From Candidatus Nitrosopelagicus sp. (GTDB lineage: Archaea > Thermoproteota > Nitrososphaeria > Nitrososphaerales > Nitrosopumilaceae), in contig JAKUOP010000009.1 of NCBI GenBank assembly GCA_022450565.1, forward strand, positions 1 to 35,386: DNA of 35,386 nt. The letters run 5' to 3'. Below the pieces are notes generated by a model, which made no database searches, was not told where the DNA came from, and saw only the letters and a list, made by a program, of their open reading frames with translations. The translations under genes were made by a program, and so were the position numbers. Shown piece after piece: positions 1 to 35,386 of the stretch; position 1 is the first letter of the stretch; each line of letters opens with the position of its first letter.

Positions 1-318
1 GTTTAGACCGTCGTGAGACAGGTCGGTCTCTGCCTGATGGAAGCGTCGCTGTGTGAGGGGAAGTTGCTCATAGTACGAGAGGAACAGAGCAGCGTGGCCA
101 CTGGTCTACCGGTTGTCCGACAGGGCAGGCCGGGCAGCTAAGCCATTTAGGTTAAGTGCTGAAAGCATCTAAGCACGAAGCCTATCCTGAGACATCACAG
201 CGTTACATTAGTTGAAGGTTCGCAGAAGAAGACTGCGTTGATAGAATGGACGTGTAGATCACAAGCTTCGGCGAGTGGTGAGCGTGCCATTACTAATAGA
301 CCAAAACATCGGTACGGC
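1..318 (+). rRNA. 23S ribosomal RNA, 3' end (partial)
   Basis: The window opens inside the 3' part of large-subunit rRNA. The universally conserved sarcin-ricin loop AGTACGAGAGGAAC lies at 72-85. The domain VI segment around 150-185 (GGTTAAGTGCTGAAAGCATC and the following CTAAGCACGAAGCC) is also diagnostic. The exact 3' end cannot be read; by comparison with the usual 23S terminus after the ACTAATAGACC segment it falls near 305-320. No 5S rRNA gene follows, which agrees with the unlinked 5S genes usual in Thaumarchaeota. Base composition drops from balanced to strongly AT-rich just past the gene. Confidence 0.95.
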
Positions 319-460
319 CACAAACATAGAGACTATGCATGACAAATCATTTTTAATTCACTTAGTGGACACTATACACGACTATTCTCCATTCTTATAA
401 TGTAGAATAATATATTTCAATTTCTAAGCATTAGCTGTAACTAATAATTTTTACATATTA

Positions 461-507
461 TTAGGTAAAACTAAGTAAAAATTATAAAAAAACTTAGGAA
501 AACCTAA
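461..507. promoter_or_regulatory. Two similar palindromic elements upstream of the promoter
   Basis: TTAGGTAAAACTAAG (461-475) and TTAGGAAAACCTAA (494-507) resemble each other. The second is a perfect inverted repeat, TTAGG/CCTAA around AAAA. They lie just before a TATA-like box (about 517-525) of the gene starting at 548. They could be regulator sites or RNA hairpins; this is inference, and AT-rich sequence makes chance palindromes common. Confidence 0.3.
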
Positions 508-516
508 AAAAAATAA

Positions 517-526
517 GCTTTAAAAT
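517..526 (+). promoter_or_regulatory. TATA-like box for the gene at 548
   Basis: GCTTTAAAAT is centred about 26 bp before the ATG at 548. That is the spacing expected for an archaeal leaderless transcript. Confidence 0.5.
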
Positions 527-547
527 GTAATAATTACAATACAGTGC

Positions 548-853
548 ATGACAACAAAAGAAACAGAAAAACAATCCACATGGAACAGGTTTTGGTCCTG
601 GTATGAAAGGCATGTAACAGAGTCATTGATTTTGACTGCCTTCATAATCTACATACAGATTCCTCATATGATTTGGAATGCTGATTTGTATTTGGAAACG
701 GGAATGGTTAGCAGAGTACATCCTGTATTAGATTTTTTCATGTACGGTGTTGATTTAATTGAGATATTTCCAATGATCAATATTGGATTTTTAATCTATT
801 GCACAGTACGTAAAAAACGAAAACAGTCAATAAAGATTAAAACAAAAAAATAG
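548..853 (+). CDS. Small two-span membrane protein, unknown function
   Basis: I do not recognise this 101-residue protein. Residues about 25-45 (ESLILTAFIIYIQIPHMIW) and about 62-87 (FFMYGVDLIEIF through MINIGFLIYCTV) are hydrophobic and read as two membrane segments. The N-terminus is polar and Trp-rich, and the tail is a strongly basic run (RKKRKQSIKIKTKK), so both ends are probably cytoplasmic by the positive-inside rule. The ATG at 548 has a well-placed TATA box upstream and no obvious Shine-Dalgarno, consistent with a leaderless mRNA. It stands alone between the rRNA trailer and a convergent MEMO gene whose stop is one base away. The hydrophobic segments and the good promoter support a real gene. 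Confidence 0.7.
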   Translation: MTTKETEKQSTWNRFWSWYERHVTESLILTAFIIYIQIPHMIWNADLYLETGMVSRVHPVLDFFMYGVDLIEIFPMINIGFLIYCTVRKKRKQSIKIKTKK

Positions 854-854
854 A

Positions 855-1688
855 TTAAATAAATTTTATTGAGCCATATCCAACAACTGATTTTTTGTTT
901 CCAACAATATCACCACTAGTTGCATATGCCAATAATTCCCCTTTTTTAGAACCCAAATTTTTACATGCAATCATAGTTGCGGCAATAGCACCATAGCCGC
1001 ATGCACTGACATGTTTTTCGGCTAATGTTTCATAGAAACGATTTACATCCAATTTCAAAATCGGCTCGATTAGTAACATATCCTGTTTGTGTGCAAAATC
1101 ATTTTCCTCATAGTGAGTAAAATCAGATGAGCCAATTATCATAGTTTTTTTAGATTTTGCAATATTAGATATAGCATTTCCCACTTCTGTTGCAGCGTCA
1201 ATATCTTGTTTGGCCATTATGATAGGTAGTATTTTCAGATTGCTTGGAAAAATTTCTTGTAAAAATGGAATTTGGACTTCCAAAGAATGATCCTTAGAAT
1301 GTGAGAAATAATCCTGATCAATGCCATCTGCTAGATTGATCAGTTCATTAGAGGATTCACTGTCAACCTCAGAAATTCCCAATGGTGTCTCCCATTTTGC
1401 ATCACTCATTGTAGCTATTTTACTTCCAATCGCCCAGTGATTGGGACCTATTATTACAGCCAAATCAAACTGCTGGGACGAAATTTCATAATAGGAATGT
1501 GATGCAATAGGACCTGAATACATGTAACCAGCATGAGGGCAAACTACTCCAAAGACCTGCTCAATGCTTTTTTTTGGGGGATTGTTGTTTGGTCCAAATT
1601 TATGCGTAAAACAATTCTGAACCGTCTGATTTAATTCATCAGAATCGTCTGGATAAAAAGAGCCAGCAACTACAGGTTTCCTAATCAT
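855..1688 (-). CDS. MEMO family protein (AmmeMemoRadiSam system protein B-like)
   Basis: This 277-residue protein matches the MEMO1 family throughout, at normal length. Family motifs in order are the N-terminal RKPVVAGSFYP, PHAGYMYSG (His52), GPNHW (His84), DHSLEVQIPFLQ (His134), SSDFTHY (His192) and CGYGAI (Cys230). The two His of the PHAG and GPNH motifs and the late Cys correspond to the metal-binding triad of human MEMO, which resembles a class III extradiol dioxygenase site. In many prokaryotes MEMO is linked to an AMMECR1 protein and a radical SAM enzyme; neither partner is visible here. The upstream same-strand neighbour (1726-2031) ends 37 bp before the ATG, so the two may be co-transcribed. 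The biochemical reaction in archaea is not known. Confidence 0.92.
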   Translation of the reverse strand: MIRKPVVAGSFYPDDSDELNQTVQNCFTHKFGPNNNPPKKSIEQVFGVVCPHAGYMYSGPIASHSYYEISSQQFDLAVIIGPNHWAIGSKIATMSDAKWETPLGISEVDSESSNELINLADGIDQDYFSHSKDHSLEVQIPFLQEIFPSNLKILPIIMAKQDIDAATEVGNAISNIAKSKKTMIIGSSDFTHYEENDFAHKQDMLLIEPILKLDVNRFYETLAEKHVSACGYGAIAATMIACKNLGSKKGELLAYATSGDIVGNKKSVVGYGSIKFI

Positions 1689-1725
1689 GAATAATAATAT
1701 CTAATCTATATGATAAGAATTAATC

Positions 1726-2031
1726 TCATGCATCAGGATTATTTTTCATGAAATTTCTTAATGCAACTTTTAATGCCAATGTTTCAATTTTCATATGCTT
1801 TTCCCCTGCAATGAAAAAATCAGTGACATCTGAATTTACCAAAATTGAGCTAGCACCATCCTCCATCTCTATCTTAGCAGATGAACCATGAGTTAGAACA
1901 TCATTCAGCTCTAACAGATCATTGTGTCTTAGGTACAACGTTTTTTCATCGTCTTCATGTATAATCCATGTAAATCTACAGCCTTTCTCACCAGGCAAAT
2001 ATGGTGTATCTATTCTGAATTCGTCAGCCAA
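1726..2031 (-). CDS. Conserved-looking hypothetical protein
   Basis: This soluble 101-residue protein of unknown function has no signal peptide or membrane segment. It is rich in beta-forming sequence (GCRFTWIIHEDDEKTLYLRH), followed by a probable C-terminal helix that ends KVALRNFMKNNPDA. The only plausible start is TTG at 2031: the frame is closed by a stop three codons upstream, and the next in-frame ATG lies deep inside. It precedes the MEMO gene on the same strand by 37 bp and may share its transcript. Upstream lies a divergent membrane-protein gene starting at 2144. I cannot name a family. Confidence 0.7.
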   Translation of the reverse strand: MADEFRIDTPYLPGEKGCRFTWIIHEDDEKTLYLRHNDLLELNDVLTHGSSAKIEMEDGASSILVNSDVTDFFIAGEKHMKIETLALKVALRNFMKNNPDA

Positions 2032-2143
2032 TGTATGTTAAAAATACTCTTAGTTGAAAAGGCTTTTTCAAAATTTTCTCAATTTGTGTGTAATTAGCAA
2101 TCTCTCTCTTTAAAAAAGGCTGATCATAAATTATGTTGGGACA

Positions 2144-2701
2144 TTGGATATTCTGCAGCTTGCCGAAGAAAACTTTCTTATCACTTTTGCAATAGTATTT
2201 GGGGTTGGTTTGTTGCAGGGAGCAATTCTTGCAAGAGGGATTAGGCAGAAATTCCCAAAACTCAAGAAATATGCAAAATGTGTTTCAATAATTTTATTAA
2301 TATTATTTGTAATTAATGCGGCAGGTAACATAACAAAATTTGCAGAGCCATCAAAGGTTGAAATGAATGATTTTGTAGTACCTGAAACACCTGAAGGTAT
2401 TTTTAATTTATTAATTGATTTTCTTGGATTAAATGCAGGCTTTCTTGCCATAGTAGGAATTTTTGTTACCGTTACACTAATTCTTATTTTTAGATTTGCA
2501 CACATTAATTCTGTTTCTCGTTATTTTATATTTACAATTAGTATAATCGTTCTAATTGTTGCAATGTTGGGTAAATTTACAGATTATGTACCTACAGCTT
2601 TTCAAATAATTCTATATGCATTTTATCAGTTTGGTTTAACAATTGGAATGTTTGTTGTAATGAGGAGAAAAGAATCAGATCCGCTTGATGAAATTCAATG
2701 A
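2144..2701 (+). CDS. Multi-span membrane protein, unknown function
   Basis: This 185-residue protein has about five hydrophobic segments: roughly residues 11-30, 42-62, 92-116, 123-145 and 150-173. Short polar loops separate them, and the tail is charged (RRKESDPLDEIQ). A loop rich in Lys and Pro (about 65-90) probably faces the outside. The start is TTG at 2144; no ATG or GTG lies between it and the upstream in-frame stop at 2111. A TATA-like run (CTTTAAAAAA, about 2109-2118) lies about 30 bp before it. The gene is convergent with TFB, with 7 bp between the stops. No transporter or enzyme family is recognisable. Confidence 0.7.
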   Translation: MDILQLAEENFLITFAIVFGVGLLQGAILARGIRQKFPKLKKYAKCVSIILLILFVINAAGNITKFAEPSKVEMNDFVVPETPEGIFNLLIDFLGLNAGFLAIVGIFVTVTLILIFRFAHINSVSRYFIFTISIIVLIVAMLGKFTDYVPTAFQIILYAFYQFGLTIGMFVVMRRKESDPLDEIQ

Positions 2702-2708
2702 TTACTAA

Positions 2709-3605
2709 TTAAAGCAAATCTTTTAGACCAGCACAGCGGTTTCTTATAGTTACCTCAGTTACACCTGATGCTACAGAAATCTCTTTTTGTGTTTTGTTTC
2801 CACCACTTGTGATGCATGCAAGATATAACGCTGCTGCTGCTAATCCCATTGGGTCTTTACCAGCAACCATTCCAATTTTTTTTGCTTTACTCAAAATGTC
2901 AATTGCTTTTCTCTTTGTTTTTTCACCTAAACCAGCAATACTAGCAATCCTTGCAATTCCATTAACTGGGTCAGCAACAGGAATTTTAAGATCTAATTCT
3001 CTAAAAATCAAACGATAACATCTTGCAACATCTTTTCTTCTAATGTTAATTCCATCTGCAACATCATCAAGAGTTCTTGGAGTTTCTGTATCTCTACATC
3101 CAGCATAAACACATGCTGCAACCAATCCTTGTATTGACCTACCCTTAACTAATTTTTTTTCAATTGCTTTACGATAAATATATGCAGATTTTTCAATAAC
3201 TGCATCAGTTAATGATAATTTGTCTTTTAGTTTATCCATCTCGCTAAGTGCTTGTCTAAGATTTCTATCTGTAGACGTATGTGCTTGTGAACGGCTGTCC
3301 CATGTTCTTAATCTTTCAATTGATTTCTTCATTGATGTTGACAGTGGTTTTCCAGTTGCGTCTTTGTTAACAGCACCAATAACTGTTGATAGTCCCATGT
3401 CATGCATTGTAATTGATGTTCCAGCACCCACTCTACTTTTATCAACTCCATCATTTGCAAAGGATCTCCATTCAGGACCATCTGCAGCACCTTTCTCAGT
3501 AACAACTATTCCACAAGTACTACATGCTAACTCACCAGAATTCTCATCTAAAACGAGTGTTGCCTTGTTACATGATGGACAGCGTTGACTATCACTTTTA
3601 TTCAT
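2709..3605 (-). CDS. tfb: Transcription initiation factor IIB (TFB)
   Basis: TFB bridges TATA-bound TBP to RNA polymerase and fixes the transcription start site. The 298-residue protein begins with a zinc ribbon with ligands Cys9, Cys12, Cys28 and Cys31. The B-reader/linker region follows (EWRSFANDG, DKSRVGAGT, GLSTVIG), then two cyclin-like repeats at about 100-190 and 200-298. The second repeat ends in the helix-turn-helix (TQKEISVASGVTEVTIRNR) that reads the BRE. Length and motif order are typical of archaeal TFB. Thaumarchaeota usually carry several TFB paralogues, so this may be one of several. The ATG at 3605 fits the family N-terminus. It is divergent from the Dps-like ferritin gene, with a 185 bp shared promoter region. 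Confidence 0.97.
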   Translation of the reverse strand: MNKSDSQRCPSCNKATLVLDENSGELACSTCGIVVTEKGAADGPEWRSFANDGVDKSRVGAGTSITMHDMGLSTVIGAVNKDATGKPLSTSMKKSIERLRTWDSRSQAHTSTDRNLRQALSEMDKLKDKLSLTDAVIEKSAYIYRKAIEKKLVKGRSIQGLVAACVYAGCRDTETPRTLDDVADGINIRRKDVARCYRLIFRELDLKIPVADPVNGIARIASIAGLGEKTKRKAIDILSKAKKIGMVAGKDPMGLAAAALYLACITSGGNKTQKEISVASGVTEVTIRNRCAGLKDLL

Positions 3606-3768
3606 AATACACTATATTGTTCATTTTTGGCTTATTACGCTTTTCGATTGTTTCTTAGGGTGTTTGGTGTGTAGGCGTAGCTAATTCTGCATTACAAGAC
3701 TTTAGAATATCTAATTCTCACTGTGTGAAACAAGAATTTATTCTAACGTTTTACTAAATCTTTTTAAC

Positions 3769-3786
3769 AGCAATTGTATGATTGCT
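3769..3786. promoter_or_regulatory. Inverted repeat in the ferritin promoter (candidate operator)
   Basis: AGCAAT-N6-ATTGCT is a perfect 6+6 inverted repeat. It lies between a TATA-like run (about 3757-3768, ending TTTTTAAC) and the ATG at 3791, where bound repressor would block transcription initiation. A role in iron or redox control is inference from the gene it precedes. Confidence 0.4.
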
Positions 3787-3790
3787 TACA

Positions 3791-4372
3791 ATGGTTAAAT
3801 CAAAAAAAATTAATGTTGTTGGTGTAGAGGTTCTTAAAAAAAATGGGCTAGACGTTGACAAACTCATTAAACTATTAGTTACAAATGCCTCTGTAGAATT
3901 TACGGCATACTATTATTTTACAAACCTTCGAATGCATTGCACTGGTTTAGACGGCGAAGGAGTAAAGGGAATTATAGAAGACGCACGTCTTGAAGATCTA
4001 AGTCATTTTGAATCCTGTATTGAGAGAATCTTTCAGTTAGGTGGAAGCCTTCCAAATGATGCACAGGCATTCATCAAGATGTCTGGATGTGAATTTTTAC
4101 AGCTACCAAAAAATCCAACTGATATGAAGGCAATCTTAGAGAAATGCCTAAAGGCAGAACAAGGTGCAATTGTGAACTGGAACAAAGTCTGTAAAATGAC
4201 TTTTGATAAGGATCCAGCAACATACGATATTGCTAAAGATATTCTAATGGAAGAGATAGAACATGAGAGTTGGTTCTTAGAATTACTATACGGTCGTCCT
4301 TCAGGTCATATGAGGAGAAAATTCCCCGGTGAAAGACCACATACACAAAAACACTCAAGATCATTAGGATAA
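3791..4372 (+). CDS. Dps-like (DPSL) ferritin-fold protein
   Basis: This four-helix ferritin-like protein of 193 residues is probably a Dps-like peroxide and iron-detoxifying mini-ferritin. Metal-ligand motifs are visible: Glu36 (SVEFTAYYY), RLEDLSHFES (Glu68/Asp69...His72), Glu123 (KAEQGAIVNW) and EEIEHESWF (Glu155-x-x-His158). Cysteines 100, 119 and 134 lie where archaeal DPSL proteins carry a conserved cysteine pair near the di-iron site. The C-terminal tail is basic and His-rich (MRRKFPGERPHTQKHSR), as in Dps tails that bind DNA. The ATG at 3791 is preferred over a TTG three codons upstream because of its distance from the TATA box. A palindrome just before the start suggests repressor control. 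Confidence 0.88.
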   Translation: MVKSKKINVVGVEVLKKNGLDVDKLIKLLVTNASVEFTAYYYFTNLRMHCTGLDGEGVKGIIEDARLEDLSHFESCIERIFQLGGSLPNDAQAFIKMSGCEFLQLPKNPTDMKAILEKCLKAEQGAIVNWNKVCKMTFDKDPATYDIAKDILMEEIEHESWFLELLYGRPSGHMRRKFPGERPHTQKHSRSLG

Positions 4373-4382
4373 CTGCATTTCA

Positions 4383-5897
4383 TCAAGACTGTTTTTTTAG
4401 AACAATTCCACTAACGTCTTTTGTAAACTGTTTATTCACATCTAACAAACAATATGCATATTGTGTATTTTGTAATGATGGATACATTATACTGTCTCTA
4501 TTAGTACTATGCATCAAACCTATTCCATGTCCTAGTTCATGCGTCATAATTTTTTCTACTGTATCAACATGATATAGTTGGAAGTTTCCATCACAGCCAT
4601 ATCCACCTAACGCAACCTCTACAACACCTTTCCCTAAATTGGCATGTCCTAAGACATTTTCACCAAGACTTCTCACAACCCATGTTACCCACAAATTTGC
4701 TTCAGACTTGGATTCAGTCCTAACAAAATTGATTTTCACGTCATATCCATTTTCTGCTTTTAGTGTTCGTCCCTCCCAATAGGCAAACGAATTATTTAAT
4801 GTGCTCACATGATCTAATGGAAGTCCCTTGGGCTGCTCATTAACATATACCTTGTAAGTTAGAAGAAATGTTTCATTATTTGTTGTATATGTAGGGCTGG
4901 GAAAACTATCAGTTCCCATTTTTAGCTGTTGTTCAAAATTCCATTTATGATAATCTCGCATGAATTTCTTTATTACATCCCCACTTGGATTTGGATATTC
5001 TATGTAACGTGTGTCATTTTCTATTGTTTTAATAATTCTATCTAGATACCTTTCAAATTCCCAAAGATTCCTGTCTAAAACTAGCTGTTCCTCTTTAGTA
5101 ATCTCTCCCTTCTCTGGAATTTCAATTACAATTATACCATTTTCAATCATGTAATAAATTCCAGATAAAAAATCTTGATCAGTTATTTCATTTGCCGCCC
5201 ACCATCCAGCATTATTTTTTATCCATGATGGCAGTGTTGACGAATTATCCTTGGTTTCTTTTACATCATCTATTTTTATTATGCTATTCTTGATTAAAAA
5301 CTGTAAAGATGAAATAAATTCTGTATCAGTAATTTTATTATCAGCCCACCATCCAGCACTGTTCTTAACCCAATCAGGAACTACCTCAACTTTTGCAACT
5401 TGGTGAATTTTTGGACCGGCGACTTCATTATAGGGATATCTTACAATAACCTTCTCTGCAAATTCCATATAATTTTCTGCAATGTGATTCTCAGGAGAAA
5501 TTTCATACGCACTCGAAAAATATTTGTGAGCTTGTTTGTACTCACCGAAATTTCCAAATCCAACACCCACTCCAAGTAATGCGATTAGATTATCTGGATC
5601 AGTCGCTAGAACATTCTTAAATTCAAGAATCGAGTTTTTGTGTCGATCTAAATTACTTAATGCAGTGCCTTTCAACAATAATGTTTTAGTGTCATTAGGT
5701 GAGATTTCAAGAATTTTATCAAACGTAACTATTGCCTGAGCATATTCACCTAAGAAAAAATGCTCTTGACCAATCTGAAACAATTCTGGAATATCTAGAA
5801 CATCATCTGCAGACGCACTCTGATTTAATGATGACGTAAACAGTATAGAGAACAGCATAGAAATTATAATGATATTCGCTCTACGATTTTGTTTCAT
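4383..5897 (-). CDS. Secreted TPR/metzincin-type zinc metalloprotease
   Basis: The 504-residue protein begins with a signal peptide (hydrophobic core about 8-22; likely cleavage after SASA, residue 30). Three TPR-like units follow (about 33-150). Then come two copies of a module containing NSAGWWADNKITD (about 180-192) and NNAGWWAANEITD (about 229-241), each followed by a hydrophobic FLIKNSII- or MIENGII-type stretch. The C-terminal domain carries the metzincin zinc site HELGHGIGLMHS (His453, Glu454, His457, His463) and a Met-turn SIMYP (Met471), as in matrixin-like (M10) proteases. The active site is complete. It probably acts on the cell surface or outside. ATG at 5897 was chosen; a GTG precedes it by one codon. 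The combination of TPR, AGWWA repeats and protease is unusual. Confidence 0.85.
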   Translation of the reverse strand: MKQNRRANIIIISMLFSILFTSSLNQSASADDVLDIPELFQIGQEHFFLGEYAQAIVTFDKILEISPNDTKTLLLKGTALSNLDRHKNSILEFKNVLATDPDNLIALLGVGVGFGNFGEYKQAHKYFSSAYEISPENHIAENYMEFAEKVIVRYPYNEVAGPKIHQVAKVEVVPDWVKNSAGWWADNKITDTEFISSLQFLIKNSIIKIDDVKETKDNSSTLPSWIKNNAGWWAANEITDQDFLSGIYYMIENGIIVIEIPEKGEITKEEQLVLDRNLWEFERYLDRIIKTIENDTRYIEYPNPSGDVIKKFMRDYHKWNFEQQLKMGTDSFPSPTYTTNNETFLLTYKVYVNEQPKGLPLDHVSTLNNSFAYWEGRTLKAENGYDVKINFVRTESKSEANLWVTWVVRSLGENVLGHANLGKGVVEVALGGYGCDGNFQLYHVDTVEKIMTHELGHGIGLMHSTNRDSIMYPSLQNTQYAYCLLDVNKQFTKDVSGIVLKKQS

Positions 5898-5981
5898 CAC
5901 TTTTTTCTTGTTATACTAGATTAAAATATAACTACAGTTTCCTAAGTGAAAATTTAACAATGGTAAAAAGTAGGAAGATGT

Positions 5982-6356
5982 ATGTATAATTTATCAAAAT
6001 TTGAAATGATAAAGCAGCAATTGACTGATTTACAAACTGAAATTTTATCTCTTGATACACAAGGAAAAGAAGTACCAGAGTTAATTGAAAAGACTAATGT
6101 CCTTAGAGAAAATGAATTACTGAAAAAACTTGTTGAAAAACAGTCACTTTTAGTTGAATTCTACAAGTCTTATGTTGAAATTCTAGAAGAATTACTATCA
6201 AAATCTAATACGTCAAAACCAAAACCCCGAAAACCAACTAAAACTAAAAAAATACAAAAAACCAGATCAACTAAGAAAAAGATTGTCAAGAGAAAACCGA
6301 TTAAGAGAAAAAATTCAAGTAAACGTAAAACTAAGAAAAAAAGAAAATCTCGTTAA
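5982..6356 (+). CDS. Coiled-coil protein with long Lys/Arg-rich tail
   Basis: This 124-residue protein has no recognised family. Residues about 5-74 are predicted helical with coiled-coil character (repeated Leu/Ile/Glu/Lys, for example LLKKLVEKQSLLVEF). Residues about 78-124 are almost entirely Lys, Arg, Thr, Ser and Pro, with KPKPRKPTK near the start and KRKTKKKRKSR at the end. Such a tail resembles those of histone H1-like or ribosome-associated proteins and suggests nucleic-acid binding; that is inference. The tail is A-rich in DNA and could have expanded by slippage. It is divergent from the metalloprotease gene and convergent with biotin ligase, with 3 bp between stops. Confidence 0.72.
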   Translation: MYNLSKFEMIKQQLTDLQTEILSLDTQGKEVPELIEKTNVLRENELLKKLVEKQSLLVEFYKSYVEILEELLSKSNTSKPKPRKPTKTKKIQKTRSTKKKIVKRKPIKRKNSSKRKTKKKRKSR

Positions 6357-6359
6357 TGA

Positions 6360-7358
6360 TCAACCTAAACTTACATCACCTACAAAGATTCTCTCATTTC
6401 CAGATTTTGTTTTAATTATTAACGCACCCTCATCATCAATTTTTTTTGCGTGACCGGAAATAATTCCTTTGTTTGTATTAATTTTTACCCGTTTTTCAAA
6501 CATATCGGTTCGGTTGGACCATTTTTTGATAATCTCATTCTTTTTTCTTTTTGTTAAATTATCTAATACATATTCTAGTTCAATTAAAAATTGATTAAAT
6601 AATTTCTTTTTGTTAACTTTATCCTGAATTTTGAATAATGATGTCACACCGTAAAAATTTGAACCATCTTTCAAATTTTTTTCCATTTGTGAAGTGTTAA
6701 TTTTGAAATTGATTCCGACACCTAAAACAAAATTTTCTATATTGTTTGCCTGTATACTAGCATCAACAAGCATTCCGGCAACTTTTTTCCCATCGATAGT
6801 TATATCATTTGGCCATTTTACATTGACCTTAATTTTATGAATTTTTTCTATTGCTAGGCATAATGCAAGTGATGAAGCAAGTGGAATAATTGTAGCATTG
6901 GAAATCTCAAATTCTGGTTTTATTATTATCGAAAACCAAAGTCCGCCATCTGGTGAGTACCATTTTCGTTTTAACCTACCTCGTCCATCAACTTGTTTTT
7001 CTGCTATAACAACAGTGCCGTTCTCGTTATTTTTTGTTGCTAATTCCAGTGCAAAATTTTGTGTTGAATTAATTTCATCAAAATAATAGATTCTTTTTCC
7101 AATAAATTTGGTTTCAAGATTTTTAGAAATTTCCCATGGAAGCAATTTATCTGTAGCACTAACAAATTTGTAGCCACGTTTTTGTTTTGACTCAATTACA
7201 TATCCTAGTGACCGAATTTTTTTTATATGCTTCCAAACTGCAACTCTACTAATTTTTAATATGTCACTAAGATCTTGACCTGATAAATATTCTGATTCAT
7301 GTGATTCTAAAAAATTTAAAACTTTGATCAATCCAATGTTATCAAATGATGTAAACAT
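6360..7358 (-). CDS. birA: Biotin operon repressor / biotin-[acetyl-CoA-carboxylase] ligase
   Basis: BirA activates biotin as biotinyl-AMP and attaches it to carrier proteins. In ammonia-oxidizing archaea the expected target is the acetyl-CoA/propionyl-CoA carboxylase of the 3-hydroxypropionate/4-hydroxybutyrate cycle. The 332-residue protein is the two-domain type. An N-terminal winged helix (about 5-65, with SGQDLSDILKISRVAVWKHI) is followed by the catalytic domain. It shows NSTQ (97-100), the biotin-binding loop DGRGRLKRKW (124-133), KWPNDITIDGKKVAGML (181-197) and GVGINF. A small SH3-like C-terminal domain ends the protein. ATG at 7358 is chosen over the preceding TTG. The winged-helix gene 7363-7926 lies 4 bp upstream on the same strand and is almost surely co-transcribed. 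Confidence 0.95.
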   Translation of the reverse strand: MFTSFDNIGLIKVLNFLESHESEYLSGQDLSDILKISRVAVWKHIKKIRSLGYVIESKQKRGYKFVSATDKLLPWEISKNLETKFIGKRIYYFDEINSTQNFALELATKNNENGTVVIAEKQVDGRGRLKRKWYSPDGGLWFSIIIKPEFEISNATIIPLASSLALCLAIEKIHKIKVNVKWPNDITIDGKKVAGMLVDASIQANNIENFVLGVGINFKINTSQMEKNLKDGSNFYGVTSLFKIQDKVNKKKLFNQFLIELEYVLDNLTKRKKNEIIKKWSNRTDMFEKRVKINTNKGIISGHAKKIDDEGALIIKTKSGNERIFVGDVSLG

Positions 7359-7362
7359 CAAA

Positions 7363-7926
7363 TTAAAACCCTATATCTAGATCAAATCCACCGTCGTCCA
7401 TACCAGAATCACCAATTGCATCAGTTCCTGCACCGTCATCAAATTGTGACATATCTTCAGCTGGTATGTAACTTGACATTGCCATTCCCATCATGCTAAA
7501 CATCATGCTAAACATCATGATATCTATTATGCCAAAAAACATCATTGTGGGAAGAAATGATTTTTCATCTTTCATAATCTGTTGTAATTTTTGTTTGTCG
7601 CCAGATTTATACAATTTTTCCATGTTATTCCATTTTACTTGTAGCTCGTGTATTCTTTGATTTAGTTCGTTACTACCTTTTTCAGTTATGTTAATCTCAA
7701 TTTTTTTACCAAGCCAGCCTTTTTTTTCTTTGGCAACAATGAAACCACGATTTTCAAGTTTTTCTAAGATTGCATTGAGAGTCTTTGGTTCGATCTTTGT
7801 TATTTTAGAGATTTTGTCAAATTGCTTGGTACCATTGTTTATTGCACCTAGAACTATGAGATCTTTTGATTCTTCCAACATCGTGTATCCAAGCGTTCCT
7901 TCTAAAAAATTTACTGTATATTTCAT
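7363..7926 (-). CDS. Winged-helix (MarR/PadR-like) regulator with Met-rich hydrophobic C-terminus
   Basis: Residues about 15-85 form a winged helix-turn-helix: KQFDKISKITKIEPKTLNAI is the HTH, and GFIVAKEKKGWLGKKIEINI is the wing. A helical linker (about 88-122) follows. Residues 127-153 then form a hydrophobic, extraordinarily Met-rich run, with ten Met in 23 residues (128-150) and the core FSMMFSMMGMAM. The tail is acidic and Gly-rich (DDGAGTDAIGDSGMDDGG). The hydrophobic run could be a membrane anchor, or could bind Cu(I) through thioethers; both are inference. A 12-bp in-frame tandem duplication (7489-7512) encodes the repeated FSMM. It lies upstream of birA and is likely co-transcribed with it, so a link to biotin or carboxylase regulation is possible. 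Confidence 0.8.
   Translation of the reverse strand: MKYTVNFLEGTLGYTMLEESKDLIVLGAINNGTKQFDKISKITKIEPKTLNAILEKLENRGFIVAKEKKGWLGKKIEINITEKGSNELNQRIHELQVKWNNMEKLYKSGDKQKLQQIMKDEKSFLPTMMFFGIIDIMMFSMMFSMMGMAMSSYIPAEDMSQFDDGAGTDAIGDSGMDDGGFDLDIGF
7489..7519. repeat. 12-bp tandem repeat inside the winged-helix gene
   Basis: CATCATGCTAAA occurs twice in tandem (7489-7500, 7501-7512), followed by a partial third copy CATCATG (7513-7519). On the coding strand it encodes the repeated Phe-Ser-Met-Met unit. The array keeps the frame. Confidence 0.85.
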
Positions 7927-8080
7927 TATTATAGATTAAATCTTCAAAAAATGCATAAAATATGTAATAATTGAAACTAACCAGTGAAATCTTAAAAAAA
8001 ATTACCCAGAAACATGATCCATACAAAACCCAAGATTCATAAACTCAAAAAAGTAATTTCGAAAATCGGAAGATAATGAT

Positions 8081-9790
8081 ATGGTAAACTTTGGATCACT
8101 GGAATTTGTATTAGATCGATATTCTGGAACATGGTGTTGGAAAATTAGTGGGGCTCGTGCAGTAAACATGACAGCAAAACTCATCCCTAGAGCCTGGTAT
8201 GGTGACAAACCAGACGAAGCAATTGTTTCAGATAATGATGAAAATGTCAAACAGTTAAAATTGATTGCAGACCGTTACCCGATGACAATCCTGTCCACAT
8301 CTGTGTGGAAACGTAAAATTTCATCACTAATAGTAAAAAAACAACGAACTCCTAAAATTGAAAAACTTGAGAAGGCTCTACCATCTAGTCAATTCAGAGG
8401 CACACTACTTGATTTTCAACGTGAAGGTTTAGATTTTCTTTTGAAGTCATCAGGAAATGCATTACTGGCAGATGAGATGGGTTTGGGTAAGACGGTGCAA
8501 ACTCTGGCATATCTCTCTAAGGAAAAACAGTCTTTTCCCGCATTAATCATTGCACCGTTAGTAACTCTAACAAATTGGCAACAAGAAATTAAAAAATTCT
8601 TGAAAAAGAAAAGCAGGAATGGCAAAATCATTCAAAACGATTCACCAACATCTACAATGATACGTGTTGGTAAATTGGGTGACATTGGTGAATATGATTT
8701 CTATATAATTAATTACGAATTATTACACAAACGACTACCTGATTTAGAAAAACTGAATATTCATTCTATCATCTGTGACGAAGTTCAACACCTACGTTCA
8801 AAAACTACTCAGAAATATGCGGCAGTAAAGAAATTGGCATCTATGAATTCTGTAAAATATAGAGTTGGGTTGTCTGGTACACCAATTTACAATAGAGGCT
8901 CAGAGATTTGGCCAATAGTTGATATACTTAAGCCTGGATTGTTAGGAAATTTCAAAGAATTCTGTGAGTACTTCTGTTGGGTTGATGAAAAAGGTAAAGC
9001 CATGGTTCTAGATAATAAACGTGATACATTAAGAAAACAACTTACAACACATGTTATGTTACGTAGAAAGAAATCTGATGTTCTAAAAGATCTCAAGGAT
9101 AAAGTAAGACATCAACAACGAATTACAGCTGATGACAAATATTACAAGATAGAGTTAGATAAGATATGGAAAAAACTTGAAGAAGAACAAAAATATGCTG
9201 AAACTGCATTTGATAAATCAGCATCATATCAACGTGCAATAGAAAGTGAACGTCAAGTAGCAGGAATGTCTAAATTAAAACATGTAACTGAATTTGTTAA
9301 TGAAGTAATGGAAACAGATGAAAGTATAGTTGTATTCTGTCATCACAAGGCACTTCATAAACTCCTTCATCAAAACCTATCTGAACATAATCCAGCATCA
9401 ATTATTGGCGGACAAACACTTTCAGTTCGTGATAATGAGATCGATAGATTTCAAAAAGGTAAGACAAAATTAATGATTGCTGGACTTCGTGCAGGAAATG
9501 TTGGAATAAATCTTACAAAAGCCAGATATGTTATTTTTGCAGAATTAGATTGGAGTCCAGCTATTCATAGACAAGCAGAAGATCGTTTACATAGAATTGG
9601 TCAGAAAAATACAGTTTTTGCTTACTATCTAGTTGGAATTGGTACTTTAGATGAACATGTAGGTGACATTTTACTAGACAAAGAATTTGAAGTTGATAGC
9701 ATACTTGATGGTAAAACAGAGTCATATGAAAATAAAGAAAAAGCAAAAATGATACTGGCTCAAATTCATGATAAAGTGGCATCAAAATAA
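8081..9790 (+). CDS. SNF2-family DNA-dependent ATPase/helicase
   Basis: This 569-residue protein is a superfamily 2 SWI2/SNF2 motor that probably translocates on double-stranded DNA to remodel protein-DNA complexes or support repair. An N-terminal domain of about 100 residues with no recognised motif precedes the core. It is followed by motif I DEMGLGKT (131-138), motif Ia-like IIAPLVTLTNW, motif II DEVQ (233-236, a variant of DEAH), motif III-like LSGTP, and the C-terminal motifs VVFCHHKALH, GLRAGNVGINL and RQAEDRLHRIGQ. All catalytic motifs are present. The shape (short N-terminal domain, then motor) recalls SMARCAL1-like or bacterial/archaeal SNF2 proteins. It is divergent from the winged-helix gene and is followed at 9828 by a small gene that may be co-transcribed. 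Confidence 0.95.
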   Translation: MVNFGSLEFVLDRYSGTWCWKISGARAVNMTAKLIPRAWYGDKPDEAIVSDNDENVKQLKLIADRYPMTILSTSVWKRKISSLIVKKQRTPKIEKLEKALPSSQFRGTLLDFQREGLDFLLKSSGNALLADEMGLGKTVQTLAYLSKEKQSFPALIIAPLVTLTNWQQEIKKFLKKKSRNGKIIQNDSPTSTMIRVGKLGDIGEYDFYIINYELLHKRLPDLEKLNIHSIICDEVQHLRSKTTQKYAAVKKLASMNSVKYRVGLSGTPIYNRGSEIWPIVDILKPGLLGNFKEFCEYFCWVDEKGKAMVLDNKRDTLRKQLTTHVMLRRKKSDVLKDLKDKVRHQQRITADDKYYKIELDKIWKKLEEEQKYAETAFDKSASYQRAIESERQVAGMSKLKHVTEFVNEVMETDESIVVFCHHKALHKLLHQNLSEHNPASIIGGQTLSVRDNEIDRFQKGKTKLMIAGLRAGNVGINLTKARYVIFAELDWSPAIHRQAEDRLHRIGQKNTVFAYYLVGIGTLDEHVGDILLDKEFEVDSILDGKTESYENKEKAKMILAQIHDKVASK

Positions 9791-9827
9791 ATAGAAATTT
9801 TTTTTAATGTACAGTTTAAAACTCTGT

Positions 9828-10082
9828 ATGGATTTTATTCTAGAGGAAGAAATGATTGATTTGTTAACATATTGTCTTCAAAACCCTAGTTCCGAATCAT
9901 GTGAATCTAAAAAAGAGCGATTCAAGGAAATTGGAAAGGAACTTTATGAAAGCGGTGGGGTTGACGCATTGGAGAATTTCTTTTTTGCTGTTGACAATAG
10001 AATACAAGGCGAAATTAATTTGGACCCAAAACCATTCCGCCCATTATGGAATGGAATAACTGATGAATGGAACTACCACTAG
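9828..10082 (+). CDS. Small hypothetical protein
   Basis: This acidic soluble protein of 84 residues is of unknown function. It is largely helical (MDFILEEEMIDLLTYCLQN, then KKERFKEIGKELYESGG) and ends in a Pro/Trp-rich tail (DPKPFRPLWNG, EWNYH). Conserved-looking cysteines occur in TYCLQN and SESCES. ATG at 9828 is preferred, but an in-frame ATG at 9807 would add seven residues. It follows the SNF2 gene by 37 bp on the same strand. Function unknown. Confidence 0.65.
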   Translation: MDFILEEEMIDLLTYCLQNPSSESCESKKERFKEIGKELYESGGVDALENFFFAVDNRIQGEINLDPKPFRPLWNGITDEWNYH

Positions 10083-10116
10083 AGAAATATTATAAAAAAA
10101 GTATCTGATGCTTAGA

Positions 10117-10260
10117 TTAAGCTTTGCCTATTCTAAACATCGATGTACTACATGTAGGGCAGGTACCTTTTATTGCAGGTTTACCATTTTTCATGGTAAT
10201 TCCTTCTGTCCCTTGCATTTCCCTTTTGTCTCTGCATTTTACGCAGTAACCTATAACCAT
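10117..10260 (-). CDS. Zinc-ribbon protein of DUF5679 type
   Basis: This 47-residue protein consists of one zinc ribbon: YCVKC near the N-terminus and CPTC near the C-terminus. Between them lies the typical hairpin ITMKNGKPAIKGTC, and MFRIGKA ends the protein. This pattern matches the DUF5679 family, which is common in archaea and has unknown function. The ATG at 10260 (MVIGYCVKC) is chosen; a longer frame from 10314 adds a hydrophobic stretch unlike the family. A role in nucleic-acid or ribosome binding is often guessed for such ribbons but is not shown. Confidence 0.82.
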   Translation of the reverse strand: MVIGYCVKCRDKREMQGTEGITMKNGKPAIKGTCPTCSTSMFRIGKA

Positions 10261-10356
10261 GATTTTTAACATAGTCTCTATTATTAGCAAAATCCAGTAA
10301 AAATTTTTTAACAATATTAGTTTTTTTAACGATTTTCTGATATTCTATACCTAGAA

Positions 10357-10373
10357 TTAGCAATAATTGCTAA
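10357..10373. promoter_or_regulatory. Perfect 17-bp palindrome upstream of the J-domain gene
   Basis: TTAGCAAT-A-ATTGCTAA is a perfect inverted repeat (8+1+8). It lies about 15-30 bp upstream of the TATA-like box (TATATTAATA, 10387-10396) of the gene starting at 10417. Its half-site AGCAAT also occurs in the ferritin-promoter palindrome, but with a different spacer. It is a good candidate regulator site. Confidence 0.5.
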
Positions 10374-10416
10374 ACATTAGTTTATGTTATATTAATAAAT
10401 TATCTAACATTGTATA

Positions 10417-11268
10417 TTGAAGGAAATTACTTTACTAGGTTTTCTAATTTTAATTTTGATTGTACCAAGTGTTAGTCTTTCATTCTCTGAAGAGACTAAA
10501 ATCTTCATTGATAATAATTTCTACAAAAAAACTGATATTATTTCAATTTGGGGGTCGGCACCAGGCTCACCTCAAAATTTAGTTTTTGTTACAATTAAGG
10601 ACTCTGATAATGAAACTATGTGGACTGAGAAAATCAGAGTAGACGAAAAAGGAAATTTTTCAACACTGATTATTGCTGGTATTAATGATTGGCCCAATAG
10701 TGGGACATATGAAATAGTATTAGAATCTGGCAGCATGATATATTCAAAAAATTTTTTCTATGACTCTGGACCTCAAGTAAATCCACCATCAGCTGTTGCG
10801 GACTTTTACATTTCACAAGAGGATTTAATTTTGACATTTACTATAGCAATCATATCTGTTGTAGGAATATTTGTTTTTCTTGCAAGAAATATAATTTTAC
10901 GGAAAAAAACAAAATATGATGATCTAAACCTCGATTCAAAAAAGAATCGTGATTATGAGAAATATCACTCAGAATGGACTGAAGAAGAATCATTTGGTGA
11001 TAGGAAAAAACATTCTGTAAATCAGAAAGAATTCAATGAAATGCTAAAAAATAAAATTTTACCTAATTATTATGAAACATTAGGAATAGATAGTTCAGCG
11101 ACTCCTGATCAGATTAAAGATAGATTTAGACAATTAGCAAAAGAGTGGCACCCAGATAAAAGAAAAGATTCTTCAGAAGAAAAGATGACTGAAATTAACA
11201 AGGCATACGAGGTATTATCTAATAAAGAATTACGTGAAGAGTATGACAAGTACTACAAATTATTGTAA
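10417..11268 (+). CDS. Single-pass membrane J-domain protein with extracellular beta domain
   Basis: This 283-residue protein begins with a signal sequence (about 4-20). An extracellular Ig-like beta domain follows (about 25-118, with GNFSTLIIAGINDWPNSGTY). It resembles the domain in the PEFG protein at 12212 and other thaumarchaeal surface proteins. A membrane span (about 137-156) ends in the positive-inside run RKKTK, placing the C-terminus in the cytoplasm. That part holds a complete J-domain (about 216-283) with the HPD motif (245-247) needed to stimulate Hsp70/DnaK ATPase. It lacks the Gly/Phe and zinc-finger regions of DnaJ, so it is a type III J-protein. The start is TTG at 10417, with a TATA box about 26 bp before. 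It probably recruits DnaK to the membrane. Confidence 0.88.
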   Translation: MKEITLLGFLILILIVPSVSLSFSEETKIFIDNNFYKKTDIISIWGSAPGSPQNLVFVTIKDSDNETMWTEKIRVDEKGNFSTLIIAGINDWPNSGTYEIVLESGSMIYSKNFFYDSGPQVNPPSAVADFYISQEDLILTFTIAIISVVGIFVFLARNIILRKKTKYDDLNLDSKKNRDYEKYHSEWTEEESFGDRKKHSVNQKEFNEMLKNKILPNYYETLGIDSSATPDQIKDRFRQLAKEWHPDKRKDSSEEKMTEINKAYEVLSNKELREEYDKYYKLL

Positions 11269-11269
11269 T

Positions 11270-11665
11270 TTACATTCTGATTATTTCTTTTATAACTAAG
11301 TTTAATTCAATTTTATTTGAATTTTGCATACTGTTTGTTAGATTAGTTATAATATTGAGTTTTATACATTTATTATTTTTTTCATACTTTGTCTGTAATA
11401 TAATATCTTGAAATTCTGTATTTGGACCTAACATTGCTTTTGATAAATATTTTGTTAAACTCAAATCACTAGTCACTGCCTTTATTTTACAGATATTTGT
11501 GTCAGTAAAATAAACACCTCCACGTTCTGTAGGTTTTGTCACCGGTGTTTGTTCATTATTTATTTCTGCAGAATCGATTTTAAATTCATTTTTTTCAATA
11601 AGTAATTTATAAACTAATTTTTTTGTTTCTTGTATCTTTATAATCTCCTTTAATTCCTCATCCAT
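11270..11665 (-). CDS. Hypothetical protein
   Basis: I do not recognise this 131-residue protein. The N-terminal third is charged and helical (MDEELKEIIKIQETKKLVYK). The rest alternates short beta-like stretches (GGVYFTDTNICKIKA, KCIKLNIITNL, KIELNLVIKEI). There is no signal peptide or membrane segment. Two cysteines are present. It is convergent with the J-domain gene, with one base between the stops, and its ATG lies 90 bp from the divergent rhodanese start. Codon use is AT-rich like its neighbours. Confidence 0.65.
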   Translation of the reverse strand: MDEELKEIIKIQETKKLVYKLLIEKNEFKIDSAEINNEQTPVTKPTERGGVYFTDTNICKIKAVTSDLSLTKYLSKAMLGPNTEFQDIILQTKYEKNNKCIKLNIITNLTNSMQNSNKIELNLVIKEIIRM

Positions 11666-11726
11666 TTCATTTAATCAAAATATACTATTTTAAATTGTTT
11701 AGAACCAATTATATCGATTAGTCAAA

Positions 11727-11736
11727 ATTATATACC
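11727..11736 (+). promoter_or_regulatory. TATA-like box for the rhodanese gene
   Basis: AATTATATAC is centred about 25 bp before ATG 11756. This supports that start over the ATG at 11750. Confidence 0.5.
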
Positions 11737-11755
11737 AAACTGACTTCTTATGTTT

Positions 11756-12046
11756 ATGGCTAATTCAATTACAAAAGATGAATTAAAACAAAATAATGAA
11801 TACGTCATAATTGATGTACGAGAAACTGATGAACTTGAAAAAGGTAAAATCGATGGGTCGAAACACATGTCTTTAGGTCTGATCATTCGTAATGTGAAGC
11901 AAGGAAAAATTGATGAACTCAAAGACCAAAAAATTTGCACTTACTGTGCATCGGGATACCGTGGCAATATAGCATCTGATGAACTCAATAAAGCAGGGTT
12001 CTCTGCCGTAAATCTGGAGGGTGGATTTATGGCCTGGTCTCAATAA
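11756..12046 (+). CDS. Single-domain rhodanese-like sulfurtransferase
   Basis: This 96-residue protein is one rhodanese domain. It shows VIIDVRETDELEKGKIDGS near the N-terminus, then the active-site loop CASGYRG with catalytic Cys64, and the closing GGFMAW motif. A second cysteine three residues earlier (CTYC) could form a disulfide with the catalytic one. Such proteins move sulfane sulfur, for example for thiolation or sulfide metabolism, or act as phosphatase-like or regulatory domains. No sulfur-metabolism partner is adjacent. TATA placement supports ATG 11756. It is a cytoplasmic protein at the normal length for a GlpE-type single domain. Confidence 0.92.
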   Translation: MANSITKDELKQNNEYVIIDVRETDELEKGKIDGSKHMSLGLIIRNVKQGKIDELKDQKICTYCASGYRGNIASDELNKAGFSAVNLEGGFMAWSQ

Positions 12047-12179
12047 TCACCTATGAAACGCTTTGTTAACAACTAGTTTACACTCACAAAAAAGTTTCAA
12101 AATATTGTATGAATCAGAGTTTTTGTGCCCTGTGAGTAATTAATATTTTTTAATTTATCAAAAAATGAAAAAAACAATA

Positions 12180-12188
12180 GATAAATAG
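12180..12188 (+). promoter_or_regulatory. TATA-like box for the surface-protein gene
   Basis: GATAAATAG is centred about 27 bp before ATG 12212, which fits a leaderless transcript. Confidence 0.45.
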
Positions 12189-12211
12189 TTCACAGTATAA
12201 TCTCGTATAAC

Positions 12212-13084
12212 ATGGTAAGCCATAAGAAAATTGGAATTTCATTTTTTGTTATGCTATTTGCGGTATCTATGATTACATCACTTTCTTTACAGAATAATGC
12301 ATATGCTGCTGATCAGGGTTTATCGGTGGTTGCTACTGCATCAGACGGTTCAGATGAAATTAATCTAACTGGCTATACTGGTAGTGGTAGTGGAATTCCT
12401 GTAACATTAACAGTAGTTGCACCAAATGGAAATGTTGTAGCTATTGATCAAATATCTCCTGGTTCCGATGGAAAATTTTCAACTGATATCGGAGTAGGTG
12501 CATTATGGAGTCAAGATGGAACTTATTCAATAAATCTTCAAGCTGGAACAGGAGCATTGTATTCTGCAACATTAGATGTTGATGTAAGTGGAGGATCAAC
12601 TGCTGAGACTTCTGTGTCAATTGACAACGTTGGTATATATGGTGAAGACGATGCTTATTCCACTAAAATGGATTCTGCAACTGAAGGTTCAACGGGTTTA
12701 TCAATTTCTGCTGATGCCATAGAAGGTGCAACATCATTTACAATTAACGGTTCTACTGATAGAACAGAATCTGCTGTAACATTAACAGTAGTTGCACCAA
12801 ATGGTAACATTGTTACTATTGATCAATTATCACCTGGTTCCGATGGAACATTTTCAAGTGAGATTGGAGTAGGCGGTCCAATGTGGAGTCAAGATGGAAC
12901 TTATACAGTAACAGCAGAGCAAGGTGATGCTACTGCATATCAATCCACTGTAGAAGTAGACATTGCTGACGGCGCTGTAATACCAGAATTTGGTACTGTT
13001 GCTTCACTAGTTCTAGTAATAGCAATTGCATCAATTATAGTTCTTTCTGCAAAAGGACGATTAGCAATCACACCAAAACTGTAG
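12212..13084 (+). CDS. PEFG-CTERM surface protein with duplicated Ig-like domain
   Basis: This 290-residue protein has a signal peptide (core about 9-27; likely cleavage after AYA). It has two copies of a beta-rich domain: VTLTVVAPNGNVVAIDQISP at 64 and VTLTVVAPNGNIVTIDQLSP at 189, each continuing through GSDG and W-SQDGTY. The C-terminus is a sorting signal: PEFG (258-261), a hydrophobic segment, then basic residues (KGR). PEFG-CTERM signals are processed by archaeosortases in Thaumarchaeota, so the mature protein is probably lipid-anchored or otherwise fixed at the cell surface. A TATA box lies about 27 bp before the ATG. The two domains arose by internal duplication. Ligand unknown. Confidence 0.9.
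   Translation: MVSHKKIGISFFVMLFAVSMITSLSLQNNAYAADQGLSVVATASDGSDEINLTGYTGSGSGIPVTLTVVAPNGNVVAIDQISPGSDGKFSTDIGVGALWSQDGTYSINLQAGTGALYSATLDVDVSGGSTAETSVSIDNVGIYGEDDAYSTKMDSATEGSTGLSISADAIEGATSFTINGSTDRTESAVTLTVVAPNGNIVTIDQLSPGSDGTFSSEIGVGGPMWSQDGTYTVTAEQGDATAYQSTVEVDIADGAVIPEFGTVASLVLVIAIASIIVLSAKGRLAITPKL
12401..12586 (+). repeat. Intragenic repeat, copy 1 of 2
   Basis: This copy encodes the first beta domain core (62 residues) of the PEFG surface protein. It is highly similar at DNA level to 12776-12964; for example ACATTAACAGTAGTTGCACC is shared exactly. The strong nucleotide identity suggests a fairly recent duplication or gene conversion. Confidence 0.85.
12776..12964 (+). repeat. Intragenic repeat, copy 2 of 2
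   Basis: This is the second copy of the surface-protein beta domain (63 residues), in the same reading frame and exactly 375 bp after copy 1. Confidence 0.85.
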
Positions 13085-13173
13085 ATTCAAAACATAGTAC
13101 TCTGATATCATTATTGTACTAGCATCCACATTCATCAAGCTTCTTAAAACCCATAAATATCAAAAATGTATAC

Positions 13174-13833
13174 TTGGACGTAGAAAAATTCCGAGATGAT
13201 GTTTATGCCATCAGCGAACTTCTCTCTATTAGACTGGACGAAAACCAAAAACCAAAATTAAATTTTGTTAGGCAAAAATTAATTGATCTATACAGTGAAA
13301 ATCTTGTAAAAATTAATCATTCTGTTTTGGAATTAATCTGTTCGTCAGAACTAATTTCACACGGTTATAACGTTGACGTTGAAAAGCCAGTGTCTGATAT
13401 ACTAGTATGTGATCTTTTTGCTAGCAAAGGTGATGGTGAAACAATTGTTGAGATTGAAACTGGGTTTACTCCGCCAGAACATGCCTTAGATACTGTTGAC
13501 TATTATACTGCAAGAATAATCAGTAAAATTTCACGTTATAGTCAATATTGCACTAAATTCTCTTTAGCTACACCAATTGTTAATGTATTACCTATTCCTG
13601 AATTATTTTTACAATCTCCAAGTACCAGAACTGATGAGCAGATATCAAAAATAAAAAAAATATGTGATCGATTTTATAGACATCCACAAATTAAATTTGA
13701 AGAGATTCAAAATGCTAGAATTCATTCCATATATCTAATTAATACTGATAAAGGATTTGCTAAAGAGATTGATCCCAAAGAATATCTATCACTTACCAAA
13801 AATCTTTTGAAAGAAAGTGAATTTGAGTTATAG
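13174..13833 (+). CDS. Probable PD-(D/E)XK nuclease-fold protein
   Basis: This 219-residue cytoplasmic protein has a pattern suggesting the restriction-endonuclease-like fold. A helix with Glu59 (LELICSSELISHGYNVDVE) is followed by a strand with Asp80 (ILVCDLFA) and a second strand with Glu93-x-Glu95 (TIVEIETGF). The usual lysine is replaced by Glu. The conserved-looking stretch TGFTPPEHALDTVDYYTARI follows, with a C-terminal helical part. If active it would cut or bind DNA or RNA; the Lys-to-Glu change may make it inactive or altered. The start is TTG at 13174, because the nearby ATG is in another frame; a TATA-like TTCTTAAAAC lies 28 bp before. It precedes EF-2 on the same strand by 74 bp, but EF-2 has its own TATA box. 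The fold call is inference. Confidence 0.7.
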   Translation: MDVEKFRDDVYAISELLSIRLDENQKPKLNFVRQKLIDLYSENLVKINHSVLELICSSELISHGYNVDVEKPVSDILVCDLFASKGDGETIVEIETGFTPPEHALDTVDYYTARIISKISRYSQYCTKFSLATPIVNVLPIPELFLQSPSTRTDEQISKIKKICDRFYRHPQIKFEEIQNARIHSIYLINTDKGFAKEIDPKEYLSLTKNLLKESEFEL

Positions 13834-13875
13834 GTTTTGATCTACTTGATTTTTTCAATTGAACGTCTCATAAGG

Positions 13876-13883
13876 TTTAATAC
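13876..13883 (+). promoter_or_regulatory. TATA-like box for EF-2
   Basis: TTTAATAC is centred about 28 bp before ATG 13908. Confidence 0.45.
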
Positions 13884-13907
13884 ATGTTTACCTAGGATTA
13901 TCGGCAT

Positions 13908-16103
13908 ATGACAAAATACAAATCTACAGAACAAGTGATGAAGATAATCAGTGATAAAAATAAGATCAGAAATTTTGGTGTTATTGCTCATGTAGATCAT
14001 GGAAAAACTACAATGAGTGATAGCCTTTTAGCACATTCTGGAATAATTTCACCATCATCTGCAGGATCTGCACTTGCAATGGATTCAATGAAGGCTGAAC
14101 AAGAACGTGGTATTACAATAGTTCAGGCAAATGTAACTTTACACTATCAAGAGGGAGATAATGATTATGTCATTAACATGATTGATACACCGGGTCACGT
14201 CGATTTTTCAGGGCGTGTAATTAGAAGTCTCAGAGCAATTGATGGTGCTGTTGTAGTTTGTGATGCTGTAGAGGGAATTATGACACAAACTGAAACTGTA
14301 ACTAGAATGTCCCTTGAGGAAAGAGTTAGACCTGTTTTATACATTAACAAGATTGATAGACTGATAAAAGAACTAAGATTGACACCAGAAAAAATGCAAG
14401 AAACACTTGCAAGTGTTGTTGCAAACTTCAATGAGTTAATTGATACTTATGCTGAAGAAGAATACAAAGAGAAATGGAAAGTCTCAATACAGGATGGCAG
14501 TGTAACTTTTGGTTCTGCAAAAGATAGATGGGCCATCAATGTTGATACAATGCAGAAGAAAGGTGTAACTTTCAAGGATGTGATAGACGCATATTCAGAT
14601 TCTGGGAAAGTTGACGAATTAGTTGAGAAAGCACCACTTGCGGATGCGGTACTTGGAATGGTTGTAAAACATCATCCTCCACCACATGTGGCACAAAAAT
14701 ATAGAATACCAAAAATTTGGAAAGGTGATTTAGAATCAGACATTGGTAAATCAATTTTGAACTGTGACGATGATGGTCCTACCGTCATGATGATTGTTAA
14801 CATGACAATTGATCCTGCGGCTGGACCTGTTGCAATAGGTCGTCTATTTTCTGGAAAAATAAAAGATGGGCAAACCATCAATATTATAGATACAAAACGT
14901 GAAGGACGAGTGCAGTCTGTAAATTTCTTCATGTCAAATGTTAGGGAACAAGTTGGTGAGCTTTCTGCTGGTAACATACCTGCACTTTTGGGATTAACTG
15001 AGGCACGTGCAGGTCAGACAATTTCTACTATCAAAGATACCGCAGTGTTTGAAGCATCAAAATATGTTTCTGAACCAGTTGTTCAGATGGCAATAGAACC
15101 AAAACATCCAAAAGATCTACCAAAACTTGTAGAGACACTAAGAAAACTTACAATTGAGGATCCAAATCTTGTTATAAAAATTGACGAGGAGAGTGGGGAA
15201 ACAATTATGGCTGGCATGGGTGTGTTGCATCTTGATGTTGCAGTCAATCTAATTAAAGATGCAAAAGTTGACATTATTACTTCTGAACCTTTAATCAACT
15301 ACAGGGAGACAATTGCAGGAGCATGTGAACCAATTATGGCAAAATCTCCAAATCGTCATAATAAATTATTCATGAAAGTTGAACCATTAGAACCTGAAAT
15401 AGCTGAAATGTGTAGGAATGGAACCTTGAGTGAGATGAAAGATAAAAAAGAAATGGCAACAATTTTGCGTGAACATGGATGGGATACTGACACATCTAAG
15501 AAGGTAATGAGATTCGATTCTCGTGGAAATGTAATGATTAATGGAACAAAAGGTGTTCAATTTATTGATGAATCAACGGATTCAATTTTGTCTGGTTTCG
15601 ATGAAGTGATGAGAGAAGGAGGTCTTACCAAAGAACAAGTTAGGAACTGCAAATTCACATTTACACATTTTGTCCCTCATGAGGATACTGCGCACCGTGG
15701 TTTATCACAACTTGGTCCAGCATCTAGAAGGGCATGCCTTGGTGCATTTTTATCTGCAGAGCCAATGCTTTTGGAACCAATGTTAGCAATTGAAGTCCGT
15801 GTTCCAACAGATCTAATTGGTGACGTTGCATCAGTTTTGCAATCAAAAAGGGGCAAAGTAATTGATATGCAGCAAAAAGGAGGAACTAGTATTGTTATCG
15901 GTGAAGTTCCTGCAGTTGAAACATTTGACTTGTCAGAAAAAATGCGAGGTCAAACTGCAGGCAAAGCCATGTGGAATTCACATTTTAAAGCTTGGACTTC
16001 TGTTCCAAAATCAATTGGTGCAACACTACTTGAAGATATTCGTAAACGAAAGGGTCTTAGCCCACAACCACCACAGGCTTCTGAATTTATTGACAAAGAA
16101 TAA
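13908..16103 (+). CDS. fusA: Translation elongation factor 2 (aEF-2)
   Basis: EF-2 is the GTPase that moves tRNAs and mRNA through the ribosome after peptide-bond formation. The 731-residue protein has the G1 motif AHVDHGKTT (27-35), the switch II DTPGHVDFSG, and G4 NKID. A domain II beta barrel follows, and domains III-V end with the EF-2 C-terminal sequence. The diphthamide site region reads PHEDTAHRGLSQ, where the His before Arg-Gly is the residue normally modified. Length and motif order are normal for archaea. It is followed 6 bp downstream by a small gene (16110-16304) that is probably co-transcribed. A TATA-like box sits at 13876. Confidence 0.98.
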   Translation: MTKYKSTEQVMKIISDKNKIRNFGVIAHVDHGKTTMSDSLLAHSGIISPSSAGSALAMDSMKAEQERGITIVQANVTLHYQEGDNDYVINMIDTPGHVDFSGRVIRSLRAIDGAVVVCDAVEGIMTQTETVTRMSLEERVRPVLYINKIDRLIKELRLTPEKMQETLASVVANFNELIDTYAEEEYKEKWKVSIQDGSVTFGSAKDRWAINVDTMQKKGVTFKDVIDAYSDSGKVDELVEKAPLADAVLGMVVKHHPPPHVAQKYRIPKIWKGDLESDIGKSILNCDDDGPTVMMIVNMTIDPAAGPVAIGRLFSGKIKDGQTINIIDTKREGRVQSVNFFMSNVREQVGELSAGNIPALLGLTEARAGQTISTIKDTAVFEASKYVSEPVVQMAIEPKHPKDLPKLVETLRKLTIEDPNLVIKIDEESGETIMAGMGVLHLDVAVNLIKDAKVDIITSEPLINYRETIAGACEPIMAKSPNRHNKLFMKVEPLEPEIAEMCRNGTLSEMKDKKEMATILREHGWDTDTSKKVMRFDSRGNVMINGTKGVQFIDESTDSILSGFDEVMREGGLTKEQVRNCKFTFTHFVPHEDTAHRGLSQLGPASRRACLGAFLSAEPMLLEPMLAIEVRVPTDLIGDVASVLQSKRGKVIDMQQKGGTSIVIGEVPAVETFDLSEKMRGQTAGKAMWNSHFKAWTSVPKSIGATLLEDIRKRKGLSPQPPQASEFIDKE

Positions 16104-16109
16104 CTGTTT

Positions 16110-16304
16110 ATGGCAAAAATAGTTACATTTGATGGAAATGGTTTTTGGAAGAATGCTTATGCACATCAACGTGGAAAATTATTAAAATTAGTGCAAGTTC
16201 CAGACGATCAGATTAAGATTTTAGTTAATAGTTCATACATGGAATTACCTGCACCATTAAGATATGAGATTGAAACAAGTGGAATCACAAAAAAAGATCT
16301 TTAG
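16110..16304 (+). CDS. Small hypothetical protein downstream of EF-2
   Basis: This 64-residue soluble protein is of unknown function. It is mixed alpha/beta with a basic patch (AYAHQRGKLLKL) and the stretch DDQIKILVNSSYMELPAPLRYEI split by short loops. It starts 6 bp after the EF-2 stop, so translation is probably coupled to EF-2 and expression should be high. The tight placement suggests a translation-related role, but that is inference. It is convergent with the 50-residue gene at 16314-16466. Confidence 0.72.
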   Translation: MAKIVTFDGNGFWKNAYAHQRGKLLKLVQVPDDQIKILVNSSYMELPAPLRYEIETSGITKKDL

Positions 16305-16313
16305 TTAACTAGA

Positions 16314-16466
16314 TTACTGATCTTTAGCATCTTCTCTGTGGAGATATGTCATGATAAAAGAAATTTCTTTGAGAAATCTTACTTCTGAGTTTGACCATGA
16401 GTATCTATTTGCACAATCCCAAAATTCGTTATTTCCGTCGTCTAAGATATTTTCAGTGAAACTCAT
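16314..16466 (-). CDS. Small hypothetical protein (50 residues)
   Basis: I read this gene directly from the minus strand between 16110-16304 and 16633. It runs from ATG at 16466 to TAA at 16314-16316, beginning MSFTENILDDGNNEFWDC and ending HREDAKDQ. The composition is balanced and protein-like, acidic, with an aromatic cluster (NEFWDCANRYSW) and a central amphipathic helix. The stop falls 9 bp from the convergent neighbour's stop, matching the packing style of the whole window. No family is recognised. It could be a spurious ORF, but the amino-acid composition argues for coding. Confidence 0.55.
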   Translation of the reverse strand: MSFTENILDDGNNEFWDCANRYSWSNSEVRFLKEISFIMTYLHREDAKDQ

Positions 16467-16632
16467 GTAAAATTTTCTAATTTATTATATAATATCCAAT
16501 GTGCCTTCTTTGCTTTACCAAAGTAATCAAAAAAATTGATCTATTCAAGCCTTTAGAATTGATTTGATGTTAATCATTACTTCACTTTTGTTGAATACCA
16601 GTACATTTACGAATGAAAGACACAGATATTTC

Positions 16633-16764
16633 ATGAAAGCAAGATTTGGCTCGAAATGTTGCAGTTGTGGGGAACTTATCAAAGCAGGCAAAGAAATTCT
16701 AAAAGATTCACAAGAGAGATGGGTTCACAAACACTGTGCTGATGTTCCACTAGATTTACCTTAA
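16633..16764 (+). CDS. Small zinc-binding domain protein
   Basis: This 43-residue protein has four probable zinc ligands: the Cys-x2-Cys of CCSCGELIKAG, then the His and Cys of RWVHKHC. That is a treble-clef/LIM-like half-domain similar to small archaeal and bacterial zinc proteins. ATG at 16633 is chosen because a longer frame from 16564 adds an unrelated hydrophobic N-terminus. It lies 33 bp before the methyltransferase gene on the same strand, so co-transcription is possible. Function unknown. Confidence 0.7.
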   Translation: MKARFGSKCCSCGELIKAGKEILKDSQERWVHKHCADVPLDLP

Positions 16765-16797
16765 CCGATATATCCAGTTAGAATCTAAACTAACTGT

Positions 16798-17640
16798 ATG
16801 GCAAATCTGAATTTATTTGATATTTTTATGTGGACAGTTAGACGGAGCGAGAATGATATTGTGAATATGTATGACACACTTTCACCAATGATGCAAGTTA
16901 CAACAAATGGTGAAATGTTAAATTTTGGACACTGGGATAAAGATTCAACAACTCCATTATCTGCACAGAATCACCTTTGTGATATTGTAGCGGAATTATC
17001 TGAATTTAGCAATGCAAGAAATTTAGTTGATGTTGGAAGTGGTTTGCTTGGACCGGCAAAAAAATGGAATGTTGATTTTCCTGGAATTAAGATATTTTCC
17101 ATCAATATCAATTATTCACAATTAAAAAATTCAAAAAACATGCCTTATGATAGAATCGTGTGTTTAAATTCAACATCAAGGCTACTTCCGTTTGCAGATA
17201 ATTCAGTTGATAGAGTTGTTGCACTAGAGTCTGCACAACATTTCAAGAAACTAGACGAATTCATTAATGAATCTAAGAGGATTCTAAATTCTGATGGAAT
17301 TCTTGTTCTAGCTATTCCTGTTGTCACTGAACAGGTTTCTACCATAAAGGATCTTGGAATTTTATCATTTACATGGACATCAGAGCATTTTACTCTTGAT
17401 CATGTTACATCAGAGATAAAAAAATCAGGACTTGCTATTGATGATACTAGAATGATAGGCGAAAATGTGTATTCACCGATGGCAGATTACTATATGGATA
17501 ATAGAGAATCACTAAAGAAAAGCATTCTAACAAAATATCCTAGTTATGTTGAAAAGATTCTATTCAATTCAATAAGAAAAATGAAACAGGTTTCTGAAAA
17601 TAAAATAATTGATTATGCGTTAATCAAATGTAGACTGTGA
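16798..17640 (+). CDS. Class I SAM-dependent methyltransferase
   Basis: This 280-residue protein has a Rossmann-type SAM-binding core. Motif I is LVDVGSGLLGPA (Asp78, Gly80, Gly82). FSININYSQLKNSKN follows as the post-I strand and loop, then LPFADNSVDRVVALESAQHF (motifs II/III) and a C-terminal substrate-recognition part. It resembles small-molecule methyltransferases of the sterol/tocopherol/RebM type, but the substrate cannot be told. The next gene, on the opposite strand with no gap, encodes S-adenosylhomocysteine hydrolase, which removes the inhibitory product of such reactions. The neighbourhood is suggestive but convergent, so it is not an operon. Confidence 0.9.
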   Translation: MANLNLFDIFMWTVRRSENDIVNMYDTLSPMMQVTTNGEMLNFGHWDKDSTTPLSAQNHLCDIVAELSEFSNARNLVDVGSGLLGPAKKWNVDFPGIKIFSININYSQLKNSKNMPYDRIVCLNSTSRLLPFADNSVDRVVALESAQHFKKLDEFINESKRILNSDGILVLAIPVVTEQVSTIKDLGILSFTWTSEHFTLDHVTSEIKKSGLAIDDTRMIGENVYSPMADYYMDNRESLKKSILTKYPSYVEKILFNSIRKMKQVSENKIIDYALIKCRL

Positions 17641-18879
17641 TTACCAGCTTTCTGCATACTTAATCTGTTCTTTAGTAAGCCTATCAATGTGTACGTTCAT
17701 TGCCTTTAATGCATCAACCGCAATTTGTCTATCAATTTCCTTAGGTACGACCATACTTTTCGGTCCTATTTTTTTGTGATTTTTATAGATATACAACAGT
17801 GATAGAATTTGATTTGAGAATGATTGAGCCATAACTTCTGGTGGATGTCCTTCTGCAGCCACGAGGTTTGCCAGTCTACCTTTTCCAATTAGGTATATTT
17901 TCTTCCCATTTCGCAATTTACATTCATCAAGAGACGGTCTGACTTCTTTTACTGATTTTGATTTGTTTAGAAGGAATTCTGTATCAATTTCAACATCAAA
18001 GTGTCCCACATTTCCAACTACTGCACCATCATTCATTGTAAGAAGATGTTCTTTTCTGATAACGCTAGTCATCCCAGTGCATGTAATGAATATTTGACCA
18101 ATTTTTGCAGCTTGTGACATTGGCATTACTTGGAAGCCGTCCATGTGTGCTTCAAGTGCTTTTACTGGATCAATTTCAGTAACTATTACATTTCCACCCA
18201 TTCCTCGTGCTCTTTCTGCAACACCTCTGCCAACCCAACCATATCCTACAACCACAATCTTTTTTGAAGTAAACAAAAGTCCCATGGCCCTAAGATAACC
18301 GTCAATTGTGCTTTGCCCTGTTCCATATCTGTTATCAAACATGTGTTTGGTATCTGCGTCATTGACAATAATTACCGGGTATCTGAGCTTTCCCTGCTTT
18401 TCAATTGCCTTTACTCTTGTAACTCCTGCGGTTGTTTCTTCAGTTGAACCTAAGACGTTCAGTGTTTTGTATTTCTTATCAAAGTGAACTTTAACATTCA
18501 TGTCAGCACCATCATCACAAATTAGGTTTGGTTTGTGTTTCAGGACTTGTTCTATGCACCAGTCATATTCTTTTGTTGTCTGATTGTTCCATGCGTAGAT
18601 ATGGATTCCCTGTGAAGCTAAAAATGCTGCAATGTTGTCTTGTGTAGTAAGTGGATTTCCACCACATACTGCTACATTTGCACCAAGTTCCTTTGCACCC
18701 ATAACGAGAACAGATGTTTCTTTGGTAATATGAAGACAAAATCCAATTGTTACGCCTTTAAGAGGTTTTGATTTTTTTAATCTGTTTAATGTATTATCTA
18801 AAATCTGCATGTGTGAACGGGCCCATTCATAAGCTATCTTGCCATTCTTAGCTAATTTTGGGTTTTTTACTTTGCTCAA
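17641..18879 (-). CDS. ahcY: S-adenosylhomocysteine hydrolase
   Basis: This NAD-dependent enzyme splits S-adenosylhomocysteine into adenosine and homocysteine, completing the SAM methylation cycle. The 412-residue protein shows the substrate-domain motifs VCGGNPLTTQDNIAA, CDDGADMNV, EETTAGV and DNRYGTGQST. The NAD-binding GYGWVGRG follows (212-219), with GHFDVEID and the C-terminal EGHPPEVMAQSF. Length is normal for archaeal or short-form enzymes. The only possible start is TTG at 18879, because the frame is closed by a stop three codons upstream. A Shine-Dalgarno-like GGGGTGA sits just before it. It abuts the methyltransferase gene tail to tail. Confidence 0.97.
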   Translation of the reverse strand: MSKVKNPKLAKNGKIAYEWARSHMQILDNTLNRLKKSKPLKGVTIGFCLHITKETSVLVMGAKELGANVAVCGGNPLTTQDNIAAFLASQGIHIYAWNNQTTKEYDWCIEQVLKHKPNLICDDGADMNVKVHFDKKYKTLNVLGSTEETTAGVTRVKAIEKQGKLRYPVIIVNDADTKHMFDNRYGTGQSTIDGYLRAMGLLFTSKKIVVVGYGWVGRGVAERARGMGGNVIVTEIDPVKALEAHMDGFQVMPMSQAAKIGQIFITCTGMTSVIRKEHLLTMNDGAVVGNVGHFDVEIDTEFLLNKSKSVKEVRPSLDECKLRNGKKIYLIGKGRLANLVAAEGHPPEVMAQSFSNQILSLLYIYKNHKKIGPKSMVVPKEIDRQIAVDALKAMNVHIDRLTKEQIKYAESW

Positions 18880-18885
18880 TGTGTT

Positions 18886-18892
18886 TCACCCC
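18886..18892 (-). promoter_or_regulatory. Shine-Dalgarno site deciding the TTG start of ahcY
   Basis: On the minus strand GGGGTGA lies six bases before the TTG at 18879, close to the GGAGGTGA consensus. It supports TTG initiation. Most other genes here show no clear ribosome-binding site. Confidence 0.65.
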
Positions 18893-18949
18893 TTCTAAAG
18901 TCTTTAAAAACCATTACGTTATTAACCGAATATACTGCAATGTTCACAA

Positions 18950-20599
18950 ATGAACAAAAAAGCAATTATTACAAGTGCATTACCATATTCAAATGGTGAA
19001 ATCCATCTTGGTCATGTTGCATCTACATACCTACCAGCTGATGTTACAACACGATTTTTAAAGCAAAATGGGGTAGAGGCATATTATATCTGTGCATCTG
19101 ATGACTTTGGTACACCAATCCTAATCCAGTCAGAAAAGGAAGGCAAGACCCCAGAAGAATATGTCGCACATTGGAACAAACGAGATCTTGAAGATTTCAC
19201 AGCATTTGACATCGCATTTGATTTTTTTTACAAAACAAGTTCAGAGGAAAACATAGAGTTTGTCCAAGATGTTTTCAAGAAACTACAAGATAATGATCAT
19301 ATCTATGAAAATGAGATAATCCAATTCTTTTGTGAAAATGATAAGAAATTTCTTCCAGACAGGTTTGTAAAAGGAATCTGTCCATATTGCAAAGCAGAGG
19401 ATCAGTATTCTGATTTATGTGAAAAATGTGGAAGAGTCCCTGAAGAGATTGAAAACCCACACTGTTCAATCTGTGGTCAGACACCTGTAAAGAAATCCAC
19501 AAATCATTATTTTTTCAAACTAAAAAATTTCTCAGAACCACTACTTGATTATCTGAATAATGCACCATATCTACAAAAAGATGTAAAAAAATACGTTGAA
19601 AACTGGATTAAAGAAGGATTGGTTGATTGGGATATTACACGTGACATATCTTGGGGAGTTCCAATTCCAATAGAGGGATTAGACAATAAGGTGTTCTATG
19701 GATGGTTTGATAACCATCTGGCATACATTTCATCTTCAATCAAGTTTCTAAACGATAAAGGAATAGATGGCAAATCATTTTGGAATGATGCAGACATCTA
19801 TCATTTCATTGGAAAAGACATAGTATATCACCATTATCTATTTTTGCCTGCAATGCGTTTAGGAATTAACAAAGAGTTCAAGTTGCCAGATTACATTCCT
19901 ACCAGAGGTCATCTCACACTTGAATCAAAAAAGATTTCAAAGAGCAGAAATTGGTACATCGGATTAAAAGAATTTTTAGAAATATTTCCTGCAGACTATC
20001 TTAGGTTCTATCTTATTTCCATCAATCCATACTCACAAGATGATTTGAATTTTGACTGGGACCAGTTTGCAACTAAGATTAATTCTGAATTGATTGGTAA
20101 TCTAGGAAATTTAGTTAACCGTGCATTGGGATTTACAAATAAAGCATTTGATGGTATACTGCCGGTACCTGAAGATTTTGATGAAAAAGATTCCGAGTCA
20201 GAGAAAAGAATAACGTCATTTGCAGATGACATTTCAAAATTAATGATTGACAATCAGCTTGACCGTGCATTAAAACAAATCATGGAGTTTTCAGCTCACT
20301 TTAACCAATATTTTCAACATAAAGAGCCTTGGAAAAAAGGCCCTGGTACATCATCATGTATCTATTTATCAGTAAATGCAGTGCGCTCATTGGCAATTGC
20401 AATACACTCATTCTTACCAAAGGCGTCACAACAAATTTGGGAACAGATTGGAATGAACGGGGATGTGTCTGAAACAAACTGGAACGAGATGTCAGAAATT
20501 TCTCTAAAACCAAACCATAAAATAGGAAAAGTTGAACCACTTTTTGCTAAGATTGAATCTTCTGTAATAGATGAACAAAAAGCCAAACTTGGTGATTAA
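18950..20599 (+). CDS. metG: Methionyl-tRNA synthetase
   Basis: MetRS charges tRNA-Met with methionine in the cytoplasm. The 549-residue protein has a class I Rossmann core with the HIGH motif HLGH (19-22). A zinc-binding insertion follows, with CPYC, CEKC and CSIC knuckles, then TNHYFFKL. The KMSKS motif is present as KISKS (in ESKKISKSRNW). An alpha-helical anticodon-binding domain forms the C-terminal part. It lacks the C-terminal tRNA-binding (Arc1p/Trbp111-like) domain found in longer MetRS. The ATG at 18950 is divergent from ahcY. Its stop (20597-20599) overlaps a GTG at 20592 in another frame that may be the original start of the next gene. Confidence 0.97.
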   Translation: MNKKAIITSALPYSNGEIHLGHVASTYLPADVTTRFLKQNGVEAYYICASDDFGTPILIQSEKEGKTPEEYVAHWNKRDLEDFTAFDIAFDFFYKTSSEENIEFVQDVFKKLQDNDHIYENEIIQFFCENDKKFLPDRFVKGICPYCKAEDQYSDLCEKCGRVPEEIENPHCSICGQTPVKKSTNHYFFKLKNFSEPLLDYLNNAPYLQKDVKKYVENWIKEGLVDWDITRDISWGVPIPIEGLDNKVFYGWFDNHLAYISSSIKFLNDKGIDGKSFWNDADIYHFIGKDIVYHHYLFLPAMRLGINKEFKLPDYIPTRGHLTLESKKISKSRNWYIGLKEFLEIFPADYLRFYLISINPYSQDDLNFDWDQFATKINSELIGNLGNLVNRALGFTNKAFDGILPVPEDFDEKDSESEKRITSFADDISKLMIDNQLDRALKQIMEFSAHFNQYFQHKEPWKKGPGTSSCIYLSVNAVRSLAIAIHSFLPKASQQIWEQIGMNGDVSETNWNEMSEISLKPNHKIGKVEPLFAKIESSVIDEQKAKLGD

Positions 20600-20742
20600 A
20601 AATATCAAAGAACATTTTTCCAAAGATCTCTACTAGAGGATTTTATGATTTACAAAATGGCAGAACTCTCAATAAAAAACCATATGAGATTTATCCACCA
20701 AAAAAGTTTGAAGAACTCTTAAGTGAATCTGAATTCACAGTT
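20592..20742 (+). other. 5' extension of the hydrolase gene, apparently frameshifted
   Basis: Sequence upstream of ATG 20743 is clearly coding in the same frame (STRGFYDLQNGRTLNKKPYE, then PPKKFEELLSESEFTV). That frame has no ATG, GTG or TTG back to the stop at 20593-20595. GTG at 20592, overlapping the metG stop, opens another frame (V-IKNIKEHFSK) that ends at TAG 20634-20636. Removing one T from the T5 run at 20615-20619 joins both into one continuous N-terminus. So there is either a one-base indel (real or sequencing error), programmed frameshifting, or an unusual start codon. Confidence 0.6.
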
Positions 20743-21360
20743 ATGATTCATGGTCTTCGTAACAATAAATCAGGTGCACTTGCAAAATATGTAATTGCCC
20801 AAAAACGTCTAAAGATGTTACATTACAATTATCCTGTTGTAGGGTACAGTTATGATTCGAATACTGCAGGTGTACAGTACAAGTCTACAGCAATTTCTGC
20901 ATTAAAAATTGGGATTGTCATTGCAAAAAAGAATGGTCGTAACCTGTCAAAATTCATTTTAGATATGAAAGCAAAAAAACCATCACAGAAAATCAGACTA
21001 ATGGGGCATTCGTTAGGCGCACAGGTTATTCTTTCTACTGTACAAAGTCTTGCCAAAAACCCTAAAAATAAGAACATTATTGAGTCTGTTCATATTTTTG
21101 CTAGTTCAATTCCTGCAAATTCTTTTAATCCAAAAAAATCTGGCAATGCATTCCAGAGGATTGTAACTAAAAAAATCATTAATTATTACAGTCCTTATGA
21201 TGATGTTCTAAGGGCGGCACATACGGAGAAGTGGATAGACCCACCAATAGGATATGAGGGCAAAGTTGGAAAAACTATCAGTAAATACTCACAGAAACGC
21301 GTAAAACAGCGTAACCATCGTTTTCTAAGCTATTCAAAAAATCTCAAATCGTTTCCATAG
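20743..21360 (+). CDS. Alpha/beta hydrolase, possibly 5'-truncated or frameshifted
   Basis: The frame from ATG 20743 gives 205 residues. It contains the nucleophile elbow GHSLGA (catalytic Ser), an Asp candidate in YSPYDDVL and a His candidate in KQRNHRFLSY, which form a plausible catalytic triad. An HGLRNN oxyanion-type motif stands right at the N-terminus. That motif normally follows a buried strand, so ATG 20743 cuts into the fold and is unlikely to be the true start; see the extension at 20592-20742. It resembles DUF726-like or lipase-like hydrolases of archaea; the substrate is unknown. It follows metG closely and may be co-transcribed. It is convergent with the 52-residue gene, with 8 bp between stops. 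Confidence 0.8.
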   Translation: MIHGLRNNKSGALAKYVIAQKRLKMLHYNYPVVGYSYDSNTAGVQYKSTAISALKIGIVIAKKNGRNLSKFILDMKAKKPSQKIRLMGHSLGAQVILSTVQSLAKNPKNKNIIESVHIFASSIPANSFNPKKSGNAFQRIVTKKIINYYSPYDDVLRAAHTEKWIDPPIGYEGKVGKTISKYSQKRVKQRNHRFLSYSKNLKSFP

Positions 21361-21368
21361 TTTGTAAA

Positions 21369-21527
21369 TTATGACATTGATTTTTGATCAAGGATGAAAT
21401 ACTTGGCAAGTTTCAAGTATGTTTCTCTTTCAAAGTCTGACATCTCTTCGTCAGAACTATAGATCCTTTCGAACCATGAAATTATATTTTCTATATCCTT
21501 TGTTGTAAATACTACTGAGCTACTCAT
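21369..21527 (-). CDS. Small hypothetical protein
   Basis: This 52-residue acidic helical protein contains KDIENIISWFERIYSSDEE and ERETYLKLAKYFILDQK. ATG at 21527 was chosen because the longer frame from 21557 adds a stretch (MKIAYWCITN) that looks non-coding. The amphipathic pattern suggests a small helical bundle or a protein-interaction peptide. No family is recognised. It is not obviously in an operon; the next minus-strand gene starts 446 bp away and ends about 110 bp upstream of this start. Confidence 0.6.
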   Translation of the reverse strand: MSSSVVFTTKDIENIISWFERIYSSDEEMSDFERETYLKLAKYFILDQKSMS

Positions 21528-21637
21528 ATTGGTGATACACCAATAAGCTATTTTCAAGATTAAGTCAAAAATTGGTTCGATCAGGTTATGAAATTCCTGA
21601 CTAGTGAATTATTATGATTGTCTGTCTTGATGTTCAG

Positions 21638-21973
21638 TCATTTATCATCATCTGGATCTTTTTTATCTCCACCTGGACCAAGCATTTCTTCAGGTTTTAC
21701 ATCCTGATCCCAAGTGCCTTTCACACCTTTTATCAAAGAAAATATTCCTGAACCAATGATAACTGCCACCCCAAGAAACAGTAATGTTTTTTCTTGTGAC
21801 ACTTCATCACAGTCAATTTCTACAGCCGTCTGATCATCAGGATACTCATAGCACGTTGAAAATTCTTCTGTCTGAACAGTAATCTCCGTATAAGTAGAAC
21901 CAAAAACTCCTAGAATAATAAAACCAACTGTAATTACAACAATTCCAATCATAATGAATCGTATATCACTCAT
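21638..21973 (-). CDS. Two-span membrane protein, unknown function
   Basis: In this 111-residue protein the first membrane segment is at about 5-27 (IGIVVITVGFIILGVFG). An outside loop with two cysteines (about Cys41 and Cys55, possibly disulfide-bonded) and many acidic residues follows. The second segment is at about 64-83 (LLFLGVAVIIGSGIFSLI). The tail is cytoplasmic and rich in Gly, Asp and Lys (GGDKKDPDDDK). It has the same two-span plus charged-tail plan as the gene at 34246-34524, without obvious sequence identity. The ATG at 21973 is divergent from the DUF3892 gene. Confidence 0.72.
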   Translation of the reverse strand: MSDIRFIMIGIVVITVGFIILGVFGSTYTEITVQTEEFSTCYEYPDDQTAVEIDCDEVSQEKTLLFLGVAVIIGSGIFSLIKGVKGTWDQDVKPEEMLGPGGDKKDPDDDK

Positions 21974-22030
21974 ACTAGGGCTATAATGAATTGATTATTT
22001 AATTAATTAGAATCTGTTAAATTTTCTGTA

Positions 22031-22040
22031 ACATTATATT
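22031..22040 (+). promoter_or_regulatory. TATA-like box for the DUF3892 gene
   Basis: ACATTATATT is centred about 26 bp before ATG 22062. This supports that start over the in-frame GTG at 22053. Confidence 0.45.
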
Positions 22041-22061
22041 ATCCGGAAAAAAGTGTTCATT

Positions 22062-22373
22062 ATGGAAGAGAGCAAATGGGCAGACTATGTTGTGAGTGCT
22101 GTAAAAAGAGGTCCAGGCTCTGGCAGAATTAGCCAGGTTCAAGTTCATGTAGATCGTGGTAATTCATTAGGTCATCCAGAAATTGTAGATAAAATCAAAG
22201 TTGCGCATAATATCAAAAAAGGCAAAAAATACATTACTGCCTACAAAATTAGTGAGACAAATTGGAAGCCTGGCGAGTCTATACGTGCGTTTGTGCAGGA
22301 TGGCGAGGCATTTATTCGAAACGATGATAATAAAGTCCCACTCGATAATCTAGGAACTTTACCAGATATTTAG
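22062..22373 (+). CDS. DUF3892-like protein
   Basis: This 103-residue protein fits the DUF3892 pattern. It opens with WADYVVSAVKRGPGSGRISQ, passes VQVHVDRGNSLG, and ends with the characteristic NKVPLDNLGTLPDI. Function is unknown for the family. It is basic near the N-terminus and predicted to be beta-rich and cytoplasmic. ATG 22062 is supported by a TATA box 26 bp upstream. The M1 aminopeptidase gene follows after 38 bp but has its own TATA box. Confidence 0.78.
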   Translation: MEESKWADYVVSAVKRGPGSGRISQVQVHVDRGNSLGHPEIVDKIKVAHNIKKGKKYITAYKISETNWKPGESIRAFVQDGEAFIRNDDNKVPLDNLGTLPDI

Positions 22374-22380
22374 CGCGCAG

Positions 22381-22389
22381 AATTTATAG
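22381..22389 (+). promoter_or_regulatory. TATA-like box for the M1 aminopeptidase
   Basis: AATTTATAG is centred about 27 bp before ATG 22412. Confidence 0.5.
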
Positions 22390-22411
22390 GCATAAAATTT
22401 ATTCAGAGTAA

Positions 22412-24913
22412 ATGTCATTGATTTCAAAAATTAACTATGATTTAATATTCGAACCACTTTTTAGTAATTTTACATTTAATGGAAAAGAGATTATTTCATT
22501 TACTGCATCAAAACCAATTAAGACTCTTAAATTAAATTCTGCCGAATTAAAAATCAAAAAATGTTACATAATTAAGAATGGAAAAACAATACACACCAAG
22601 TACAACATTGACGAAAAAAAAGAGGAACTAAGCATCACTCCAGAAAAAAAAATCAATGGTAAAGTAAAATTATGCATTGAGTTTACGGGAACTTTAAATG
22701 ATCGCCTATTAGGATTTTACAGAAGTCAGTACAAGGACAAAGCTGGTAAGAAGAAATACCTTGCTACTACACAGTTTGAGGCTGCTGATGCAAGACGAGC
22801 TTTCCCATGTTGGGATGAACCTGCTGTTAAAGCAACATTTGATGTATCACTAATTGTCGATAAAACACTTTCTGCCATTTCTAACATGCCACAAAAAACT
22901 AAAAAGAAATTTGGTACCAAAACATTAGTCGAATTTGAGCGAACGCCAGTAATGTCAACATACCTGCTTTACCTCGGTGTAGGTGAATTTGAATTTCTAG
23001 AAACGAAATTACGAAACATTAAGATCAGAGTTGTTACAACTAGAGGAAAGAAAAGTAATGCTAAACTATCTTTAGAACTCACAAAGAAATTTCTTGGAGA
23101 GTATGAAAAATATTTTGGAATTAAATATCCATTACCCAAATTGGACATGCTTGCGATACCAGATTTTGCAGCAGGTGCAATGGAGAATTGGGGTGCAATA
23201 ACATTTCGTGAGACAATCTTACTTTATGATCCAAAAACATCGTCTACTAGAACTAAACAATACATCGCCGAAGTAATATCACATGAGATAGCACATCAGT
23301 GGTTTGGAAATTTAGTGACAATGAAATGGTGGAATGATTTGTGGCTAAACGAGAGTTTTGCAACATTCATGGCAACAAAAATAGTTGACAGATTCTATCC
23401 CGAGTGGGATTACTGGGACCAGTTTCTTGACGATGCAATGAGTACAGCAATGAGCTTGGATGCATTAAAAACATCACATCCTATTGATGTTAAGGTAAAT
23501 CATCCATCAGAAATTCGTGAGATTTTTGATTCCATTTCTTACGATAAAGGCGGATGCATACTTAGAATGCTTGAACATTTTGTGGGAGAGAAAAATTTCC
23601 AAAAAGGTCTTCAGAAATATCTAACAAAGCATCAATATGATAATGCGCAAGGAAGTGACTTGTGGAATGCAATAGGGCAAGTCGCTAAACAACCAATTGA
23701 TAAAATGATGAAGACATGGATTAATCAAGTAGGTTTCCCATTATTAGAAGTTAAAAGAAATGCATCCACACTAACCTTGAAACAATCTAGGTTCTTACTT
23801 GAAGGTGATAAAAATCCATCCAAAAAAACTTGGTCTATTCCACTAGTAATTGAAGAGGGTAATCAAAGAATGAAGAAACTCATGACGAAAAAATCTGAGA
23901 AAATACATTTAAAAAATAAAGACAGGAATTTCATCATAAATTCCGGCAGAACAGGTTTTTACAGGGTTCAATATGACAAGGAAACGCTTGAAAATTTTTC
24001 ATTATTAATTGATGAAAAAATCCTAGACTATGTTGATCGTTGGAGTCTTCAGAATGATTATTTTGCACAAGCTGTTTCTGGAAAAAAGAACATTCAGGAA
24101 TACCTAGACTTTACCAGTGCATATTATGATGAAGATAACTACATTTCATCATTAAGCTTGGCACATAATTTGTATTCACTCTACATTTTAGCACGCAAAG
24201 AAAAATTCTCTGATGAGTTACGGCAGTATGCCATTAACTTCTTGGGAATAATATTTGATCGACTGGGCTGGGATAAAAAGAAGAATGAGCCTCACACAGA
24301 TTCATTGTTGAGAAGTTTTGCAATTGTTGGTATGGGCAAACTCGGTGATAACCAGATTATTTCAGATGCAGAAATGCGTTTTAAGAATTATTTGAATGAT
24401 AAAAATAGTTTACCTGCCGATCTTCAGGAAGCAGTATTTACTCTGGTTGCATGGAATGGAAATGAGAAATTACATACAAAATTTATCACACTTTTCAAAA
24501 AGGCAAACTCACAGGAAGAAAAACTGCGATTTCTTGGTGCAATGTGTAGTTTTAGACAGAAAAAGCTGTTACTGAAGACACTCCAATTTACATTGGGACC
24601 TGACGTACGTTCACAAAACATTCAACTTCCTATAATGAGAATTAATTCAAACATTTATGGCAAAGAATTCATGTGGCCTTGGTTAAAAAACAATTGGAAA
24701 AAAATTCTCAAAAAGGCAGGCAGGGGTAATCCATTATTAAAAAGAGTAGTTGAAAGTATTGGAAACATTCTAGACGCAGGTCAAGAAAAGGAAGTTAGAA
24801 AATTCTTCAAAGATAACCCAGTGCAGGGAACAGAAATGACATTAGAGCAAATGCTTGAACGAGTTAGAATACACTCAAATTTTCTTAAATCATTGAAAAA
24901 AGAATTTACATAG
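22412..24913 (+). CDS. M1 family zinc aminopeptidase (tricorn-factor/PepN-like)
   Basis: This cytoplasmic metallo-aminopeptidase probably trims peptides released by the proteasome. The 833-residue protein has the N-terminal beta domain with QFEAADARRAFPCWDEPAVK (121-140). The substrate-binding GAMENWG follows (255-261), then the zinc site HEIAHQWFGN (His291, Glu292, His295) with the third ligand Glu314 in NESFA. The catalytic Tyr region SYDKGG is present, and a C-terminal helical domain closes the active site. All key residues are present, and length is typical of tricorn-interacting factor F2/F3-like enzymes. There is no signal peptide. The next gene starts on the base after the stop, so the two are co-transcribed. 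Confidence 0.95.
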   Translation: MSLISKINYDLIFEPLFSNFTFNGKEIISFTASKPIKTLKLNSAELKIKKCYIIKNGKTIHTKYNIDEKKEELSITPEKKINGKVKLCIEFTGTLNDRLLGFYRSQYKDKAGKKKYLATTQFEAADARRAFPCWDEPAVKATFDVSLIVDKTLSAISNMPQKTKKKFGTKTLVEFERTPVMSTYLLYLGVGEFEFLETKLRNIKIRVVTTRGKKSNAKLSLELTKKFLGEYEKYFGIKYPLPKLDMLAIPDFAAGAMENWGAITFRETILLYDPKTSSTRTKQYIAEVISHEIAHQWFGNLVTMKWWNDLWLNESFATFMATKIVDRFYPEWDYWDQFLDDAMSTAMSLDALKTSHPIDVKVNHPSEIREIFDSISYDKGGCILRMLEHFVGEKNFQKGLQKYLTKHQYDNAQGSDLWNAIGQVAKQPIDKMMKTWINQVGFPLLEVKRNASTLTLKQSRFLLEGDKNPSKKTWSIPLVIEEGNQRMKKLMTKKSEKIHLKNKDRNFIINSGRTGFYRVQYDKETLENFSLLIDEKILDYVDRWSLQNDYFAQAVSGKKNIQEYLDFTSAYYDEDNYISSLSLAHNLYSLYILARKEKFSDELRQYAINFLGIIFDRLGWDKKKNEPHTDSLLRSFAIVGMGKLGDNQIISDAEMRFKNYLNDKNSLPADLQEAVFTLVAWNGNEKLHTKFITLFKKANSQEEKLRFLGAMCSFRQKKLLLKTLQFTLGPDVRSQNIQLPIMRINSNIYGKEFMWPWLKNNWKKILKKAGRGNPLLKRVVESIGNILDAGQEKEVRKFFKDNPVQGTEMTLEQMLERVRIHSNFLKSLKKEFT

Positions 24914-25357
24914 ATGTCACAAATAAGAAAAAAAACAAATGTATTGATCATAATAGTTGTTTTAGGGGTACTAGCAATAGTTATAGGAAATATTTCTGAT
25001 TGGAGCGACATATCATATTTAGACAGTGCAGTGATTCTAGAGCATGTTGAATTAAACGCAGTTTTTCTAGAGAGTGATAATGTAATAGAAGTATCATTCC
25101 ATGACAATACTAACAATAGTAAATCTGCAATACTGGAAATCTTGGGTATGGATGTAACATATCACAAAGAATACAAATTTAACAGTGATTCGAGTTTTGT
25201 AGAAAAAATTCCTTTGGAAGAAATTCCAAAGTATGGGTGGAAAACAATCCCTGTAACATTAGAAATTCAACATTCAGAATTCGGTAAGATTGGCTTGAAA
25301 ACTGAAATCCATGAACCTGAACACCCCAAACCCAAAATCATAGTTGAGGAAAAATAA
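24914..25357 (+). CDS. Membrane-anchored extracellular protein, unknown function
   Basis: In this 147-residue protein a basic start (MSQIRKKT) is followed by a hydrophobic segment (about 9-27, VLIIIVVLGVLAIVIGNI). The rest is a probably extracellular beta-rich domain (about 45-135, with VELNAVFLESDNVIEVSFHD and KTIPVTLEIQHSEFGKIG). The C-terminal stretch is charged and Pro-rich (EPEHPKPKIIVEEK). It begins directly after the aminopeptidase stop codon with no spacer, so expression is coupled. A functional link is not obvious because the peptidase lacks a signal. It is convergent with the SRPBCC gene, zero gap. Confidence 0.75.
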   Translation: MSQIRKKTNVLIIIVVLGVLAIVIGNISDWSDISYLDSAVILEHVELNAVFLESDNVIEVSFHDNTNNSKSAILEILGMDVTYHKEYKFNSDSSFVEKIPLEEIPKYGWKTIPVTLEIQHSEFGKIGLKTEIHEPEHPKPKIIVEEK

Positions 25358-25801
25358 TTATTTTTCCATACTGGCCTTTAGATTTTTCAGTGACAGTGTA
25401 TAGAAGTTTGATAACAATTCAACAAAATCATTGAATTCTTTTTTCCCCATCAGATCACTTGAAAAAAATGATTCCCATTCAATTTTTACCATATTTTTTT
25501 CCTTTGATATGGAAATTGTTGCGTGATATCCTCTTAAAGGAAGCCCAGAAGTTGCGATATATGAGAAATATTTTTTTGGTCTCCATCCAACGATTGTTTC
25601 CTCAACATTGGTTCCATCCATAAATGAGATTTTTCGCCTTGCACCAATTCCACGTTTTTTATTTGATGCAAATTTTGATGATTTAATTCCCTCAAGCCAG
25701 TTTAATTGAGCGATTCTGCTTAATACATTCCATGCTTTATCAGGTTCAGTTGAAATTCTTATTGATTTTTTCAGTGTACCAGAATGATAGTTTTTTTCCA
25801 T
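25358..25801 (-). CDS. SRPBCC (START/Bet v1-like) family protein
   Basis: This 147-residue protein has the polyketide-cyclase/SRPBCC pattern. It has an N-terminal strand KKSIRISTEPDKAWNVLSR, then WLEGIKSSKFASNKKRGIGA and RRKISFMDGTNVEETIVGW. It also has the strand set GYHATISISKEKNMVKIEWES and a long C-terminal helix. Such proteins form a cavity that binds a hydrophobic ligand; here the ligand is unknown. ATG at 25801 is chosen because a TATA-like ATTATTAATT (25821-25830, minus strand) sits about 25 bp before it. The longer frame to 25861 would run through that promoter. Confidence 0.85.
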   Translation of the reverse strand: MEKNYHSGTLKKSIRISTEPDKAWNVLSRIAQLNWLEGIKSSKFASNKKRGIGARRKISFMDGTNVEETIVGWRPKKYFSYIATSGLPLRGYHATISISKEKNMVKIEWESFFSSDLMGKKEFNDFVELLSNFYTLSLKNLKASMEK

Positions 25802-25820
25802 GGGAAATCTATCACACACT

Positions 25821-25830
25821 ATTATTAATT
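25821..25830 (-). promoter_or_regulatory. TATA-like box for the SRPBCC gene
   Basis: The AT-rich ATTATTAATT (plus-strand reading) is centred about 25 bp upstream of the minus-strand ATG 25801. A second box (ATTTAATC, 25852-25859, plus strand) serves the divergent gene at 25882. Confidence 0.45.
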
Positions 25831-25881
25831 TCATACAATTATTTCTAAAACATTTAATCATGGATAACTAGAATCATCATT

Positions 25882-27174
25882 ATGGTATTTGGATGGGGTA
25901 AAAAGAAAGATGCTATTGTTGATGATGCAATTGAACCTGTAGCAACATCAAGCACAGAAATTACACTGGAAGAAATTCCACAGATACTTGATGATGTAAA
26001 AAATTTAAGGGGAAAAACATTGATTGCTGAAATTAGATCATTTAGAAATAAGATTGACTCTGATAGAAAAAATTTACTTTCGATTGCAAATGAACTAAAA
26101 AATGATAATTTAAAAACCGACGATATTGACATTCATTTAAAAATTCTCGTGAATAGAGGAAAATCAGAAGTGATTTCAACAATACAAAGAGAATTTCAAA
26201 CTTCTTTCGCTGAAATTAATTCACTGAATGATGTATTTGAATTTGAAAAAAAAGCAACAAAGGCAATAAAAAAAGTTGGTGATGTTTTAGGTAAACATAC
26301 GCGAGTAATCCATATTTTTGCAAGAAAGTATGCAAAAAAATTAAAAGTTGATCTGGAAGTTCGTAGTAGTTATTTGAAAGAAGTACAAGAATTGGTATCA
26401 AATTATAAAGCAAATCAAGAGTTTTTATCCATTATTAATCAAAACATTGAAAAGATTTCTACCACTAGAGAAGACATTACTAAACAGAATAAGCGAAGAA
26501 TTGAATTACAAAACTCATTTGAGCAAGAATCTGTAAAATTTGAAGAGTTGACTAAGAAATATGATGAATTCATATCATCATCGGAATATGATGAATACAT
26601 ATCCAATAAATCCAAATTAGATGGTTTAGACGCAGAAGAAAAAAAAATCAGATATCGTATAGATGATTATTTTGTTAGGATTTCAAGACCATTAAACAAG
26701 TATGTTCATATTTCATCTCTTGATAAACCATTAAAAATCCTAAATGAGAAATTACTAGTTTCATTATATGACAATCTTACTGAAACTTCAAGCTCTGATA
26801 TAATCACAATTTTAGACTCTGTGCAAGCAGCAATTTCTTCAGGTTCAATATCTGTAAAAGATACTGAGAAATCTATTGAGCAAATAAAAAACATAAAGCA
26901 GACATTACCTAGTATGATTAAAGAAAAAACTGATTTTTATCAGAATAAGTCAATCTATTTTGAAAATCTAAAAAAATTTGATATTGAAGGTTTCAATGCA
27001 TGTAAATCAGGAATAAAAAAAGCTGAAGATGAAATTTCTAATATTGAATCAAAGCAATCTATGCTAGATAAACAAATTGAGGAAAATGACGCTCTAATTT
27101 TGAACACCTTCTTTACGCTTGAAACTAATTTGAAGAGTGCATCATCGGTTTCATACAAAATTATCACTGAATGA
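25882..27174 (+). CDS. Long coiled-coil protein, unknown function
   Basis: This 430-residue protein begins MVFGWGKKKDAIVDD, then is almost wholly helical with heptad-like patterns. Coiled coils are likely at about 40-90, 170-265 and 345-410 (for example NKRRIELQNSFEQESVKFEE). The region around 265-300 (YRIDDYFVRISRPLNKYVHI) is more globular. No membrane segment, nuclease or ATPase motif is present. The short N-terminal FGWGKKK peptide recalls leader sequences of some archaeal and bacterial membrane-associated coiled coils; that is only resemblance. It is the first gene of a tight same-strand cluster, and the JAMM protease starts 2 bp after its stop. It is likely a scaffold or substrate-binding partner of that protease, by context. 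Confidence 0.78.
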   Translation: MVFGWGKKKDAIVDDAIEPVATSSTEITLEEIPQILDDVKNLRGKTLIAEIRSFRNKIDSDRKNLLSIANELKNDNLKTDDIDIHLKILVNRGKSEVISTIQREFQTSFAEINSLNDVFEFEKKATKAIKKVGDVLGKHTRVIHIFARKYAKKLKVDLEVRSSYLKEVQELVSNYKANQEFLSIINQNIEKISTTREDITKQNKRRIELQNSFEQESVKFEELTKKYDEFISSSEYDEYISNKSKLDGLDAEEKKIRYRIDDYFVRISRPLNKYVHISSLDKPLKILNEKLLVSLYDNLTETSSSDIITILDSVQAAISSGSISVKDTEKSIEQIKNIKQTLPSMIKEKTDFYQNKSIYFENLKKFDIEGFNACKSGIKKAEDEISNIESKQSMLDKQIEENDALILNTFFTLETNLKSASSVSYKIITE

Positions 27175-27175
27175 T

Positions 27176-27577
27176 ATGCTGTTCAAACAAAAAAAATCAG
27201 AGCGTAAGGTAATAGTACAAAATGACGTAAAAGACGGAATTATTTCGTATTGTAAGATGAATCACCCAGATGAGATGGTTTTGATCCTTAAGGGCAAATC
27301 AAAAAATTCAGTTATGAGGATAGATGGACTTGTAATCCCACCATTTTCTCATACTGGACCAACATTTGCTGGGTTTCCATCATCGTTTCTTCCGTTGGAT
27401 CTAAGTTATATCGGAATGGTTCATTCACATCCTACTGGCTCTGAGGAGCCTTCATTGGAAGATCTGAACAATTTTTTTGGACTTGTTTCACTAATTGTCA
27501 AGTCACCTTACAAAGATGAGGACATTTTTGCATGGGATAGTAATGGAAATTCAATCCCTCTCACTTTTTCTGATTAG
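27176..27577 (+). CDS. JAMM/MPN+ metalloprotease domain protein
   Basis: This 133-residue protein is a single JAB1/MPN/Mov34 domain with every catalytic element: Glu33 (HPDEMVLILKGK), then His83-Ser-His85, Ser93 and Asp96 in HSHPTGSEEPSLED. This is the JAMM signature HxH-x7-S-x2-D. JAMM enzymes cleave isopeptide bonds of ubiquitin-like proteins such as archaeal SAMPs, or act in sulfur-carrier processing. No ubiquitin-like gene with a C-terminal Gly-Gly is present in the window. ATG 27176 follows the coiled-coil stop by one base, so translation is coupled. A longer frame from 27137 overlaps the previous gene and is not preferred. Confidence 0.9.
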   Translation: MLFKQKKSERKVIVQNDVKDGIISYCKMNHPDEMVLILKGKSKNSVMRIDGLVIPPFSHTGPTFAGFPSSFLPLDLSYIGMVHSHPTGSEEPSLEDLNNFFGLVSLIVKSPYKDEDIFAWDSNGNSIPLTFSD

Positions 27578-27641
27578 ATTGAGTTTAACGAGAGAATTTT
27601 TGAACAAACCTTATATTCTTTTTAAAACAAAATTACATATC

Positions 27642-27980
27642 TTGATTAATTACAAATCTTATTTGATATTTCTCTTTGCATCATTAGCTGTAAGCATAGG
27701 ACTGCAAATGGTTTTGCCTTTTCCATATGGTTTAGGTGCTGCACTAGCGTTGTTTATTGCATTTCCACTAATTCTTAGACGCAGAATGATGAATAGAATG
27801 CGTGGTGGATACGGCGGCAGTGGTTCAGGTTCAGGTTCTGGTGGTGGTTTTGGTGGCTTGTTTGGTCAAAACTCAGATAATTCATCAAAGATAAAATATG
27901 AATGTCTAGTCTGCCATAAAATCTACAATGCACGTGAATGTCCACGTTGTGGCTCATCAATGAAACGAGCAATGTTCTAG
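27642..27980 (+). CDS. Membrane protein with Gly/Ser linker and C-terminal zinc ribbon
   Basis: This 112-residue protein has two hydrophobic segments (about 6-26 and 30-46), the basic stop RRRMMNRMR, and a flexible Gly/Ser-rich linker (about 55-73). A cytoplasmic zinc ribbon ends the protein, with ligands Cys88, Cys91, Cys100 and Cys103 (YECLVC and ECPRC). The start is taken as TTG at 27642, just before the first membrane span. A TATA-like TTTTTAAAAC lies about 20 bp upstream, and longer frames overlap the JAMM gene. It is third in the cluster with the coiled-coil and JAMM genes and might anchor them to the membrane; that is inference. Confidence 0.75.
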   Translation: MINYKSYLIFLFASLAVSIGLQMVLPFPYGLGAALALFIAFPLILRRRMMNRMRGGYGGSGSGSGSGGGFGGLFGQNSDNSSKIKYECLVCHKIYNARECPRCGSSMKRAMF

Positions 27981-27988
27981 TAATATCA

Positions 27989-28321
27989 ATGTCACAAACA
28001 GATTTAGCATTAGACACCATTCGTAAAAAGGTCATTTATCAAAATACAATCGATACATGGATCGCAGTATGTTATGAAAAAGATATAGACTGGTATGAAA
28101 TAGAAAATTATAAAAAATTTGTATCTTATTTGTTAGAACACGACATAAAAATGAAAAAATTCCCTCTATGTATAAAGGAATCAGGTGGTATGTATGAAAG
28201 GGGAAAGGATAAGACAAAATTTGCTGAAGATTTATCACAGCTAACTGAAGAAAATGCTGCGGCATATACAATTAAACTGTCTGATGATGTTGTAAACACT
28301 ATAAGAAATTTTATAGTTTAA
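27989..28321 (+). CDS. Small hypothetical protein, last gene of the JAMM cluster
   Basis: This 110-residue soluble protein is of unknown family. It is mixed alpha/beta, with a Trp/Tyr-rich section (DTWIAVCYEKDIDWYEIENY) and a Gly-Gly-containing loop (CIKESGGMYERGKDK). A C-terminal helical part ends DDVVNTIRNFIV. The GG is internal, so it is not a ubiquitin-like tail. ATG 27989 lies 8 bp after the zinc-ribbon stop. It is convergent with the ABC permease gene, with no gap between stops. Confidence 0.7.
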   Translation: MSQTDLALDTIRKKVIYQNTIDTWIAVCYEKDIDWYEIENYKKFVSYLLEHDIKMKKFPLCIKESGGMYERGKDKTKFAEDLSQLTEENAAAYTIKLSDDVVNTIRNFIV

Positions 28322-29680
28322 TCATCTTTTTAATTTTGGATTTACAATTGTGTCAAGTGCATTACCTATAAAGACAAATGCTAAACCTGTTATTGCAATT
28401 AACAATCCAGGTGGAACGATCCACCACCAAAAGCCTTGTGCTGCAGCACCATATGTATTAGCATCATGTAGTATCTGACCCCATGTTGGAAATGATGGGT
28501 CGCCAAGTCCAAGAAAGCTTAATCCTGCTTCAGTGGTTATTGCAGCAGGCACCGAAATAGCAATACTTGCAAAGACATAAGGGAGCATTTGAGGTATAAT
28601 ATGCCTAAAGATAATTTTCGAGTCTTTTTGGCCCATCAGTTTTGCTGCTTCTACATACTGCCTCGTTTTTATCTGCAAGGACATACTCCTAGAGACTTTA
28701 GCAATACCAACCCAACTAAAGATCATCAAAAATCCAATCATAAGAAAAATACTATTGCTTATTGTCACTGCTAGAATTATTAAAAAAGGCAATGCAGGTA
28801 ATGCATAGATGACATCATTAAATCGCATCATTGCCTCATCTGTTTTTTTTCCTTTGTAACCAGAATAAACTCCATAGATTAACCCAACAATTACCGAACC
28901 AATTGAGACAGAAATTCCGATAAACAGTGCTAACGGTGTTCCCCATAAGAGACCTATTGCAAGATCTCTGCGTAATTCATCAGTACCCATTGCACCAAAA
29001 GCTTTTCCACCAATAATTAGGCGTGAATCAATAAATTCAGTTTGGAATTCCTTGTTAAACACATTAACTACAAATACATACTCACCATTGAGAATCTCTC
29101 GTGTTGCTTGATTTGAAAAAATCATATCCGTTGAATTCAGTCCATTAATTTCAAACTGATACAAATTAGATTGCATTAAAATATTTTTTCTTAATAAATC
29201 ATCAGCAGAAAAAATCCTTTGTTCATAGTTTGTTAATTCTGTTGAGTGTGGTATTGATGTATGTATTAGCTCCAAAATTGTTCCATCTGGTTTAATAACA
29301 ATAATTTCTAACAGCGGAGAACCAGTATATTCCAAGTTAAAATTATACATGAAGTCACTAGGAAAATCACCAAATTCATAGTTGAACCTGAATTGATTTG
29401 ATGTTAAAAAAATTTCATCGTTTTGATTAGTAATGTTTTCTGGAACAAGAATTTTATGTTCAGGAATTTTTTCCAACATAAACAAATTAACCCAACTTGG
29501 AACTGAAGTTTTTGGGTACGAAACCCATTTCTCAGGATTATTCCAATTTTGAAATGTTTCTGAAGGGATTGAAATTATAGCAAAAATTGATACTGCAAAA
29601 AGTATTAACAAAATAAAAATACCAGCAATTCCTATTTTGCTTCGAAGAAATTCATTTTTTATGTCTGCCGAAGTGTTCAT
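28322..29680 (-). CDS. Oligopeptide/dipeptide ABC transporter permease, DppC type, with large extracellular insert
   Basis: This 452-residue protein is the second permease of a peptide/nickel-type ABC importer. After a first membrane span (about 15-36) comes an unusually long outside domain of about 170 residues (about 40-225). The canonical DppC core follows: AMGTDELRRDLAIGLLWGTP, several membrane spans, and the EAA loop EAAKLMGQKDSKIIFRHIIP, which contacts the ATPase. Typical DppC proteins are about 300 residues, so the extra domain accounts for the excess. It starts one base after the DppB stop (29682), so the two form one transcript. No ATPase or substrate-binding protein is in the window. 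Confidence 0.92.
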   Translation of the reverse strand: MNTSADIKNEFLRSKIGIAGIFILLILFAVSIFAIISIPSETFQNWNNPEKWVSYPKTSVPSWVNLFMLEKIPEHKILVPENITNQNDEIFLTSNQFRFNYEFGDFPSDFMYNFNLEYTGSPLLEIIVIKPDGTILELIHTSIPHSTELTNYEQRIFSADDLLRKNILMQSNLYQFEINGLNSTDMIFSNQATREILNGEYVFVVNVFNKEFQTEFIDSRLIIGGKAFGAMGTDELRRDLAIGLLWGTPLALFIGISVSIGSVIVGLIYGVYSGYKGKKTDEAMMRFNDVIYALPALPFLIILAVTISNSIFLMIGFLMIFSWVGIAKVSRSMSLQIKTRQYVEAAKLMGQKDSKIIFRHIIPQMLPYVFASIAISVPAAITTEAGLSFLGLGDPSFPTWGQILHDANTYGAAAQGFWWWIVPPGLLIAITGLAFVFIGNALDTIVNPKLKR

Positions 29681-29681
29681 T

Positions 29682-30737
29682 TTAACTTCCTCTCCTCACT
29701 CTAGGGTCAAAATAACCATATAGTAAATCTGCAACAAAAATACTGATCAAAAATAAAACTGTGAGAATGTATGTTGAACCAATTATTATTGGTAAGTCCA
29801 TTACTCCAATTGCATCGAAGTATAGTCTACCCATTCCAGGCCAGTCAAACACCGCCTCAGTTATTATTGCACCACCTAATGATCCTGATAAACTCAATGC
29901 AAGTATTGTCACAATAGGCGGAGCGGCATTTTTTAATGCGTGTTTGTAAATTATCTTTTTTTTACTAATACCCATTATTTTTTTTGCAGTAATGTAATCC
30001 TCTTGTAATACACCAACCATAAAATTTCTTACTAAATAGGCCCATGAACCAAATCCAATCATTGCAATTGTAATTAACGGAAGTGCCATGTGGTATAGCA
30101 AAGCTAGAATGTATCCTGGCTCACTCGAGTCTATGTTGGGTGTTGCTCTTGCGGGAAATATTTGATATACAAACGCAAACAGAAAAATCATTAACATTCC
30201 TATCCACCATACAGGGAAGCTGCTACTTACAATTGCAAATGTTGATGTGATTCTATCTGTAACAGATCCAATTTTGTTACTTGATGCTGCACCCAAAAAT
30301 ATTCCAATAATTGAGATAATTATAGTGGCAGTAGTGAATAGTAGAATTGTCCTTGGAATTTTTTCCATGAGAATATCACCTACATTTGACGAACCTGAAT
30401 CACTTGTCAAGAATGTTGCATTTCCAAAATCAAGAATTAGTATTTTATACATTGTCAGACCTACTCTTTGCGGCGAATACCATGGACTGTCCAAACCAAG
30501 AGTTTTGATGCGTTCATCTATTTTTTGTTGAATAAATGCTTCAAATTCTTCTGGATTTGTAAAACTTTCAGCTATTGAAGGGTTCTCAATAATTTCTGCA
30601 CGAACCTGAAACATTACACCCTGTTTCAGAATTACATCCATATTCGAGCCAACTAGTAAAACTGTCAAAAGTAATGTAATCATCAACACTCCAAACATTG
30701 TAGCCGCCCTTGTAGCTAGGTATCTTTTGAAACCCAA
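29682..30737 (-). CDS. Oligopeptide/dipeptide ABC transporter permease, DppB type
   Basis: This 351-residue permease partners the DppC-like protein downstream. It begins GFKRYLATRAATMFGV with a first membrane span. An outside loop of about 75 residues follows (with EEFEAFIQQKIDERIKTLGLD), then five more spans. The EAA loop reads DYITAKKIMGISKKKIIYKHALKNA, and the C-terminal DLLYGYFDPRVR is typical of DppB. The start is TTG at 30737. The promoter lies in the 83 bp region shared with the divergent HD-GNAT gene. The substrate is unknown; peptides, nickel or other small molecules are possible. Confidence 0.93.
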   Translation of the reverse strand: MGFKRYLATRAATMFGVLMITLLLTVLLVGSNMDVILKQGVMFQVRAEIIENPSIAESFTNPEEFEAFIQQKIDERIKTLGLDSPWYSPQRVGLTMYKILILDFGNATFLTSDSGSSNVGDILMEKIPRTILLFTTATIIISIIGIFLGAASSNKIGSVTDRITSTFAIVSSSFPVWWIGMLMIFLFAFVYQIFPARATPNIDSSEPGYILALLYHMALPLITIAMIGFGSWAYLVRNFMVGVLQEDYITAKKIMGISKKKIIYKHALKNAAPPIVTILALSLSGSLGGAIITEAVFDWPGMGRLYFDAIGVMDLPIIIGSTYILTVLFLISIFVADLLYGYFDPRVRRGS

Positions 30738-30790
30738 TGTTCTAAAATTAATAATTCAGTTTATAACTTATTTTCATCTAGAGAAAACAA

Positions 30791-30800
30791 CTTAAAAATA
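30791..30800 (+). promoter_or_regulatory. TATA-like box for the HD-GNAT gene
   Basis: CTTAAAAATA is centred about 25 bp before ATG 30821. Confidence 0.5.
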
Positions 30801-30820
30801 AGCTATTTGATCCGATCCTA

Positions 30821-32137
30821 ATGCAGGAATTCGCAAATCCACATTCACTTAGAAATGGAATATTTGATCTTCTATCTTCGATTAATTTGGCAACAGATGA
30901 TAATGTAAAATTACTTGATTACACCACCGAATTGTTCAACAAAAATGGACTATCTAGTGATTATTATGGTTATCACAATATTGATCATGAGTTAGAGGTA
31001 ACATACGTCACATTACTGTCTGCAATTAATCTAGTGAATAAGGAAAAATTCTCACTGGATGATACAAAGTATCTATTTGCATCTGCGTTATTACATGATT
31101 TTGATCCATCCAAATCTGCCGATAAACCACATGAAAAAAATGTCATTCAATTTATTACAAAAGATGCGACAATACAAAATCTTTTAAAAAATGCAAATCT
31201 TGATCCTGCTATCATATGTGCATTAATCTCAAGGACCGTTTATCCTTGGGTAGGTGATACAAAAATTATTACAGAAAAACAGATGAAAAATTATTTTAAT
31301 TCATCTGCCATCACAAAAAACAAACCAGAATTACATGATCATTTTAGAATGCTTGGACATTTTCTTTCAGTAGGTGACCGTGTTGGTGGTTATTCGCTTG
31401 GTGATTTTGGAAAAGCAATGGAAATGGCAAAGATGAACGCGCATGCATCTGGGTGGCATCCAGCATTAATTGTTAGAAGATCTGTTTCATTTTTTGAAGA
31501 CATGCTTAACAATGATGCAGATATGTGTGAACTCCTCCTAAATGGATTACCAAAACATATGCGCAAAAACTTCCTTGATAATATTACTAGTTTTATGAAA
31601 TTACGTCAAGAAGAAATTCAAATTTATAATAAATTTACTTATGAGGGGCTTGCTTTAGTTCCATGTATAGAAAAGAGTTCAAATGAAGATTTGACTGATT
31701 CATTATTGGAGATTTATCGGGAATTACCAAGACCATTACAATTTACTAGGGAAGATTTTGTTGAATCAGTACATGACACAGAAACAATTCTAAACACGTT
31801 AAGAGTTGGAAACTCGAAAGGACCAATCATTGGATTTGCAAAAGGTGGTCCACTGGAATCATATGACTTTGAAGCCAAGATTCATGATAAGAATTATGGA
31901 AAGAATAATACAATATTTCTAGAACCAATTGCAATTAAGAACGGTTATTGGGGATTTCATGGCGGTCGTGAAATTCGTCAATTGTTCTTGATGCAAGTTC
32001 ACTCTAAAGGCTACAAATACATGACTAGTTTTGCAATGCGAGATGTAATACAGCATAGAATTAACAATGAAAACAACATTGAATTCGTAAAAAAGTTTGA
32101 TCCTGAAAAATGGGATTACTATAGAGTTGCCTCTTAG
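30821..32137 (+). CDS. HD-domain protein fused to a GNAT-like acetyltransferase domain
   Basis: This 438-residue protein has an N-terminal HD-type phosphohydrolase region. Metal-ligand candidates are His52 and His56 (YHNIDH), His92-Asp93 (LLHDFDP) and a later Asp in SVGDRVGG. A helical middle section (about 200-290) follows. The C-terminal part (about 295-438) looks like a GNAT fold, with RPLQFTREDFVES, GKNNTIFLEPIAI, and REIRQLFLMQVHSKGYKYM as the acyl-CoA-binding region. The GNAT assignment is weaker than the HD one. HD enzymes hydrolyse nucleotides or phosphodiesters; a joint enzyme of this kind could modify and hydrolyse a nucleotide-linked substrate, which is inference. It is divergent from the ABC permease operon. 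Confidence 0.72.
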   Translation: MQEFANPHSLRNGIFDLLSSINLATDDNVKLLDYTTELFNKNGLSSDYYGYHNIDHELEVTYVTLLSAINLVNKEKFSLDDTKYLFASALLHDFDPSKSADKPHEKNVIQFITKDATIQNLLKNANLDPAIICALISRTVYPWVGDTKIITEKQMKNYFNSSAITKNKPELHDHFRMLGHFLSVGDRVGGYSLGDFGKAMEMAKMNAHASGWHPALIVRRSVSFFEDMLNNDADMCELLLNGLPKHMRKNFLDNITSFMKLRQEEIQIYNKFTYEGLALVPCIEKSSNEDLTDSLLEIYRELPRPLQFTREDFVESVHDTETILNTLRVGNSKGPIIGFAKGGPLESYDFEAKIHDKNYGKNNTIFLEPIAIKNGYWGFHGGREIRQLFLMQVHSKGYKYMTSFAMRDVIQHRINNENNIEFVKKFDPEKWDYYRVAS

Positions 32138-32172
32138 ATGAAGATTATCTATTAGTTAGTTGTATAATACGT

Positions 32173-32400
32173 ATGGGTTCCACTAAGGAATTAATCCAAT
32201 CTGGGAAGAAATACCTTGAAGAAGGTAAATTTAATGAGGCCTTAGATTGTTTTGAACAATTATTAGTTTCCGATCCTCAAAATCCAAATTTACTTAATTT
32301 AAAAGGTGTTGCACTACGTAGTCTTGGCAGATACGACGAAGCATTAGAATGTTATAATAAATCTCTTGAATTAGATCCACGAGATAAAGCATCGTCATAG
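32173..32400 (+). CDS. Small two-TPR protein
   Basis: This 75-residue protein consists of two tetratricopeptide repeats: AKKY-type helix pairs in GKKYLEEGKFNEALDCFEQ and LRSLGRYDEALECYNKSLEL. TPRs mediate protein-protein contacts. It ends DPRDKASS shortly after repeat two. Another TPR protein follows 53 bp downstream. The spacer does not read as TPR in any frame, so the pair looks like two genes and not a broken one. Confidence 0.85.
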   Translation: MGSTKELIQSGKKYLEEGKFNEALDCFEQLLVSDPQNPNLLNLKGVALRSLGRYDEALECYNKSLELDPRDKASS

Positions 32401-32453
32401 ACAATAACAAAATTACTAATGCATATAGTTTAGTGAATATTATAAAAAAGTGT

Positions 32454-32939
32454 ATGAAGAAAATATTCAACGAGATGTTGGAGAATGCTGCAGAATTATG
32501 TGATGTACAAGAATTTGTAGAGGCGATTAAAATCTATGATAAGATATTAGATGAAGATCCAAAAAATGTTGGTGCATTAGTAGACAAAGCTGCCACGTTA
32601 CAAAGAATTGGTAACAATAAAAAATCATTAGAATTGTTTGATCTTGCATTAGAAGTAAGTCCAAAAAATGTTGATGCAATAATTGGGAAAGGCTCAATTT
32701 TGCATGCCTTAGAAAAATATGATGATGCAATCAATCTTTATGATCTGGCACTTAAAATTAATAACAAATTTGCATTAACATATGCCTACAAAGGATTGGC
32801 ATTAGGTGAACAAGGAAAAATAAATGACGCATTGAAATATTTCAAGAAAGCGTTATCAATTGATAAAGATCTTGAATTAGCTAACATTAGTAAAGAAACC
32901 GCATTGAGACTATTAGACTCAAAAAAAATTAAAAAATAG
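32454..32939 (+). CDS. TPR-repeat protein
   Basis: This 161-residue protein has about four TPR units: CDVQEFVEAIKIYDKILDED, KAATLQRIGNNKKSLELFD, GSILHALEKYDDAINLYD and KGLALGEQGKINDALKYF. A short basic tail (SKKIKK) follows. No signal peptide or membrane span is present, so it is a cytoplasmic interaction protein. ATG 32454 is chosen; an in-frame GTG at 32433 would add seven residues. Its 3' end overlaps the stop region of the minus-strand zinc-finger gene by 11 bases. It is likely a paralogue of, or partner to, the preceding two-TPR protein. Confidence 0.83.
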   Translation: MKKIFNEMLENAAELCDVQEFVEAIKIYDKILDEDPKNVGALVDKAATLQRIGNNKKSLELFDLALEVSPKNVDAIIGKGSILHALEKYDDAINLYDLALKINNKFALTYAYKGLALGEQGKINDALKYFKKALSIDKDLELANISKETALRLLDSKKIKK

Positions 32940-33102
32940 AAACGTCGCCAGGTGCAGGCTCTCTTTTCTGCTCATTTTCATGGAATTCGAAAAAATCCGC
33001 ATGATCTGTTTTTTGGTGATTTTGCAGTTCTTTTATACTTTCAAACATAATATGGCATAAAAAGCACTTTGGCTTATCTTCATCAACTAAAGGCAGAACC
33101 AT
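32929..33102 (-). CDS. Single C2H2 zinc-finger protein
   Basis: I read this 57-residue gene from the minus strand, from ATG 33102 to TAA 32929-32931. It begins MVLPLVDEDKPKCFLC. The finger is C-x2-C-x12-H-x4-H: Cys13 and Cys16 in CFLCHIMF, and the histidines in LQNHQKTDH. An acidic, Phe-rich tail follows (ADFFEFHENEQKREP). Small single-finger C2H2 proteins are common in archaea and often bind DNA or protein. A TATA-like element (TTTTATATTTT, 33123-33133) lies about 25 bp before the ATG and may also drive the divergent mqnE. The zinc-finger spacing makes chance very unlikely. Confidence 0.82.
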   Translation of the reverse strand: MVLPLVDEDKPKCFLCHIMFESIKELQNHQKTDHADFFEFHENEQKREPAPGDVSIF

Positions 33103-33122
33103 GTAATCTGTAAATTGTCATG

Positions 33123-33133
33123 TTTTATATTTT
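33123..33133. promoter_or_regulatory. Possible bidirectional TATA element between zinc finger and mqnE
   Basis: TTTTATATTTT lies about 25 bp before the minus-strand ATG 33102. It lies about 16 bp before plus-strand ATG 33144 and about 25 bp before ATG 33153. It may serve both directions and argues against ATG 33120 for mqnE. Confidence 0.4.
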
Positions 33134-33143
33134 GATCAAAACC

Positions 33144-34253
33144 ATGAGTTTCATGTTTGAAAGTATGATTGGAAAATCCACAGCAATTGATCGTGCTGTT
33201 GCAGGCGAAGAACTCACATTTGATGATGGAATGGAACTAATGAATTATGAAAACATTCACATGATTGGAGCAACTGCCGAATTATCTAGGCAAAAACTGG
33301 TAGGAGATGATGTCACATTCACAGCATCATATTACATGAATTACACAAATGTATGCGCTGCAAGTTGTCAGATGTGTGCATTCTACAGAAAAGGCGATGA
33401 AGATGACGCATACACATTATCACCAGAAGAGATTGAAAAACGTGTTTCATCTGCAGAACAGTTAGGTGCAACAGAAGTACACATTGTTGGAGGGTTTCAT
33501 CCAGATTTACCACTTGATTACTATGAAGAAATGATGAGAGCAATAAAACAAAAACACAATGACCTAACAATCAAGGCATTTACCGCAGCAGAGATTTTTT
33601 ATTTATCAAAGCTTACAAAAAATTCTATTAAAGAAATTCTTAGTAGACTAAAAACCGCCGGACTTGATTCAATGCCAGGCGGAGGTGCAGAGTTATTTCA
33701 TCCAGAAATTAGGAATAAAATTGTAAGGGGAAAATGTACTGGTCAAGAATGGCTTGATACAATTGAGATTGCACATAACCTAGGAATAAAAAGTAATGCA
33801 ACAATGCTTTATGGGCATATAGAAAAACCTGAGCACATCATTGATCATTTAATCAAGATTCGTGAACTACAAAAAAGAACTAACGGGTTTCTTACATTCA
33901 TACCATTAAAATTCAGTCTTGACAATACAGAGTTAGAAAACGAGCACAAAGTTACGCAAGAATGCTCATCACTATACGATCTTAAAGTTATTGCGTTATC
34001 ACGTCTTATGCTCGCTGGTGCCTTGAATAATATTTCTGTCTATTGGGTAGCATATGGTAAAAAACTGGCACAAGTTGCATTGTGTAACGGTGGAAACGAC
34101 TTGGTTGGAACTGCATTTTCTGAAGAAATTTATCGTGCAGCCGGCAAACCAACAAATTCGTCATTAATTGAGTTATCAAACTTGGTAAAAGAGATCAAGA
34201 GAAACCCGATTCAGAGAAATACATTTTTTGAGCACATTCAGCATTTCAAGTAG
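33144..34253 (+). CDS. mqnE: Radical SAM aminofutalosine synthase (MqnE-like)
   Basis: This enzyme of the futalosine route to menaquinone joins chorismate-derived 3-[(1-carboxyvinyl)oxy]benzoate to SAM. The 369-residue protein has the radical SAM cluster motif CAASCQMC (Cys71, Cys75, Cys78; C-x3-C-x2-C) in the context YMNYTNVCAASCQMCAFYRK. Family-typical segments are VHIVGGFHPDLP, AFTAAEIFYLS, GLDSMPGGGAELFHPEIR, SNATMLYGHIEKPEH and TFIPLKF. These fit MqnE better than its relatives MqnC, CofG and CofH. Marine AOA contain menaquinones, so the pathway makes sense. ATG 33144 is one of three in-frame starts (33120, 33144, 33153). Confidence 0.85.
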   Translation: MSFMFESMIGKSTAIDRAVAGEELTFDDGMELMNYENIHMIGATAELSRQKLVGDDVTFTASYYMNYTNVCAASCQMCAFYRKGDEDDAYTLSPEEIEKRVSSAEQLGATEVHIVGGFHPDLPLDYYEEMMRAIKQKHNDLTIKAFTAAEIFYLSKLTKNSIKEILSRLKTAGLDSMPGGGAELFHPEIRNKIVRGKCTGQEWLDTIEIAHNLGIKSNATMLYGHIEKPEHIIDHLIKIRELQKRTNGFLTFIPLKFSLDNTELENEHKVTQECSSLYDLKVIALSRLMLAGALNNISVYWVAYGKKLAQVALCNGGNDLVGTAFSEEIYRAAGKPTNSSLIELSNLVKEIKRNPIQRNTFFEHIQHFK

Positions 34254-34524
34254 CAGGTTTTTTCTCGGTTTTTTTTGCACCGCCTTTTTTCTTTCTTCTT
34301 GCACCAAAACTAATCAGAACAAGTAGAAATCCAACACCGATTAAAATTCCAGAAAGTGTCTTAGAGTCAGTGTTTTGCTGCTCTTCCATAAGAAACTCTA
34401 ATTCCTCCTCAGGAGTCATTCCGCCCTGACCTATTGGCGTAGCCTCGCCAAGAACGGCGGATAATGCAATACCCACAATAATCATCGCCAGTCCTCCAAC
34501 CAGAATTTTCTTATCAACGAGCAT
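34246..34524 (-). CDS. Two-span membrane protein, unknown function
   Basis: This 92-residue protein has a first membrane segment or uncleaved signal at about 7-26 (ILVGGLAMIIVGIALSAVLG). An outside acidic loop (TPEEELEFLMEEQQNTDS) follows, then a second segment at about 57-74 (LSGILIGVGFLLVLISFGA). The cytoplasmic tail is strongly basic (RRKKKGGAKKTEKK). The two-span, acidic-loop, charged-tail layout resembles the protein at 21638-21973. The stop overlaps the mqnE stop region by 8 bases. A TATA-like run (ATAATTTAAG, about 34542-34551) lies upstream on the minus strand. Confidence 0.75.
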   Translation of the reverse strand: MLVDKKILVGGLAMIIVGIALSAVLGEATPIGQGGMTPEEELEFLMEEQQNTDSKTLSGILIGVGFLLVLISFGARRKKKGGAKKTEKKPAT

Positions 34525-34617
34525 TTACAGTGATTGGGTATCTGCATAATTTAAGAAAAGCGAAAAATGATGGCTAGTCGGATCAGACTTATCACATAGT
34601 GTGAGTAATTGAAAAAA

Positions 34618-34734
34618 ATGGCAGGGTACAGAAAGGGCAGAAAATATGCAGAGACATGGATGAAAAAAGCCGAAAGAGCATATGGTATTGATGCACATTT
34701 AAAAAACAAAAAATATCAGAAATCATATGTCTGA
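34618..34734 (+). CDS. Small basic protein (38 residues)
   Basis: I read this gene directly from the sequence. It begins MAGYRKGRKYAETWMKKAER and ends QKSYV before TGA 34732-34734. It is very basic with a short amphipathic helix. Its end overlaps the dus ATG (34727) by 8 bases, the usual arrangement for translational coupling. RNA binding would fit its charge and its place before a tRNA-modifying enzyme, but that is inference. The protein-like composition and overlap support it, though it is short. Confidence 0.55.
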   Translation: MAGYRKGRKYAETWMKKAERAYGIDAHLKNKKYQKSYV

Positions 34735-35386
34735 ATTACCACATTTTTCAAGTAGGGCATTTTTGGCACCAATGGCAGGTGTGAGTGATCCTGCATTACG
34801 GTTAATCTGTAAAAAGATGGGTGCTGGTCTCGTTGTGACGGAATTAACCAGTATTCATGCAATTATTGCAAAAGAACAGCAATTAAAAACTCAACTGAAA
34901 AACATCACAGAATTTTTGGAATTTTCTGAAAAAGAGCGTCCATTATCAGTACAATTGTTTGGCTCTGATCTTGTTGCACTGGAAAAGGCAACAAAGATTG
35001 TAGAGCCATTCTTTGACATAATTGATTACAATATGGGCTGTCCTGCACCACACATAACAAAGCAGATGGCAGGTGGTGCACTTTTACAAAATTCTGATTT
35101 AACACGTAAAATTTTCCGGACAATGGTAAATTCAACAAGTAGACCAGTGTCATTGAAAATGCGCATAGGTGTTTCTGATTCCAACAAGTTGCTGTTCAAG
35201 GAAATTGCAAAAATCGCAGAGCAGGAGGGAATCAAAATGATCACACTTCATCCTAGAACTGTCTCACAGGGATATTCTGGTCATTCTGACTGGAGTATGA
35301 TAAAGAAACTAAAAGAAATAGTTGAAATTCCAGTTGTCGGAAACGGCGACATTACAACTCCTGAAATTGCCAAAAGCATGATTGAG
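34727..35386 (+). CDS. dus: tRNA-dihydrouridine synthase (3' end outside window)
   Basis: Dus enzymes use FMN and NADPH to reduce uridines in tRNA D-loops to dihydrouridine. The 220 residues present show the FMN-binding N-terminus FLAPMAGVSDPALRLICKK, then VVTELTSIHA and SVQLFGSD. The catalytic Cys105 is in YNMGCPAPHITKQMAGGALL. PVSLKMRIG, LHPRTVSQGYSG and PVVGNGDITT complete the TIM-barrel pattern. The gene runs off the window and is only partial. ATG 34727 overlaps the small basic ORF by 8 bases. Confidence 0.95.
   Translation, partial: MSELPHFSSRAFLAPMAGVSDPALRLICKKMGAGLVVTELTSIHAIIAKEQQLKTQLKNITEFLEFSEKERPLSVQLFGSDLVALEKATKIVEPFFDIIDYNMGCPAPHITKQMAGGALLQNSDLTRKIFRTMVNSTSRPVSLKMRIGVSDSNKLLFKEIAKIAEQEGIKMITLHPRTVSQGYSGHSDWSMIKKLKEIVEIPVVGNGDITTPEIAKSMIE

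Follow-up and report, generated by a model that had tools for sequence, protein, structure and literature searches.

Re-reading the window (the whole stretch of DNA analysed here, 35,386 nucleotides from a Candidatus Nitrosopelagicus genome) bore out the tight run of four plus-strand genes described in the initial annotation, with intergenic gaps of 1, 64 and 8 bases. The first gene, here called CC (25882..27174), encodes an all-helical protein of 430 aa and is followed by JAMM (27176..27577), the 133-aa product of which carries an AfJAMM-type zinc metallopeptidase domain. The third gene, ZR (for zinc ribbon; 27642..27980), has a TTG start and encodes 112 aa with two hydrophobic stretches, a glycine-rich linker and a C-terminal CxxC...CxxC ribbon, and the fourth, UNK (27989..28321), encodes an alpha/beta protein of 110 aa in which one cysteine, Cys61, is invariant. 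Two TATA-like boxes lie on the same strand: TTTAAT (25853..25858), 24-29 bases upstream of CC, and CTTATAT (27610..27616), 26-32 bases upstream of the ZR start and inside the 64-base gap. Both flanking genes are on the minus strand; these are an SRPBCC-like gene (PF10604; 25358-25861) on the CC side and, after UNK, a transporter-permease-like gene (28322-29680) that resembles DppC by eye. A PHROGs search for a viral origin gave no match.

JAMM zinc proteases usually act on ubiquitin-like tags or conjugates. The motif E-Xn-HSH-X7-S-XX-D is complete in the window protein (Glu33, His83, His85, Ser93 and Asp96), as had been annotated, and its residues are invariant in 19 homologues. The protein matches Prok-JAB (PF14464; E=1.2e-10, 41.7 bits, curated cut-off 25), and AfJAMM (AF2198, PDB 1oi0) is both the best PDB match of the JAMM profile by far (E=7e-24) and the sole PDB match of the single sequence (E=1e-10). 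By these sequence matches the window JAMM is an AfJAMM-type member of the JAMM/MPN+ metallopeptidase family (Prok-JAB), and the intact active site suggests that it would act as a zinc peptidase. Against the haloarchaeal desampylase model it reached 20.8 bits, below the cut-off of 130, a miss that is weak on its own because that model is an equivalog for haloarchaea. The genome encodes one other Prok-JAB protein (P0007; G000:C61, L095:5785-6276), and this second JAMM matches JAMM1 of P. furiosus (E=9e-12), which has been described as a SAMP protease (PMC6043591). The P0007 gene lies just downstream of one for a membrane protein with, by eye, a cupredoxin-like C-terminus.

We also characterized the partner protein. 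The AlphaFold2 model of CC is nearly all helix (mean pLDDT 87.6, pTM 0.61), in keeping with the earlier description of a 430-residue coiled coil; about half of the protein forms a long coiled coil and the rest is helical bundle and tip. From the N-terminus, a tail (MVFGWGKKK) is followed by a bundle (29-147) and by two coiled-coil helices (148-265 and 328-420) with the tip (266-327) between them. Judged from the predicted secondary structure, the lengths of these helices and their breaks near residues 233 and 364 would fit an antiparallel hairpin. Conservation is 0.88 in the N-tail, 0.69 in part of the bundle (75-147) and 0.67 in the tip, and is lower in the coil (0.43-0.54). The tail (window 25882-25908) follows a pattern, M..F...KKK, that is rare, with one other candidate among 233 sampled open frames of the genome. 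Many JAMM orthologues start with a similar tail, MLFKKKK, and it is tempting to speculate that the two proteins share a common targeting tail. No PDB sequence matched CC at E<=0.001, and no PDB fold matched its model at E<=0.001, the top matches being long-helix proteins with poor superposition. Placing CC in a named coiled-coil family was rejected, as the Pfam matches were scattered and weak and differed between members.

Among relatives, the four genes keep their order at almost every Nitrosopumilaceae locus examined, so that this order is not due to chance, but it splits into two pairs. In a class-wide sample of 200 genomes, window-type JAMM was found in 167 (a count in which the weakest matches may include other JAMM types), UNK in 144, ZR in 144 and CC, counted at E<=1e-8, in 129. 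Of the 108 Nitrosopumilaceae genomes that have both CC and JAMM, 103 carry them side by side; among the exceptions, two seem to be breaks in the assembly, with contig starts involved (G095 and G125), two have the genes on different contigs (G128 and G159) and one has 158 kb between them (G178). ZR and UNK are adjacent in every one of 109 Nitrosopumilaceae genomes. Between the pairs the bond is looser, with JAMM and ZR close in 99/109 genomes and the pairs apart in the other ten, in all of which ZR and UNK are still together. The separation is 172 kb in G133 and a few kb in G063 and G071, and in the remaining cases ZR-UNK lies on another contig than JAMM, which may be an assembly effect.

The pattern of gene loss is similar. 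CC without JAMM occurred in none of the Nitrosopumilaceae genomes, and JAMM without CC in two. Six genomes of the family lack a window-type JAMM, and CC is missing from all six: four are without all four genes, which may reflect assembly gaps, and two represent one reduced genus (g15) in which CC and JAMM are gone and ZR-UNK is kept. Outside the family, some genomes carry CC, but where looked at it does not adjoin JAMM; JAMM occurs there without CC, and one genome of family f5 has CC without a JAMM of the window type. The order JAMM-ZR-UNK is found again in genus g26 of another family. An AAA/MCM-like ATPase gene comes next in that genus (L053:8396-9094, L057:7746-8471, L058:4167-4922). In another family the JAMM gene is near a Nop5/Nop56-like gene and, at some loci, also a fibrillarin-like gene (L055, L056 and L067; by eye).

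The spacing of the genes and their upstream boxes point the same way. TATA-like hexamers were scored when starting 22-38 bases before a gene start, and compared with a control range upstream. The resulting counts, which are descriptive because the hexamers were listed with the sequences already in view and because independence does not hold among related loci, were 47/48 loci for ZR (5/48 in the control range), 44/46 for CC (a weak signal, since the control range is also AT-rich and scored 33/46), 30/50 for JAMM (1 in the control range) and 1/46 for UNK. JAMM starts one base after CC in the window and overlaps it by 4 bases in Nitrosopelagicus relatives. With a single base between these genes and no TATA-like box before the window JAMM, they probably share one transcript; co-transcription with CC is not universal, given the loci where JAMM has a box of its own. 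The box in the 64-base gap is likely to be a separate promoter for ZR-UNK. A single four-gene operon was rejected on account of the conserved box before ZR and the ten genomes in which the pairs are apart. Taken together, adjacency, gene loss and boxes favour a division into two separate units, CC-JAMM and ZR-UNK. A scan with a sigma-70-like promoter model, which is unsuited to archaea, gave a result below shuffle expectation and was set aside.

These results modify the view of the four genes as one tight cluster that forms a membrane-associated deconjugation or proteolysis module. The CC and JAMM genes do belong together, and most Nitrosopumilaceae loci have all four genes side by side, but what is conserved is two pairs with a TATA-like box between them, and a single four-gene membrane module is not supported. 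In such a module ZR would anchor a JAMM-CC complex, with UNK as an accessory. The shared neighbourhood and the JAMM-ZR-UNK order of genus g26 would suit this arrangement; however, the promoter-like box between JAMM and ZR, the ten genomes with the pairs apart, the survival of only ZR-UNK in g15 and the Fe-S surroundings of UNK homologues in genomes that lack this JAMM all speak against it, and we regard it as improbable. Inherited synteny only, in which four housekeeping genes have been kept together in compact genomes with no functional link, is an unlikely account. Neighbours such as the DppC-like transporter gene are also found next to these genes in another family, but CC-JAMM and ZR-UNK remain paired when the rest rearranges, and in Nitrosopelagicus CC and JAMM overlap by 4 bases.

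What the second pair does may be glimpsed from the proteins and from distant homologues. The hydrophobic stretches of ZR span about residues 7-25 and 27-45, consistent with the two-span protein annotated earlier, and its ribbon (CxxC...CPRC) is invariant; the cytoplasmic position also given to that ribbon is suggested by the RRR after the second stretch. ZR matched no Pfam family above its cut-off. The predicted model of UNK (pLDDT 84.9) matched no known fold, and weak Pfam matches to glycosyl hydrolases in 2/11 members were taken as chance, with no convincing family. In one distant genome (G166; L172:4619-4915) a UNK homologue has a cysteine desulfurase on one side and a SufC-like ABC ATPase on the other, within a run for Fe-S assembly (NifU, desulfurase, SufC-like, desulfurase, NifU), and in another (G187; L173:5201-5506) a homologue adjoins an Fe-S biosynthesis protein. 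Cys61 is invariant even in these Fe-S-context homologues, which occur in genomes without window-type JAMM. As the Fe-S context comes from two distant genomes and UNK is found beside unrelated genes in other families, we treat the Fe-S link as a lead. ZR, as a putative membrane zinc-ribbon protein, and the one-cysteine UNK would probably serve metal, sulfur or Fe-S handling, as neighbours of CC-JAMM and not as parts of that unit.

An obvious candidate role for JAMM lies in the ubiquitin-like (Ubl) system. The genome yielded two ThiS-family matches, both N-terminal fusions linked through Gly-Gly: Ubl-E1 (P0005; G000:C4, L098:1195-2514; junction AVAGG-SDLSEKE) and Ubl-Cgi121 (P0006; G000:C6, L096:1492-2268; junction IIHGG-SSSR). 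Both fusions are already known in Thaumarchaeota (PMC2948915, PMC11237513), and the GG is kept in 23/23 correctly read Ubl-E1 junctions. The earlier remark that no Ubl is encoded nearby holds for the window, and the Ubls detected in the genome are these fusions elsewhere. Since only fused Ubls were found, it would take a protease to produce a free one, and JAMM could be the enzyme that cuts after Gly-Gly in Ubl-E1 and Ubl-Cgi121 and takes Ubl off conjugates, with CC as a scaffold. There are precedents: a JAMM from Deinococcus cuts MoaD fused to MoaE (work cited in a passage of PMC11237513), and CsJAMM cleaves SAMP precursors (PMC6043591).

The distribution of the genes makes this role as a Ubl maturation and deconjugation protease rather unlikely. 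First, the same genome has its PfJAMM1-type JAMM, and JAMMs that match this second protein and not the window JAMM adjoin ThiF genes in other families (G013 and G197); a JAMM beside a Ubl-E1 fusion in G020 matches P0007 only slightly better than the window JAMM. Secondly, window-type JAMM is kept in 16 Nitrosopumilaceae genomes without a ThiF match at E<=0.001, absences that are read mostly from draft genomes and are not absolute; one ThiS match remains in most of these 16. Conversely, two genomes (G124 and G147) have E1, two ThiS matches and one Prok-JAB match, but no window-type JAMM. JAMM therefore does not track the E1/Ubl system, and because of this, and of the SAMP-protease-type JAMM elsewhere in the genome, we have demoted the idea of a dedicated Ubl deconjugase. 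The deconjugation proposed for this AfJAMM-like gene is weakened by these data but not dismissed, and the enzyme may still act on a Ubl fusion retained after E1 is lost.

The explanation we prefer, to which we give an even chance, is that the locus encodes an AfJAMM-type metallopeptidase with CC as its dedicated scaffold, plus ZR-UNK as an independent neighbour pair, in two transcription units. The two adjacent pairs would each be transcribed independently. CC would most likely be the dedicated scaffold of JAMM, holding the enzyme through its bundle or rod, and the conserved tip might bind a substrate or a location, perhaps aided by the basic-aromatic N-terminal tail. JAMM would then cut a bond probably in a specific protein; E1-dependent Ubl conjugates are unlikely to be its only substrate. 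More tentatively, AfJAMM-type enzymes of ammonia-oxidising archaea might form a JAMM-coiled-coil protease complex that works independently of E1-driven Ubl modification. We found no description of a CC-JAMM gene pair in the open literature, although absence there is no proof.

Several known systems can be set beside this pair. In the BRCC36-KIAA0157 complex (BRISC), a JAMM enzyme works with a coiled-coil-containing protein, which offers a comparison of working principle only: the partner in eukaryotes has the MPN fold itself, whereas CC is predicted to be all-helical without an MPN domain. CsRpn11 and CsJAMM of Caldiarchaeum are archaeal JAMMs that cleave the precursors of Ubl or SAMP proteins (PMC6043591); there, CsRpn11 and CsUb, and CsJAMM and a SAMP, are numbered consecutively, whereas the window has no Ubl gene and the conserved neighbour is CC. 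Similarly, PfJAMM1 (5lda/5ld9) and the HvJAMM1 desampylase are stand-alone archaeal JAMM metallopeptidases, but PfJAMM1 matches the genome's other JAMM. This split between the window JAMM and the SAMP-protease type leads to predictions on which of them matures archaeal Gly-Gly Ubl fusions. Finally, the closest likeness is to AfJAMM (AF2198; 1oi0/1r5x), a single-domain JAMM with the same E-HSH-S-D site and the best sequence match, for which a coiled-coil partner is not known. AfJAMM was the founding JAMM structure in 2003, in a study that saw no activity with ubiquitin derivatives or any other substrate tried (PMC300881), and a partner gene conserved across a whole family of archaea now offers a concrete lead to the activity or substrate of such enzymes.
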